A stretch of 64,000 nt of DNA from NCBI GenBank assembly GCA_025980765.1, contig JAICXB010000002.1, positions 120,758 through 184,757 of the forward strand. The letters are read 5' to 3'. Position numbers and translations under genes: made by a program. This stretch comes from Terriglobales bacterium (GTDB taxonomy: Bacteria > Acidobacteriota > Terriglobia > Terriglobales > Acidobacteriaceae). Below the pieces are notes generated by a model. It was not told the DNA's origin and did not search any database. It was given only the letters and a program-made list of their open reading frames with translations. Positions 1 through 64,000 of the stretch are shown here, piece by piece; positions within the stretch are counted from its first letter, which is position 1; each line of letters opens with the position of its first letter.

Positions 1-525
1 ACCATTCTCTTCATGCTTATCGAAGGCGCGATGATGGCCATGCTCTACGCCAGCTACTTCTACTACCGCACTCGATCGACGGATTGGCCACCAGGAGTGA
101 TGCCGCCGGCGCTGACCTACGGCGTCGCCAATGGCATCGTATTCCTTCTCAGCCTGGCTCCGGCGTGGTGGACGCGGAAAAAATCGCGAGCGGGAGACAT
201 TTCTGGCGCGCGCATGGGCTTAGTCGTACTAGCGATTTTCGGCGCTGTGAACATTGCCTTGCGCGTGTATGAATTTTCCGCGCTGAACTGCGAGTGGAGC
301 GCGAATGCCTACGCATCCACGGTATGGATGCTGCTGGGCGTTCATTCCGCGCATCTGGCGACAGACTTCATTGAAACCGTGGTGCTGGCGGTATTGGCGT
401 TTACCGATCGCGTGGACGGCACCCGCTTCAGCGATTTCGATGAGAACTCGATGTACTGGTATTTCGTCGTGGGTGTCGCCGTAGTTACGGATTTTGTGAT
501 CTACGGGGCGACGAGGCTGCTGTAG
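1..525 (+). CDS. Cytochrome c oxidase subunit III-like protein, 5' end outside window
   Basis: ORF 13-525 stays open to the window edge (TILFMLIEGAMMAMLYASYFYYRT...). Multi-TM protein with COX3-like ...HSAHLATDFIETVVLAVL..., adjacent to other cytochrome oxidase genes. Confidence 0.7.
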   Translation, partial: TILFMLIEGAMMAMLYASYFYYRTRSTDWPPGVMPPALTYGVANGIVFLLSLAPAWWTRKKSRAGDISGARMGLVVLAIFGAVNIALRVYEFSALNCEWSANAYASTVWMLLGVHSAHLATDFIETVVLAVLAFTDRVDGTRFSDFDENSMYWYFVVGVAVVTDFVIYGATRLL

Positions 526-534
526 CGAAAACAA

Positions 535-906
535 ATGAAACAAGCAGAACACATCGCCGATACACCGCGGCTTGAGGCTGCGGTGTGGTGGGGCGTCGCT
601 GCCGGGCCGCTGGCTTGGGGATGCGATCTCGGTTCCAGCTATGCCGTCGCGCCACATGCGTGTTCCACCGGGCACTTCTATGTGCTGCATGTGATCAGCC
701 TGGTGTTTTTTCTGATTGCGCTCAGCGGCTTTGCGCTGGCATTCGGCACTTACCGCCGGCTTCCCGACAACGCAGAAAAGCAGGGACATTTACCCCGAGA
801 TCGGGCCTTCTTTTTGTCTCTCGTGGGCATCGTGATGAGCCTGGGCTTTGCCATCATCATCATCGCCGGCGCTGTGCCGCGCTGGATCTTGAGTCCGTGT
901 GCCTGA
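535..906 (+). CDS. Small multi-TM protein in cytochrome oxidase cluster
   Basis: ORF 123 aa with three hydrophobic segments; sits between COX3-like and CtaG-like genes, overlapping the latter by 8 nt. Confidence 0.6.
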   Translation: MKQAEHIADTPRLEAAVWWGVAAGPLAWGCDLGSSYAVAPHACSTGHFYVLHVISLVFFLIALSGFALAFGTYRRLPDNAEKQGHLPRDRAFFLSLVGIVMSLGFAIIIIAGAVPRWILSPCA

Positions 907-1843
907 GATGAAGCGCGTGGCAAAACTCGTGAGCTTCGGCGCGATCAACCTTTGCGCATTACAGGCCTTTGCGCACCAGACCGGCACTCCGGCGCGCGCA
1001 TCCGGATGGTCATGGGAGCCGTTTGTCGTGCTTCCACTGGCAATCACTGCCGTGCTGTTCGCCACTGGCAGTGCGCGCATGTGGCGGCGGTCGAGCGCAC
1101 GGCTGAGCGTTTGGCCGACCCTTTCGTTTTCTTCCGGGTTGCTCATGCTGATTGTGGCGCTCGATTCTCCCATTCACGAAATCGGCGACCAGCTCTTCTG
1201 GGTGCACATGACGCAGCACGAGCTGCTCATGCTGGTTGCGGCGCCGCTGCTGGTAATGGGACGTCCAGTGGTCACTTTCTTATGGGCTCTGCCAATCCGC
1301 TGGCGCGAAGCTCTGGGGGCTGCCGCAAAACGACGTGCCTGGGTGACAGTGTGGTCGCTGATCTCGGCGGCCCCCGCAGCATGGTTGATTCACGCGCTGG
1401 CGCTATGGATATGGCACGCGCCGCGATTGTTTGAGGCCGCTCTGCAGAGTGAGGGTGTACATGGGCTGCAGCATCTCTGTTTTCTGGGAAGTGCACTGCT
1501 CTTCTGGTGGACGCTGATCCATGGCGGGCACGGGCGGCTGGGTTATGGCGCGGCGGTGATTTACGTATTCACCACAGCCGCGCACAACAGTGTGTTGGGA
1601 GCATTGCTCACCTTTGCGCCGCATCCCTGGTATCCGAGCTACGTTGCCAGCACAGCAGCGTGGTCGTTGACTCCGCTCGAAGATCAGCAACTCGGAGGCC
1701 TCATCATGTGGGTGCCGGCGGGAGTGATTCTGTTTGTCATCGGACTTGCGCTGTTCGCGGCCTGGATGGGCGAATCCGAGCGCCGGTTCCAGTACACGCG
1801 TGTGGCGGCACTGGTTGCGAGCGAGGCAAGCAATAAGCGGTAG
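899..1843 (+). CDS. ctaG: caa3-type cytochrome c oxidase assembly factor (CtaG family)
   Basis: Multi-TM protein with ...FWVHMTQHELLMLVAAPLLVMGRP...HALALWIWHAPRLFEAAL...HGLQHLCFLGSALLFWW typical of Caa3_CtaG. Confidence 0.8.
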   Translation: MPEMKRVAKLVSFGAINLCALQAFAHQTGTPARASGWSWEPFVVLPLAITAVLFATGSARMWRRSSARLSVWPTLSFSSGLLMLIVALDSPIHEIGDQLFWVHMTQHELLMLVAAPLLVMGRPVVTFLWALPIRWREALGAAAKRRAWVTVWSLISAAPAAWLIHALALWIWHAPRLFEAALQSEGVHGLQHLCFLGSALLFWWTLIHGGHGRLGYGAAVIYVFTTAAHNSVLGALLTFAPHPWYPSYVASTAAWSLTPLEDQQLGGLIMWVPAGVILFVIGLALFAAWMGESERRFQYTRVAALVASEASNKR

Positions 1844-1931
1844 GCAATAAGCAATAAGCGTAAGTGATAAGTGATAGGCAGTAAGCGATAAGCAGTAAGC
1901 AGCAAGTAGTAAGCGGTAAGCAATAAGCAAC
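1825..1931. repeat. Degenerate tandem word array (consensus about AATAAGC/AGTAAGC)
   Basis: gcaagcaataagcggtaggcaataagcaataagcgtaagtgataagtgataggcagtaagcgataagcagtaagcagcaagtagtaagcggtaagcaataagc. Confidence 0.85.
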
Positions 1932-2006
1932 AGAGAGCGATTAGAGCGATCAAAGGAAATGGAGGGCGGGCTAGAAGCCGGCAGCTAATAGCCAGGAGCT
2001 TTCACG

Positions 2007-2411
2007 ATGCGCGATAGAGCCAACCAATTTTTCATCGGCTTATTTCTGGTGATTGTCGCGGCCGCGCTCTTCGGCGGGTGGATTCGAATGGACCGGGAAA
2101 ACGGTGTCAGACGAGCGGCGGAACTGGCGCATGGCGATCCCCACGCCGGGCCCGGCAAGATCCGCAAGTATGGTTGTTACAGCTGTCACACCATTCCGGG
2201 CGTCGCCGGAGCTAACGGGCTGGTAGGGCCTCCATTGGCCGGAATTGGTGGCCGCGTATTCATCGCGGGCGAGTTGCCGAACACGCCGGAGAACCTTACG
2301 CACTGGATCCAGCATCCGCATCAAGTCGAACCACATACCGCGATGCCGGAGATGGGCGTAACCGATCAGGACAGCCGCGACATTGCCGCGTATTTGTACA
2401 CGTTGCGATGA
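2007..2411 (+). CDS. Membrane-anchored c-type cytochrome
   Basis: N-terminal TM, CXXCH haem motif (YGCYSCHTIPG) and distal Met (HTAMPEMGV). Confidence 0.85.
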   Translation: MRDRANQFFIGLFLVIVAAALFGGWIRMDRENGVRRAAELAHGDPHAGPGKIRKYGCYSCHTIPGVAGANGLVGPPLAGIGGRVFIAGELPNTPENLTHWIQHPHQVEPHTAMPEMGVTDQDSRDIAAYLYTLR

Positions 2412-2659
2412 GCGCAACGATAACTCACGCTAGAAGGACAAGCCTTTCTTGCGCTGCTCTTCCGACGACAGACAGGCGGTACCGCTAGCCTATGCAAAAG
2501 ACCACCTGCGCGAACTGGTGCCGTATGAGGGTTGAACTCCGCAAATGTGCGGTTCGGGGCGCTCTCAACCGGCCCCTTGTTTGCGGCAAAGCATGAAAAC
2601 CCGGTCGAGGGCGGCCGGAAGCACACGATTTTCGCAATCTCAAAAGCAAGGAGCTCCTT

Positions 2660-3424
2660 ATGCGACTGCTATTGCTCTTCGTTTTGTGCCTCGGCGTTCT
2701 CCCCAGCGCCGCGGCCCAAGGCACTGACTGCTCAAAGCTTCCCGATTACGGCAAGCTCAAAGGCGCGCTTACTGACATTGTCAAGCAAGGCAAGGACGCC
2801 AATGGCGGCTTGGGAAACCAGGAGTGGGGAGCGGTAGTCAACCGCGACGGCATCATCTGTGCCGTGGTCTTTAGCGGGCCTGATCGCTCGAAGCAATGGC
2901 CGGGTAGCCGGTTGATTGCCGCGGAAAAGGCCAATACCGCGAATGCGCTCAGCTTGCCCAACTTCGCGCTTTCCACCGGCAATCTCTATTCTGCCGCCCA
3001 ACCCGGACAAAGCTTGTATGGCCTTGCCATGATGGGTCCGAATCCTGCGGCAGCGTTCGCCGGACCACCCACAAAATTCGGGCAGCAGGACGATCCCATG
3101 GTGGGCAAGGCCATCGGCGGCATAATCGTTTTTGGCGGCGGGCTGCCGCTCTACACCCATCAGGGTGAACTGGTGGGTGGCTTAGGGGTGAGCGGCGATA
3201 CCGCCTGCACCGATCACGTGATTGCCTGGAAGGTGAGAAACAAATTGGGGCTGGATGCCGTGCCGATGGGAGTCGCGCCGGGATCGAGTGACAACCTCAT
3301 CTTCGATATTCAGAACGGACAAAGCTCCAGCGGCTTCGGACATCCGCCATGCAAAGGCGGGAAACCGGCGGAAGACATCATTAAAAGGCTGACGCAAACT
3401 ATGCCAACTGGGCCGAAGCATTGA
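2660..3424 (+). CDS. Secreted haem-binding/GlcG-HbpS-like (DUF336) protein
   Basis: Signal peptide; ...GAVVNRDGIICAVVFSGPD...AAEKANTANALS...GGLPLYTHQGELVGGLGVSGDTACTDHVIAWKVR pattern of the GlcG/HbpS family. Confidence 0.7.
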   Translation: MRLLLLFVLCLGVLPSAAAQGTDCSKLPDYGKLKGALTDIVKQGKDANGGLGNQEWGAVVNRDGIICAVVFSGPDRSKQWPGSRLIAAEKANTANALSLPNFALSTGNLYSAAQPGQSLYGLAMMGPNPAAAFAGPPTKFGQQDDPMVGKAIGGIIVFGGGLPLYTHQGELVGGLGVSGDTACTDHVIAWKVRNKLGLDAVPMGVAPGSSDNLIFDIQNGQSSSGFGHPPCKGGKPAEDIIKRLTQTMPTGPKH

Positions 3425-3469
3425 TCATGGAAGAAGATTGACCACGAGGACTCGGTATACTGAAACCGG

Positions 3470-3748
3470 ATGGACTTCGAATGGGACCCGAAGAAGGATA
3501 CGGCGAATCAGCGCAAGCACGGTATCAGTTTTCGAGAGGCTGCAACGGTGTTTGAGGATGTTTTATCGACGACATTTCCAGATCAGGACCATTCCTCATC
3601 CGAGCAACGCTATTTGACAATAGGACTGTCGACTTTAGGGCGTTTGCTCGTCATATCGCACACCGAGCGCCGAGACACGATCCGCATCATCAGCGCGCGC
3701 CTCGTAACGCGCAGAGAAAAAGGCTTTTATGAAGAAAGTGAACCATAA
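3470..3748 (+). CDS. brnT: BrnT family type II toxin
   Basis: MDFEWDPKKDTANQRKHGISFREAATVFED...YLTIGLSTLGRLLVISHTER...IRIISARLVTRREKGFYEE is a canonical BrnT pattern. Confidence 0.9.
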   Translation: MDFEWDPKKDTANQRKHGISFREAATVFEDVLSTTFPDQDHSSSEQRYLTIGLSTLGRLLVISHTERRDTIRIISARLVTRREKGFYEESEP

Positions 3749-4004
3749 TAAAACTAGCGCCCTCCGTCCGGAATATGATTTCGCTGCGATGAAAGGGGGA
3801 GTTCGCGGCAAATATGTCAAGCGTCTGCGAGAAGGTACAAACATTGTTTTGCTGCACCCGGAAATTGCCGAAGCGTTCCCCACGGAAGGCGCAGTAAACG
3901 AGGCGCTGCGGGGAATTCTAAATACAACGCGAGCGGTGCGGCGTACGGGTGGGTTGCCTGAGAATGCCATTGAGCGCACTGCTGGAGCCAAGCGCAACCG
4001 TTAA
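3729..4004 (+). CDS. Antitoxin partner of BrnT
   Basis: Overlaps the brnT 3' end; small protein (MKKVNHNKTSALRPEYDFAAMKGGVRGKYVKRLREGTNIVLL...) typical of BrnT-linked antitoxins. Confidence 0.7.
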   Translation: MKKVNHNKTSALRPEYDFAAMKGGVRGKYVKRLREGTNIVLLHPEIAEAFPTEGAVNEALRGILNTTRAVRRTGGLPENAIERTAGAKRNR

Positions 4005-4007
4005 CCG

Positions 4008-4036
4008 CGACGCGAGCGGGTGTTCGCCCGCGTCTA
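4008..4036. terminator. Candidate bidirectional hairpin terminator between convergent genes
   Basis: gacgcgagcgggtgttcgcccgcgtc dyad fills the gap between the antitoxin stop (4004) and the convergent peptidase stop (4034). Confidence 0.5.
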
Positions 4037-4951
4037 GCTCTCGATTTCAATTCCCAAATATGAACCCTCACGATGGCGCATGCCCCAGGCCATGCGCGGA
4101 GTGTTGTGGGCGATGCCGTAGCGGCCGCGGCTGTCGAGCAGGATCATGCCTCCATGTCCATTGAGCCGTGAGCTGAGGTATCCAATGGCCTCGCGGGCGG
4201 CCATCTCCGGAGCCGCGCCGGTCTGCACCCGATCCGCTGCCCATTTGCCGAGCACCAGCTTCATCATCGGCTCTCCCCATCCCGTGCAGGAAACCGCGGC
4301 GCTTTGGTCATCAGCGTAACAGCCGCAGCCGATCAGTGATGAATCTCCCACACGTCCTGGCGCCTTGTTCAGGGTGCCGCCAGTCGATGTCGCGGCGGCA
4401 AGATGGCCGTTCACGTCGAGAGCGATTGCGCCTACGGTGTCATGTCCGGAGCCGGCGAAGGTGAGATCGTGCTCGCCGGCTGCGGCTTTGGCCTGCGCAA
4501 TCGCCAGCCGCTCGCGCTCGCGCGGGATTACCAGTTCGCTGTTGTCGATGAGTTTCATCCCATGCTCGGCGGCAAAGCGCTCGGCGCCCTCGGCTACGAA
4601 ATAAACGTGCGGGCTCTCGCTGAGCACCAGCCGCGCGGCGCGCACCGGATTGCGAAGATGCTCCACGCAGCCAACCCCGCCGGCGCGCAAAGTGGCGCCG
4701 TCCATAATGAGAGCATCCATCTGCACGCGGCCATCGCGGGTGAGAAAGCTTCCCTTGGCTGCGTCGAAAGTCTCGTCATCTTCCATGACGACTACCGCCT
4801 CTTCGACTGCCTTCAGCGCGCTCCCTCCAGATGCCAGCACCGACCATCCGGCTTCGAGCGCCTTCTGTACGCCGCGTTGGTGGTCGTCCACGACGCTGTC
4901 GGGCATCGCCCAGGCTCCGCCATGCACCACCAGAATCGGCTCAGTTCGCAT
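4034..4951 (-). CDS. Isoaspartyl peptidase/L-asparaginase (Ntn hydrolase, type 2)
   Basis: N-term VVHGGAW and GSGHDTVGAIALDVNGHLAAATSTGG nucleophile-Thr motif. Confidence 0.9.
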   Translation of the reverse strand: MRTEPILVVHGGAWAMPDSVVDDHQRGVQKALEAGWSVLASGGSALKAVEEAVVVMEDDETFDAAKGSFLTRDGRVQMDALIMDGATLRAGGVGCVEHLRNPVRAARLVLSESPHVYFVAEGAERFAAEHGMKLIDNSELVIPRERERLAIAQAKAAAGEHDLTFAGSGHDTVGAIALDVNGHLAAATSTGGTLNKAPGRVGDSSLIGCGCYADDQSAAVSCTGWGEPMMKLVLGKWAADRVQTGAAPEMAAREAIGYLSSRLNGHGGMILLDSRGRYGIAHNTPRMAWGMRHREGSYLGIEIES

Positions 4952-5020
4952 CGGAAAGCTCCGCAGCCACGAAGCCGCGAGGCTTCGAAGCTAAATGGAT
5001 TTGTGAACCATTACTTTTAC

Positions 5021-5150
5021 CACGGAGGCACGGAGGCACGGAGGCACGGAGGCACGGAGAACAAGAAAACCACTGAACACGGAGGGCACGGAGTAAACGG
5101 AGGGAAGGCGCTTTATAAACACCCTCTGTGACCTCCGTGACCTCCGTGTT
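5021..5150. repeat. Inverted word-repeat element (CACGGAGG words)
   Basis: cacggaggcacggaggcacggaggcacggaggcacggag ... ctctgtgacctccgtgacctccgtgttg. Confidence 0.9.
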
Positions 5151-5193
5151 GAAGATTTGTTTTTCGCAAGCACCCGTAATGCCGAGGCAGCCC

Positions 5194-6228
5194 CTATTTC
5201 TTCGAAATGATCACCTGATCGATTCCCGCTGGATTCTCGCGCAGTTCGCTCGATGAGAATCCGGCGTGACGGAACATCTGCTCGAGTTCCTTGAAGGTGT
5301 AGGCGTCTCCGGCAGGAGTGTTGGCCAACATGGTGAGTGAAAATCCGGCAGCATGCGGCGGCGAAATGCGGTCCTCGTTGGGAATGAACTCGAGTGTTGC
5401 CACCCGGCCTCCCGGCTTGAGTGCTGCATAAATCTTCCTGAGCAGCTTCTCATTGGTGGGAATGTCGAAGTGATGGAGAAACGCAGTGAGAAGAACCACG
5501 TCATATCCGCTTCCGAAATCGACATCGAAGGCGCTGCCGGGGATGGTGCTGTAGCGGTCCGAAACTCCGGCTTTGGCGGCATTCTCTTTGGTGACTTCCA
5601 GCACGTTGGGCCAATCGACGCCTACGATGCGGGCTTTGGGATTGCGCTGGGCAATCGTGATTCCGAAGATGCCGTGGCTGGCGGCGATGTCCAGCACCTT
5701 CCAGGGCTCGCCGGAACTGGCCCCCAGCAACTCGGCAATGTATGCCGCGGAAGGCACGCGGAGCGAGGCCATACCCCGAGCAAACTCAATCCACATGGGA
5801 TTGTCTGGAGCGGTGCTGGCAGATTCGTCCTGCGCCGCTCCGCCGCGACGGACCGCCTCCGCGAGCTTCCCAAAATGGGCACAATGAATTGGCGTGCACA
5901 GAAACTGGGTTGCCGCGCCGATATATGCCGGCGAGCGCTTGCTTAAGAACATTTGCGACTCCGGAGTCGGCAGGTAGCGCTCGCCTCGCTTTTCCAATAA
6001 GCCGGTGATGACCAGATAGTCGCAGAGTATCCTGACGCCGCGGGCGTCGGCTTTGATCTGCGCCGCGATCTGCGCTGCACTTGCGCCTCCATCGCCGATT
6101 TGCGTGAACAAATCCAGTTCGATCGCGGCTTTCAGGGCCTCAGTCTGCTGATAAGCATTGAGCAATTGAAAAATCTTCAGAGGGGTAAGCTGGGAGGATT
6201 GCGGAACAACACTATGAGCTGTGGACAT
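5194..6228 (-). CDS. SAM-dependent methyltransferase with N-terminal winged-helix dimerisation domain (O-methyltransferase-like)
   Basis: N-term IFQLLNAYQQTEALKAAIELDLFTQI; motif VLDIAASHGIFGITIAQRNP; ...DVVLLTAFLHHFDIPTNEKLLRKIYAALKPGGRVATLEFIPN. Confidence 0.85.
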   Translation of the reverse strand: MSTAHSVVPQSSQLTPLKIFQLLNAYQQTEALKAAIELDLFTQIGDGGASAAQIAAQIKADARGVRILCDYLVITGLLEKRGERYLPTPESQMFLSKRSPAYIGAATQFLCTPIHCAHFGKLAEAVRRGGAAQDESASTAPDNPMWIEFARGMASLRVPSAAYIAELLGASSGEPWKVLDIAASHGIFGITIAQRNPKARIVGVDWPNVLEVTKENAAKAGVSDRYSTIPGSAFDVDFGSGYDVVLLTAFLHHFDIPTNEKLLRKIYAALKPGGRVATLEFIPNEDRISPPHAAGFSLTMLANTPAGDAYTFKELEQMFRHAGFSSSELRENPAGIDQVIISKK

Positions 6229-6660
6229 ACAAAAAAGCTAGCACAGTCCAGAGTGGCTGGTGGGATCTTGCTGTAGCGGCTGTGCGTTTACCGGGCAACT
6301 TGGCTGGATTTGTGCGCTGTCTCCGAAACCGGGCCTTTGGGCTTGGCGGGATTGGGTTGAGCCGGGCTGGAGGCGTTCTTCGGCCGCGTCGACCTCATGC
6401 CGATGAGCGGTCCGTGATAGGTGAGTTCACTGACTTCCGATTCGCTGTTGATCTTAGCCATGGTTTGGCGCTCACAAGAGTAGATGCAGATTAACTCTAC
6501 TCCGTGACCGACAAAACCGGTAGTTACGAAAGGAATGCGCCCCATAAAGCTAACAGTAGCAGGCGGTTACTTTCTTCGAATTGTCACGCAGCCGTGGCTA
6601 TAAAGCACTGTAGAGGCAGATGATGCGCCAAGCGCAACATGTGCAGTTATGCTGCCACGC

Positions 6661-7035
6661 TCAGTTTGCAGGCACCAGTCGTGGTCGGTTCTTTACGTGC
6701 TTCTGCGTCACTGCTCGTGCGGGATCGCACGTCGTCATTCCAAGGAACTCCATACCTCGATCGTCTTCCCGTTCGAAGTAGTAGCTGCGCATGGTGAAGC
6801 AGCCTTGCTTGCGGGCTTCCTCCTGGGAATCGCTGGAAGCAGGCTTGGCAGAGTGATCTGAACCGACGAACGAATTCTTCGATTGCGGACTGGCGAACGG
6901 CCGATTAGCGATTGTGGCCAGGGCCTGGGTTTTCACGATTGCTGCAGTTGAAACCTGATCACCGGCGGGTTGCGGCTGGTCAGCAGCAACGGCAACGCCA
7001 AGCACGAGGAGCGGAAGAAGAAGAGTCATAACCAA
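6661..7035 (-). CDS. Hypothetical secreted protein
   Basis: 124-aa ORF with N-terminal hydrophobic signal; no family recognised. Confidence 0.45.
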   Translation of the reverse strand: MVMTLLLPLLVLGVAVAADQPQPAGDQVSTAAIVKTQALATIANRPFASPQSKNSFVGSDHSAKPASSDSQEEARKQGCFTMRSYYFEREDDRGMEFLGMTTCDPARAVTQKHVKNRPRLVPAN

Positions 7036-7168
7036 CTCCTTTCCCGGTTCAAAGTATAGGCAAGCAGCAGAGCTGGCTCAAGTGGGGTCTTTGCTGAGCA
7101 GACGACTTTACCTCGACAGCAGAGCTAGGCATTCTTGCTGTTGTGGATCAGTGTCGAGAGATAGATAA

Positions 7169-7327
7169 ATGTCATTCTGAGCGAGGGCGAACGCCCGAGT
7201 CGAAGAACCGCAACGCTTGCCGCCCCGGCGATATCAGAGACCTTCCACATAGCTGCTTATCTGCATTCCAAGCCCGACGGATACTCGGGATCCTTCGACT
7301 CGGGCGTGCGCCCTCGCTCAGGACGAC
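7169..7327. repeat. Inverted dispersed repeat (GTCATTCTGAGCGAGGGCGAACGCCCGAGTCGAAGAA type)
   Basis: gtcattctgagcgagggcgaacgcccgagtcgaagaacc ... ccttcgactcgggcgtgcgccctcgctcaggacgac; second copy at 49362-49533. Confidence 0.9.
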
Positions 7328-7379
7328 AGTGGCGCAGTTTAGCATCTCAATTCGGTCTACATTAACCTGGAAAAATGGG

Positions 7380-7571
7380 CTAGCCACGCAAGCGACCGCG
7401 TTTTATGAGATTCGCTTTGATGTTTTCTAGCGGTATCCCTTTTTCATTGCGGCGCGATTCCGAAATCAGCCCATCCCAAAACTCTTCTAATAATGCGCCG
7501 TATTTTTTCAGGTCGATTTGAACCGCTACCTTGCGACCCTTCTCGTCAGTAACAAACTGGATTCCGGTCAT
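7380..7571 (-). CDS. Small Phd/YefM-like antitoxin-type protein (orphan)
   Basis: 63 aa: MTGIQFVTDEKGRKVAVQIDLKKYGALLEEFWDGLISESRRNEKGIPLENIKANLIKRGRLRG; no toxin ORF downstream. Confidence 0.55.
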   Translation of the reverse strand: MTGIQFVTDEKGRKVAVQIDLKKYGALLEEFWDGLISESRRNEKGIPLENIKANLIKRGRLRG

Positions 7572-7716
7572 GGCTCTAATTCCCCAGGCAATGCTATGGG
7601 TGCAGCAGTGTGCCTATATAAAGATAGCCTGTTCTACCGCTCCACCCATGAAGTTCGGTGACGTGCTTATTGCAGCTTTCATGCGCCTATTATGCGCCCA
7701 AAGCTCCGGTCGAGTG

Positions 7717-7974
7717 TCATGTCATGTGGCGAGAAAGCACGAACGCTAAGGCCGCAATCAGCTCTACACCAAAGCCGATCATGATGCCAATGACCGGGCT
7801 CCAGCGCCGGCGCTTTGCCGAGTACGCCAGGCCCATGAGCATCCAGACGTATTGCCCAATTTCAGCAACGAGCAATGGATGAGCCGGATCATGGAGCGCT
7901 CCCGACGCTCTCGTGCGATTGACATTAAAAATTGTGGTCGCAATTAGCCCCACACCCAAGAGGATGGTGAGCAC
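7717..7974 (-). CDS. Hypothetical small membrane protein
   Basis: 85-aa ORF with two to three hydrophobic segments. Confidence 0.4.
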   Translation of the reverse strand: MLTILLGVGLIATTIFNVNRTRASGALHDPAHPLLVAEIGQYVWMLMGLAYSAKRRRWSPVIGIMIGFGVELIAALAFVLSRHMT

Positions 7975-8016
7975 CGCGGCAAGCGCGATTTCTTTGCGAT
8001 TGGCCTGCAGGCGATC

Positions 8017-9111
8017 TTACCTGCGCTGCACCGGCATCTGCCGCACCGGCGCGGGTGGATGAGGGTGCTCGGGTACGCCGTTCGGCCCGGCGGTTGCCGC
8101 GGCGGCCTTCTCGGTTGAAATTCCGATGCCGAGGGCTTTGCGCACGTCCGCTTCGATCATGGCAGCGATGTCTTTGTTATCTTTCAGGAACTGGCGGGCG
8201 GTTTCGCGGCCCTGACCGATGCGCTCGTTCTTGTAGCTGAACCAGGAGCCGGATTTCTCGACGATGTTGTTGTTCACTGCCAGGTCGAGCATGTCGCCTT
8301 CGCGGGAGATGCCTTCGCCGTACATGATGTCAAACTCGGCCTCGCGGAAGGGAGCGGCCACTTTGTTCTTCACGACCTTCACTTTGGTCCGCGAGCCGAC
8401 TACCTGATCGCCGTCTTTAATCGCGGCGATGCGGCGGATGTCCACCCGCACTGAGGAGTAGAACTTCAGCGCGCGGCCGCCGGTAGTGGTTTCAGGATTG
8501 CCAAACATCACGCCAATTTTTTCGCGGATCTGGTTGATGAAGATCAGGCAGGTGCGCGACTTCGAAACCGTGCCGGTCAGCTTGCGCAATGCCTGCGACA
8601 TCAGGCGGGCCTGCAGTCCCATGTGGCTGTCGCCCATCTCGCCTTCGAGTTCCGCTTTGGGAACCAGCGCGGCCACCGAATCCACCACCAGCACATCGAT
8701 GGCGTTGGAGCGGACGAGAGCTTCGGTGATCTCCAGCGCCTGCTCGCCATAGTCAGGCTGCGAGACCAGGAGATTATCGACATCGACGCCCAGCTTTTTG
8801 GCGTAGATAGGATCAAGGGCGTGCTCGGCATCGACGAACGCCGCCATGCCGCCAGTCTTCTGCGCCTCGGCAATCACCTGCAGGGTGATCGTGGTCTTGC
8901 CTGAAGACTCCGGACCAAAGACTTCGACGACGCGTCCGCGAGGGAATCCGCCGACGCCCAATGCCGCGTCAAAGGAAATTGCGCCGGTTGAGATCACGGA
9001 AATCGGCACAATGGCCTCTTTTGAGCCTAGCCGCATGATCGATCCCTTGCCAAACTGCTTCTCTATTTGCGAAAGCGCGAGATCGATCGCCCGTGTCTTT
9101 TCGTCTGCCAT
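8017..9111 (-). CDS. recA: Recombinase RecA
   Basis: [29 protein letters not shown]...[23 protein letters not shown]...; ATG at 9109-9111 chosen from homology. Confidence 0.98.
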
Positions 9112-9202
9112 GTGCCGCTCCTGAAGTGGTGTCGCTTGCGAGAGCGACATTATAAACCGAAAGCTTCATGAATGGTGAACAAAAAGCGAAGCTAAATCTT
9201 TA

Positions 9203-9282
9203 ACCACAGAGGACACGGAGGGCACAGAGGAAGAAAAAATGAATCTTGGCTTCCTCTGTGCGCCTCTGTGTCCTCTGTGGTG
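9203..9282. repeat. Inverted word-repeat element (CACAGAGG/CACGGAGG words)
   Basis: accacagaggacacggagggcacagaggaag ... cttcctctgtgcgcctctgtgtcctctgtggt. Confidence 0.9.
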
Positions 9283-9336
9283 AAGAGATCCTAAGAATCG
9301 CGAAGTCACCCGATCACGAAATCGCGAAATCAAAAT

Positions 9337-9885
9337 TCATTTCCATCCCATTCGCTCGCGTAACGCCGTGACGTGCGCCGTGTGGTGCGCGCCGTGCCAG
9401 GCGTAGAGCGCGATGATCCAGTCGAGGGTGCGCACCCCGTGTTCAGGATGGCGAAACGTGCGGGCAAAATCAGCGTCGGAGAGTGAACGCAGCAGGTTGC
9501 TCCAGCGCCCGTGCACAGCTTCGAGCAGCGCTAGCGAAATTTCGATGGGAGTCGTTTGAGTGTCGGCCAATTCGGCCCAGGCCTTCTCATCGTAGGGCTT
9601 GATCGTCGGTTCTTGTTCGGTCAGCGCCAGCTTGGTGCGAATGTAGGCATTCAAGTGGCTGTCCGGCACATGATGCACCACTTGCCGCACACTCCATCCG
9701 CTCGGGCGATAGGGCGTGTCAAGTTGTTGCGCTGACAAACCGCGCAACGCTGCCCTCATCTTCGCGGGAGCATCCGAAATGGCAGCCATTGCAGCCTCGC
9801 GCTGCTGTTTGCTCATCGGCCCGGAATAATGAAACTTACCGATGGGATAGCTTAGGTCGTGGGTGACTGCGGGTTGAGTGCTCAT
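9337..9885 (-). CDS. YfiT/DinB-like bacillithiol transferase-type metal-dependent protein
   Basis: DLSYPIGKFHYSGPMS..., RPSGWSVRQVVHHVPDSHLNAYIRTKLALTE, and C-term YAWHGAHHTAHVTALRERMGW match the YfiT branch of the DinB superfamily. Confidence 0.85.
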   Translation of the reverse strand: MSTQPAVTHDLSYPIGKFHYSGPMSKQQREAAMAAISDAPAKMRAALRGLSAQQLDTPYRPSGWSVRQVVHHVPDSHLNAYIRTKLALTEQEPTIKPYDEKAWAELADTQTTPIEISLALLEAVHGRWSNLLRSLSDADFARTFRHPEHGVRTLDWIIALYAWHGAHHTAHVTALRERMGWK

Positions 9886-9896
9886 GCGAAACCTCT

Positions 9897-9990
9897 TTCT
9901 TATTCGTAATCGGGTAATTTCGAAATCGGGTAATTGGAATGCTGCAAGTCGATCGGAATTTCGAAATTACGAAATTACCCGATTACAAAA
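9897..9990. repeat. Inverted word-repeat element (AATTACGAAATTACCCGATTACGAA words)
   Basis: ttcgtaatcgggtaatttcgaaatcgggtaatt ... aatttcgaaattacgaaattacccgattacaaaat. Confidence 0.9.
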
Positions 9991-10372
9991 TCTGCTGCTT
10001 GCTCATGAACTTGCCCACGTTCACCACCGCACGGTGTACAGTGCCGGAGCCAATCGGATACGACTCGTTCCAGGCCTTCACGCGAAAGATGTAAAAGCGG
10101 CCCTCCACCTTTTCCAGCACCGCCTCGGCAGTAACGTTCTGGCCGATCATGGTAGGCGCCCGATGGTCGACATGGATCGCCGTTCCCACCGTCGTCTCGC
10201 CACCGTCGCAGAATGGCTGCTGTGCTTGCCAGCAGGCAAACTCCATCCAGCCGATCATCTGCGGGGTAGTCAGGACCGGCGGAAGCTCAGGATTCACCGC
10301 CGCCAACGTGTGTCGCTTTTCGACAACTTGGCTGACCTCTGCCCGGGTTCCGATGGGGACATCCCTTGCCAT
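9983..10372 (-). CDS. Hotdog-fold thioesterase (FlK-like)
   Basis: MARDVPIGTRAEVSQVVEKRHTLAAVNPELPPVLTTPQMIGWMEFACWQA...GTAIHVDHRAPTMIGQNVTAEAVLEKVEGRFYIFRVKAWNE. Confidence 0.8.
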   Translation of the reverse strand: MARDVPIGTRAEVSQVVEKRHTLAAVNPELPPVLTTPQMIGWMEFACWQAQQPFCDGGETTVGTAIHVDHRAPTMIGQNVTAEAVLEKVEGRFYIFRVKAWNESYPIGSGTVHRAVVNVGKFMSKQQIL

Positions 10373-10427
10373 GATGTTAAGGAAGAACTACCGACTATAC
10401 GGCAGGCCCAACGCAGCCGACAAAAAA

Positions 10428-10641
10428 TCCCTGCTAAATTCCCTGTTCTTTGCTGCGGCGACCAGTTCTAGCTCCTAGCTGCCGGCGAATCAAAGACTTA
10501 GGCCGAAATCCAGAAATTCCCTGCTAATTCCCTGTTCTTTGGCGAGAATCGTGAATTTTGGGCATATTTTGGTGAACTATCTGGCCGCAGCGAGAAATTC
10601 GCTGCAGAATTCCCTGTTATTTATGAAAGCAGGGAATTTCA
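10428..10641 (-). repeat. Dispersed multi-module element (AACAGGGAATT modules), copy 1
   Basis: Minus-strand modules AAATAACAGGGAATT, CAAAGAACAGGGAATTAGCAGGGAATTT, CAAAGAACAGGGAATTTAGCAGGGATTTT. Confidence 0.75.
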
Positions 10642-10667
10642 CAGTGACGAAATCGCCGATCGGAGCA

Positions 10668-11708
10668 CTAGATTTCAGAGCCCTCACCGGCCACAGCTCG
10701 CAGCGCCGCCTCTTCAGGTTCAGGCGCAGCTTCCGCAGGCGCGGTGAGCTTGGCCAGCACTTTCTCGGAATTGAGCAGAGTGCGGCCGAGCGAGCCGTTG
10801 TAGCCGGTCCATTCGGCGTCGGGCTCGCGTTCGAAGTGGGCGCGCATGCTCTCCATCTTGGAGTCGAGATCGTCGAGATAGTGAAGCATCAGCGCTTCCG
10901 GGAACATGGGCAGCTTGGGCGATCCGAACTCGTATCGCCCATGATGGCTGATGATGAGGTGCTCAATCAGGGCTTTCAGCTCCGCGGGAAAGCCCGGCAC
11001 CAGAGCGATTTTCTCGTGCAGCATCTCCAGTTCAATAATCATGTGTCCGAGAAGCTGGCCTTTGGTGGTGTAGGAGAACGAGCGCTGATAGCTCAATTCG
11101 TGGATCTTGCCGATGTCGTGCAGGAAGGCGCCGGTAAGCAGCAGGTCGCGATTTATACACGGATAGAGCGCGGCTACAGCATCGCACAGCTTCATCAGCG
11201 AAACCACGTGCTCGAGCAGACCTCCGATGAAGGCGTGGTGTAACGATTTGGCGGCAGGCGCCTGGCGATAGGCTTCGGCGATCTGGGGATCGCCCATGAA
11301 TGCCTCGAGCAGCAGCTTGAGAGATTGGTTCTGGAAAGTGGAGACGTAGGAGTACACCGTCCGCCACAGTTCATCGATGTCTTTGGAGGTCTTGGGAAGA
11401 TAGTCCGCATAATCGACTTCGCTCTCTTCCATTGGACGGAGCTTATGAATGGTGAGCTGGAATCGATTGGAATATTTGTTGATCAGCCCGCGAATTTTTA
11501 CGAAATCTTCCTGCTCGAAGAGATCGATGGCATCGTTCACGTTGTCCCACATCTTGGCGTCAATCTGGCCAGTGCGATCGCACAACGTGAGGGCAAGAAA
11601 CATCTCGCCGGTTTTTTTTGGCTTGATCTGTTTGGCCGATACCAGAAAGGAGCTGGTAATCACCTGGTTTTCGTGAGCGGCTGCGTCCTTGATGAAGAAC
11701 TGCTTCAT
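10668..11708 (-). CDS. YhaM-family 3'-5' exoribonuclease (OB-fold plus HD domain)
   Basis: MKQFFIKDAAAHENQVITSSFLVSAKQIKPKKTGEMFLALTLCDRTGQIDAKMWDN...HHAFIGGLLEHVVSL...LLLTGAFLHDIGKIHEL...ISHHGRYEFGSPKLP. Confidence 0.9.
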   Translation of the reverse strand: MKQFFIKDAAAHENQVITSSFLVSAKQIKPKKTGEMFLALTLCDRTGQIDAKMWDNVNDAIDLFEQEDFVKIRGLINKYSNRFQLTIHKLRPMEESEVDYADYLPKTSKDIDELWRTVYSYVSTFQNQSLKLLLEAFMGDPQIAEAYRQAPAAKSLHHAFIGGLLEHVVSLMKLCDAVAALYPCINRDLLLTGAFLHDIGKIHELSYQRSFSYTTKGQLLGHMIIELEMLHEKIALVPGFPAELKALIEHLIISHHGRYEFGSPKLPMFPEALMLHYLDDLDSKMESMRAHFEREPDAEWTGYNGSLGRTLLNSEKVLAKLTAPAEAAPEPEEAALRAVAGEGSEI

Positions 11709-11774
11709 GGTCCCCGATCCGAGAAGCGATTCTATCCTGAGCGATGTGCAGGCAAGAAGAGAAAACCGCCGATT

Positions 11775-11851
11775 TCGTGATTTGTGATTCGCGATTTTGT
11801 GACTGAAACCCTGAAGAACATCACGAAATCACCCGATCACGAAATCGAAAA
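11775..11851. repeat. Inverted word-repeat element (CACGAAATC words)
   Basis: atttcgtgatttgtgattcgcgattttgtga ... tcacgaaatcacccgatcacgaaatcg. Confidence 0.8.
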
Positions 11852-11854
11852 TGG

Positions 11855-13000
11855 TTAGAGGATTCCCAGTTTCTTTTTCTTTTTCGGCTTCTTGCCGGTA
11901 TTGGTATCGGCGGCGGTGGTGTAGATCAGTTTGGTCTGGTTGGGGCTGGCGCCAGTATCGACGAAACCCGGCTTGATGTCGATGTAGGCGTCTTCGCGCA
12001 GCTTGGTCAGATAGGCGCGCAACGCGGGCTGAAGTTTTTCGTAATAGACCGCTTCCTGAATGCGGTTCTCCACTTGCTTCAATGGTGCCAGGCCCGCCTG
12101 GGTGTGCGCGTTCACTTTGAGGATCACAAAGCCCTGCTTGGTCCGAATTACGTCGGAGACATCGCCCGGCTTCATCTTGAAGGTGAGGTCTTCCAATTCC
12201 TGGGCCATGGAACCACGCTTGAACGAGCCCAGTTCTCCTCCTTGGTCGGCAGTAGGTCCATCGGAGGATTTCTTGGCGACATCCGCAAATTTCGCGCCGC
12301 CTTTGATGCTGGCGAGCAGTTGTTTGGCTTTTTCCTCTGCCGCGGCTACCTTGGCCGGGTCCTCAGGAGGAGCGGCGTTGGGATCGACATTCACATTCGA
12401 CGCACCGGTAGAAACCAGTATCTCGGAAAGGTCCACCGACTCAGGCTGGGTGAACTCGGCTTTATGCGCATCGTAGAACTGCTACACCGCCTGCGGAGTA
12501 ATCTCGTTCTGAATTTTTGGCCCGACTTCGTGGCTGATCACTTCCTCGGTGATGATGTTGTTGCGCATTCCCTGCTTGAAATCCTCAAACGATACGCCCT
12601 GCTTTTGCGCTTCCTTTTCGAGGTCGTCCATCGACTCGAGGTTCAATTGCTTGCGCAATTGGTCAAGCCGCTTCACCAATTCGGTATCGCCGGTGATGCC
12701 CAGGTCCTTGCCCTTGTCGAGCAGCAATTGCTGGTCGATCAAGTCTCGGAGAACATCCTTCTCTCTGTCTTTCACTCCGGTGTCAGAAATGTTCTGCTGC
12801 TTGGCCTCATTGGCCAGTTGTTCTTTGCTCTTGTTGAAATCGGAGCGGGTAATGATGGAATCGTTTACCCGAGCGATGATCTCCTCGACAACGGTGTCGG
12901 CAGAGAGGCAGACCGAGAGCATCAGAACGCCGGCAAAGCAAAGCAGGTACTTGCGAATCAATGTGGCCACTCGAATTATTTTACACGCGTAGTTGGCCAT
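11855..13000 (-). pseudogene. surA: SurA-like peptidyl-prolyl isomerase/chaperone interrupted by an in-frame TAG
   Basis: N-part (MANYACKIIRVATLIRKYLLCFAGVLMLSVCLSADTVVEEIIARVNDSIITRSDF...) and C-part with PPIC domain (ILVSTGA...GGELGSFKRGSMAQELEDLTFKMKPGDVSDVIRTKQGFVILKV) are in one frame, separated only by TAG at 12482-12484. Confidence 0.85.
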
Positions 13001-13156
13001 AATCACGGCTAGAGACGGTCGCCACGGCGGCCCGCGCCTTAGTCGCGGAGCGATGGGCAATCGTGGATTTGAGCCAAGAGACGGGGCACCCCAGACTTGT
13101 ACAAATTGACTGTTGGTTCGTGCGGCCAGGGCTCGATTTCCACCTTTTCGCCGACG

Positions 13157-13375
13157 CTTTCCTGAGAACAGGGAAAAAGTACAGGGGAATTTGCCGTTCG
13201 GTTCCGTGACTCGTCGAATTCTGCCCAAAAAACGCAAAATCGTCGGTTTGCTGAGGAAAGGAACAGGATAGGAGCAGGAAAGCTCGATAAAAAATCGTAA
13301 GACACTCCGAATCTGAGCGTTACAGAGAAGTTCCAGGAAAATTCAACAAAATAACAGGAAACGAACAGGAAAGAG
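13157..13375 (+). repeat. Dispersed multi-module element (AACAGGGAA modules), copy 2
   Basis: cctgagaacagggaaaaagtacaggggaattt - gctgaggaaaggaacaggataggagcaggaaagc - aaaataacaggaaacgaacaggaaa. Confidence 0.8.
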
Positions 13376-13466
13376 ATCAGATTTCCAGAGCTCTTCATCC
13401 CAGGTGGCGGCAGGTTCCATTTCTACCGTCACTGGTAGGGTAAGTACGGCGATTCCGAAAGAAGTG

Positions 13467-14414
13467 CTATCGCCGAGCGCGAAAGTGCTCCCAGCCTTTT
13501 GCTTCGAGCGGCATCGTTGTGCCGTCCAGGACGAGCTGCATCTTGGGCTTGCCGCGCACAATTTCTCCAATGCTCGCGATCGCTACTCCGGCAATCACTT
13601 TGGGTAAGCGCTTCGATTTGGGAGCAGTGAAGAGCAGTTCGTAGTCTTCGCCGCCGTGCAATGCGAGTTCGAGAGCGTGGCGATTGGCGGACGGCGATGC
13701 ACGCGAGATGGGAATCGCATCTGCTGCGATCACCGCGCCAACTCCGCTCTCCTCGCATAGGTGAAACAAATCCGTCGAGAGACCGTCGCTAATGTCGATG
13801 CATGCGGAAGCGATGGCTCGTTCACGGAGCCACTTGCCGACCGCAATTCTGGGCTCGGGAAAAATGTCGATCTTTTTCCCGACCCGGCTGCGTAGCTGCT
13901 CCAGCATTGCAGCCGAGAGACCCAGCTTCCCCGTGACATACACGCGGTCTCCCGGACACGCGCCTGCTCTGAGCAAGGCTTTGCCTCGCGGGGCAGATCC
14001 AAAAACAACGACGTCCGCCAAAACTCCTGCAGGCGATTGCGCGGTGTCGCCTCCGGCGAGCTCGACGTTGTATTTGTTCGCCAGCGCGGAGAACCCGCCT
14101 AAGAATCGATCCACCCACCTCTGCGGCAGATCGCTAGGAACGGCGAGCGAGAGGAAGGCGGCGATTGGTTCACCGCCCATAGCGGCGATGTCGCTCAACC
14201 CGCGCGCCAGGCAGCGATGTCCGCTGCACTCCGCCGACTGCCACTCGCGGCGGAAATGCACGCCTTCCAGGCTGAAGTCGGTGGTGATGAGGGCCTCATG
14301 CTCTCGCGGCAGGCGCAATACTGCGCAATCGTCGCCAATGCCGCGAGCTACCAGTCGGTTTCTGCCAACTCGGTCTTGAATCCTTCGGATCAGTGCTCTT
14401 TCAGGAAGTGGCAT
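13467..14414 (-). CDS. thiL: Thiamine-monophosphate kinase
   Basis: RALIRRIQDRV...VARGIGDDCAVLRLP...LITTDFSLEGVHFR...RGLSDIAAMGGEPIAAFLSLAVP...ELAGGDTAQSP. Confidence 0.95.
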   Translation of the reverse strand: MPLPERALIRRIQDRVGRNRLVARGIGDDCAVLRLPREHEALITTDFSLEGVHFRREWQSAECSGHRCLARGLSDIAAMGGEPIAAFLSLAVPSDLPQRWVDRFLGGFSALANKYNVELAGGDTAQSPAGVLADVVVFGSAPRGKALLRAGACPGDRVYVTGKLGLSAAMLEQLRSRVGKKIDIFPEPRIAVGKWLRERAIASACIDISDGLSTDLFHLCEESGVGAVIAADAIPISRASPSANRHALELALHGGEDYELLFTAPKSKRLPKVIAGVAIASIGEIVRGKPKMQLVLDGTTMPLEAKGWEHFRARR

Positions 14415-14426
14415 GAAGATTTCGTA

Positions 14427-14518
14427 ATTTCGAAATCGGGTAATTTCGTAATTGAAAACTGCAAACGACGGATGATTCTCAAATTACCCAATTACGAAAT
14501 TACAGAATTACGAAATTA
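14427..14518. repeat. Inverted word-repeat element (AATTACGAAATTACCC words)
   Basis: atttcgtaatttcgaaatcgggtaatttcgtaattg ... aaattacccaattacgaaattacagaattacgaaattaa. Confidence 0.9.
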
Positions 14519-15706
14519 ACTCCGGCTGTAGCTCGTTCGGCTCTTCTCCTGATGCCGCTCGAGCGCGAGTTCAATCAGTCGATCGATGAGTTTTGGATAC
14601 TCCAGACCCGAGGCTGCCCAAAGCTTGGGATACATGCTGATGGCGGTGAAGCCGGGCATGGTATTGATCTCATTCACGTAGAGCTTGTTGTTGTCAGGAT
14701 CGAGCAGGAAATCCACGCGCGCGAGCCCGGCACAATCTACCGCCTGAAATGCCGCGATTGCCATCTCCTGCACCTGCTTTGTCATCTTCTTTGGCAGTTT
14801 CGCCGGTATCACCAGCTCGGAACCTTCATCGAGATACTTGGCTGCGTAGTCGTAGAACTCCTTCATAGGCACGATCTCGCCGGGGACGCTCGCCAATGGA
14901 TTGTCATTGCCCAGCACCGAGCACTCAATTTCGCGCGCCTTCTTCTTTTTTCCCGCGCCCTGCTCGACGATGATCTTGCGGTCGTAGCTGGCCGCCAGAT
15001 CCATTGCCGGCGCCAATTCTTTTGCATCGTGCGCTTTCGAGATTCCCACAGACGAGCCAAGATTCGCCGGCTTCACGAAGAGCGGGTATTTCAATTTTGC
15101 TTCGATGAGCTTCTTTACTTTTCTGGGCTCCTTCTCCCATTGTGCGCGCAGCACGGTGACGTGTTTCACGATGGGCAGACCGGCGGCCGTGAACAATCGT
15201 TTCATGACGTCCTTGTCCATGCCCGCAGCCGAGCCGAGTACGCCGGCTCCCACATACGGAATTCCAGCGAGTTCGAGCAGGCCCTGGATGGTTCCATCCT
15301 CTCCAAAGGTTCCGTGGAGGACGGGAAAGATGACATCCACATCGATGGCGCGCGCGGGCGTGTGTCCCGCGCTTTCGAAAGGAATCAGCGAGTGATGTTC
15401 TGACCCAGGCTCCGGTGGTACCAGCACCGAGTCCCCCCGTGCCAATACTGCTGCGCCAGGTGTGCTGGCGGGATCGCCGGCGCGAAGATGTCGCGGATTC
15501 CCAGTCTTGTGCTCGCCCTTCAACAGCCGTTCCGACTCGCTCGACATCAGCCAACGCCCTTCCTTGCTGATGCCGATAGGAACGACTTCATACTTGCTGC
15601 GATCAATCGCGTTCAGCACCGAAGCAGCTGAAAGCAGAGACACCTCGTGCTCTCCGCTGCGACCGCCGAACAGCACCCCAACACGCATTTTCCCGGAATT
15701 CGACAT
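14516..15706 (-). CDS. ddl: D-alanine--D-alanine ligase
   Basis: [29 protein letters not shown]...[51 protein letters not shown]...[13 protein letters not shown]. Confidence 0.97.
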
Positions 15707-15801
15707 GAGGCTTGGCCCGACTTCACTCTACCATCGGATTCGCATACCTAATGGCCAGACATTTCTGAAGTTTCCATAAGCCAGGACAACGTATGCTACG
15801 A

Positions 15802-16012
15802 GTCCCGCCTACCGGCGGGACGTGCGCCAGTAGCCCAGCACAACGTGCTGGGTACACGGATTTATCACGCTACGAGTCCCGCCCACCGGCGGGACGGCTG
15901 AGATTTGGATCTCAATCGTCCGGCTGCAGCCGGACTCTTGCAAAAGTATCTGATCGTTATCCCACCACTTGGTGGTGGGCTACTCTCGACCGTGCCGCCG
16001 AGGCGGCGGCAC
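15802..16012. repeat. Array of six perfect REP-like hairpins
   Basis: gtcccgcctaccggcgggac (15802), cccagcacaacgtgctggg (15834), gtcccgcccaccggcgggac (15876), gtccggctgcagccggac (15918), cccaccacttggtggtggg (15961), gtgccgccgaggcggcggcac (15992). Confidence 0.9.
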
Positions 16013-16132
16013 TTCTTCTAACCCTCTCCAGCAGCGATGAAAATGCCCGATACAATTCACTCTCTATTTTCCGGTTAAATCGTCTAACGAAGTTCCAGGA
16101 CACCAAAATCTCAATCCACGCGGAGGTACGCG

Positions 16133-17707
16133 GTGCTGAGAATGTGCTTCGGCATGCTTTTGACTTTTGTTTCTTTTTTCATCACAGCGTCACCGGCGCA
16201 TGCCGATTCTGGCAACACTCCTGGTTGCCAGAAGGTTACCGCGCGGCAATGCCTGGACCTCGCCCTGAATGCTATGGGCGGCCGAGAGCGCCTGCAACAG
16301 ATCAACAATGCGCGTCTGCAAACGATTGGTCATACGCTTCTGATGGAGCAGTCATACCGGCAGGAACCGTTCATCACATCATACGAAACCGCAACCACGA
16401 CTCTCGATTTCGCAAATCAGCAACTTTTCAAAGAGGCAATTTTGACCTGGCCTGAATCTGATCCGAACCAGTCAGAGTTAAAGAGCACTACGGTGGTTGG
16501 GCCCGAGGGTGGGGTCACGCGGACCAAGGACGGCGACCGGCCCTGCGGCCTGGTTTGCGTGGATGAAGCGGAGGAACAGCTGGCTTTGGGACCGGCGCGC
16601 ATTCTGCTCACGGCTTCGAAAGCTCAGGACCTGCAGTTTTCCAGGCCGGAGATCCTGCGCTCCACATCGCATGCGGTCCTCAGCTTCACTTGGAACAAAG
16701 TGCCCGTGCGCGTCTTGCTGAATGGATTCAATCACCTGCCGGACGCTGTCGAGACCACGCAGGAATTTCACGATTTCTGGTACTTCTGGGGCGACGTGCG
16801 ACAGCGCACCTACTTCGACAACTGGCAGATTTTTCAGGGAATCAGCTACCCCACGAATCTAGTGCAGGAGCGCAACGGCTCCGTTTGGCGCTCGACGCAG
16901 GCGCTGAAGGTTGAGTTCAACGTCCCCGTCGAACCCAGCGCATTTCAGATGGACACTGCGATGGCACAGCGCAGCCCGGCATCAAAAGGATGGGGCGGCC
17001 GGGCCTTCAACCCTAATAAGGACATCGCACTTGCGCCAGGGATCGACCTCTTTCCCGGAGCGTGGAATTCCACGATCGTAAAACTTTCGGACGGAGTTGT
17101 AATCCTGGAAGCGCCGATTTCAGGGTTGTACACTCAGGGCGTGGTCGAGGAGGCGAAAAAGCGCTATCCGGGAGCGCGGATCGAAGCAGTGCTATCGACA
17201 TCGGATTCCTGGCCGCACACCGGCGGAGTCCGCTTTGCCGTTGCGAGCGGTCTTCCTGTTTACATCCTCGATCTGAATCGCCCGTTGCTCGACCGGATTG
17301 TCGCCGCACCGCACACGATCGATCCCGATGCTCTTGCGCAACCGGGAGCGCACAAGGCTCCGATCTGGAAGATCGTTGCCGGCAAAGAGCAAGTCGGTAC
17401 AGGTCCGAATCGGATGGAGTTGTATCCGATTCGAGGAGCGTCGACCGAACGGCAGTACATGGTCTACTTCCCCGAACATCATCTGCTTTATGCCAGCGAT
17501 ACCCTGGCGCTCAACGACGACGGCTCGCTTTACGATCCGGAATTGATGTTTGAAGTCGCCCAGGCGGTAAAGCGCGAGAATCTCAATGTCAACACCGTGT
17601 TTGCCATGCATCAGACTCCCGTGGCATGGGAAAAAGTGGTGGCTTTGATTGAAAAGGCCCGGTCTGGTGAGGCAAACATGAAGGCACCAGCCAGTGAATT
17701 AAGGTAG
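16133..17707 (+). CDS. Secreted metallo-beta-lactamase-fold-like protein lacking the canonical HxHxDH motif
   Basis: Signal peptide; C-terminal half reads like an MBL fold (LFPGAWNSTIVKLSDGVVILEAPISGLYTQGVVEEAKKRYPGARIEAVLSTSDSWPHTGGVRFAVASGLPVY...HHLLYASDTLALND). Confidence 0.6.
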   Translation: MLRMCFGMLLTFVSFFITASPAHADSGNTPGCQKVTARQCLDLALNAMGGRERLQQINNARLQTIGHTLLMEQSYRQEPFITSYETATTTLDFANQQLFKEAILTWPESDPNQSELKSTTVVGPEGGVTRTKDGDRPCGLVCVDEAEEQLALGPARILLTASKAQDLQFSRPEILRSTSHAVLSFTWNKVPVRVLLNGFNHLPDAVETTQEFHDFWYFWGDVRQRTYFDNWQIFQGISYPTNLVQERNGSVWRSTQALKVEFNVPVEPSAFQMDTAMAQRSPASKGWGGRAFNPNKDIALAPGIDLFPGAWNSTIVKLSDGVVILEAPISGLYTQGVVEEAKKRYPGARIEAVLSTSDSWPHTGGVRFAVASGLPVYILDLNRPLLDRIVAAPHTIDPDALAQPGAHKAPIWKIVAGKEQVGTGPNRMELYPIRGASTERQYMVYFPEHHLLYASDTLALNDDGSLYDPELMFEVAQAVKRENLNVNTVFAMHQTPVAWEKVVALIEKARSGEANMKAPASELR

Positions 17708-17725
17708 TAAGATGAACTTCGTTTT

Positions 17726-17926
17726 ATGAAGAAAGAACGGCATCATTTCAACGTCGTGTTACGCCCCGAGCCCAAGGGAGGATTTACAGCTACTGTGCCA
17801 GCTCTGCCTGGCTGCGTAACATACGGACGCAGCGTGGCCGAAGCGAAGAGCATGGTGAAGGACGCGATATCCGGCTACATCGAGAGTCTCAAAAAGCACA
17901 ACGAGCCTATCCCCGGAGCGCCGTAG
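17726..17926 (+). CDS. HicB-like antitoxin domain protein (orphan)
   Basis: 66 aa: FNVVLRPEPKGGFTATVPALPGCVTYGRSVAEAKSMVKDAISGYIESLKKHNEPIP; no HicA ORF adjacent. Confidence 0.85.
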   Translation: MKKERHHFNVVLRPEPKGGFTATVPALPGCVTYGRSVAEAKSMVKDAISGYIESLKKHNEPIPGAP

Positions 17927-18062
17927 GCGCGACATTCGTTAGCCCGGCTTGATAACCTGGAACTCTTCATAATGATTCCCGAAAAAATCCGAACTGAGCA
18001 ATGTGGGCGCTGGTTTCTGTGGCATTCTGCAGTTCTGCAGGAAACGACAGTTCGTCGAAAAA

Positions 18063-18272
18063 ATTTCGAAACTGTCATCCTGAGGTCGCGGCAGCGGCCG
18101 AAGGATCTCACGAGATGCCGAGCACAAAATTACTGCAGGGAAGGCTCCTCGATCAGGATCCTTGGCTGAAGAATCGCAACTTGTGAAGGTCAAGCTAGCA
18201 TCTTGCAAGAGATCCTTCCTCCTCCCACTCAATTCCGCTGCGCGGAGTTGAGTGCTCGTGTCAGGATGACAA
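18063..18272. repeat. Inverted dispersed repeat (GTCATCCTGAGG...GAAGGATCT type)
   Basis: gtcatcctgaggtcgcggcagcggccgaaggatct ... agatccttcctcc...tgtcaggatgac. Confidence 0.75.
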
Positions 18273-18348
18273 ATATCTTAGGATCGCAGGTAATTTTGAT
18301 AAATAATGCGAGACGTCTTAGGAGGACTCTTCACCTGCGCAACTCTAT

Positions 18349-19728
18349 ATGAAACACTATTGTTCGATAATCTGCTGCGTACTATTGCTATTCCTTCCGC
18401 TCTCACCAACTGCCTACGCGCAAACTCCGCAACCATCTTCCTCACCCGGCAATGGGCTCCCACCTGCTCCAGGCGCTCAGGTCACGACTCTTACTAAGCC
18501 CGGTCGATTCACTGAGCCGGCGGTAGCGGTGAATCCGCGCGACTCGAATCAGGTGGTTGCCGCATTTCAGGACAACGCCTATGCCGCCTACTCGCGCGAT
18601 GCCGGCAAGAACTGGAACGTGGTCAGCATCGCGCCGAAGGACTACAAGGTTTCAGGGGACGTCTCGGCGACCTTTGACAATCAAGGCCGCGCTTATGTCT
18701 GCTACATCGCCTTCGACAAGCTGGGGACGTTCAACTATTGGGCTCGAGGCGCCACCCGCAACGGCATCTTTGTGCGGCGCTCGCTCGATGGCGGGCAGAC
18801 TTGGGAGGCGCAGGCGATCGCGGTCGCCGAGCAGCCGACCAAAGCCGGAATCCCATTTGAGGACAAGCCGGTAATCGTCGCCGATACCAGTAACGGCGCT
18901 CATGCGGGCACGCTGTATGTCGGCTGGACGCGTTGGACGCTCACCGCCTCGCCGCTGGTGGTGTCGCACTCCACTGATGGCGGCCTTACCTGGTCAGAAC
19001 CCGTCGCTGTGAACGCCGTTCCCGGACTGCCGCGCGATGACAATGGCGCCAATGAGGGATTCACCGGCACGGTTACGCCAGATGGGACCCTGTATGCCAT
19101 CTGGTCCGACGGCACCCACATCGTGCTGACTTCTTCCTCCGACGGCGGCAACAGCTTCAGCAAAGCCCACAACGTAATCGAGACCGCGCCCAGCATGTTT
19201 GACGCTCAGGGTTTTGCTCGCGCCAATGGATTCCCCCAGATCGGCTCGGGACCTGGCGGCGAACTTTATATAGCCTGGACCGATTACCGCAACGGCGATA
19301 TCGATGCGTTCGTCTCCACATCCAAAGATCATGGGCAAAGCTGGAGCGAGCCGGTGCGCGTGAACGACGATCCGGTGCACGACGGCGCCGATCAATTTTT
19401 TCAGTGGCTCAGCGTCGATCCCAAAGATGGCTCTGTGAACCTGATCTTCTACGATCGCCGCGGGGATGAGCGTAACAACAAAACCCGAGTCACTCTGGCC
19501 CGCTCCACCGATGGTGCGCAAACATTCAAGAATTACGCCTGGACGCAGGATCCTTTTGTTGCGCGCGACGAATTCATGGGCGACTACAGCGGGATCGCTG
19601 CATTCGATGGTCGGGTGTACGGAGTATGGACCGAAACCGCAGAGCTTCCGAAAACAAAACCCAAGAAGCCAAACACTCGGACTCCGCCGCATACGATTGT
19701 GCGCGTCGGCGTAGCCGATTTTCACTGA
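18349..19728 (+). CDS. Secreted sialidase-like beta-propeller (BNR/Asp-box) protein
   Basis: Signal peptide; repeated Asp-box-like S.D.G..W motifs (YSRDAGKNWN, SLDGGQTWE, STDGGLTWSE, SSDGGNSFS, SKDHGQSWSE, STDGAQTF). Confidence 0.85.
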   Translation: MKHYCSIICCVLLLFLPLSPTAYAQTPQPSSSPGNGLPPAPGAQVTTLTKPGRFTEPAVAVNPRDSNQVVAAFQDNAYAAYSRDAGKNWNVVSIAPKDYKVSGDVSATFDNQGRAYVCYIAFDKLGTFNYWARGATRNGIFVRRSLDGGQTWEAQAIAVAEQPTKAGIPFEDKPVIVADTSNGAHAGTLYVGWTRWTLTASPLVVSHSTDGGLTWSEPVAVNAVPGLPRDDNGANEGFTGTVTPDGTLYAIWSDGTHIVLTSSSDGGNSFSKAHNVIETAPSMFDAQGFARANGFPQIGSGPGGELYIAWTDYRNGDIDAFVSTSKDHGQSWSEPVRVNDDPVHDGADQFFQWLSVDPKDGSVNLIFYDRRGDERNNKTRVTLARSTDGAQTFKNYAWTQDPFVARDEFMGDYSGIAAFDGRVYGVWTETAELPKTKPKKPNTRTPPHTIVRVGVADFH

Positions 19729-19749
19729 AGAGCAAATTTCAACATCAGT

Positions 19750-19830
19750 TTCACCACGGAGTTCACGGAGAAGAAAACTCCGGACCAGCTTACTTAATTT
19801 TCTCCGTGTTCTCCGTGCCTCCGTGGTGAA
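19750..19830. repeat. Inverted word-repeat element (CACGGAG words)
   Basis: ttcaccacggagttcacggagaagaaaa ... ttttctccgtgttctccgtgcctccgtggtgaa. Confidence 0.9.
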
Positions 19831-19962
19831 AGAGGCTTTCGCTTACGGCTCTGCTGCGCTGTGCCCACAGCGTGCTCGGTGGTGCAAGGCTTTTGCCGAA
19901 CCCCCGGGAGGCATTATCGAAGGAGTAAACTGAGTTTTCGCGACGCGCGACGGAGAACCACA

Positions 19963-20550
19963 ATGGACTCACCTGGATGGAATCGCCGCAGCTTTTTGAA
20001 AGCAGCCGCAGCGGCTGGCGCTGCCGCCGCCATGCCCGACATCGCCGTTCCCGAGCCGCAGGTCAAGCCGGATGTTCCTGCAAGCTCGCAATCGATTCGT
20101 CTGAAGGTAAACGGCACCAGCCGCCAACTGAATGTCGATACGCGCGCGACTTTGCTCGATACCCTGCGCGAGCAGATGGGAATGGCGGGAACGAAGAAGG
20201 GTTGCGATCACGGCCAATGTGGCGCCTGCACGGTACACGTGAATGGACGTCGCATCAATTCCTGTCTGACGTTCGCAGTAATGCACGATGGCGACGAAAT
20301 TACGACGATCGAGGGCCTGGCGGACGCCGGCCAGCTCAGTCCCATGCAGGCGGCATTTGTTGAGCATGATGCGTTTCAATGCGGCTACTGCACGCCGGGA
20401 CAAATCATGTCGGCGACGGCGCTGCTGCGCGAACCGGTTGGGAACACCGACGACGATCTTCGCGAGGCGATGAGCGGCAACATCTGCCGTTGCGGCGCTT
20501 ACCCCAATATTCTGGCAGCCATCAAGTCAGTCCGAAGCCAGCACTCATAA
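19963..20550 (+). CDS. paoA: Xanthine dehydrogenase-family [2Fe-2S] subunit with Tat signal (PaoA/YagT-like)
   Basis: RRSFLKAAAAAGAAAA twin-Arg signal; CDHGQCGACTVHVNGRRINSCL and CGYCTPGQ...GNICRCGAYPNI. Confidence 0.9.
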   Translation: MDSPGWNRRSFLKAAAAAGAAAAMPDIAVPEPQVKPDVPASSQSIRLKVNGTSRQLNVDTRATLLDTLREQMGMAGTKKGCDHGQCGACTVHVNGRRINSCLTFAVMHDGDEITTIEGLADAGQLSPMQAAFVEHDAFQCGYCTPGQIMSATALLREPVGNTDDDLREAMSGNICRCGAYPNILAAIKSVRSQHS

Positions 20551-20582
20551 ATCCTTGTATCCCTCGAACGCGGAGGTTCAAC

Positions 20583-21563
20583 ATGCAGCCTTTCTCCTTC
20601 ACCCAGGCACGCAGCGAAGATGAAGCGATGGCGCAACTTCGTCAGAACAGTCGATTCATTGCCGGGGGCACAACTCTGGTGGATCTGATGAAGCTGGACG
20701 TGGAAACTCCGGCGCATCTGGTGGACATCAACGCGCTTTCCCTGAACAAAATTGAAACATTGGCGGACGGCAGCCTGCGCATCGGCGCCATGGTGCGCAA
20801 CAGCGATCTCGCCCATGATGCAGCGGTGATCAAGAATTTCCCTGTGCTCTCCCAGGCGCTTCTGGCAGGCGCGTCGGCGCAGCTTCGCAATATGGCGACC
20901 ACCGGCGGCAATCTCCTGCAGAGAACGCGTTGCTATTACTTTCGCGATCCCGCATATGCCGCCTGCAACAAACGCCGTCCCGGATCGGGATGCGCTGCTC
21001 TCGAGGGTTTCAACCGTATTCATGCGGTGCTGGGTGGAAGCGAGCACTGTGTTGCCACCCATCCCTCGGATATGGCGGTCGCGATGGTCGCGCTCGACGC
21101 CGTAGTGCACATTCGCGGTCCAAAAGGGGAACGTCAGGTGAAAATCGAGGATTTTCATAAGCTGCCGGGAACGACTCCCCAGATCGAGACGGTGGTTGAA
21201 CCGGGTGAATTAATCACCTATGTCACGCTTCCCAAATCGGCATTCTCCACCCGGTCGGCTTATGTGAAGCTGCGCGACCGCGCCAGCTATGAGTTTGCGT
21301 TGGCTTCGGCGGCGGTCGCTCTGGACCTGAATGGGAAGACGATTCGCAGCGCGCGCCTCGCGCTCGGCGGAGTGGCGACCAAACCGTGGCGTTCGCATGA
21401 GGCGGAACAGGCGTTGACCGGAGGACAAGCAAGTGACCAAGCCTTCCGCGCGGCGGCGGAAGCGGCGATGAAATCAGCCAGACCGCTTCGCTATAACGGT
21501 TTCAAGATCGAACTGGCAAAGATGGCGCTGGTTCGCGCGCTGAATGAAGCTGCGCAGTTGTAG
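20583..21563 (+). CDS. paoB: Xanthine dehydrogenase-family FAD subunit with extra Fe-S Cys motif (PaoB/YagS-like)
   Basis: FIAGGTTLVDLMKLDVETPAHLVDINAL; TRCYYFRDPAYAACNKRRPGSGCAALEGFNRIHAVLGGSEHCVATHPSDMAVA. Confidence 0.9.
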   Translation: MQPFSFTQARSEDEAMAQLRQNSRFIAGGTTLVDLMKLDVETPAHLVDINALSLNKIETLADGSLRIGAMVRNSDLAHDAAVIKNFPVLSQALLAGASAQLRNMATTGGNLLQRTRCYYFRDPAYAACNKRRPGSGCAALEGFNRIHAVLGGSEHCVATHPSDMAVAMVALDAVVHIRGPKGERQVKIEDFHKLPGTTPQIETVVEPGELITYVTLPKSAFSTRSAYVKLRDRASYEFALASAAVALDLNGKTIRSARLALGGVATKPWRSHEAEQALTGGQASDQAFRAAAEAAMKSARPLRYNGFKIELAKMALVRALNEAAQL

Positions 21564-21579
21564 ATAAAAAGCAAAAGCT

Positions 21580-21707
21580 CACACGGATTACACGGATCTT
21601 ATGGATCGCACGGATGAATCCAAGGAAGTGAGAAGAAGCGTTTCTGCTTATCTGAAGTATTCGGGTGTATCCGTCCAATCCGTAAAATCTGTGCAATCCG
21701 TATGAGG
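21580..21707. repeat. Inverted word-repeat element (ACACGGATT words) inside the operon
   Basis: acacggattacacggatcttatggatcgcacggatgaatcc ... gtatccgtccaatccgtaaaatctgtgcaatccgtatgagg. Confidence 0.85.
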
Positions 21708-21743
21708 AATTGGTTCTGATCTTCCGCGCACAAGGAGGACACT

Positions 21744-24080
21744 GTGCAAGACACCAGCGGGCAAGGGCAAAATTCGCAGCAGCATCCTACCGACACTACC
21801 GGCGTCGGCGCCGCGGCAGATCACACTTCGAACAGGCTTCCTGAACTCAGCGGCAATGGTTCGTTTGGCCGACCAACGCCTCGGCATGACGGCACGCTGA
21901 AGGTCACCGGTCAAGCGCGCTATGCGGCCGATCATCCGATCAGGCGGGTTGTGCATGCGGTCGCAATTCAGAGCACGATCGCCAATGGGCGAGTGAAGAA
22001 CATCGACGCGTCCGCGGCGGAGAAGGCCCCGGGATTCCTCGCCATTCTTCATCACGGAAAGGCTCCGAAGCTGTATCGGCCGTCAAACGACTTCATGTCG
22101 GCGACCAAGCCGGGCGAAATCCGTGTGGTATTTGAGGACGACAGAGTCTATTACGCCGGACAATACATCGCCCTGGTTGTCGCCGAAACACTCCAGCAAG
22201 CCAACTACGCGGCATCGCTGGTGAAAATCGAATATGACTTCCTGCATCCGGTGATCGACACCGATCAGGCGATGAACACGGTTTACGATCCTGAGCAATT
22301 CTTTGGGGAGAAGCTCACGGCACAGCGGGGCGACCCAGACGGCTCGTATGCTGCTGCCGCAGTGAAGCACGAGGCCACCTACAGCACCCCGCTTGAACAT
22401 CACAACCCGATGGAGCCTTCGGCATCCATGGCGGAGTGGAATGGCGATGAACTGACGCTCTATGAGACCACGCAATGGGTGGTGGGAGCGCGCAATACTG
22501 TGGCGGAGACACTTGGAGTGCCGCAGGAGAAGGTCCACATTGTTTCGCCATTCATCGGTGGAGGCTTTGGCTGCAAGGGCTTCATCTGGCCGCATTCGGT
22601 GCTGAGCGCGATCGCGTCCAGGCAGGTGGGGCGTCCGGTCAAGCTGAACCTCACGCGCAAGCAAATGTTCAGCGCCTGCGGGCATCGTTCGGAGACCCGC
22701 CAAAAAGTTCGCCTCGGCGCTGCCGCGGACGGCAAACTCACATCGATCTTTCATGACACGCTGGTGCAAACCTCACCCGTCGATGAGTTCATCGAGTCCT
22801 GCGGAACCACTACGGAGATGCTTTATAGCTGTCCCAATGTGGGCATAGCCCATCACGCAGTGCGCGTGAATATCGCGACGCCCACTCCGATGCGCGCTCC
22901 AGGAGAGAATCCCGGGACGTACGCGCTGGAGTCGGCATTAGACGAGCTGGCTTACAAACTCAAAATTGATCCGGTCGAGCTGCGCATCCGCAACCACGCC
23001 GATACGAACGAGCACACAAAGCAGCCGTGGTCGAGCAAATACTTGAAGGATTGCTATCGGATGGCCGCGGAAAAGTTCGGCTGGAGCAAGCGAAATCCGG
23101 AACCGCGCTCCATGCGCGATGGCAAGCTGCTCGTCGGCTGGGGCATGGCCACGGCGACGTATCCCGGCATGCGCAATCCCGGCGCAGCCAAAGTGCGCAT
23201 CCTGCAAGACGGCTCCGCGACCGTGGTGAGCGCGACGCAGGACATGGGCGGCGGCACCTACACAACCATGGTGCAGGTTGTGTCCGACGCTCTCGGCATT
23301 CCGGTGGAGCGCATTCAGTCCACGCTGGGAGACAGCATGCTGCCTCCCGCTCCCGTATCGGGAGGATCGATGACCACCGCCAGCGTTCTTCCCGCAATTC
23401 GCAAAGCTTGCGAGCAGGCTCTCACTAAACTGGTGCAGACCGCGATTGGCGACGAGAATTCGCCGATGCACGGCAAGAAAGAGGACGAGATCACAGCACA
23501 AAATGGGCGGGTTTTCGTGAAAGGCTCAAGTCCCAGTTCGGGCAACACCTATGCCGAAGTTCTGGCAAGCAAGAAGATGGCGGCAGTCGAAGGCGAAGGA
23601 TTCCTTCAACCCGGCGAAGAGCGCAAGAAATATGCGTTTCAATCTTTCGGTGCGCAGTTCGTGGAGGTGAAAATCGATCCTGAGATCGCTCGTGCTCGCG
23701 TAACCCGGGTGGTCAGCGCCTTCGACGTGGGCAAGGTCGTCAATCCCACTACCGCGCGCAGCCAGGGCTACAGCGGGATCATTATGGGAATCGGAATGGC
23801 GCTCATGGAGCACACCATTTATGACGATCGCGACGGCAGCATCGTCAACAGCAATCTCGCCGATTACGCGGTGCCGGTGAATGCGGATGTGCCCGATCTG
23901 GAGGTGCTTTTCGTCGATAAGCCGGATCCATATATCGACGATCAGGGCATCGGGGCGCGCGGCATTGGAGAAATCACGATCACCGGTGTTGCCGCCGCGG
24001 TTGCCAATGCTGTGTACCACGCTACCGGCCAGCGCATTCGCGACCTGCCGATCACGCCTGACAAGCTGCTGCAGGTATGA
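21744..24080 (+). CDS. paoC: Xanthine dehydrogenase-family molybdenum-binding subunit (PaoC/YagR-like)
   Basis: GTG start behind aaggaggac; GRPTPRHDGTLKVTGQARYAAD, GGGFGCKGFIWPH, MRAPGENPGTYALESALDELA, GIGARGIGEITITGVAAAVANAV. Confidence 0.93.
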   Translation: MQDTSGQGQNSQQHPTDTTGVGAAADHTSNRLPELSGNGSFGRPTPRHDGTLKVTGQARYAADHPIRRVVHAVAIQSTIANGRVKNIDASAAEKAPGFLAILHHGKAPKLYRPSNDFMSATKPGEIRVVFEDDRVYYAGQYIALVVAETLQQANYAASLVKIEYDFLHPVIDTDQAMNTVYDPEQFFGEKLTAQRGDPDGSYAAAAVKHEATYSTPLEHHNPMEPSASMAEWNGDELTLYETTQWVVGARNTVAETLGVPQEKVHIVSPFIGGGFGCKGFIWPHSVLSAIASRQVGRPVKLNLTRKQMFSACGHRSETRQKVRLGAAADGKLTSIFHDTLVQTSPVDEFIESCGTTTEMLYSCPNVGIAHHAVRVNIATPTPMRAPGENPGTYALESALDELAYKLKIDPVELRIRNHADTNEHTKQPWSSKYLKDCYRMAAEKFGWSKRNPEPRSMRDGKLLVGWGMATATYPGMRNPGAAKVRILQDGSATVVSATQDMGGGTYTTMVQVVSDALGIPVERIQSTLGDSMLPPAPVSGGSMTTASVLPAIRKACEQALTKLVQTAIGDENSPMHGKKEDEITAQNGRVFVKGSSPSSGNTYAEVLASKKMAAVEGEGFLQPGEERKKYAFQSFGAQFVEVKIDPEIARARVTRVVSAFDVGKVVNPTTARSQGYSGIIMGIGMALMEHTIYDDRDGSIVNSNLADYAVPVNADVPDLEVLFVDKPDPYIDDQGIGARGIGEITITGVAAAVANAVYHATGQRIRDLPITPDKLLQV

Positions 24081-24152
24081 AAGCAGAACCCGCTGCGGTA
24101 GCGGCGGGTGCCTTTCGGACCTAAAAGCGCCCACCGCCACCGCAGCGGGTTC
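24077..24152. repeat. REP-like inverted pair downstream of paoC-like gene
   Basis: cccgctgcggtagcggcgggtgcctttcggacctaaaagcgcccaccgccaccgcagcggg. Confidence 0.6.
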
Positions 24153-24205
24153 TGCTTGGCGCCACAGCTCCCGCATCCATGCCTGCTTTGCTACCATCGA
24201 TGTAG

Positions 24206-25720
24206 ATGGCTGCATCGCCCAAAGTTCGTGTTCGCTTCGCTCCTTCTCCCACCGGACTGCTTCACGTTGGAAACACCCGCACCGCGCTGTTCAACTGGCT
24301 CTTTGCCCGCCAGAAGAAGGGAGCGAACGTTCTCCGCATCGAAGACACTGACGTCGAACGCAGCGAAGCCCGTTTTGAAACACAATTGCTCGACGATCTG
24401 CGCTGGCTCGGACTTGATTGGGACGAAGGTCCGGATAAAGGTGGCGAGTACGGCCCATATCGGCAAAGCGATCGCATGGAGATTTATCGGGGCTATGCCG
24501 AGCGACTGATCGAAGAAGGAAAGGCATACCTCTGCTTTTGCACTCCCGAGGAACTCGAGCGCGAGCGCCAGCAGGCCATCGCCGAACATGGCCCGCAGAT
24601 CTACTCGGGAAAATGCCGTCGACTAGATCCCGCCGAAGCCCGCCGGCGGCGGACCCAGGGCGAAGCCGCCGCCATCCGGCTGAAGATTCCCGAGCACCCT
24701 ATTCATTTTCACGACATCGTCCGCGGGGAGGTAACCTTCGAGCACGAGTCAGTCAGCGATCCCATCATTGTGCGCTCGTCGGGCATGCCGGTTTATAACT
24801 ATGTTGTGGTAGTGGATGACGCGGAGATGAAGATCACCCATGTCATCCGCGGAGACGATCACCTTTCGAACACCCCGAAGCAAGTGGCGTTGTATGAAGC
24901 CTTAGGATTTCCGGTACCGGAATTTGCGCATCTTTCGACGATCCTCGGCCCAGATCGGGAAAGGCTCTCCAAGCGTCACGGCGCCACTTCGGTCGCTCAG
25001 TTTCGTGACATGGGAGTTCTGCCGGAGGCGCTGGTCAACTACCTTGCTCTGCTCGGCTGGGCGCCGAGTGGCGGAACGCGCGAGACCTTCACGCCACAGG
25101 AACTGATACGAGAATTTTCCCTGGAGCGGGTTACGCCCTCGCCGGCGATCTTCGATTTCGAGAAGCTGTATTGGCTCAACCGGCAATATCTCAAAAGCGC
25201 AGACCGGCAGCGCGTCATCGCATTGGCATTGCCCTATTTGCGCAAAGCCACGCTGCTCGGGGAAGACATGGATGCCGAGATGCAGCAGTGGGCCGGCAAG
25301 TTGATCGATCTGCTGGTTCCCTATGTCGATCGGCTCGACCAATTGCCTGATCGCGCTGCCATGATCTTTCGCTACGATGCGGTCGCGGCCGTTTCTGCTG
25401 AGGACAACCGACCGTTGCTCGAATCGGAAGCTGGGGGAAAGGTGATCTCCGCCTTCGCGAAACGGGTCGCGAGTCAGTCGGACGGGTTTTCCGCCGAGAG
25501 TTTCAAAGCCATCATCAATGAGGTGAAGGCCGAAACTGGAACCAAAGGCAAAGAACTGTTCCATCCCATCCGAATTGTGATTACCGGTTCGCACTCCGGC
25601 CCGGACTTTGACCGGGTGATTCCACTCATTGAGACCGGCAGCCGGCTTCCGCTGCCGCAACACGTGCTGAGCGTACGCGAGCGCGTGGCAGCTTTCGAGC
25701 AAGCTTTTGCCCAGAGTTAA
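24206..25720 (+). CDS. gltX: Glutamyl-tRNA synthetase
   Basis: [54 protein letters not shown]. Confidence 0.97.
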
Positions 25721-25820
25721 CACGAAGGTCACGAAGGATGCGGAAAATCTACAATCGCTCTGCAAAGTTCTGTTTACTGGTGACCTTATCTTTAATCCTT
25801 CGTGCCCTTCGTGTTAACCC
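25716..25820. repeat. Inverted word-repeat element (GTTAACACGAAGG type)
   Basis: gttaacacgaaggtcacgaagga ... atccttcgtgcccttcgtgttaac. Confidence 0.9.
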
Positions 25821-25851
25821 AGGTTTTTCAGAGCAGCAGCTATAATCAAGC

Positions 25852-28083
25852 ATGGCGACACTGCGCCAGCAGATCGCGACTAACGTCCTCACCGCTACAA
25901 AGTTTCGTGACCTGCTGAAGACAGTTGGCCAGTACCGGCCGGCTGAAGAACTCGAATTAATTCGCCGCGCGTACGACTTTTCTCTCGAACACCACACCGG
26001 ACAAACGCGCGCCTCGGGCGAACCCTACCTCGTCCATCCCCTCGAAGTCGCTTTGGTATTAGCGGAGATGAAGTTGGATGCCACCGCCATCGCAGCGGGT
26101 CTGCTGCACGATGCGGTGGAAGACACTGAGGCCACGAAGAAAGAAATCGAAGCGCAGTTCGGCCCTTCGATCGCCCACATCGTCGATGGCGTGACCAAGA
26201 TCGCGAAGATCGACCTCGCCAGCCGCGAGGAGCGCCAGGCGGAGAACGTCCGCAAAATGGTGCTGGCCATGGTCGACGATATTCGCGTGGTCCTCATCAA
26301 GCTCGCCGACCGCCTGCACAACATGCGAACTCTCGAGCACCTGCCGGCGGAGCGCCAGCAGCACATCGCTCAGGAGACGCTCGACATCTTTGCACCGCTC
26401 GCCCATCGTCTCGGAATGGGAAAAGTTCGCGGCGAACTCGAAGACCTCGCATTTCAGTACGTCGACTCGATTGGGTACAAGCAAATCAAAGAGCAAGTGG
26501 ACGCGCGGCGTAAACAAGGCGATGCCTTCCTGGAGAAGACGGTCGAATTCATACAGGAAAAGCTCAAAGAAAATGCCGTCGAAGCCCGCGTGGACCATCG
26601 CATCAAGCGCCTTTACAGCATTCATCAGAAGCTGCAGCGACAACGCATCTCCGTGGACCAGGTTTACGACCTGCTCGCCATCCGCATCATCACCAAATCG
26701 GTAAACGACTGCTATACCGCGCTGGGCGCTATCCATGGCATCTGGCGGCCGGTGCCGGGGCGCATCAAGGACTTCATCGCGATGCCGCGGCCGAACCTGT
26801 ATCAGTCGCTGCATACCACGGTCATGGCCGAAGGCGGCATGCAGTTCGAAGTGCAGATTCGCACGGAAGAGATGCACCGCATGGCCGAAGAAGGCATCGC
26901 GGCGCACTGGAAGTACAAAGATGGATTGCCGATCAAAGCTAAGGACGAACAGCGGCTGGCGTGGCTGCGGCAGGTCGTAGAGTGGCAGCGCGATGTTTCC
27001 GATCCTAACGAGTTTCTTTCCACTCTGAAGATCGACCTCTATCCCGAAGAGGTCTACACCTTCACGCCGAAAGGCAAAGTGGTCATCCTCCCGCGAGACG
27101 CCACCTGCATCGACTTCGCTTACACCATCCACACCGAGGTGGGAAACACATGTGTTGGCGCCAAGGTCAACGGCCGCATCGTTCCCCTGCGCTACAAGCT
27201 GCGCAATGGCGACATCGTCGAGATCATTACCCAAACCGGTCACCAGCCCAGCCGCGATTGGCTGAGTTTTGTAAAGTCATCGCGCGCGCGCAACAAAATC
27301 AAGCATTGGCTGCAACTGCATCAACGCGAGCGGGCGATGGAAATTGGCCGCAAGCTTCTGGAGAAGGAGGCGCGCAAGTACAAAGCCGGATTGAAGGATG
27401 TAAAGGCCGCAGCCTACCAGTCGGTCGCGAGCGATTATGGAATCGGTGGAGGCGAAGCCGATCTGCTGGCGGCCATCGGATACGGAAAGTTTTCCGCGCG
27501 CTCGGTTTTGAACAAACTGGTGCCCGGCGTCGTAGACGGGACTGAGCCGGAGTCAGAGGAGGAAGAGAAGCCCGGCACGATCGGCGGAATGATCCGCAGA
27601 GTTTTCGGCGATGACAGCGGATCGCTCAAGGTGCAGGGTCACGACGAGCTGCTGGTTTATCGCGCGCGCTGCTGCAATCCCATTCGCGGTGAGGACATCG
27701 TGGGCTACGTCACCCGCGGCAAAGGCGTCGCCGTACACGCGAAATCCTGCCCGAACGTTACCAATCTTATGTACGAGCCTGATCGCCGCATCACTGTCAC
27801 TTGGGCACGGCCCAGCGCGGCGGTTTCCGGTCCGGCGAAGGCGACATATCCAGTAAAGCTGACGGTCATCTGCGACGACCGCGCCGGCATGCTTAAGCAA
27901 GTGACCGCGATCATCAGCGACGACAATACCAACATCCGTCACATGGACGTGCGCACCGGGGACAGCCGCGCCTCCATCGACATCACCATCGATATCGAAG
28001 ACGTGAAGCACCTTGAGCGCATCGTCTCCGGAATCCGCAAGATTCCGGGAATCATCGATGTGCAACGGCTGAAAAAGCTGTAG
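25852..28083 (+). CDS. RelA/SpoT bifunctional (p)ppGpp synthetase/hydrolase
   Basis: HD domain (RASGEPYLVHPLEVALVLAEMKLD...GLLHDAVEDT), synthetase domain, TGS (YTFTPKGKVVILPRDATCIDFAY), C-terminal ACT. Confidence 0.97.
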   Translation: MATLRQQIATNVLTATKFRDLLKTVGQYRPAEELELIRRAYDFSLEHHTGQTRASGEPYLVHPLEVALVLAEMKLDATAIAAGLLHDAVEDTEATKKEIEAQFGPSIAHIVDGVTKIAKIDLASREERQAENVRKMVLAMVDDIRVVLIKLADRLHNMRTLEHLPAERQQHIAQETLDIFAPLAHRLGMGKVRGELEDLAFQYVDSIGYKQIKEQVDARRKQGDAFLEKTVEFIQEKLKENAVEARVDHRIKRLYSIHQKLQRQRISVDQVYDLLAIRIITKSVNDCYTALGAIHGIWRPVPGRIKDFIAMPRPNLYQSLHTTVMAEGGMQFEVQIRTEEMHRMAEEGIAAHWKYKDGLPIKAKDEQRLAWLRQVVEWQRDVSDPNEFLSTLKIDLYPEEVYTFTPKGKVVILPRDATCIDFAYTIHTEVGNTCVGAKVNGRIVPLRYKLRNGDIVEIITQTGHQPSRDWLSFVKSSRARNKIKHWLQLHQRERAMEIGRKLLEKEARKYKAGLKDVKAAAYQSVASDYGIGGGEADLLAAIGYGKFSARSVLNKLVPGVVDGTEPESEEEEKPGTIGGMIRRVFGDDSGSLKVQGHDELLVYRARCCNPIRGEDIVGYVTRGKGVAVHAKSCPNVTNLMYEPDRRITVTWARPSAAVSGPAKATYPVKLTVICDDRAGMLKQVTAIISDDNTNIRHMDVRTGDSRASIDITIDIEDVKHLERIVSGIRKIPGIIDVQRLKKL

Positions 28084-28087
28084 AAGA

Positions 28088-28671
28088 ATGTTCCTACTTC
28101 GCAAGCCTTCATCATCTGACATCCAGATTTTCCTGAAGCAACAGACAGCCTCAGATTTCTCGTACCCCGATGTAGGCGCAACGCGTTCCTCCACTGTGCC
28201 GAGCGGGTACATTGGCGATCACAATCGGATGCTCTTGGACAAAGGAGCAGAGTCTTGGGACCGCTCCGTAGAGGCTATTAAGAGCTGGAGTATGTTCGAA
28301 ATAAGCTGGTGGAACTGTGCTGGCCCAACGCATCAATCTCTGTTGAGTCTACGGTCGCTGTTCTAGTGCACCATTTCGGCTTCTACTCCTTAAATCCGAC
28401 TCGCACTGTGTATGTGATTGATGAAGTTACAGAAAAAATCAGGAGGTTCGGGTTTGCATATGGCACGTTGCCGGAACACAGCGAAAGCGGAGAGGAACGC
28501 TTTTCCGTCGAATGGGATTTAGTCAATGATTCAGTTTGGTACGACATCTTTGCTTTTTCGCGCCCGAGAGCGTTACTCGCAAGAGCCGCATCGCCTTTAT
28601 CCAGAAAGCTTCAGAAAAGATTCGCACGTGACTCCCAGTTGGCCATGGTCAATCGAGTGAGGAGAAGTTGA
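28088..28671 (+). pseudogene. DUF1990-family protein split by a one-base frameshift
   Basis: Frame of 28088 gives ...AIKSWSMFEISW; frame of 28309 gives VELCWPNASISVESTVAVLVHHFGFYSLNPTRTVYVID...RRFGFAYGTLPEHSESGEERFSVEWDLVNDSVWYDIFAFSRPRALL...LQKRFARDS. Confidence 0.8.
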
Positions 28672-28691
28672 ACTGCTAAACTTTTTGATAC

Positions 28692-31433
28692 TTGTCTGCG
28701 AAGCCTCAACCCGAAGCCAAAGCGCGCATTTTCCTGATTGACGCGATGTCTTTCATTTTCCGCGCGTACCATGCCATGCAACGGCAACGCCCGATGTCCA
28801 CACGCACGGGAGTGCCCACCGCCGCCACCTTTGTCTTCGTCAACCTGCTCAACAAGCTGCGGGCGGATTTTTCTCCGCAATACCTGGCGGCGGTCTTCGA
28901 TGTAGCTGCGCCGACATTTCGCGATGAGCAAGCCCGGCAGATTTCGTCAGTCAAGAAATTCGATATCAAGACGCAAACTTTCCAGGAGGTCGCCTACGGC
29001 GGCTACAAGGCCAACCGTGTCGAGATGCCGCACGATTTGGCGCAGCAGCTTCCCTACATTCGTCGCGCCCTGGAAGCATATCGCATTCCTATTCTGGAAC
29101 AGCCAGGCTTTGAGGCCGATGATGTAATCGGAACGCTTGCGCATCAGGCTGTCGCTGCCGGTTATCCCGTGTACGTGGTCTCCAGCGATAAAGACATGTT
29201 GCAACTCGTTGGCCCGGAGATCTGCGTTCTGAATCCGACCAAGGACAACCTGATATGTGATGCCGCCAAGGTCGAAGAAATTCTCGGCGTCGCCCCGGAG
29301 CAGGTGATCGATGTAATGGCCCTGCGCGGAGATTCGATCGACAATATTCCCGGCGCTCCCGGAATTGGCGACAAAGGATCGGTCGAGCTCATCCGGCGCT
29401 TCGGTTCCGTGGAGAATGCGCTTGACCATGCCGACGAAGTCGAACGCAAGACCTACCGCGAGTCGCTGTTGAACAATCGCGACGTGATCTTGCGCAGCAA
29501 GGAGCTAGTCACCATTGACGTGAATGTGCCCGTACATTTGAACGTCGATGCCATGCGTGCTGGCGATCCAGACTATGAAGCTTGCCGCGCGCTGTTCAAC
29601 GAACTTGAATTCACAACGCTGCTCAAAGATTTTGTACGCACCACCGAAGCCGCGGATGTCGAGTACGGTGAGTTCACAACGGAGCAGTGGGCGAGAGTGC
29701 AGAGATTGGCGAAAGAGCGCGGCGTGGCGATAGCCATCTGCGCGCCGGCCGCTTCCCCTGTGGGAGGCGAAGAGAAAGACAACGAACCTGACCTGCCGTT
29801 ATTGGATCTCAAGCAGCGCGGTTGCGACCCGTTGGAGATGGCAATATCGGCGGAGGAGAACAAGGCGTTCAGCCTCCGAATCGCAGAGAACGCCAGCGGC
29901 ATTGCTCGCGAGCTTACAGAGATGCTCCGCGATCCCAACATTCCCAAATCAGTCCACGATTACAAGAGCGCGCTGCGCCTGCTGGAAGATCGTGCTGCGC
30001 CAAACGGCTTCCCTCCGATCGCCGGAGTCCGGGATGATTCCATGCTCTTCTCGTATCTGCTGAATCCCACCTACAGCGCTCACACTCTGCCGGAAGTCGC
30101 ATTGCGGCGCTTCAATCTTCAGCTCGCCGGCACCGCTCCAGAAGCTGCGGATGTAACCCTGCGCCTTGCTCGGGCGTTACGCAAAGAAGTGGAAGACGAA
30201 CCTGGACTGATCAATGTGTATGACACGATCGATCTGCCGCTGGTTCCGGTGCTGGCGCGCATGGAGTCGGCGGGAGTAAAGATCGATAGCGCGGCATTGG
30301 TCCGCATGGCTGTCGATCTAGAAAAACAGTGCGATGCGCGAGCGCGAGAGATTCACTCGCTCGCCGGCATGGAATTCAACGTCAACTCCCCCAAACAGCT
30401 TGGCGACGTGCTCTTCAACAAACTGGGCTTGCCCAAACCGGTCAAATATGGAAAAGGAAAGACCATCTCGACGGCAGTCGATGTGCTCGAAGAACTTGCC
30501 GCTGAGCACGAAGTCGCGCGCAAGGTGCTCGACTTCCGCCAGCTTTCAAAGCTGAAGTCCACGTATGTGGATTCGTTGCCATCGCTGGTCGATGCGCGTA
30601 CTGGCCGCGTGCATACGACCTTTAATCCGGTGGGGACCGCTACTGGACGGCTGTCTTCCACCAACCCCAACCTGCAGAACATTCCCATTCGTACCGAATT
30701 GGGACGAGAGATTCGCTCCGCGTTTATCGCAGACCCAGGCAACGTGCTGCTCTCGGCTGACTACTCTCAGATTGAGCTGCGCCTGCTCGCGCATTTTTCG
30801 GAAGACCCGTTGCTGGTCGAAGCTTTTCGCCGCGAGGATGACATCCATCGCCTTACGGCCAGCGAGGTATTCGGTGTTCCGCCCATGATGATCACCGACG
30901 AGCATCGCAGCCGCGCTAAGGCGGTGAACTTCGGCATTGTTTATGGAATCTCGCCATTCGGACTTGCCGCCCAACTGGGTATCGACCAAAAAGAAGCGAA
31001 GAAGTACATCGAGACCTATTTTGAACGATATAAAGGTGTGCGCGCTTATATCGATCGTGTGCTGGAAGAGACACGGCGCGAACAGCGCGTGCGCACGCTC
31101 TTTGGCCGCATCCGCCCCATTCCCGATATCAACAGCAGGAACGCCAATATGCGCGGCTTCGCCGAGAGGACGGCGGTCAATACTCCGCTTCAGGGAACGG
31201 CCGCAGATGTAATCAAGCTGGCCATGATCAGCATCGACCAGGAGCTTAGCCGGCGCAAGCTGCGCACCCGCATGACACTGCAGGTGCACGATGAACTCGT
31301 CTTCGAGGTTCCGGATAGTGAGGTCGAAGAGATGAAAACACTAGTTTGCGAGCACATGCAGAACGTTTATCCCTTCAAAGTGCCCTTGCTGGTCGATGTA
31401 GGCGTTGGGCAGAATTGGCGGGACTTGAAATGA
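28692..31433 (+). CDS. polA: DNA polymerase I
   Basis: 5' nuclease N-terminus (IFLIDAMSFIFRAYHAMQ), Pol motifs TATGRLSSTNPNLQNIPIR, LLSADYSQIELRLLAH, RSRAKAVNFGIVYGISPFGLA, LQVHDELVFEVP; TTG start. Confidence 0.97.
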   Translation: MSAKPQPEAKARIFLIDAMSFIFRAYHAMQRQRPMSTRTGVPTAATFVFVNLLNKLRADFSPQYLAAVFDVAAPTFRDEQARQISSVKKFDIKTQTFQEVAYGGYKANRVEMPHDLAQQLPYIRRALEAYRIPILEQPGFEADDVIGTLAHQAVAAGYPVYVVSSDKDMLQLVGPEICVLNPTKDNLICDAAKVEEILGVAPEQVIDVMALRGDSIDNIPGAPGIGDKGSVELIRRFGSVENALDHADEVERKTYRESLLNNRDVILRSKELVTIDVNVPVHLNVDAMRAGDPDYEACRALFNELEFTTLLKDFVRTTEAADVEYGEFTTEQWARVQRLAKERGVAIAICAPAASPVGGEEKDNEPDLPLLDLKQRGCDPLEMAISAEENKAFSLRIAENASGIARELTEMLRDPNIPKSVHDYKSALRLLEDRAAPNGFPPIAGVRDDSMLFSYLLNPTYSAHTLPEVALRRFNLQLAGTAPEAADVTLRLARALRKEVEDEPGLINVYDTIDLPLVPVLARMESAGVKIDSAALVRMAVDLEKQCDARAREIHSLAGMEFNVNSPKQLGDVLFNKLGLPKPVKYGKGKTISTAVDVLEELAAEHEVARKVLDFRQLSKLKSTYVDSLPSLVDARTGRVHTTFNPVGTATGRLSSTNPNLQNIPIRTELGREIRSAFIADPGNVLLSADYSQIELRLLAHFSEDPLLVEAFRREDDIHRLTASEVFGVPPMMITDEHRSRAKAVNFGIVYGISPFGLAAQLGIDQKEAKKYIETYFERYKGVRAYIDRVLEETRREQRVRTLFGRIRPIPDINSRNANMRGFAERTAVNTPLQGTAADVIKLAMISIDQELSRRKLRTRMTLQVHDELVFEVPDSEVEEMKTLVCEHMQNVYPFKVPLLVDVGVGQNWRDLK

Positions 31434-31479
31434 ACATCTCTCGTCGCCGTTCCAATCCTTCCTTCCGCATCTGGGGTGA

Positions 31480-32763
31480 TCACTTTCCAAACGGATTTTC
31501 CAGCGATGGACTTTGCGGCGTGAACAGTTCCGCGCCGTCTGCAGTGATGTGCATATCGTCTTCGAGGCGGACCCCGAACTCGCCGCGAATATAGATTCCC
31601 GGCTCGTCACTGAAGGTCATATTGGGCTGCAGAGCGATGGAGTCGCCGCGCACCAGATAGGGCCACTCGTGTCCATCCATGCCAATGCCGTGTCCCAGGC
31701 GATGGGTGAAGTACTTGTAGTCGGGACCGTAGCCGGCATTCGTAATCACGGAACGAGCGGCCGCGTCGACCGTCTGCGCTTCCACTCCTGGACGGGCCTG
31801 CTTGAGCGCTGCGCTTTGCGCCTGGTAAACGATATCGAAAACCTTGCGCATCTTGTCAGTGGGTTTGCCCAAAACGAAGGTGCGGCTGATGTCCGACTGA
31901 TAGCCCTCGACGGTGCAGCCGTCATCGATCAGCACAATTGTGCCCTCGCGAATTACCTGTGGCTTGGCCGAACCGTGCGGCAAGGCTGACGATTCGCCCA
32001 CGTTTACGCTGGCGTTTCCGCGGAAGCCGAGGCGCTCATAAGCCGCGGCAATGAGCTTGGCGAAGTCATACTGGGTCATGCCGGCGTGAAGAGCGCGATA
32101 TACCGCGTCATAAGCCTGTAGAGTCACATGGGAAGCGAGTCGCATAAGTTCGATCTCATGCGGACTCTTGATCATGCGGCAACCGGCGGTCACCGGCGTC
32201 GCGCTCACCAGCGTCATGCTGGGCGCGGCCTTCGCTACCCCGTCGCTGAAGACGAATGTTGTCCTCTCCTCGATCCCAAGCCGTCCCGTGGCGATTCCAC
32301 GATCTTTGAGGCCTTCGGCGACGAGCTTGTACGGATCCTCATCTTCCTGCCACGTGCGCACGTCGGCTTTGTTTCCACCCGGACCGCTGGCGATCTGCTC
32401 GCGCGCGCGGTCCTCCTCAAATGCCGGACAAACATAGAACGGCTCGCCTTTTGCCGGGACGATTGCGGCAAACAGTCGCTCGCTGTTCCACCAGCGAATG
32501 TTGGTGAAGTACTGCAGCGAAGTGCCGCCGATCATGAAAATTGCATCCAGCTTGTTGTCATGCATAAGCTGGCGCGCGCGTTCAAGGCGCTGCCGACGTT
32601 CGTCGACGGTGATTGGGCGAGCTTCATCTTTGCGCGATTTGAGTTGCGCGATGGATGGCGGTAGAGAAGTCTCATTACTCTGCTGTGACTGGACTTCGGC
32701 CGAGGTGAGAACCGTACCGGCGGCAAGTCCCGCAAGCTTGGTGAAATCGCGTCGTGTGATCAT
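31480..32763 (-). CDS. M24-family Xaa-Pro peptidase with Tat-like signal
   Basis: MITRRDFTKLAGLAAGTVLTS; VLIDDGCTVEGYQSDISRTFVLG, THRLGHGIGMDGHEWPYLV, FSDEPGIYIRGEFGVRLEDD. Confidence 0.92.
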   Translation of the reverse strand: MITRRDFTKLAGLAAGTVLTSAEVQSQQSNETSLPPSIAQLKSRKDEARPITVDERRQRLERARQLMHDNKLDAIFMIGGTSLQYFTNIRWWNSERLFAAIVPAKGEPFYVCPAFEEDRAREQIASGPGGNKADVRTWQEDEDPYKLVAEGLKDRGIATGRLGIEERTTFVFSDGVAKAAPSMTLVSATPVTAGCRMIKSPHEIELMRLASHVTLQAYDAVYRALHAGMTQYDFAKLIAAAYERLGFRGNASVNVGESSALPHGSAKPQVIREGTIVLIDDGCTVEGYQSDISRTFVLGKPTDKMRKVFDIVYQAQSAALKQARPGVEAQTVDAAARSVITNAGYGPDYKYFTHRLGHGIGMDGHEWPYLVRGDSIALQPNMTFSDEPGIYIRGEFGVRLEDDMHITADGAELFTPQSPSLENPFGK

Positions 32764-32836
32764 GGTCAGTAGCGCCCGCGGTCGCGGGTGGGTGAGGCCG
32801 ATTTTACCCATCCGCTACCGCGGGTGGTACTGATCG
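32764..32836. repeat. REP-like inverted pair overlapping the 3' end of the M28 peptidase gene
   Basis: gtcagtagcgcccgcggtcgcgggtgggtgaggccgattttacccatccgctaccgcgggtggtactgatcg. Confidence 0.85.
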
Positions 32837-35054
32837 ACCTCTGAGAGGTTTCCTTTCCTCCATAGTTTTCCAGCACGCCGGCCGCGCGGTTCAGCGCGTC
32901 CGTCAACACAGCTAGCTGCGCTCCCGTTCGCTGTACGTCATTGGCGTCAATGGCCTCGTTTACTCCGGGGATCACGACCGCTGCGTACCCGGTGTATTCA
33001 CCGGGAGCATAGATCGCGTGCCGGAACCAGGGACGGTCCGGTAGTCCCTGCTGGATCAGCAATGCGCGCTCCGCGGCCGAGAGCGCGTGATTGACGAGTC
33101 CCAGATTGGTATTGGAGTTTCTCTGCGCCTGCCTGATCTCCGCCCCAGCCTTCTCGAAACGTTGCGCCGCCGCCATTGCGTCATTGAAGGACGGAGACTG
33201 CGCCGCGAATGTCTGCCGCGCCTTGGCTTGTGCGGCCTGCACATAGGCAAGAATTTCTTTTCCGTAGAGTTCGTAATCTTCGGGCAGGTAGTCGGCCTGT
33301 GCCATATGCAGCAACTCGACCCCGAAGGCGCGGGCCATCTGCTGCTCGTATTTGAAATCCGGATCGGCGAACTTGGTAAACCAGGCGAAGTTGTCGAAAA
33401 CCGAGTGATACACGCCGAAAGGCCCGCCGGACCCAATGTCAGTCGATGGCACTCCCAGATGTTGGATGAATACCGAGTAATCCGAGCCGCTGCCCAAGTC
33501 GCCTACCTCGACGTCGTTCTCCACCTTGGCTGCCGGAGGCCGGTTCTGGGATCCTCCCAAATCGGGAGAAACCGATCGTGCGCGCTCCTTCTCCTTAGCA
33601 TCCTTCCAGGCATCATAGAGGGTCCCGCCGGTTGCGCTGGGAACTTCCTTCGCTACGTCGCGCACGAACTGCTTCAGCGTCGGCACCGCGCTCGCGCCGA
33701 AGTTCGGGCCCGCCACCCCGACATCCATATTGAAGTAGGCGACGGCATTTTCGAGTGCCTGCGCGTTCTGCTCACCCCATTCGGTTGAGCCGATCATTCC
33801 TTCTTCTTCCGCGTCCCAACTGCAAACCACGATGGTGCGCCGCGGCTTCCATCCGGATTTCAACAGCGCACCCAAGCCATGCACAGATTCCAGCATGGCC
33901 GCGGTGCCGCTATTGGGATCGACTGCTCCGTACACCCAGGCATCGCGGTGATTGCCGCCAATCACCCATGCGTCGGGAAATTCACTGCCTCGGATCATGC
34001 CGACCACATCCCAAATTGTCTTGTACGGTTGCGTCATCTTCACATGCATTTTCAGCCGTACTGGCCCGGGTCCCACGTGATACGTGAACGGCAGAGCGCC
34101 CTGCCACTCGCGCGGCGATTCCGGTCCACCCAGGTTCTGCATGATCGGCAATGCATCTGCGTAGGAGAGAGGCAATGTCGGAACTTTCGGCAGATCGACC
34201 GCCGCTGCCGGAGAGGTTCGCTGGCTTTGCGGCAGATCGGGCGAGGAGGCGATGCCGGGGGTTGTGGGATCTCCCGCATACTTGAAGGTGTAATCGACTG
34301 AGCCTCGTTGTATTCCGGTTGCAGGTCGAAACGGGCCAACAGGATAAGTATCGCCACGATAATAGCCGTCATCGATTGGATCGGAATAGATGACCACCCC
34401 GAGCGCTCCGTGCTGCTGCGCGACATAACTCTTCACACCGCGATAGTTGCCACCGTATCGGGCAAGCACGATCTTGCCGCGAACATCGATCTTCAGTTCC
34501 TCAAGCTTTTTGTAATCCTCCGGACGACCGTAGTTGACATACACCACGTCTGCTTCCGCATCGCCCGATGGAGAGTATGCGTTGAAGGCCGGCAGCACGC
34601 GGGGGTCGTCCTGATAAGGATCGCCGTCCACTCGTTCGCGTCCAGGTCCGTGCATTTTGACATTCGCCGGTGCGGTGATATCGACGCTGGCTTCCTCCGG
34701 AAAAGACAGCAGGACTTTGTACTCGACGATCTGCGTCTCCAGTCCCGCCTCGCGAAACTTCTGCGCAACGTAATCCGCGGTGGCCTTATCTTCCGGAGAT
34801 CCGGCCACGTGCGGGGCTTGCGTCAGAATGCGCAAGTGCTCCCGCGCCAGTTGTGGGTCAGGGACGGCGTTGAATTTGCGGTCAAGCTCGGCTTGTCGAG
34901 AGAAATCGCGAAACCCAAATATCTGGCTTCCCGATTCAGCGACGGCAGGCTGAGATTGCTTGCTGAAACCGGTGAGCAGGAGAACGGAACAAACCAGCGC
35001 GCAACCCGCGCGAAAATGAAGAGATGACAATGCGGCGCTCCCAAATAGAAACAT
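32766..35054 (-). CDS. Secreted M28 family peptidase (glutamate carboxypeptidase II-like, PA domain)
   Basis: GKIVLARYGGNYRGVKSYVAQQHGALGVVIYSDP (PA domain), VIGGNHRDAWVYGAVDPNSGTAAMLE, VVCSWDAEEEGMIGSTEW. Confidence 0.92.
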   Translation of the reverse strand: MFLFGSAALSSLHFRAGCALVCSVLLLTGFSKQSQPAVAESGSQIFGFRDFSRQAELDRKFNAVPDPQLAREHLRILTQAPHVAGSPEDKATADYVAQKFREAGLETQIVEYKVLLSFPEEASVDITAPANVKMHGPGRERVDGDPYQDDPRVLPAFNAYSPSGDAEADVVYVNYGRPEDYKKLEELKIDVRGKIVLARYGGNYRGVKSYVAQQHGALGVVIYSDPIDDGYYRGDTYPVGPFRPATGIQRGSVDYTFKYAGDPTTPGIASSPDLPQSQRTSPAAAVDLPKVPTLPLSYADALPIMQNLGGPESPREWQGALPFTYHVGPGPVRLKMHVKMTQPYKTIWDVVGMIRGSEFPDAWVIGGNHRDAWVYGAVDPNSGTAAMLESVHGLGALLKSGWKPRRTIVVCSWDAEEEGMIGSTEWGEQNAQALENAVAYFNMDVGVAGPNFGASAVPTLKQFVRDVAKEVPSATGGTLYDAWKDAKEKERARSVSPDLGGSQNRPPAAKVENDVEVGDLGSGSDYSVFIQHLGVPSTDIGSGGPFGVYHSVFDNFAWFTKFADPDFKYEQQMARAFGVELLHMAQADYLPEDYELYGKEILAYVQAAQAKARQTFAAQSPSFNDAMAAAQRFEKAGAEIRQAQRNSNTNLGLVNHALSAAERALLIQQGLPDRPWFRHAIYAPGEYTGYAAVVIPGVNEAIDANDVQRTGAQLAVLTDALNRAAGVLENYGGKETSQRSISTTRGSGWVKSASPTRDRGRY

Positions 35055-35084
35055 ATGAGCTTATCATCGAGAAACTGCATTGAG

Positions 35085-35178
35085 TAATTGTGTAATTTCG
35101 TAATCGGGTAATTGAAAATCGGCATTGCCACCCTGCATCCAAATTACGAAATTACCCGATTACGAAATTACCCAATTC
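35085..35178. repeat. Inverted word-repeat element (AATTACGAAATTACCCGATTACG words)
   Basis: taattgtgtaatttcgtaatcgggtaattg ... aaattacgaaattacccgattacgaaattaccca. Confidence 0.9.
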
Positions 35179-35205
35179 TTCGGCCCTGCGGTACACTTCG
35201 CAATC

Positions 35206-35919
35206 ATGAACCGCACAGCTTTCACAGTTTCTGCCCTAGCGGTTGCGGTGTTGCTCTCGTTTGGACTGCATGAAGCGCTGCAGGTTGCGCCCACCGAAGC
35301 CACTATGGGCAACGTGCAGCGGATCTTCTACTATCACGTGCCCTCGTATGCCGCGGCATTCACATTTTTCTTCGTGAACCTGCTCGCCTCGGTGACTTAT
35401 CTGGTCAAGCGCAACACTCCGGCGGCGCGACCCGCAGATGCGGTTGCGGTTTCCGCGGCAGAGTTGGGAGTGATTTTCTGCTCGGTCGGATTAATGACCG
35501 GAATGCTGTGGGCAAAGCCCGTTTGGGGAATTTGGTGGACATGGGATGCGCGCCTGACCAGTACCTTTGTTCTCTGGCTCATTTACGTGAGCTATCTGAT
35601 GCTCCGCCGGCTTTCGGCGGGCGATCAGGCTCCAACATTGGCCGCCGCCCTCGCGATTTTCGGATTCGTCGATGTTCCCATCGTCTACATGTCGATTCGC
35701 TGGTGGCGGACCCAGCATCCGCAGCCGGTCATCTTCGGTGAGCAGGGTTCTGGACTTGATCCGTCGATGGTTCCCGCGCTGCTAATCAATATCGTGGCGT
35801 TTCTTTGCTACGGCGCCATCGTCTTTTGGATTCGTTACAAACTGGAGCGCGCTCGCCAGGAACTGCATGAAGCGCAGGCGCTGCATTCGCTGGAACTCGC
35901 CCGCTCGGAGGCCCGCTGA
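35206..35919 (+). CDS. ccmC: Cytochrome c maturation haem exporter CcmC/CcsA-like
   Basis: MGNVQRIFYYHVPSYAAAFTFFFVNLLASV...KPVWGIWWTWDARLTSTFVLWLIYVSYLMLR...VDVPIVYMSIRWWRTQHPQPV. Confidence 0.93.
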   Translation: MNRTAFTVSALAVAVLLSFGLHEALQVAPTEATMGNVQRIFYYHVPSYAAAFTFFFVNLLASVTYLVKRNTPAARPADAVAVSAAELGVIFCSVGLMTGMLWAKPVWGIWWTWDARLTSTFVLWLIYVSYLMLRRLSAGDQAPTLAAALAIFGFVDVPIVYMSIRWWRTQHPQPVIFGEQGSGLDPSMVPALLINIVAFLCYGAIVFWIRYKLERARQELHEAQALHSLELARSEAR

Positions 35920-36065
35920 TGGACACCGCTCGCAGCCTGCATCATCTCTACGCCGCCTACGTGCTCACCTGGTGCGTGCATCTCGGATATGTGATTTATC
36001 TCGTGCGCGGTTATGTGAATTTGAAGCGCGATGCGGCTGAGCTTCGGACCGAACGAAAGAGTTGA
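35919..36065 (+). CDS. ccmD: CcmD-like small membrane protein (48 aa, below ORF-track cutoff)
   Basis: ATG overlaps ccmC stop (ctgATGg); MDTARSLHHLYAAYVLTWCVHLGYVIYLVRGYVNLKRDAAELRTERKS: single TM with basic tail. Confidence 0.75.
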   Translation: MDTARSLHHLYAAYVLTWCVHLGYVIYLVRGYVNLKRDAAELRTERKS

Positions 36066-36087
36066 ACAAGCTGGTTCCCTACGCTGC

Positions 36088-36129
36088 TTAAATCAGAACA
36101 CTCGTGTCGAAAAAACTACGATCGCTCAT
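36088..36129 (-). pseudogene. 13-codon remnant of a PIN-domain toxin
   Basis: ATG 36127-36129 overlaps the end of the antitoxin ORF; reads MSDRSFFDTSVLI then TAA, matching the PIN N-terminal FFDTNVLVY motif. Confidence 0.65.
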
Positions 36130-36379
36130 GAATTTCGTTTCGATCGAAGCGCCAGCCCCGGGAATGACCACGACCTGAGAGACGACGGAACTCCTCAATG
36201 CTTTTTTCTGGGTCATCTCCGCCGGCTAACTTTTGGAGATACTCGCGAACCAGCTGATTCAGGCTCTTCCCCATGGCATCGGCCTTCTTTCGAGCTCGGG
36301 TCACGAGCTGCTCAGCTGCTCGTCGACTGACAAGGTGATATTCATTCACACAGTATTCGTGCGCATGGAATATTCGCAA
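36116..36379 (-). CDS. RHH/CopG-like antitoxin (vapB-type)
   Basis: VSRRAAEQLVTRARKKADAMGKSLNQLVREYLQKLAGGDDPEKSIEEFRRLSGRGHSRGWRFDRNEIHERS. Confidence 0.7.
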   Translation of the reverse strand: MRIFHAHEYCVNEYHLVSRRAAEQLVTRARKKADAMGKSLNQLVREYLQKLAGGDDPEKSIEEFRRLSGRGHSRGWRFDRNEIHERS

Positions 36380-36404
36380 ATATTTTATTCGTGCAGGATT
36401 TTCT

Positions 36405-37406
36405 TCACATCAGCGCCAGCCGCGCCGCGCCGATCAGCCCAGCGTCGCTGCCGAGCAGCGCGCGCGTGACCAGAGTGCGCCTCCGCGGGGACTGCTGCTG
36501 GTCTGGTTCGGTAGCGCGATAAACGAACGAGCGCCGGTGCAGTTCTTCGTGCATGGCGGGCGAGAAGGCTTCCCAGGCGCTGGAGACTCCGCCGCCGATC
36601 ACGTACATAGGAAGATTGAGCACGTTTACCAGATCGGCCAGCCCGATGCCCAGCGCGCGTCCAACAGAGCTGAAAATCGCCTTGGCTGATGCGTCGCCCT
36701 GACTGGCGTGCTGAAAGATGAGTTTCGAGCTGAATTCAGGATTCTCACTCATGGCTCGCGCCAGCTCTGGCGCTTTTCCAAAGGCGATTGCTTCCAGTGC
36801 CATGCGCTTCACGGCAGTCGCGGAGGCATATTGTTCGAGGCAGCCGCGGTTCCCACAATTGCACTGTACGCCGTCGGGATAGATGCTGATGTGTCCACAC
36901 TCGGCGGCCATGCCCGTCATCCCGTGCCAGACGCGCCCGTGGAGCACGATGCCTCCGCCGACGCCGGTTCCCAGGGTGAGCATGCAAACCGAATCCACGT
37001 CGCGGGCCGCGCCCAGCCATTTCTCACCGAGTGCGGCAGCATTGGCATCATTCTCGAGAACCACGGTGGCGCCCAATCTGCGTTGAATTTCGTCGCGCAC
37101 GGGATAGTTCTCCCACCCGGGCAGATTGGGAGACTCATGCAGAGTGCCGCTTTCCATGTCGATAATTCCCGGCACCCCAATGCCGATTCCGGCAAATCTG
37201 TATTTGCCGCGGAATTTCTCCTGCAGGATGCGGATCGCATCGCAAATCTCGCCAACGACATAATCGCGTCCGCGCTTGACTTCAGTGTTGGTGGTGATCA
37301 ACTCAAGTTGTTTTCCGCCGGCGTCAACGGCGGCGATACGCAGGTTGGTACCACCCAGGTCCACCCCGATGGCAAACTGCTGCTCAGCCGCTGCGGCAAT
37401 CATCAT
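36405..37406 (-). CDS. ROK family kinase (glucokinase-like)
   Basis: FAIGVDLGGTNLRIAAVDAGG, VVLENDANAAALGE, LTLGTGVGGGIVLHGRVW, AAECGHISIYPDGVQCNCGNRGCLEQYAS zinc motif. Confidence 0.93.
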   Translation of the reverse strand: MMIAAAAEQQFAIGVDLGGTNLRIAAVDAGGKQLELITTNTEVKRGRDYVVGEICDAIRILQEKFRGKYRFAGIGIGVPGIIDMESGTLHESPNLPGWENYPVRDEIQRRLGATVVLENDANAAALGEKWLGAARDVDSVCMLTLGTGVGGGIVLHGRVWHGMTGMAAECGHISIYPDGVQCNCGNRGCLEQYASATAVKRMALEAIAFGKAPELARAMSENPEFSSKLIFQHASQGDASAKAIFSSVGRALGIGLADLVNVLNLPMYVIGGGVSSAWEAFSPAMHEELHRRSFVYRATEPDQQQSPRRRTLVTRALLGSDAGLIGAARLALM

Positions 37407-37522
37407 GGCGCAGCCAGCCTAACATAGACAAATTTCTTGCGACGCGGGAATGCAGCGGGTGAGGAGAAACAAAAATACGTGGATGCGGACGAACCGCGAC
37501 CGCATCCACGTGGGAGTGCACT

Positions 37523-38392
37523 TTAGGAGATTTGACTTGAGGCGTGCGCAAGCACAGCCGCAGCAGACATTCTGGCACCCATCGCTTCAAAGGGCTGCGC
37601 GACCTTGCGGCTCGGCTTCTCGGCATACATGCGCTTGTCCGCACGCGCGATGACTTCGAGGATATTGGCGCCGGGAGTATACGCGCTGATTCCGCAGCTC
37701 AGCGACATCTTCACTTCCGGAGTCGCATACCGCAGGTTCCAATTGGCGACGCGGGTTTGAATCTTTTCCAGCACAAATTGTGCCTGCGCTTCATCGGTGT
37801 TGGGCAATGCCAGCAGGAACTCGTCCCCGCCGTAGCGGAATACGAAATCGGGGGTGCGTACCGAGCTCTTCAGCAGCCGGGCTACCTCGATCAGCAGTTT
37901 GTCCCCGGCCAAATGTCCAGCTTTGGTGTTGACCGCCTTGAAGTCATTCAGGTCGATCATGATAAAAGTGAGAGCGCTGCGATAACGTGTGGCTCGCGCA
38001 ATCTCCTTCTCCAGCATTTCTTCCATACCGCGACGGTTGAATACCTCGGTCAACGGATCGGTAAAGCTGGCATTCTCGGCGAAGACGCCGCGCGCCAGTT
38101 CCTTGGTCAATCTTTGCCGAGTGGATTTCAGCAGCTTGCGCTGGTTGTAGAGGTAGACGTCCGCGAGCAGGACCAAAACCATCAGACCGATGAATAGCTG
38201 CAGCATCGAACCGTTGTGCCAATCCAGAGCTTCCAATTGAAAGCGAAGGTTGGGAAAGATGAGGAGGGCAATGCCGGCCGCCAATGCCTGCAGGATGGCG
38301 AGGCTCATGATCCAAAGTTGGAAATCACGTTCTTCCAAATTGGTGATTTCCCGTTGCGTGCGCTCAATCGATACAACGAAATCCTCATTCAT
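37523..38392 (-). CDS. Diguanylate cyclase (two TM, GGDEF with RxxD I-site)
   Basis: FTDPLTEVFNRRGMEEML, HLAGDKLLIEVARLLKSSVRTPDFVFRYGGDEFLLALP. Confidence 0.93.
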   Translation of the reverse strand: MNEDFVVSIERTQREITNLEERDFQLWIMSLAILQALAAGIALLIFPNLRFQLEALDWHNGSMLQLFIGLMVLVLLADVYLYNQRKLLKSTRQRLTKELARGVFAENASFTDPLTEVFNRRGMEEMLEKEIARATRYRSALTFIMIDLNDFKAVNTKAGHLAGDKLLIEVARLLKSSVRTPDFVFRYGGDEFLLALPNTDEAQAQFVLEKIQTRVANWNLRYATPEVKMSLSCGISAYTPGANILEVIARADKRMYAEKPSRKVAQPFEAMGARMSAAAVLAHASSQIS

Positions 38393-38694
38393 AATGCCTC
38401 AGGGCCGACCCGGATTGTGCAACCTGGAACTCGGTGAATTCTTCAGCAAGCGGAGTTCCCTTTTCGGTACGATGGCCGACGCGGACAGGGGCACCCGCAA
38501 CGGAGTGATTGCAATAGTGTTGGATTGCATAAAAGTCTGACTCCGGCGCGGATTCGCCTGCCGCAATCGAATGAGGGCGTACAAAAACTGGACATCGTTT
38601 CAGAAATTGGACAAGCCAGGGCTCTGCTTCCGGGAATGATGGATAGAGACTCAGCGTGCCGAGTCTCGAAGCAGAGTGACGAACCCTGATTGCG

Positions 38695-40113
38695 CTAGTT
38701 TTCAACTGCCGCATTCGGCTGCCCTCTTAAATCGGAGTCCAGGGCGCCTGCCACGGGTCTGGCGCTCATGTTCGGTCCCGATTTGGAAATGCGGTCCAGC
38801 ATGGCATACAGGGTGGCCCGGCTGATTCCCAGAATTTCAGCGGCGCGTACTTTGCTGCCGTTTACTCGCGCCAGCACACGCTGCAAATGCCGGTTCGCCA
38901 CCTGTTCGAGAGTGGCGAAATCGTCATCGCGATTCAAGCGCAGCTCCTGCAAATGAGCGGGAAAATCGGCGACATCCAGGACCGGCCCGGAGGCCATCAT
39001 GCAAGCATTGCTGATCATGCCTTCGAGCTCCCGAACATTGCCCGGCCAAGGATAGCTGGAGAGCAACTTCTGCGCGCGACGGGTGATTCCGGAAAGATTT
39101 TTCCCGAACTGCTTCGAGAAACGATCAAGAAAGTGCTGTTGCAGCAGGCGCAGGTCTTCGGGGCGCTCACGAAGCGAGGGCGCCGCAATTTCCACCATCG
39201 ACAGCCGGTAGAAAAGGTCTTCGCGGAAGCGACCCTCGCCCACCATCTGCCGCAGATCGCGGTTGGTAGCGGCGACCACCCGCACATCAACAATAATGGG
39301 AGCGGTCGAGCCTACCCGCTGCACCTCCTGATTCTGCAACAGACGCAGGATCTTGGCCTGCATGCTCAAAGACAGCTCGCCAATTTCATCCAGAAACAAC
39401 ACTCCGCCGTTGGCGCTCTCCGCCAATCCCATTTTGTTTTGCATGGCACCGGTAAACGCGCCTTTGGTGTAGCCAAACAACTCACTCTCGAAGAGCGTTT
39501 CCGTGATCGCCGCGCAATTGCACACGACAAACGGCTTTTCTGCCGCTGGGCTGTCGCGATGTAGAGAGCGCGCGACCAGCTCCTTGCCACTGCCGGTCGG
39601 CCCATGGACCAGGACAGTGCGGAAATGGGGCGCAATGCGCCGCACTCGCGAGAACAACTCCAGCATCACGGGACTGCGCCCGATCATGCCGCTGAACTGG
39701 TAAGCCTCAATCAAGCCTTCTTCCGCTTTGGCAGCCCGCCGCCGCTCGCGCGCCATCTCCAGCGTGCGTGCGACGCGCGCGCGCAGCTTTTCTAGCGGCA
39801 TGGGCTTGGTCAGGTAGTCGGAGGCGCCGTTCTGAATGGCCTCCACAGCAAACTCGGTAGAGTAGGCGCCGCTGAGAAGAATCACTTCGATTCCAGGGTC
39901 CTGCGCCAGCAGTCGCTGCAACACCTGCATTCCGCCCATTTTGGGCATCATCAGATCCAAAAAGACGGTTTGCGGACGTTTTTTCGCGGCGATTTCAATC
40001 CCAACGATTGGATCACTGGCCGCGAGCACTTCGACCTCAGATGAGGAGAGAGCTTCCTGCATCAGTTCCAGAACCTGAGGCTCGTCGTCGATAAACAGAA
40101 TTGAGATCATCAA
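38695..40113 (-). CDS. Sigma-54-dependent NtrC-family response regulator
   Basis: Receiver domain; AAA+ VLVHGPTGSGKELVARSLHRDSP, ELFGYTKGAFTGAMQNKMGLAESANGGVLFLDEIGELS; C-terminal Fis HTH. Confidence 0.95.
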   Translation of the reverse strand: MMISILFIDDEPQVLELMQEALSSSEVEVLAASDPIVGIEIAAKKRPQTVFLDLMMPKMGGMQVLQRLLAQDPGIEVILLSGAYSTEFAVEAIQNGASDYLTKPMPLEKLRARVARTLEMARERRRAAKAEEGLIEAYQFSGMIGRSPVMLELFSRVRRIAPHFRTVLVHGPTGSGKELVARSLHRDSPAAEKPFVVCNCAAITETLFESELFGYTKGAFTGAMQNKMGLAESANGGVLFLDEIGELSLSMQAKILRLLQNQEVQRVGSTAPIIVDVRVVAATNRDLRQMVGEGRFREDLFYRLSMVEIAAPSLRERPEDLRLLQQHFLDRFSKQFGKNLSGITRRAQKLLSSYPWPGNVRELEGMISNACMMASGPVLDVADFPAHLQELRLNRDDDFATLEQVANRHLQRVLARVNGSKVRAAEILGISRATLYAMLDRISKSGPNMSARPVAGALDSDLRGQPNAAVEN

Positions 40114-40629
40114 ACACCTGCTCGAAATTTTGTGGACGGGAGTTCCCCATTTACCTCATCGGCAACAGGCGTTTATTTCTTTAGCTGCACCAGAAACGGT
40201 TGCAACCGACTGAAAACAGGAAGCTTTTGGCGGGTATGATTTCGGATTTTGGCGATTTGGAACGAGTAGAACGCCAATAGGCAAGCCGCCAACTGCTTGT
40301 CTTGGCTCTTAACAGCGTTCCAGAATCTGGACACTTCCCGCCTGCCGAAGGTCTGGATATCCGCAAGCGTTTGCGGAATTTACAGCCGTTAAGCTGATTG
40401 GTTATTGCCGTGCTTTTGTCTTCCGCGGCACCGAGCAGCAGAGAGAATCAAGGCTCGCAAACGATAGCCTGCGTCCACGCGAAAATGTCAGCAAAATCGG
40501 CTATTCAGGCGCATCCGGCTGCCTGGTGTTCCAGGCAATGCTAAGGTCGTTCACGCCGAGGGAGAGAACAAACCTAGCTCGAATTAGCAACAATTTGCAG
40601 CGTGCGAGCAGTCTAACGATTGGCAAATC

Positions 40630-40971
40630 ATGAGACGGGGAGCGAGAACGGTGATGAAGATGCCACGGTTCAGGGCGAAGCTTCCGGGATTGCTCGTCTT
40701 GGGAATTGCCTTCTTGGCGACTCCCGAAAGCTTACTCTGCCAATCCAGAACCCGTGCCGAGGCGCGCCTTTATATCCGCGTTAATGTCGTCCCCGTGCTT
40801 CAGTCCCAGCCACCCATCCAGCCTCGAACCTCATCCGGAGCCATAACCTTCGATTTGAACAGCCAGCCGACTCAGTTCGATCGCCAATCTTCCACGCATC
40901 AACTCAACGATGAGACCAATCCCCAGAGACAGCCAATAGTCGTCACCACTGTGACCGTTACACCCAGATAG
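40630..40971 (+). CDS. Hypothetical secreted protein
   Basis: 113-aa ORF with signal peptide-like N-terminus; no family recognised. Confidence 0.45.
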   Translation: MRRGARTVMKMPRFRAKLPGLLVLGIAFLATPESLLCQSRTRAEARLYIRVNVVPVLQSQPPIQPRTSSGAITFDLNSQPTQFDRQSSTHQLNDETNPQRQPIVVTTVTVTPR

Positions 40972-41041
40972 CAAGGAGAGCCATAAGCTAGCTTTTCCCG
41001 TCGATCGCGTCGGATGCCAAGCCTCGACTTCACCACCCCCG

Positions 41042-41296
41042 CCTGAGAACAGGGAGAATTTACAGGGAATTTTTCCCCGGCCTCGTTGCAGACGCCATAA
41101 CTTTTGCGTTATCTACTTTGATTGCTAGCAGCTAGAAGCCCTCACCCAAAAGCTGGTTCCGGAAGCTGAGGAAAGGAACAGGAAAAGAACAGGAAGCCTG
41201 TGGAAAAGCGTCTGCGAGGTGCGTCAACACTGACTAGAACTTCATCCGGCGCAAAGATTCACGAAAATAACAGGAAAAGAACAGGGAATTTGCTTT
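41042..41296 (+). repeat. Dispersed multi-module element (AACAGGGAA modules), copy 3
   Basis: cctgagaacagggagaatttacagggaattt - gctgaggaaaggaacaggaaaagaacaggaagc - aaaataacaggaaaagaacagggaattt. Confidence 0.8.
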
Positions 41297-41424
41297 TTCC
41301 ACAGGCATTGAAATGGCGCTTGGAAGTGAGGCGAGTAGCTTATCGTTTCAAACTGACCCGCTAACGATTTTGACTTTTCTTACGCGCGGCGCATACATTG
41401 AACTCTGCTTTTACAACCTAAGCG

Positions 41425-41612
41425 ATTTGCGCGGTCCCGCCTTTTTCGCGGGACCAGGGAAGCGGGTGAGAATCCCGCGCTGCCGCGCAACTGTAAGCGA
41501 GCCAAGGATGCCCAGAACCACTGTCCCATTTGGGGCGGGAAGGGGGCGATCCCGAGCGCCGGTGAAATGTCCGGCGTCCACTCGTAAGCCAGGAGACCGG
41601 CGCAGACCGTAC
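41425..41612 (+). promoter_or_regulatory. Cobalamin (AdoCbl) riboswitch
   Basis: gggaagcgggtgagaatcccgcgctgccgcgcaactgtaagcgag ... cactcgtaagccaggagaccggc (B12-box), directly upstream of btuB-like gene. Confidence 0.95.
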
Positions 41613-41647
41613 AACCCAATCCCACTCGCGTGCTCAGGAGGATTGCC

Positions 41648-43846
41648 GTGCGTAAGTCTCTTTCTTTGGTCCTGCTACTGGTCTCGCCCGTGCTGGCGCT
41701 GGCCGCCGATTTCAGCGTTCATGTCAGCGATCCATCGGGAAGCGTCGTCGCTGGCGCCACTGTCTCCGTTTATCAACTCAAGAACAATGCCCTGGTCGCG
41801 TCTTCAGCGACCAGCCCAACTGGCGAGGCCAGATTTCACTCGCTTGCCAGTGGCGATTACCGCGTTCAGGTATTGGCGGTGGGCTTTGCCGAGAGCCTTA
41901 CAGAGAAAACCGTCTCCGGCGATTCTTCAGAAGACATTGTCCTCAAGATCGCCGCACGTCCTGAAACGGTCGTCGTGACCGCAACGGCCACGCCGTTACC
42001 CGCCGACCAGACCGGAGCGCCGGTCGAGACCGTCGACAGCGCGGATCTCACGAATCGCCAGCCGGTCGAGGCCGCCGACGCCATCCGCTATCTTCCCGGA
42101 GCGATCGTCAACGTTGCCGGACGCCGTGGAGGGCTGGGATCGCTGTTTGTCCGCGGTGGTGACTCGCGCTACAACAAAGTGATCGTCGATGGCGTACCGG
42201 TGGACGAAGCCGGCGGCACGTTCGATTTCGGAGTAGTGCCGGTAATCGGCGCCGATCGCATCGAGTTCGTGCGCGGCCCGGAGAGCGTGCTCTACGGCTC
42301 CGATGCGCTCACCAGCGTGGTGCAGATGTTCAGCGCGACTGGGACGACGCGCACTCCGGAACTTACTTTGGGGTCTGACGGTGGAACATTTTCCACGGCG
42401 CACGGATACGCGACCCTCGCCGGGGCCACTGGCCGCTTCGATTACAACCTCTTTGGCGAGCAGTTCAATACTCAAGGCCAGGGCGTCAACGACGACTACT
42501 CGAACTCTGCCGAAGGCGCCAATCTGGGCGCGCGGCTCGCGGCAAATTCCGCGCTGCGCCTGCGCCTCCGACATTCCAATGCGCGCAGCGGCGTGCAGTC
42601 GTTCTTCAACTTCAATGGGCAGCAGCTTATCCCACCCGACAGCGATGAACGCGCCCGCCAGAACAATTTTCTTGCGGACATTTCTCTCAAACTCGATGCG
42701 CCGAAACAGTGGAAGCACAGCATCAGCGGCTACGAGTACCACCACGTTCGCGAAAATCTCGATACCTTCATGGATCCGGGCCGGGCGAACGCATTTGGAA
42801 ATTTTGATTTCCCGTTTTCCAGTTACTTCAACTTCAATCGTGCGGGACTCGCCTACAACGGCGAATACGATCCGCGCCTGTGGGCAAAGACCAACTTCGG
42901 ATACGAATTTGAAGACGAAAACGGATTCATCGGCGACCTGACTGCCCTGCCGCTTACGCACGGTCTGCGCCGGAATCATGCGGTTTACGGCGAGCAGGTC
43001 TTCACCTTTTCTCGATTCTCATTCATTGCCGGCGGCAGATTCATCCACAACGAGAGCTTTGGCAATCGGGGCGTTCCGCGCGCAGCTCTCACGCTGCTTG
43101 CGCTGCGCGGCAATGATGTGTTCAGCGGCACCCGCCTGCGCCTGGCTTATGGAGAAGGCATTAAAGAGCCCAGCTTCGATGAGAGCTTTGGTATCGGCTC
43201 GTTTTTCATCATCGCGAATCCAGATCTGCGTCCGGAGCAGAGCCGCACGCTCGAGGGCGCGATCGTGCAGAACCTGTTCGGTGATCGCTATTCGATATCG
43301 GCCGGGTATTACAACAATCTCTTCCGCAACCAGATTGAGTTCACCTCAAATCCGATGACGTTCATTGGGCAGTTTGTGAATTTGAATCGTTCGCTGGCGC
43401 ATGGCGCGGAGTTCGAGTTCCACGGCCGGCCGACCACTCGGATCAGCGTTGAGGCGTCGTATGTTTATACCTCCAGCCAGGTTCTGCAATCGCCAGTAGC
43501 CAGTGACCCGCTACTGGAAGCAGGAGCGCCGTTGCTACGCCGCCCCAAGCATGCGGGATCGGCAAGCATCAACTACACCGCGGCTCGTTGGGGCGCGAAC
43601 CTGAGTGGAGTGGGAATCGGGCGGCGCACCGACTCAGACTTCCTCGGCCTGGCCACTCCGGCAATCAATCACGCCGCCGGCTACGTCCGTGCTGACGCCA
43701 GTGGCTGGTACCGGCTGCAGCGACACGTCACCGCATACATCGCCATCGAAAATCTGCTGAACAAGCGCTACGAAGAGGCAGCCGGATTCCCCGCTCTCAA
43801 AGCAAACTTCCGCGCGGGACTGAGATTTCGGTTTGGCGGGGAATAG
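41648..43846 (+). CDS. btuB: TonB-dependent vitamin B12 receptor BtuB-like with N-terminal carboxypeptidase-regulatory-like domain
   Basis: VVVTATATPLPADQTGAPVETVDSADLTNRQPVEAADAIRYLPGAIVNVAGRRGGLGSLFVRGGDSRYNKVIVDGVPVDEAGG plug; C-term LRFRFGGE; riboswitch upstream. Confidence 0.93.
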   Translation: MRKSLSLVLLLVSPVLALAADFSVHVSDPSGSVVAGATVSVYQLKNNALVASSATSPTGEARFHSLASGDYRVQVLAVGFAESLTEKTVSGDSSEDIVLKIAARPETVVVTATATPLPADQTGAPVETVDSADLTNRQPVEAADAIRYLPGAIVNVAGRRGGLGSLFVRGGDSRYNKVIVDGVPVDEAGGTFDFGVVPVIGADRIEFVRGPESVLYGSDALTSVVQMFSATGTTRTPELTLGSDGGTFSTAHGYATLAGATGRFDYNLFGEQFNTQGQGVNDDYSNSAEGANLGARLAANSALRLRLRHSNARSGVQSFFNFNGQQLIPPDSDERARQNNFLADISLKLDAPKQWKHSISGYEYHHVRENLDTFMDPGRANAFGNFDFPFSSYFNFNRAGLAYNGEYDPRLWAKTNFGYEFEDENGFIGDLTALPLTHGLRRNHAVYGEQVFTFSRFSFIAGGRFIHNESFGNRGVPRAALTLLALRGNDVFSGTRLRLAYGEGIKEPSFDESFGIGSFFIIANPDLRPEQSRTLEGAIVQNLFGDRYSISAGYYNNLFRNQIEFTSNPMTFIGQFVNLNRSLAHGAEFEFHGRPTTRISVEASYVYTSSQVLQSPVASDPLLEAGAPLLRRPKHAGSASINYTAARWGANLSGVGIGRRTDSDFLGLATPAINHAAGYVRADASGWYRLQRHVTAYIAIENLLNKRYEEAAGFPALKANFRAGLRFRFGGE

Positions 43847-43856
43847 AGAGTCTTTT

Positions 43857-43974
43857 TCACCACGGAGCCAGGGAGAAGAAATTTCGTAATTTTGTAATCG
43901 GGTAATTTCGTAATTGAAAGCGTGCTCTGCGGGTTTCAATTACCCAATTACGAAATTACACAATTAGGAAATTA
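43857..43974. repeat. Inverted word-repeat element (AATTACGAAATTAC words) fused to a half CACGGAG arm
   Basis: ttcaccacggagccagggagaag aaatttcgtaattttgtaatcgggtaatttcgtaattgaaa ... tttcaattacccaattacgaaattacacaattaggaaatta. Confidence 0.85.
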
Positions 43975-44913
43975 GCTTTGCAATGCCCCAATCAGCTCCT
44001 TCACGTCCTTCACCCGGTGCTCGATGCACCAGCGATAGAGTTCGCCGACGATGCGTTCGGTGGCGCAGGGGTCGAAGTAGTTGGCGGTGCCTACCTGGAC
44101 GGCCGCGGCGCCGGCCAGGAGAAATTCGACCACGTCACTGCCGGTGCTGATTCCTCCCATTCCTATAACGGGGATATTGACGGAATGGCTCGCCTCATAC
44201 ACCATGCGCAACGCAATCGGTTTGATCGCGGGACCGGAGAGCCCTGCGGTGAAGTTGGAGATCCGCGGCTTACGCGTGTCGGGATCGATGGCCAGCGCGA
44301 CGAAGGTGTTTACCAAAGACAGCGCGTCCGCGCCGGCTTCTTCGGCCACGCGTGCCATTTGGGGAATGCTGGTCACGTTCGGCGACAACTTCACGATCAG
44401 CGGGCGCCGCGCCACTTTCTTGCAGGCGGCCACTACTTCTTCCAGCAGGTGGGTGTCGCTGCCGAAGCTAATGCCGCCGTGCTTGGTGTTCGGGCAGGAT
44501 ACGTTCAGCTCGTACGCGGCAATATTCTCGCCGGTGTTCAGCGTGCGGATTACCGCCTCATAGTCTTCGCGAGCGTATCCGAAGACGTTGGCGATGACGA
44601 TCAGATTTTTCTTTCGTGCCAGGACCGGCAACTTCTCTTTGAGGAAGGCCTCCGCGCCGATGTTCTGCAGCCCAATGGAATTCAACATGCCGGCCGCGGT
44701 CTCAAACATGCGTGGCGGCGGGTTGCCGGCCATCGCTTCGCGCGAAAGGCCCTTCACCACGAACCCGCCGAGCTTGTCGAGAGCGACGATGTCCTCAAAC
44801 TCGACGCCATAACCAAACGTGCCGCTGGCAGCAATGACCGGATTCTTGAAGTTGATGCCGCAAAAACTGACGCTCAGGTCAGGTCCAGAAAAAGACGAGG
44901 CAGGGAGGGTCAT
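43972..44913 (-). CDS. pyrD: Dihydroorotate dehydrogenase (class 1 catalytic subunit)
   Basis: LSVSFCGINFKNPVIAASGTFGYGVEF, NVSCPNTKHGGISFG, RPLIVKLSPNVTSI, IPVIGMGGISTGSDVVEFLLAGAAAVQVGT. Confidence 0.95.
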   Translation of the reverse strand: MTLPASSFSGPDLSVSFCGINFKNPVIAASGTFGYGVEFEDIVALDKLGGFVVKGLSREAMAGNPPPRMFETAAGMLNSIGLQNIGAEAFLKEKLPVLARKKNLIVIANVFGYAREDYEAVIRTLNTGENIAAYELNVSCPNTKHGGISFGSDTHLLEEVVAACKKVARRPLIVKLSPNVTSIPQMARVAEEAGADALSLVNTFVALAIDPDTRKPRISNFTAGLSGPAIKPIALRMVYEASHSVNIPVIGMGGISTGSDVVEFLLAGAAAVQVGTANYFDPCATERIVGELYRWCIEHRVKDVKELIGALQS

Positions 44914-44938
44914 TGAAGCGAATTCTAAATGAAACCTG

Positions 44939-44997
44939 ATCGGGTGATCGGGCCATCGGGTCATCGGGTGATCTAACTTCGCCCGATGAGCCGATGC
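44939..44997. repeat. Word-repeat element (ATCGGGTG words) at the 5' end of pyrD
   Basis: gatcgggtgatcgggccatcgggtcatcgggtgatctaacttcgcccgatgagccgatg. Confidence 0.8.
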
Positions 44998-45043
44998 TTA
45001 ACTGCCGGTGACCACTCCTTAATCTTTCCTGTAGATTTGTCTC

Positions 45044-46330
45044 ATGCTCGATTTGAATTTTGTGCGCGATCATCTGCCGGAAGTGGAGCAGGGCATGCGC
45101 CATCGCGGGATGGACCCTGAAGAGCTGCTGGGCGGATTTCGCGAGCTTGACGCTCGCCGGCGGCAGGCAATCACCAACGCGGAAAATCTGAAGGCGCGCC
45201 GCAATCGCGCGTCGGAAGAGGTAGGCAAGCTGAAGCGCAGCGGCCAGGACGCGACCGCGCTGATGGAGGAAACCAAGTCGCTGCGGGAGGAGGGTGAGCG
45301 CCAGGAAAAGCTTGCCGCCGAACTCGAGACCGAACTGCGCGGAGTAATGGCGCAGATCCCCAATTTGCCGCTCGCCAGCGTTCCTGTTGGAAACAGCGAG
45401 CATGACAACGTGGAAGTGCGCCGCTGGGGCGCTCCTCCGGAGATGAAATTCGCAGCGAATCCGCATTGGGAAATTGGCGAGCAGCTAGGCATTCTCGATC
45501 TGGAACGGGCGGTAAAACTTTCCGGCGCGCGCTTTGCCGTGTATTGGGATCTGGGCGCGAAGCTGGAGCGGGCACTGGCCAATTTCATGCTCGACCTGCA
45601 CACCCGCGAGCATGGCTACACGGAAGTGCTTCCGCCATACATGGTGAACTCGGCGTCGATGTACGGCACGGGACAACTGCCGAAGTTCGCTGGGGATTCC
45701 TTCAAGTGCACCGATCATGACCTGTGGCTGGTGCCGACCGCCGAGGTGCCGCTGACAAATCTGTATCGCGATGAAACTCTGGAAGCCGACCGTCTGCCGG
45801 TTTCGGTGACGGCATACACTCCATGTTTCCGCAGTGAAGCCGGATCGTACGGCAAAGATGTGCGCGGCATCATCCGGCAACACCAGTTCCAGAAAGTTGA
45901 GCTGGTGAAGTTTTCGCATCCGCAAAAATCGCAGGAAGATCACGAACAGCTCACCCGGAATGCAGAGACGGTGCTGCAGCGGCTCGGCCTGCACTATCGC
46001 GTGATGCTGCTTTGCACCGCCGATATGGGATTTTCTTCCGCGAAAACCTATGACATTGAAGTTTGGCTCCCCGGACAAAAATTATTCCGCGAGATTTCTT
46101 CCTGCTCGAACTTCGACAGCTTTCAGGCGCGACGAGCGAACATCCGCTTCCGTTCCGCGGGAAGCAAGAAGAGTGAGTTTGTCCACACCTTAAACGGCAG
46201 CGGTCTCGCCATCGGACGCACCTGGCTGGCAATTCTGGAAAATTATCAGCAGGAAGACGGAAGCGTGGTGGTTCCCGAAGCATTGCGGTCGTATATGGGA
46301 GTGGAGCGCATTAGGGCGGTTGAGCGGTAG
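45044..46330 (+). CDS. serS: Seryl-tRNA synthetase
   Basis: [87 protein letters not shown]. Confidence 0.97.
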
Positions 46331-46548
46331 GAGGCTGCAAGCTGCTGGGCAAGTTGAACAAATCTCAAAGCAAACCGTATATTTATATAGAGATTACGAG
46401 CTAACCATAAATAATGGCTGTGAGAATGGAATCGGAATAATCCACAGGCGACGATCCTTTAAATCATTGACATTATTGGTTTAGCGAGCGATTATTCGTA
46501 ACGCCGACTCGATGAGTTGCATCGAATAAACGGAGAAGGGGCAAGACC

Positions 46549-46755
46549 ATGGCGGACAGGAAACAATTCTTCGGTGAAGTAACGACCGATCCTGAACTTC
46601 AAAAGGCATTACAGGCATCGCGCGACACAACCGTATCAGAGGAAGAGTTGCGTGAGCAGAGAATCAGCTTTGCATTCGGTAACGCTCCGGCAAGCGCAAC
46701 CGACATTACGAAGGATAGTGTTTGGCGAGCGTCCGAGCACATTCGTCTAAAATAA
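46549..46755 (+). CDS. Small protein upstream of Fic (candidate antitoxin/partner)
   Basis: 68-aa ORF, same strand, about 45 nt before the probable fic start. Confidence 0.55.
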   Translation: MADRKQFFGEVTTDPELQKALQASRDTTVSEEELREQRISFAFGNAPASATDITKDSVWRASEHIRLK

Positions 46756-46801
46756 TTGATCCACCGTGGCCAGCAGATTTTGGTGGCCACGGCTAACCAA
46801 A

Positions 46802-47398
46802 ATGTCCGTCCGAAAGCAAGACGATCCCGTCCTCTACAAACGAATCCAAGAGCAAAATCTCTTACGACAATATGACTTGTTGTCGAACTGTATAGAAATT
46901 GGCTTAGCGAAGGGTATTGAAGCATTCGACAAGTACACACTATGGGCTCTGAACTATGCTGCGGTTGCTAACATCGCTCAGATGGGCGGGCGTTACCGAG
47001 AAGACCCAATCTTGGTTGGCGAGCATATTCCCCCGCACTTCAAAGATGTCCCCAACCTGATGGACAGATTTTTTTCCCTTGTGCATGAGAACTGGACCCT
47101 TTCTGACCACCCAACCCTCATAGCTGCATATGCCCTGTGGCGGCTCAATTGGATTCATCCCTTTGTAGAGGGTAATGGAAGAACTGCTAGGGCGGCCTGC
47201 TATTACCTTCTCTGTATGAAGCAGGGAAGGCTCCTCGAAGGCAAGAAGACTGTTCCCGAGCGGATTCGCGAGAATCGTCAACCCTACTATGCTGCTTTAA
47301 AGGCAGCCGACATCGCTTGGGAAAACGGCACACTCGACGTGTCAGTCATGGCGAATTATCTGCAGGAGTTGCTCAAGGGCCAGCTCACCGAAAAGTAA
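46802..47398 (+). CDS. Fic/DOC family protein
   Basis: HPFVEGNGRTAR active-site motif. Confidence 0.93.
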   Translation: MSVRKQDDPVLYKRIQEQNLLRQYDLLSNCIEIGLAKGIEAFDKYTLWALNYAAVANIAQMGGRYREDPILVGEHIPPHFKDVPNLMDRFFSLVHENWTLSDHPTLIAAYALWRLNWIHPFVEGNGRTARAACYYLLCMKQGRLLEGKKTVPERIRENRQPYYAALKAADIAWENGTLDVSVMANYLQELLKGQLTEK

Positions 47399-47431
47399 GG
47401 GTTAAAGTCGATGATGCAGCAAGTTGCGTCT

Positions 47432-47815
47432 TTACCTGCGACCGGCGCCTTTACCTGCCTGTGGCTGTATCAAATTCCGTAACTGCTCCGGCAACTTGCA
47501 GATGTCGGTGCCCTTTACGATCAGCGCGTCTGCGCCCGAGGGCTTCCACTGCGTTGCAGGAATGGGAAAGGCCGTTAAGATCACGATCTTTGGGCGGGGC
47601 TGAAGCTTCGCGGCGGCCTTCACCACGTCATAGCCGGCGGTAGCCGTCTCCATGCGCATGTCGGTCACCACCGCGTGAAAGTGTTCCGTTCGAAGCCGCC
47701 CCACCGCATCGGCGGCCGACGGCGAAGTCTGCACCTCAAACTCGGCCAGGGCAAGAATGGTCTGCAGCAGGCGCAGGATGGCAGGTTCGTCGTCTACCAG
47801 GAGTACGCGCAGCAT
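47432..47815 (-). CDS. Stand-alone response-regulator receiver domain
   Basis: RVLLVDDEPAILRLLQTIL...AVVTDMRM...KIVILTAF; no output domain. Confidence 0.85.
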   Translation of the reverse strand: MLRVLLVDDEPAILRLLQTILALAEFEVQTSPSAADAVGRLRTEHFHAVVTDMRMETATAGYDVVKAAAKLQPRPKIVILTAFPIPATQWKPSGADALIVKGTDICKLPEQLRNLIQPQAGKGAGRR

Positions 47816-48259
47816 TCAGTGCGCGGCGCCACTGCCATTTTTATTCTCAGCATAGCTGACGCGTCCCGAAATGGCATCCGCTGTGGCTTCGCGCAAGGCG
47901 ACATTAATGCGATCGACGGCGTCGCTCGCGACCTGGAGGGCCTCGCTATCTCCGGTTTTCTGCACTGCCAGACACAAAGGAAAGACGGCATTGCGAACGT
48001 GGTGATTCAATTCGCTAACGATGGCAGTGCGCGACATCGCGCTGGCGAAGTGGACTTCCTCCTGGCGCAGTTGAATGCCGAGACAAACAATAATCGCGGT
48101 CAGGGCGGCGACAAGGTCGGCCAGAAAAACATGGCTCAGCAACACGCGGTCGTGCGGCACGAGAAACCAGTGGATGCCCGCAGCGCTGGCGCCTACCAGC
48201 AAACCGCAGAACACGGAAACCATTATTTTCTTGCGATTTGAAACGCGTTTCAGTAACAC
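47816..48259 (-). CDS. Short membrane protein with histidine-kinase DHp-like helix but no ATPase domain
   Basis: Two TM helices then AIVSELNHHVRNAVFPLCLAV; 147 aa total; stop TGA abuts ATG of the receiver gene. Confidence 0.6.
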   Translation of the reverse strand: MLLKRVSNRKKIMVSVFCGLLVGASAAGIHWFLVPHDRVLLSHVFLADLVAALTAIIVCLGIQLRQEEVHFASAMSRTAIVSELNHHVRNAVFPLCLAVQKTGDSEALQVASDAVDRINVALREATADAISGRVSYAENKNGSGAAH

Positions 48260-48448
48260 GACGTGTCTTTCCCGGCCAGAGAAGTTTGTGACTGAATTCA
48301 GAAGATCTGGATGGGGCCCGTGCCAGCAACCCGGTTAGATGCCAAAAAATGGTACGTGGCTACAGCATAGCAGCGCAATATTTGTGACCAAAGCCCAATC
48401 GAGAGCTGCTGAACTGCTGGGAGGACGTGGAGGCGGGCGCCCGGGGTT

Positions 48449-48540
48449 AACACGATGGGCACGAAGTTTCTAAAGGTCACGGAGCATCAATTTTCTCGCT
48501 CGTGACCTTTCCCCGGCCTTCGTGACCTTCGTGTTAACCC
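48449..48540. repeat. Inverted word-repeat element (GTTAACACGAAGG type)
   Basis: gttaacacgatgggcacgaagtttctaaaggtcacgga ... cgtgacctttccccggccttcgtgaccttcgtgttaac. Confidence 0.9.
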
Positions 48541-48568
48541 CCGGTTTACCAAGGCGCCCGTATCCACG

Positions 48569-49288
48569 TTATTGATTCCCGTTGAGGGTGAAGTGCACCG
48601 TAATCGAAGTTTGCACGGTGACTGGCTCATTATTCAGGATGTAGGGGCGGTACTGCCACTGGCGCACTGCTTCCTCAGCCGCGCGCACCAGCATGGGGTG
48701 GCCGCTGACCGGCACCACACTCTCCACGCGGCCATCCTTCCCGATCAGCGCGGAGAGCAGCACTGTTCCCTGAATGCCCGCCCGCTTCGCGATCTCAGGA
48801 TAAGTGGGCACGACCTTGTGGAGGAGAGAGCCCAACTGCATTTCCGAAATGGGAATTGGCCGCTTTGGCCGCGCAGGTCGAATGTCCGCGAGCGGCGCTC
48901 CTACTGCGAAGATGTTGGTGAGCGCTCCCGGGCCGCCGCAAGGCGGAGTACATGCCAGGGCTCCTGACGGCGCAGGCTCAGCTTCCTGACTGGGCGCTCG
49001 CGATCGGTCAATCTGCGATGGTATGCGATTGAGCTGCACAATCTGGGGCACGGGCAAGACCGGCGCCGCTGCGCCACCTCGGGTCTCGCGGGTGACCGGG
49101 GCCTGTGCGACGGCGGTCATCTGGATGCTGGGCGGAGGCGCAACGAACTGTATTCGCTCCAGATGAAAGAGAGGTATGGCAAGCAGCGCGGCTAGGGCAA
49201 GGCTTTGCGCCATTGCAGAAGCCAATTTGGTCCAAGCCGAACGGTGTCTCGGATGCGGAGCCGATTCCAGCAGACTTTCAGCGAACAT
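48569..49288 (-). CDS. TonB family protein
   Basis: N-terminal TM, Pro-rich middle, C-term VVPTYPEIAKRAGIQGTVLLSALIGKDGRVESVVPVSGHPMLVRAAEEAVRQWQYRPYILNNEPVTVQTSITVHFTL. Confidence 0.92.
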   Translation of the reverse strand: MFAESLLESAPHPRHRSAWTKLASAMAQSLALAALLAIPLFHLERIQFVAPPPSIQMTAVAQAPVTRETRGGAAAPVLPVPQIVQLNRIPSQIDRSRAPSQEAEPAPSGALACTPPCGGPGALTNIFAVGAPLADIRPARPKRPIPISEMQLGSLLHKVVPTYPEIAKRAGIQGTVLLSALIGKDGRVESVVPVSGHPMLVRAAEEAVRQWQYRPYILNNEPVTVQTSITVHFTLNGNQ

Positions 49289-49361
49289 TCTGGTCCTTCT
49301 CGCGTGATCGCATTTTCCGATTTACCGCAATCCAAGCAAGGCAGGAACGTTCCCTAAATCT

Positions 49362-49533
49362 GGCATCCTGAGCGAGGGCGAACGCCCGAGTCGAAGGACC
49401 CCAACAGTGCTTAATGCGCCAATACTGCCCACCACTTTCAGCGAGGATTCCCAATTTGAACCCCAAGCCGCAATCCGGCGGACACATCGCGGGGGTTCTT
49501 CGACTCGGGCGTTCGCCCTCGCTCAGAATGACA
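49362..49533. repeat. Inverted dispersed repeat (TCCTGAGCGAGGGCGAACGCCCGAGTCGAAGGA type)
   Basis: catcctgagcgagggcgaacgcccgagtcgaaggacc ... ggttcttcgactcgggcgttcgccctcgctcagaatgac. Confidence 0.9.
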
Positions 49534-49698
49534 GTTCTAAACCAGGAGGCCCTGTTTGATCTGACTACACCAAATCGGAAATGCAATGAATGCGCGATCC
49601 AAAAGAACAGACACCGCTCAATGTTCGTCGTCGCCGGATTCGCCACAAATTAAAAGGCCGCCCATTGCGAGCGGCCCGACAAAATTGGAACTAAATCC

Positions 49699-50391
49699 TT
49701 ATTTTGGTGTCGTGCTTGACGCCGGTTTTGGAGCCGACGGCAGCGTGCTTGCCGGCCTCCGCGGGGCAGTCACTCCGGTAGCGCCCGCAGGTTTGGTCGC
49801 TGCAGGTGTGGGAGCGGGCACGCCCGACTTCTGATTGTAAGCTTCGATAATGGGCTTGGTGATGTCCACCGACTGCGCCGCCCAGAGCACCGGGCTTTGC
49901 TGCGTGGAAACATCAATTACCATCGCGTAGCCATTCTCCTTGGCGTAGTTATCGAGCACCTGCATCACCTTGGTGCCGATGCGCTGCGCGATCTCATTAG
50001 ATTGCGTCTGATAATCGTTCTGCGCGTCTTCCAGGTTGCGCTGCAGGGTCTTTTGCTTGGAGTCGATTACCTGCACGCGCTTGGTGCGCTCTTCATCGTT
50101 GAGCTTGTCGGTCTGCGCGGCGAGCTGCTTTTTCAGGTTGTCGACTTCGTCGCTCAGGCTCTTCAACTCGATCTGCTTGGGCTCGAATTTCTTCTGCAAG
50201 GCTTCGAGATCGCGCTGGCCTTCGTTGCTGTTGGCGATGGCCGCCTGGATGTTGATGATGGCGACTTTATTGGGCGCGGCCACGACGGGATTGGCGGTGG
50301 TGGAAGCGGCTGCGTTGGTGCCGGCTTGCGCGAACGTGCCTAGAGAAAAAAGCAGTGCGACGGACAGGGTGGAAACAATCTTGCGTGTCAT
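49699..50391 (-). CDS. OmpH/Skp family periplasmic chaperone
   Basis: Signal peptide; KVAIINIQAAIANSNEGQRDLEALQKKFEPKQIELKSLSDEVDNLKKQL...NAYAKENGYAMVIDVS-type pattern. Confidence 0.88.
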   Translation of the reverse strand: MTRKIVSTLSVALLFSLGTFAQAGTNAAASTTANPVVAAPNKVAIINIQAAIANSNEGQRDLEALQKKFEPKQIELKSLSDEVDNLKKQLAAQTDKLNDEERTKRVQVIDSKQKTLQRNLEDAQNDYQTQSNEIAQRIGTKVMQVLDNYAKENGYAMVIDVSTQQSPVLWAAQSVDITKPIIEAYNQKSGVPAPTPAATKPAGATGVTAPRRPASTLPSAPKPASSTTPK

Positions 50392-50477
50392 TGGTGTATC
50401 AGAAACTCCATTTGTTGGCGGGTACGGATACAGACATTATAGGAGTAGCGACTTGGAAGCGTCAATGAAAGCCTCGG

Positions 50478-50818
50478 GTTAACACGAAGGTCACGAAGTC
50501 TTGAACCAAGTTCACGGAGAGCTCATAAATGTGTGTAAGTTTTAGCTTTAGTCCGCATTTCTACCGGCAAAATCTAGTCCCGTTCTTATCACGGGAAAAC
50601 CAGACGCGGATCACGCGGATGTGACGCGGATTCCAAGCAAAATGGTGAGAGCTGTATTGTGTGGTGACAACAATCAACTCCTTCCCGATTACTCCAGCAC
50701 CAATTACCCAATCCCATCCGCGTGATCCGCGTCTCATCCGCGAAATCCGCGTCTGGTTTGTGAGACATGCAGGCTAGTTCTCTGACCTTATATTTTCCTT
50801 CGTGGCCTTCGTGTTAAC
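50478..50818. repeat. Nested inverted word-repeat elements (outer GTTAACACGAAGG, inner CACGCGGAT)
   Basis: Outer arms 50478-50500 and 50797-50818; inner arms ccagacgcggatcacgcggatgtgacgcggattcc (50600) and atccgcgtgatccgcgtctcatccgcgaaatccgcgtctgg (50716). Confidence 0.88.
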
Positions 50819-52418
50819 CCCGGGGCAGAACTCTTCTTAATACCATCCTTGCCTCGGGAACTGCCATTAATGACGTTACCCCAAAATACACAACGCCGTA
50901 AGGCACGAGCACCGCGATGGCCGTGAGCACCGGATGTCGATGGCCGACGATTAGCTTGATTCCCCATCCGGCGGCCGCGGAGAGAGCCGCGGCTGTCCAC
51001 AGCTTGGCAAAGAATGCGGTCGCCGCCGGCACGGCGCCGATGCGTTGATGCAGTCGCCAGCGCAGCAAGAGGAACTCCGCCCAGCCGGCCAGGCCCGCCG
51101 AAGCCGTCAGTCCGGCGACTCCCCAACTGCGATCGATGCCCAGCATGCCGGGAAGCCGCAGGGCGAAGAACAATCCCAAGGCGGTCGTCAGCACGACGCG
51201 AACGATGGCGAAGCGCAGCGGGGTGCGCGTGTCTCGCAGTGCGTAGTAGGTGGACGAGTAAAGACGTCCCAAAGACGAGGCGAGTAGTCCTATCGACGAT
51301 CCCGCCAGCACGCCCCACACATAGACCGCATCCGCACGACTGAATTTTCCTGACTGATAGATGGCTGCCGTGACTACATCGCCCAGGGCGAGAAACGCCA
51401 TCGCCGAGGGGACCACCAGAAACGCAATCTGACGAACGCCTTTGCCCAGGCGGGTACGCAGTTGCCCGGCAATTTCGCTTTCGCTGCCCAGCGCTCCCGA
51501 CATCGCCGGCAACTCCGCCGCGGAGACCGACATGCCAAACAGACTCACCGGCAGCGTGTACAGAGTTTGCGCGTAGGCCAGTGCCGCCACCGCGCCGGTG
51601 GGCAGGAAGCTGGCAATCAGCGAATCGACATAGGCGCTCACCTGCACTACGCCCCGGCTGAAGAGCACGGGAACAAAGTTGCGAATCACCTCGCGGACGC
51701 TGGCGAGCCCCGTTCCCAATATGGGACGCAGCCTGCGGACCAGACGCAGCACCACCGGAAGCTGCACTCCGAGCTGCAGCGCGCTGCCCACTACGGCTCC
51801 CCAGGCCACCACGATGGCCAGCGGGTCCTGGGCCCGATGGCCTCCATACATGAGAAGCGTGGTAATAATCGCTGCATTCCAAACCACCGGGGCGGCGTAG
51901 GAGAGAAAGAACTTGCGATGGCTGTTCAGAATGCCCAGACACCAGGCCGACAACACCAGCAGTCCCGCGCCGGGGAAGAAGATGCGCACCAGGCGAATGG
52001 TCAACTCGCGCTTCGCGCCGTGGAACCCGGGGGCGATTACGTCGATCAGATACGGAGTCGCCAGCACTCCGGCCAGTACCAGGGTTGAGGTGATCAGTAT
52101 CAGCAGCGAAGCTACCGCACTGGCGACCTTGTCGGCTTCTTCTTCATTCGCCTCGGCCCGCAATCTTGCATAAACGGGAATGAACGACGCGGAGAGCACG
52201 CCTTCGCCGAACAGGTTTTGCAGAAAGTTCGGGATGCGAAAGGCGGCGCGGAAAGCGTCGGCCGCATCGGAGTTCCCGAAATAGTGGGCAAAGACGCGGT
52301 CCCGCAGCAGTCCCGCAATGCGGCTCAGGAAGATGCCGGCAGCAACCAGAGTCGCCGAGCGTCCAATGCCGGGAGCCGGTGTGCTTCGCCGATTGCTCTC
52401 TCCGATGGACGTTGGCAT
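50814..52418 (-). CDS. murJ: Lipid II flippase MurJ/MviN
   Basis: [61 protein letters not shown]. Confidence 0.95.
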
Positions 52419-52539
52419 GACTCCTCAACGCCAATCTAGCATTCTCCTCGTGCTGCGAAGTTGCGGCGAAGCTTCCTTTATAATGACGGGTTTTCGAAAT
52501 CCAACGCCTCGCCTTCTGAGGCAAATCTGGAGCAAAGCG

Positions 52540-53127
52540 ATGGCTGGTTCAGTAATGGCCGCAATTCCGGCATTGAAAGAAGCCCACGTGCAACTGAAGA
52601 CGCGCATGGACAAAGCCGTAGGCGACTTCCGCAATTCGCTGTTGTCCACTCGCACCGGTCGCGCTTCCGTGCACATGCTGGACACCATCCGCGTCCCCTA
52701 CTACGGCTCCGAGATGCCGTTGAACCAGATTGCGCAGGTACATGCGCCCGAGGCCCAGCTCATCACTGTGCAGCCGTTCGATCCGAGTTCCCTGCAGGAA
52801 ATCGAGAAAGCTCTGCGCACATCGGACATGGGTTTCAATCCGCAAAATGACGGCAAGATGATTCGCATTCCCGTGCCGCCGCTGACGGAAGAACGCCGCA
52901 AGGAGTTGGTGAAGCATCTTCATAAAATGCTGGAAGAGCATCGCACCGCAGTCCGCAATATCCGCCGCGACGGCAACGAACTGATCAAAAAGGCGCTCAA
53001 GGACAAGAAGATTTCCGAGGACGACGAGAAGAAGTCGCTTGATGAGATCCAGAAGCTTACCGACGACGAGATCAAGAAGATGGAAGAGATGAGCAAGCAG
53101 AAGGAAAAAGAAGTGATGCAGGTGTGA
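52540..53127 (+). CDS. frr: Ribosome recycling factor
   Basis: [53 protein letters not shown]...[35 protein letters not shown]. Confidence 0.97.
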
Positions 53128-53253
53128 AAACCAGCTGCTAGCTACTAGCTGCTGGCTTCTAGCTGAACCGATGAGTCTGCATCCCCCTAATCCAGCCGGC
53201 CTAAGATTCTTTTGAGCGCACCATTTTCGCTGCAGTCGGCATACAATTTCTGC

Positions 53254-53448
53254 ATGAAGTCACAGGGCCCCTCGTTTGAACTCGTAATGTTGGAACAGAA
53301 GCTCAAGGCGTTGAGCACGCTGGTCAGGTGTGAGACCGACCCACGAAAGCTCGATCTTTACAGACAGGAACTCGCAGCCGTTGCAGTAGAGGTCAACGAA
53401 GTCAGAAAAGCCAGCCGCGCGCCGATGGTCATGCGCGCCACTGCCTAG
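53254..53448 (+). CDS. Small hypothetical protein
   Basis: ATG-initiated 64-aa ORF in the intergenic gap; compositionally protein-like, no family. Confidence 0.4.
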   Translation: MKSQGPSFELVMLEQKLKALSTLVRCETDPRKLDLYRQELAAVAVEVNEVRKASRAPMVMRATA

Positions 53449-53452
53449 GTTC

Positions 53453-53965
53453 TTACTCTCGCAGCTTCAGCTCTTCTCCCAGCGCCCTCGCCAGCATTCC
53501 CAAATGGCTGTCAATGGTGCGAGTGTGTCCCAAAATGAAGCGGGAGACGAAGCGAAAGACAGGGTTGTAGACCTCGCCCTCTTCCGTGATCGTCAAACGA
53601 CAACCGGCCGGCTGTGGCTCGATCTGATAAATCCATGTGCCACCATACGGAAGATTCTGCTCCGCAATGCGTATCTTGTGCAGCCGGGGCGGTCGCGACT
53701 CCAGAACTTCGTATGTAATGCTCTCGCCGGACCGGTCGGTTTCCCGAAAGCGCTGGCGGCCCGAAGCATCGGGGACCTGGACTGATTCGCGCAGGTCGGT
53801 GCGCCAGGTCTGCGGCCCGGCAATCAATGGAAAGATTCTTTCGGCGGAGCTGTTGAATTCTGCCGTCCGGCTCACAACGTGACGCTGCGGCAAGAGCGCG
53901 CCGATCCCGGCGATCAGCAGGATCAACACTGCCACCACAGCAATTGCGATCAGCGCGATTTTCAT
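53453..53965 (-). CDS. SRPBCC/polyketide cyclase-like protein
   Basis: TAEFNSSAERIFPLIAGPQTWRTDLRESVQVP...GESITYEVLESRPPRLHKIRI; overlaps the marR-like stop. Confidence 0.8.
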   Translation of the reverse strand: MKIALIAIAVVAVLILLIAGIGALLPQRHVVSRTAEFNSSAERIFPLIAGPQTWRTDLRESVQVPDASGRQRFRETDRSGESITYEVLESRPPRLHKIRIAEQNLPYGGTWIYQIEPQPAGCRLTITEEGEVYNPVFRFVSRFILGHTRTIDSHLGMLARALGEELKLRE

Positions 53966-54429
53966 GCTGACCTCCGGCGCAGCGGGCGTGTGCTCATGAG
54001 TTTTTCCGCGGCTTGCGCCAGCAGTTCCATGCCCTGTAGCGCGCTGTGCAAATCTTCAGGATTCATCAGCAAGAGCAACTCGATCACAAGGTCTGGATCC
54101 AAAACCGAGTTTTGTTCTTTCACACGCGCGCCTGCGGCGGTAAGCGTCAGGGCGGTGCGGCGGCGGTCATTCCGGTCACGCAGTCGCTTCACGTATCCTT
54201 TGCGCCGCAGCTTCGCCACATTGATCGACATTGTCGACTCGGTAACGCTCATGTGCCGAGCGAGTTCTGACAGGATGATCGGCTTGTCGGTTTCCAGATG
54301 ATCGAGAATGCCGGCCTGGTGCTGCGTGAGCAGGCGTCCACTCTCATCATCGCGCAGGTGCCGGCGATGACAGGCAAGGTAAATTTTCGGATAGTTGTGC
54401 ATCAGGCGTTTCATTTCGGCGCTCACCAT
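53962..54429 (-). CDS. MarR family transcriptional regulator
   Basis: LTQHQAGILDHLETDKPIILSELARHMSVTESTMSINVAKLRRKGYVKRLRDRNDRRRTALTLTAAG. Confidence 0.93.
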   Translation of the reverse strand: MVSAEMKRLMHNYPKIYLACHRRHLRDDESGRLLTQHQAGILDHLETDKPIILSELARHMSVTESTMSINVAKLRRKGYVKRLRDRNDRRRTALTLTAAGARVKEQNSVLDPDLVIELLLLMNPEDLHSALQGMELLAQAAEKLMSTRPLRRRSA

Positions 54430-54563
54430 AGCAGGAGAATGCACAATAAAGTTTGATTCGTCAAAGCAAATTCCCTCACTGGCCAAACTGGAGGGATGGA
54501 ACCGAAGCTTTGCAGGCCGCGTATTCCGGAGTGTCATAGTGTTCACGCAAAGGAGGCTTATTC

Positions 54564-55484
54564 ATGGCGCAGCCCGGCCGTCGTTCCATGGTGGGGGCAC
54601 TCATTTTGATCGCAATTGGAGCCTTGTTCCTGTACGCCAACCTGCGGCCCGGCGTGGACGCCTGGGGCGTGCTCAGCCGCTATTGGCCGCTGATCCTGGT
54701 TTTCATCGGTCTGGGCAAAATTTGGGACTACTATCAGGCGCGCAATGCCGGAATCACCGGAGCACGGGCGTGGATCAACGGACCGGAGGTCGCCATCATC
54801 ATCCTGGTGATCGTGTGCGCGCTCGCCGTCAGCCGCGGCTTCGGACGCGGCAAGCTGGAACATGAGTCGGTCGGAGTCGATAGACAAGGGGCACAAAAAC
54901 TCACGATGAGAGTGGAAATGCCCGCAGGGAATCTTGAGATCTCGGGCGGAGCCGAGAAACTCCTGCAGGCCGACTTCGATTATCAACAGCGCGAAGGCAA
55001 GCCCGCCGTCTCATACAACGCCTCCGGAACCGACGGTTTTCTTACCATCACGCAGAACGAGCATGAAACTCACTTTTACGGCTCCAAGGAGAACAATTGG
55101 AAGCTGCGCTTGAACAACGATGTCCCGCTGGATTTGACGTTGCAGTCCGGAGCCGGCCAGGAGGACCTGAATTTTGTCGGCCTGCCGCTGGAAAGGCTCG
55201 AAGTTCATAGTGGGGTAGGGACGATTAATGCTAACCTCTCCGGCCCGTGGAAGCACGATCTCGACGCTACCATCGAAGGCGGAGTGGGCACGGCGACGAT
55301 TCGCCTTCCGCAGGATGTTGGAGTGAAGGTACACGCGACCGGCGGAATCGGCACGGTCCATGCTCCGGGGCTGCAGAAAGATGGAGACGACTACGTGAAC
55401 CAGGCGTATGGAAAATCTTCGGTGACTCTGCGCATCGATATCCAGGGCGGTATCGGAACGATCAGCCTGCTGCCGGCAACCTAG
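54564..55484 (+). CDS. LiaF-like membrane protein with beta-helical/adhesin-like C-terminus
   Basis: N-term TM repeat (GALILIAIGALFLYANLRPGVDAWGVLSRYWPLILVFIGLGKIWDY) and C-terminal repeats VHSGVGTINANLSG/IEGGVGTATIRLP/ATGGIGTVHAPG/IQGGIGTISLLP. Confidence 0.75.
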   Translation: MAQPGRRSMVGALILIAIGALFLYANLRPGVDAWGVLSRYWPLILVFIGLGKIWDYYQARNAGITGARAWINGPEVAIIILVIVCALAVSRGFGRGKLEHESVGVDRQGAQKLTMRVEMPAGNLEISGGAEKLLQADFDYQQREGKPAVSYNASGTDGFLTITQNEHETHFYGSKENNWKLRLNNDVPLDLTLQSGAGQEDLNFVGLPLERLEVHSGVGTINANLSGPWKHDLDATIEGGVGTATIRLPQDVGVKVHATGGIGTVHAPGLQKDGDDYVNQAYGKSSVTLRIDIQGGIGTISLLPAT

Positions 55485-55497
55485 GCCAAAGCCAAAA

Positions 55498-56328
55498 CTA
55501 TTTTGTAATGTCGGAAATCGATCGAGCAGAAGCTTCGTCGCTGTAAGCCGAGGCGATCTCCGGGCGATAGTCCTTCAGCAGCACATCGACCACGGCTTTG
55601 CCGACAATGCGCGTTTGCGCTTCCGAATGCAGATGGACGGGAACGGTGAAGCCGCCAATCGTGGCATAGTCCTGCACAAAATCGATTCGCTTGATGAAGA
55701 ATGATGGCGATTTCGCGATTCTGCCTTGCGCTCGTAGGAGGCTGCCGTCGCCGGCATCGACGTAGATGCGTCCTTTGAACAGGCCCACGCGTTTGTGGCG
55801 CGGCTTCACTTCGTAAACGTGCGCGGCAGTTCCGTTCAGTTGCGCCTTTCCCCTGTAGCTGAACTTGTAGTTCTCGAAGTTGATTGCCGTCTTCCACTGC
55901 TCGCGCTTCTGCACGTGCTCAACTTCCGACTGCAATAGCCTGACAATGACATTCGACTTAACGAAACCGTCTCCGCTGGAGTGTATCGGCGTGAATTGCA
56001 ATATTCCCGGCGCGGCGTAATGTTGTTTCAACTCGAATTCGGCTTTCTGCGCCGAATCGGTCAGCTCGGCTTCGATCACGGTTGTCGCCGTATAGCCAGC
56101 CAGCTCCGATGATTGCTCCTGGAGCGCGCGCTGGCAGGTTGCTAGAGCCAGATCGGGAGAGAGATGCGGGAGCAAAACCGGAAGACTTATCGCCTCACCG
56201 CTGGAATCAATTGGGGAACTGGCGAAACTGTTTTCGTCAATTGCCGAAATCTGTGCCCGGGACGTCGTCGCCGCTGATACAACCAGCGCCATCATTGCTA
56301 TCGACGAAATGGACCGGAGAAAGCTCAT
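55498..56328 (-). CDS. Secreted protein with LolA-like lipoprotein-sorting fold (hypothetical)
   Basis: Signal peptide; LNGTAAHVYEVKPRHKRVGLFKGRIYVDAGDGSLLRAQGRIAKSPSFFIKRIDFVQDYATIGGFTVPVHLHSEAQTRIVGKAVVDVLLKDY. Confidence 0.55.
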   Translation of the reverse strand: MSFLRSISSIAMMALVVSAATTSRAQISAIDENSFASSPIDSSGEAISLPVLLPHLSPDLALATCQRALQEQSSELAGYTATTVIEAELTDSAQKAEFELKQHYAAPGILQFTPIHSSGDGFVKSNVIVRLLQSEVEHVQKREQWKTAINFENYKFSYRGKAQLNGTAAHVYEVKPRHKRVGLFKGRIYVDAGDGSLLRAQGRIAKSPSFFIKRIDFVQDYATIGGFTVPVHLHSEAQTRIVGKAVVDVLLKDYRPEIASAYSDEASARSISDITK

Positions 56329-56483
56329 GAAGGAACTATTACAGGATCGCCGATAGGGGAAAATACGGAAAGTAACTGAGGTAATACTCGAATTTGCCTA
56401 CCAGTTCGCAGAGCCGAATCATCACGCTATTGGACGCTGCAGCGGTCCTGGAGTTGCGGAAAAATTTATAATGGTTGCGAAAC

Positions 56484-58586
56484 ATGCCTAAAGTAATCCA
56501 TGCGGCTTGCTCGCACGACTGTCCCGACTCATGCGGCGTGCTGATTTCGGTTGACGATCTCGGACGCGCCACGCGTCTGCGCGGCGATCCTAACCATCCG
56601 GTGACGCGTGGATTTCTTTGCGCCAAAGTAGCAAAGTATCTCGACCGCGTTTACTCGCCCGGCCGCGTTCTCTATCCCATGCGCCGTACGGCGCCGAAGG
56701 GAAAGGGCGTCCGCAATGGCGAGAGTCCGTCAGAAGTCTTTGAGCGCATATCGTGGGAAGACGCCTACCAGGAGATCGCGAAGCGCCTTTCAGAAATCAG
56801 TGAACGCTTTGGACCAGAGGCCATCCTGCCTTACTCATACGCGGGCAACATGGGAGTGCTCGGCTACGGATCGATGGACCGGCGCTTCTTTCATCGCCTC
56901 GGCGCATCGCAGCTTGATCGCACCATCTGCTCGACCGCCGGCGGCGAAGCGCTGATCTCAGTCCTCGGACGCAAAATCGGCACCGATACCGAGTTGTTTG
57001 CGAAAGCGAAGTACATCATTGCCTGGGGCGCGAACATCCACGGCAACAATGTGCATCTATGGCCCTTCATTGAGGAGGCGCGGCGCAAGGGCGCCAAGCT
57101 GGTGGTGATTGATCCTTATCGCACGCGCACCGCGCATTGCGCCGACTGGTACCTGCCGATCAATCCGGGAACAGATGCGGCACTGGCACTCGGCTTAATG
57201 CACGTAATCATTGCCGAGAATCTGCACGACGCTGATTACGTCTCAAAGTACACGCACGGCTTTGAAGAACTGGCAAAGCGCGCGCAGGAATATCCGCCGC
57301 ATCGCGTTGCCGAGTGGACTGGGATTCCCGCCGAAGACATCGTGAAGCTGGCGCGCGAATATGCCACTACCGCACCTGCGGCGATTCGCGTGAACTATGG
57401 CGTGCAGCGCAGTCAGAATGGCGGCACCGGGATTCGCGCGATCACCATGCTGCCGTGCATCACCGGAGCATGGAAGCACGCCGGCGGGGGAATCCAACTT
57501 TCGACCAGCGGCGCATTCAAGCTGAACAAGGATTTTCTCGAGCGTCCCGATTTGATGCAGCGCAGCCCGCTTGGCCGCACAGCGCGAGTGGTAAATATGG
57601 CCGAACTGGGGCGCGCGTTAACGAAGTTGGACCATCCGCCGGTGAAAGCGATCTTTGTATACAACTCTAATCCGGCGGCGATCGCGCCCAATCACAATGA
57701 CGTGGTGCGGGGATTGTGTCGTCCCGATCTATTCACCGTGGTGCACGAGCAGTTCTTCAGCGATACCACCGACTACGCCGACATCGTTCTGCCCGCGACC
57801 ACGTTCTTCGAGCACAAGGACCTGCAGAACGCATACGGGCACTATTATCTGCAGATCTCGAATCAAGCGATCGCCCCAATCGGTGAGGCCAAAAGCAATG
57901 TGCGGATGTTTGCCGAACTGGCGCAGCACATGGGCTTCGATGAGCCTTGTTTCCGCGAGACGGTGGACGAGATGATCGACGGCGCGCTGAATTCGTCCGA
58001 TCCATGGCTGCAAGGGATCACGCGCGAGCAATTGGAACGCGACGGGCATGTGCGCCTCAAGCTGGGCGCGCCGGAGTTTGTTCCCTTTGCTCAAGGAGGT
58101 TTTGCTACGGCAGACGGCAAGGCTCGGCTCTACAACGAAGATCTCGTACAGCTCGGCTTAGATCCGGTGGCGAAGTTCCTAGCGCCCACCGAGTCGCGGC
58201 ATTCCGAGCAGGCTCGCAAATATCCGCTGGAGCTGCTGGCGCGCAAGGCCGACAATTTTCTCAACTCGTCATTCTGCAATGTCTCCTCGGTGCAGCCGCT
58301 TGAGCCCAAAATGAACAGCCTGGAAATGAGCGCCGTCGATGCCGATCTGCGCGATATCGGAACCGGCGATGCGGTCCGCATCTTCAATGACCGTGGCGAA
58401 GTGCGACTCCGGGCTTTGGTCGACGGAGCCGTGCAGCCGGGGGTAGTCGCGACTCGGCTCAACTGGAGCAAGCTGATGCCCGACGGCGTAGGCGTGAACG
58501 CTCTGACCTCGGAGCGGCTGACCGACCTGGGCGGCGGCCCAACCTTCTATTCCTGCCTCGTGGAAGTAGAAAAGGTCGGGGATTGA
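56484..58586 (+). CDS. Molybdopterin-dependent oxidoreductase (DMSO reductase superfamily, [4Fe-4S] N-terminus)
   Basis: KVIHAACSHDCPDSCGVLISVDDLGRATRLRGDPNHPVTRGFLCAK..., AWGANIHGNNVHLWPFIEEARRKGAKLVVIDPYRTRTA. Confidence 0.93.
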   Translation: MPKVIHAACSHDCPDSCGVLISVDDLGRATRLRGDPNHPVTRGFLCAKVAKYLDRVYSPGRVLYPMRRTAPKGKGVRNGESPSEVFERISWEDAYQEIAKRLSEISERFGPEAILPYSYAGNMGVLGYGSMDRRFFHRLGASQLDRTICSTAGGEALISVLGRKIGTDTELFAKAKYIIAWGANIHGNNVHLWPFIEEARRKGAKLVVIDPYRTRTAHCADWYLPINPGTDAALALGLMHVIIAENLHDADYVSKYTHGFEELAKRAQEYPPHRVAEWTGIPAEDIVKLAREYATTAPAAIRVNYGVQRSQNGGTGIRAITMLPCITGAWKHAGGGIQLSTSGAFKLNKDFLERPDLMQRSPLGRTARVVNMAELGRALTKLDHPPVKAIFVYNSNPAAIAPNHNDVVRGLCRPDLFTVVHEQFFSDTTDYADIVLPATTFFEHKDLQNAYGHYYLQISNQAIAPIGEAKSNVRMFAELAQHMGFDEPCFRETVDEMIDGALNSSDPWLQGITREQLERDGHVRLKLGAPEFVPFAQGGFATADGKARLYNEDLVQLGLDPVAKFLAPTESRHSEQARKYPLELLARKADNFLNSSFCNVSSVQPLEPKMNSLEMSAVDADLRDIGTGDAVRIFNDRGEVRLRALVDGAVQPGVVATRLNWSKLMPDGVGVNALTSERLTDLGGGPTFYSCLVEVEKVGD

Positions 58587-58872
58587 GTTGAGAAGCGCCG
58601 TAAGGCCTTTGGAACCAACAATAAAGGCTGGCACAGATGCCGGGAATGTGGCACATCGGACGGATATTTCCTTATATCGAATGTTCGTGAAATCCGTGAC
58701 TTTCGCAAAACTCGTGCGAGCGACGGCCTTCGACCTTCTCTCCGCCCTATTGCTATTCTCTGCAACTCTCTCCCCCTCCGCGCTCATCGTAATCTGCTGG
58801 CCGTAATTAGACGCTTGACAAGCGAATAACTGAGGCTAAAATCACCCGAAACCATACGTAAATTCCCGGAGT

Positions 58873-59079
58873 ATGAGCACTATCCATCCCACACCACCTG
58901 CGAAGTTTCCACCTCAGAGAATCAGCATGGAACAAGTCTGCAAGCATCCTCGGGTGCGTGTAGTCGCGCGCGAGGAAGACGCGGAATTTGTAGAGTGCCA
59001 GGAATGCGGAGAAGTCTTCGATTCGAGCGAGTTCAAAGACATGGCGATCGAAGACAAGGCCCGCGCCGCGGACCTCTAG
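58873..59079 (+). CDS. Small zinc-ribbon-like protein
   Basis: 68 aa with EQVCKHPRVRVV...EFVECQECGEVFDSSEF. Confidence 0.5.
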   Translation: MSTIHPTPPAKFPPQRISMEQVCKHPRVRVVAREEDAEFVECQECGEVFDSSEFKDMAIEDKARAADL

Positions 59080-59156
59080 CCGCCCTCAAGATTCTCGAAA
59101 ATACCCTCGCCAGGAACGCCGCAGTCGGAGTGTCTTCGGCCTGCGTGATGAGTGCC

Positions 59157-59220
59157 ATCTGCGGTAGCAGATGGGTGCCACTCGCAGACCCGCCCGCTAC
59201 CGCGGGCGGTACTGATTGAA
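59157..59220. repeat. REP-like hairpin pair
   Basis: ccatctgcggtagcagatggg ... cccgcccgctaccgcgggcggtactgattg. Confidence 0.7.
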
Positions 59221-59238
59221 TCCGCGGGTAACCCGGCT

Positions 59239-61764
59239 TTATGGTGCGGTCAAGATCGACTGGTGCGGATCGATCACGAGTTTGCGCGTGCCCGCCGGCA
59301 CCTTCAGCGAGATGGAGGTCTCCGGGCCATCGGCAAACACTCGCGCAAGAAAACGCAATTTGCCCTTTCCCGTTTCGGCATACACCGGCACCGCTGTCAC
59401 CAGCTCCTCGGGAGCATCCATCTGCGAGAGTTTGGCCGTAGCGTGGAGTCCGCCGCCTTTCATCTGGAGGTGTAAGCCCGAGAGCTCATAGCGCGGCGTG
59501 GCCGTGCCGTTCACCCAGCCATCGAAGAACCATTGCAGTGATGGCTTGCCTTCGTAATAGAGCGATTTCGGCAGCACCCGCTCAAACGCCTGCTGCAGGT
59601 CTTGCGTGCTCATCTGCTTGCCGGAAAAATCGCGCTGGAGCCCTCGCAGAACGGAAAAGAACAATTCGTCTGATCCGCTGCCATCTCGAAACAGTTCGCG
59701 CAGCATGTGCACGAGCCAAGTGCCGCGCCCATAGCAGATCAGATCGTATCCCAGCGGAAATGCCGATGAGTTGAGCCGGTACCCAAGCGTCACCGGTCCA
59801 GCTTCATAGTTGTGCTTGCCCTCGGGACTGTTCTGCGCCAGCTTGGCGCGATAGTAGTTCAGCACCTGACGAAAATCCTTCGCGTCCTCACTCTCGAAGC
59901 TGAGCATCGCGGAGTAGTTGGCCAGCGCCTCTGAAAGCCACTGGTCGCGGTAGGTGGTCCAGTACACCGAGTCGCCCCACCACTGGTGGGCGGTTTCATG
60001 GCGCGCCATAAGCGTGTTAAACAGAAGCTTGTCAAAAGCGGCATCTGCGGCGGCCGGACGCTCTTGTTGCGGAACGAAGACATAGCTGGAAAGAAATACC
60101 AGGCCGGGCCATCCTTGACTTTCGGGCCCGGGCATCTGCGTCAGCGCCAATGTGCTGTAAGGGAATGCTCCGATTCGCGGACTTAAATAGTCGATGGCTG
60201 CTGCCGCTTCTTCGGCGACGACTTGTCCCGCGGGCTTGGGAGGCAGCCCCGGCACTTGCACCTGGATCCGCTGGCCGGGGCGGCGCAAAGTCGGCGCGGG
60301 CTCGGTAATGGTGCGCGCCGGGGCGGCGAAGCCGCGCTCCACCCCCGATGCGGCATAACTGTCAACTTCCACCTTGCCCGCCCGCACCTCCGACTCCTGA
60401 TAGTGTCCCAAATTGAAGCCGGCAATCGGAATGGGACGTTCCGAGATCCAGTGTGAGACCTGCTGCCCGGCCACGTTCTCTAGTTTGGTCCGCTTGCCGG
60501 TGGCCACCAGGGTCCATTCCGGGGGGCAGTGGAACTCAAGATCGACACTCGCCATGTCGAGTCCCAAATTGGGATACCACGTCCCGCGGGCGCCCACATA
60601 GAGCAGTCCCCCGCCGGCGTCGGAGAGCACCGAACCGGAATAGGAGAAATCCAATTTGATCTTTTCTCCCATAACTGGAGCGCGCGGCAGGATCACCGCC
60701 ACCACATCGTTGCCCTTGCGTGCGACGCTGGAGCCCTCCAGCGCCTCGTTCTGCAGGAACTCGACTGGCTGCCCGTTCCAGGTGATGCGCGAGACTTTCA
60801 GGTAGCGCGACAATTCGAAAATCAGCCCGCGCATGTCTGGTCTTGACACCGCGAGTTCCACCTCGACCTCGCCATCCAGCGAGTCCGGCGGGCGAACATT
60901 CGCCTTGATGCGAAAGCTGCTGGCATGCGCCGGCGGAGGCGAAGGCGCGCGTTGACGATGCGACCGCGACTGAAACGACGTCCACAGGTTGTAATAGGTC
61001 GCGCCGCCTCGAGCGTGTGCAATTTGCCCCGCGCTGATTTGCTCGGCGGCGGTTTCGTCGTAAAACACGTCAAACAACCCATGCACCACCCCGCTAATCC
61101 GGGCATGCAGGTAACGTTCGCTGCTCGGGCCGCTTGCCGGCGTGTTTACGTAAGCCAGCAATAGCCTGAGCGCGTCGCTTTGCGACAGGTCTTTCATCAC
61201 CCCAGTGGACTGTTCTACCAATTCGGGATTCGAGTCCTGGCGCAGTCCGGGCGACAGTTGCTCAAAAAACCGGTCGTCAAAGAAGCGGAAATAAGCGGAA
61301 GTGAACTTCTCCTCCAGCACGGCCGCCCCGGTGAACAGGGCCAGGGAAGATCTTTCCCCCTGATCGGGCGGGATCAGAAGAACGTCGCCATCGCCCACAA
61401 ACAGCGCTGCGGTGACTCGGCCGGCGACTGTCTCGCCGGCAATCAGCCAGCCATCATTCAGAGAAAAGTGCAGGTCCTCGCGATCGAAGGCGGCATCGCG
61501 CACGCGATAAACCTTCGTGGCGTCCATGCCGGCGTCGCGCAAATGCAGGTAGAGCGCGGTGCTGGCAGAGGGAGCCGCCGGCTTGGCGCTCGTGGCGGTT
61601 TGCGCCCATCCCAGACAGGATTGCAGCGCCAAAAGGCACAGCACCAAAATGGGCTGAAATCCGGCCCGCCTGGTTACCAAGGTGACTATCTTCGCGGGCC
61701 CGGGCTGAGTGTGCCGGCAATCTGTGTTGCTAGAATCTCGGGCATTGAGTCGCCGATTCGCCAT
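59239..61764 (-). CDS. M1 family metallopeptidase (aminopeptidase N-like)
   Basis: HETAHQWWGDSVYW (HExxH) with downstream WLSEALANYSAML (third ligand Glu); start codon uncertain (61764 or a TTG near 61685). Confidence 0.88.
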   Translation of the reverse strand: MANRRLNARDSSNTDCRHTQPGPAKIVTLVTRRAGFQPILVLCLLALQSCLGWAQTATSAKPAAPSASTALYLHLRDAGMDATKVYRVRDAAFDREDLHFSLNDGWLIAGETVAGRVTAALFVGDGDVLLIPPDQGERSSLALFTGAAVLEEKFTSAYFRFFDDRFFEQLSPGLRQDSNPELVEQSTGVMKDLSQSDALRLLLAYVNTPASGPSSERYLHARISGVVHGLFDVFYDETAAEQISAGQIAHARGGATYYNLWTSFQSRSHRQRAPSPPPAHASSFRIKANVRPPDSLDGEVEVELAVSRPDMRGLIFELSRYLKVSRITWNGQPVEFLQNEALEGSSVARKGNDVVAVILPRAPVMGEKIKLDFSYSGSVLSDAGGGLLYVGARGTWYPNLGLDMASVDLEFHCPPEWTLVATGKRTKLENVAGQQVSHWISERPIPIAGFNLGHYQESEVRAGKVEVDSYAASGVERGFAAPARTITEPAPTLRRPGQRIQVQVPGLPPKPAGQVVAEEAAAAIDYLSPRIGAFPYSTLALTQMPGPESQGWPGLVFLSSYVFVPQQERPAAADAAFDKLLFNTLMARHETAHQWWGDSVYWTTYRDQWLSEALANYSAMLSFESEDAKDFRQVLNYYRAKLAQNSPEGKHNYEAGPVTLGYRLNSSAFPLGYDLICYGRGTWLVHMLRELFRDGSGSDELFFSVLRGLQRDFSGKQMSTQDLQQAFERVLPKSLYYEGKPSLQWFFDGWVNGTATPRYELSGLHLQMKGGGLHATAKLSQMDAPEELVTAVPVYAETGKGKLRFLARVFADGPETSISLKVPAGTRKLVIDPHQSILTAP

Positions 61765-63127
61765 CGCGCTGTGCGTCTTCTCCAGCCTCGCCGCCGCTGA
61801 CACCATTCACCTGAAGAATGGCCGGGCCATCCTCGCCGATTCCGTCCACGATGACGGAACCCGCGTGGAGTACAACGTCGGCGATGACACATATGCCATC
61901 CTGAAATCCTCGATCGATCATATAGACACCGGTGTTGGCTCTCCAAGTTCCGAGCGACTGGGCTCAGGCACGATCGACGTAGCCAGGCCGCAGGTAGATC
62001 AGGGGCAATTTGCAGAAGTGCCCAAGGGCAAGGTGACCGCGGAAATGCTGGCCGAGCTCGCGAAAGATGGCGACAAACGCGCTCTCGCCGCTGCACTGGT
62101 GGCAATGGCGGAAGAACAGCAGCAGGAAGGAAAATCGGACGAAGCGCGCGCCAACATGCAACGTGCTGTTGACCTGATGCCGGATGAACCGGCAGTAATG
62201 GCGTGGAACACCTGGCTGCTGCTCAAGACCGATCGCGCCGCAGTCGCAGAATCCTATGCGGAAGACGCAGTGCGCAAGGCCCCGAAGTTCGCTGCGCTGC
62301 ACAAGCTGCTCGGCGTCGCGTATTACAACAATGACGAACTGCAAAATGCTCTTGACCAGTTTCAACTCGCGAAAGACTTGAGCTCCTCTCCCGATCCGGA
62401 ACTGGAGCATTACCTCAGCACCGTCACCCGCCAGGCGAACGCAGAATTGAAATTCCACCTCGACGGCAGCACCCACTTCAATATGCGCTTCGAAGGCGAC
62501 CAGGTTTCATTGGCGTTTCGCAAACAGCTGCTCGAGACCCTGGAGCGCCACTACGACGATCTGGTTTCGGAGCTGAATGTGACTCCTCGAGACGCGATCA
62601 CGGTGGTCCTGTATGCAAATCAGGCATATTTTGACGTCACGCAGGCGCCGAGCTGGAGCGGCGCTCTCAACGATGGCAAGCTGCGCATCCCGGTGGAAGG
62701 ACTCACACAGGTCACTCCCGACCTCTCGCGCGTGTTAAAGCATGAGTTGACCCACTCATTCATCAATCAGGCGGCGGCTGGACGCTGCCCGCATTGGTTG
62801 AATGAAGGCATTGCTCAGATGATGGAACCCAAAACCTCGGCGCAGTACAGGGCAGGCTTAGCAAGATTGTTCGCGTCGGGCAATCAAGCGCCTCTGAACC
62901 TCCTGGACGGCAGCTTCATGGGATTCAATCCCAGGCAGGCAGCGATTGCCTACGCCGAGTCCCTGGCCTACACGGAGTACATTCGCGACAAGTTCGGCAT
63001 GGCTGGCCTGACCAGCGCCCTGCGCTATTTGGGCGAGGGGCAAAGCCCGGAAGAAGCGCTCAAATCTTCAATTCATGAAGATTATGGCCAATTGCAACAG
63101 GACATGGCCCAGCAGCTGAGCCGGTAA
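61745..63127 (+). CDS. Secreted TPR plus peptidase-MA-like gluzincin protein
   Basis: Signal-like N-terminus (possible TTG start), TPR-like middle, LKHELTHSFINQAAAGRCPHWLNEGIAQMMEP. Confidence 0.8.
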   Translation: MSRRFAIALCVFSSLAAADTIHLKNGRAILADSVHDDGTRVEYNVGDDTYAILKSSIDHIDTGVGSPSSERLGSGTIDVARPQVDQGQFAEVPKGKVTAEMLAELAKDGDKRALAAALVAMAEEQQQEGKSDEARANMQRAVDLMPDEPAVMAWNTWLLLKTDRAAVAESYAEDAVRKAPKFAALHKLLGVAYYNNDELQNALDQFQLAKDLSSSPDPELEHYLSTVTRQANAELKFHLDGSTHFNMRFEGDQVSLAFRKQLLETLERHYDDLVSELNVTPRDAITVVLYANQAYFDVTQAPSWSGALNDGKLRIPVEGLTQVTPDLSRVLKHELTHSFINQAAAGRCPHWLNEGIAQMMEPKTSAQYRAGLARLFASGNQAPLNLLDGSFMGFNPRQAAIAYAESLAYTEYIRDKFGMAGLTSALRYLGEGQSPEEALKSSIHEDYGQLQQDMAQQLSR

Positions 63128-63160
63128 GAAGCTTCCAGCCGCCAGCTGCCGCGTCTTGGA

Positions 63161-63827
63161 GGCGCAGAGCGCCGCCAGAATTTAGCCCACGGCGCCAGCC
63201 GTGGGTACAATGTCGATCCAAATATTCTGAGTCCCGGAGGGACGGCACACATGAGTCATTCGTATTCACAGATTCTGGTTCATGGCACCTTCAGCACGGA
63301 AGAGCGCCGCAATCTCATCCGCGAAGACATGCAACCGCGCCTGTGGGCGTATATGAGCGCAACAGCGAAGAAAGACGGGGTACGCATGATTTCAGTAGGC
63401 GGAATCGCAAATCACGCGCATGTCCTGTTTGCTCTGCCGACAACGTTAACCCTAGCCACCGTTATGCGCAACCTCAAGTCAAACTCGTCGCGCTGGATGC
63501 GCGAGAACGGCTGCAAATTTTCCTGGCAGACCGGATACGGCGCATTCAGCATCGGGTATTCGCAGTTGAATGCCGTGGTCAGTTACATTCAGCGGCAGCC
63601 CGAACACCACAAACGCAGGAGCTTCGAGCAGGAGTTTGTTGCCCTGCTCAAGAAATATGGTGTGGACTACGATCCAAAATACGTTCTCGGATGAGTGTCG
63701 CCAGTTCGTTACCCATGGCTCACGCCATGGACAAAATTGTGACGTCCCTCCGGGACTCAGGATCTTGGAGGGGGACACTAAACCCATGGCTCGCGCCATG
63801 GGCTAAATTCTGGCGGCGCTCCGCGCC
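63161..63827 (+). mobile_element. REP-associated transposase element with inverted hairpin ends
   Basis: Left ggcgcagagcgccgccagaatttagcccacggcgccagccgtgggtac; right end reverse complement ggcgcggagcgccgccagaatttagcccatggcgcgagccatgggttt; transposase between. Confidence 0.85.
63251..63694 (+). CDS. Y1/HUH transposase (IS200-like, REP-associated tyrosine transposase type)
   Basis: HUH motif GGIANHAHVLFALP and catalytic-Tyr region SYIQRQPEHHKRRSFEQEF. Confidence 0.9.
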   Translation: MSHSYSQILVHGTFSTEERRNLIREDMQPRLWAYMSATAKKDGVRMISVGGIANHAHVLFALPTTLTLATVMRNLKSNSSRWMRENGCKFSWQTGYGAFSIGYSQLNAVVSYIQRQPEHHKRRSFEQEFVALLKKYGVDYDPKYVLG

Positions 63828-63855
63828 TCGATGATCCCCGGCCTTACGGAAGCGG

Positions 63856-64000
63856 CTAGCTGTGGTGTGTCAACACGTTGTTCCCATCGAGGCCGGAGCG
63901 ACTGATGGGTGGAGCGTTGGCCAGACTAGCATGCGGACGGTGCCAGTTGTACTGATGGAGCCAGGGGTCGAGCTCGGAACGACGAAGGTCGGAGTTGTGA
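63856..64000 (-). mobile_element. C-terminal part of an IS481-like (DDE) transposase, continues past window edge
   Basis: Minus-strand translation SDLRRSELDPWLHQYNWHRPHASLANAPPISRSGLDGNNVLTHHS*; typical YNWHRPHASL...PPISRL C-terminus. Confidence 0.8.

Follow-up and report, generated by a model that had tools for sequence, protein, structure and literature searches.

The tnpA gene at positions 63251–63694 of the window (the whole 64,000-nt stretch of DNA that was analysed) belongs, with a probability that we put at roughly three in four, to a small autonomous element of the subclass 1.2 Y1 HUH type, whose ends are inverted composite hairpin units subject to REP-like processing of single-stranded DNA, the Rfam family RF01687 being made up of such units. 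This reading joins two orphans: a transposase subclass with no known DNA substrate and an RNA family with no function. What is new is the combination, in a REP-like element, of composite hairpins and another transposase subclass, together with the re-reading of an RNA family. If true, RF01687 matches now taken as regulatory RNAs would be mobile-element ends or debris, and the family should be re-typed.

The element and its transposase

The ORF on the forward strand encodes a 147-aa Y1_Tnp protein (PF01797, 8e-22). A repeat search placed around it an outer inverted pair (63154–63214 and 63774–63834, 61 nt, 85% complementary) and an inner one (63221–63249 and 63738–63766, 29 nt, 90%). Both searches bear out the initial annotation, which had described a Y1/HUH ORF flanked by inverted ends of about 48 bp.

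Read toward the gene, the unit consists of hairpin B (5-bp stem, 3-nt loop), a linker of 12 nt with TTAG at its end, hairpin A (8-bp stem, 4-nt loop) and, after about 20–25 nt, hairpin B2. On the left, the outer unit occupies 63160–63205 in the B-to-A orientation on the forward strand, where RF01687 reads on the reverse strand, with hairpin B at 63161–63173, the linker at 63174–63185 and hairpin A at 63186–63205. Hairpin B2 (GTCCC-GGA-GGGAC) follows at 63231–63243 on the forward strand, lies in the inner inverted repeat and gives a half match of 18.4 bits to RF01687, to the second hairpin of the family only. The opposite flank of tnpA is the mirror image: on the reverse strand, the right outer unit (63783–63828) comprises hairpin A at 63783–63802, the foot CTAA (the reverse complement of TTAG) at 63803–63806 and hairpin B at 63815–63827. 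This flank also holds a second full copy, an extra inner unit of 46 nt (63712–63757, reverse strand), with hairpin A at 63712–63731, a foot, and hairpin B at 63744–63756.

In an Rfam search of the whole window, the right end, the left end and the inner right unit scored 51.9, 50.2 and 38.9 bits with RF01687 (cut-off 37), both outer ends at E<=2.3e-08. With R1, a covariance model that we built from 34 ungapped units, the same three scored 58.6, 58.0 and 52.9 bits. As single strands, the left and right ends, the two that were folded, exceeded their shuffles in stability by 3.6–4.8 SD.

An inner hairpin pair had also been described, with a ggag loop on the left and a right member at 63754. The left hairpin is where it had been placed, with a 3-nt GGA loop, and the right one exists at 63744–63756; rather than forming a second pair they are parts of the composite unit, the right one being hairpin B of a third, complete unit that had been missed. 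The presumed recognition unit is a composite of two or three hairpins and no single REP. The c/g versus t/a paired change between the ends (CCCACGGC..GCCGTGGG at the left, CCCATGGC..GCCATGGG at the right) is exact; it is one paired change between two ends, and the weight of the covariation argument lies with the family alignment given below.

The motifs of tnpA are HUH (H55-A-H57), WQ at 92–93 and Y112---Q116--H119-H120. H55, H57, W92, Q93, Y112, Q116, H119 and H120 are invariant across 10 aligned family proteins. The middle HUH residue is alanine, not isoleucine or valine, and the preceding one asparagine, not aspartate. A Foldseek search with the AlphaFold model (pLDDT 88.8) matched complexes of the ISDra2 and IS608 transposases with their end DNA and of TnpA_REP with a REP hairpin. 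The initial annotation is supported in seeing here a tyrosine-HUH transposase whose element ends in REP-like hairpins.

The Y---Q--HH signature, the HUH and WQ motifs and the length agree with TnpA-Y1 subclass 1.2, described as proteins of about 148 aa with few, diverse copies per genome (PMC6006769). The same holds for copy number: of five subclass 1.2 loci in the genome of origin, two are broken, and the four besides tnpA are 38–45% identical to it. The subclass has been reported mostly from Cyanobacteria and Bacteroidetes; its genes are described as low-copy, having "no" REP and in general lacking the terminal structures of IS200 (Quentin et al. 2018, PMC6006769). We find it also in the phylum of the window, probably Acidobacteriota judging by gene content and RF01687, and in that of a Verrucomicrobiales genome; in contrast to the published description, it regularly has composite hairpin flanks. 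These flanks revise the description of the subclass, not the assignment of the protein.

Association of the units with subclass 1.2 genes and their possible movement

The further hairpins anticipated by the initial annotation are found genome-wide (31 RF01687 matches, 9 above cut-off), solitary copies among them. In this genome, four of the five tnpA loci have an RF01687 match within 400 bp, where chance would give 0.95% for each (p=4e-8); at the fifth, missed by the model, hairpin inverted repeats were seen by eye. In a set of 149 genomes from the phylum, 30 have subclass 1.2 and 31 have RF01687: 22 have both, 8 only the gene, 9 only RF01687 and 110 neither (odds ratio 33.6, p=5.9e-13). Counted by family rather than over the full tree, so that shared descent may contribute, the association gives p=1.9e-6. 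Class 2 transposases, present in 84 of these genomes, are weakly linked to RF01687, with an odds ratio of 3.3; where class 2 is lacking, RF01687 occurs in 5/5 genomes with subclass 1.2 versus 2/60 without it. In Bacteroidota, the phylum of a Hymenobacter locus, the protein is found in 19/24 genomes with RF01687 versus 95/198 overall (p=0.002).

The R1 model was then scored on 81 independent subclass 1.2 loci, all outside its training set. Units adjoin 45 of them, on both flanks in 27, and the matches are in mirror orientation in 75 of 88 cases (75:13). Their density is 1.81 per kb within 300 bp of subclass 1.2 genes versus 0.055 beyond, and only 1/30 class 2 RAYT loci has a unit at the same level. 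A strict descriptor made up of hairpin B, TAG and hairpin A was found in 84/156 flanks on the gene-facing strand and in 13 on the other strand, compared with 2.3 in shuffles and 4/322 distant pieces. By eye, loci missed by R1 often have the same architecture with different loop lengths. A descriptor without the tag, requiring two B-type hairpins, showed enrichment in Bacteroidota (odds ratio 32), in Verrucomicrobiota (18) and also at class 2 loci (9.7), which have paired hairpins of their own. It therefore supports generality, not specificity, and was dropped as a specific test; specificity is held only by the RF01687-type model.

Units also occur without a gene. At 15801–16012 of the window lies a gene-less inverted pair, MITE- or REPIN-like, of the form B-GTAG-A-B2 ... 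A'-CTAC-B' (R1 32.3 bits at 15801–15852, forward strand, and 18.2 bits at 15961–15997, reverse strand), whose left half folds as DNA with a z-score of -5.0. A truncated unit at 17917–17961 (forward strand, R1 27.8 bits) retains hairpin B, a TTAG foot and half of hairpin A. Gene-less inverted pairs recur in genomes G140 and G074, resembling elements that have lost the gene and kept both ends.

Related species differ at such sites. A complete tnpA element of G043 is missing from G068 and G030, and G121 has seven R1 units in 20 kb that are missing from the syntenic stretches of G073, with edges that are not clean. Exact boundaries could not be taken from these comparisons, as the intergenic DNA of G068 and G030 is unrelated to that of G043 and G121 against G073 offers one informative site. 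At that site, the clearest filled/empty pair (L211:16520-16800 versus the empty L224 of G073), the unit-carrying insertion lies between direct repeats of 31 bp that match the terminal part of the adjacent coding region, unlike the duplication-free insertion of IS200/IS605. Sequence resembling CACAGAGGACACAGAGG / CTCTGTGCCCTCTGTGGTTAAAT was seen near units of the same locus (L211:16570-16600 and 17360-17385), one copy also being present at the unit-less G073 site.

An alternative view is that the units are moved mainly by other machinery, either a carrier DDE-type MITE or a class 2 TnpA_REP, the subclass 1.2 gene being a domesticated relic or a passenger. Of 20 G121 copies sampled, the majority are indeed carried within an element of ~175 nt that has 17-bp terminal inverted repeats and apparent 4-bp target duplications (B-to-A orientation in L227-L229, L232-L238, L240, L243 and L244; terminal repeats GAGTCTGTGTGAGAACT or GTGTCTGTGTCATAGCT), and several copies of this element are inserted within the B-type hairpin GTCCCGTAGGGAC (GTCCCGTAG/GGAC). 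The G121 copy number, initially considered as proof of movement, was dropped on this ground, because copies inside another TIR element are alone no proof of movement by the tnpA enzyme. RF01687-rich genomes devoid of the gene exist as well: G036, G062, G113 and G140 hold 10–36 units each without an intact subclass 1.2 gene, and in the nearly complete genome of G036, with at least 21 units, neither subclass 1.2 nor class 2 transposases were found. Against this view, the link between RF01687 and class 2 is weak and runs largely via subclass 1.2, and many families have the bare B-A-B2 unit, not the MITE, beside tnpA. We consider it unlikely. Given the unit-rich genomes without the gene, the TIR element and the 31-bp repeat, we infer, rather than observe, movement by the subclass 1.2 transposase. 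As a separate observation, L210:1-2322 of G123 contains eight RF01687 units in 2.3 kb, including two near-identical stretches of more than 100 nt.

DNA ends or a small RNA

RF01687, the "Acido-Lenti-1 RNA", is typed as sRNA in Rfam and was rated a probable RNA by Weinberg et al. 2010 (PMC2864571); a 2026 paper proposed its matches in Tannerella as possible protease regulators (PMC13298647). Our units have the family's pair of hairpins, its linker and its covariation, and three copies in the window exceed the cut-off. The family is filed as a small RNA of unassigned role; in our reading it is DNA and covers two thirds of a mobile unit with three hairpins. In the open-access literature that we searched, we found no paper joining RF01687 to a transposase.

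A true small RNA, acting as an RNA-level regulator or terminator and adjoining the transposase by chance, would agree with the Rfam type and the published rating, and a terminator role is possible for GC-rich hairpins. Several results contradict it: the units are carried on both gene flanks in mirror orientation, they form gene-less inverted pairs, and their stems change in pairs and do not favour G-T. Among the 34 ungapped units, picked like those below by a structure-aware score, 99.1% of stem cells are paired versus 74.6% in shuffles. The covariation test called for by the initial annotation gave 101 two-sided changes, compared with 28 in shuffled controls (0/500) and at most 8 in slid ones, and just 4 one-sided changes. 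In 28 further units outside the model, G-T was counted 4 times and A-C 6 times among 364 stem cells. In an RNA stem, G-U is expected to be tolerated far more than A-C, and the finding that G-T is no commoner than A-C thus fits a DNA hairpin. We rate the RNA explanation as improbable, a shade below the other-machinery one. Since subclass 1.2 genes are flanked by RF01687-like hairpins across three phyla, Acido-Lenti-1 most probably represents a mobile element's DNA end.

Outside the stems, near-invariance is seen in the AG that precedes hairpin A and in the final A of this hairpin's loop. Recognition by hairpin shape plus flanking bases, as the initial annotation proposed, would be compatible with such conserved unpaired bases. 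The foot reads TTAG in the element; some relatives, as well as the gene-less pair at 15801–16012, have GTAG, and ATAG, AAAG and TTAG are the commonest in units outside the model. The foot is more variable outside Acidobacteriota and not a strict GTAG. In the model for TnpA_REP and IS608, the final AG of GTAG contributes to the choice of a CT cleavage site (PMC8266576), which makes a guide role for NTAG a reasonable inference by analogy. By eye, no firm conserved CT dinucleotide adjoins the unit.

Across its copies the unit runs B, a linker with NTAG at its end, A and, some 20 nt further on, B2; it occurs also alone or as gene-less inverted pairs, and the Acido-Lenti-1 RNA of Rfam corresponds to such units cut down to A plus B. 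In the most likely mechanism, once the DNA is single-stranded, hairpin A would fold and be bound by the transposase together with its NTAG foot, placed like GTAG in REPs and the guide sequences of IS608. Tyr112 would then cut and the ends would be rejoined, moving the gene, while gene-less copies would be moved in trans by the same enzyme. As hairpin, foot and enzyme are all defined, a direct bench test is possible. A wider proposal, to which we give somewhat less than even odds, is that subclass 1.2 constitutes a separate REP-like system, in which a dimer would read A, B and NTAG, stems would drift by paired change, and RF01687 in several phyla would be wholly its DNA substrate.

Relation to known systems

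IS200/IS605 elements of subclass 1.1 (IS608, ISDra2) have the same fold, end hairpins and guide position at the 5' foot. The ends described here differ as mirror-image multi-hairpin units, and copies within one genome are diverse, not near-identical. With a score of 53.8 bits on the NCBIfam equivalog transpos_IS200 (cut-off 55) and diverse copies, assignment to subclass 1.1 was rejected.

Class 2 REPtrons (Nunvar 2010, PMC2817692; PMC8266576) likewise pair an HUH-Y1 enzyme with inverted hairpins and an NTAG foot, and REPINs, as inverted gene-less copies, are similar to the gene-less units. They differ in transposase class, and the hairpins here are composite, with a foot not strictly GTAG. The canonical REP-associated transposase of the initial annotation, a class 2 RAYT, is very improbable: the enzyme is HUH-Y1, the hairpins are repeated and some copies have a GTAG foot, but REP_Tyr_transpos gives 27.9 bits (cut-off 80), the motif is Y---Q--HH where Y---NP is expected, the element carries TTAG in place of the class 2 foot GT[AG]G, and the composite unit is missing from class 2 loci (1/30 with a match).

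TIRtrons/TIRYT (Di Nocera et al. 2013, PMC3733652) also have long inverted repeats around a Y1 gene and are known in Acidobacteria; unlike tnpA, TIRYTs mostly belong to class 2.1 and bear an additional C-terminal domain. CGTC REPs (PMC3733652) have no assigned transposase and longer stems, and identity of the units with them was discarded, as stems and tails are unlike the published description.

Two minor observations concern the surroundings. Group II introns have been noted near RF01687 family members; beside 20 solitary-unit loci, none was found among matches at E<=0.001, giving no support to such an association of the units. Elsewhere in the window, a cobalamin riboswitch aptamer lies at 41412–41619 (RF00174, 91 bits).
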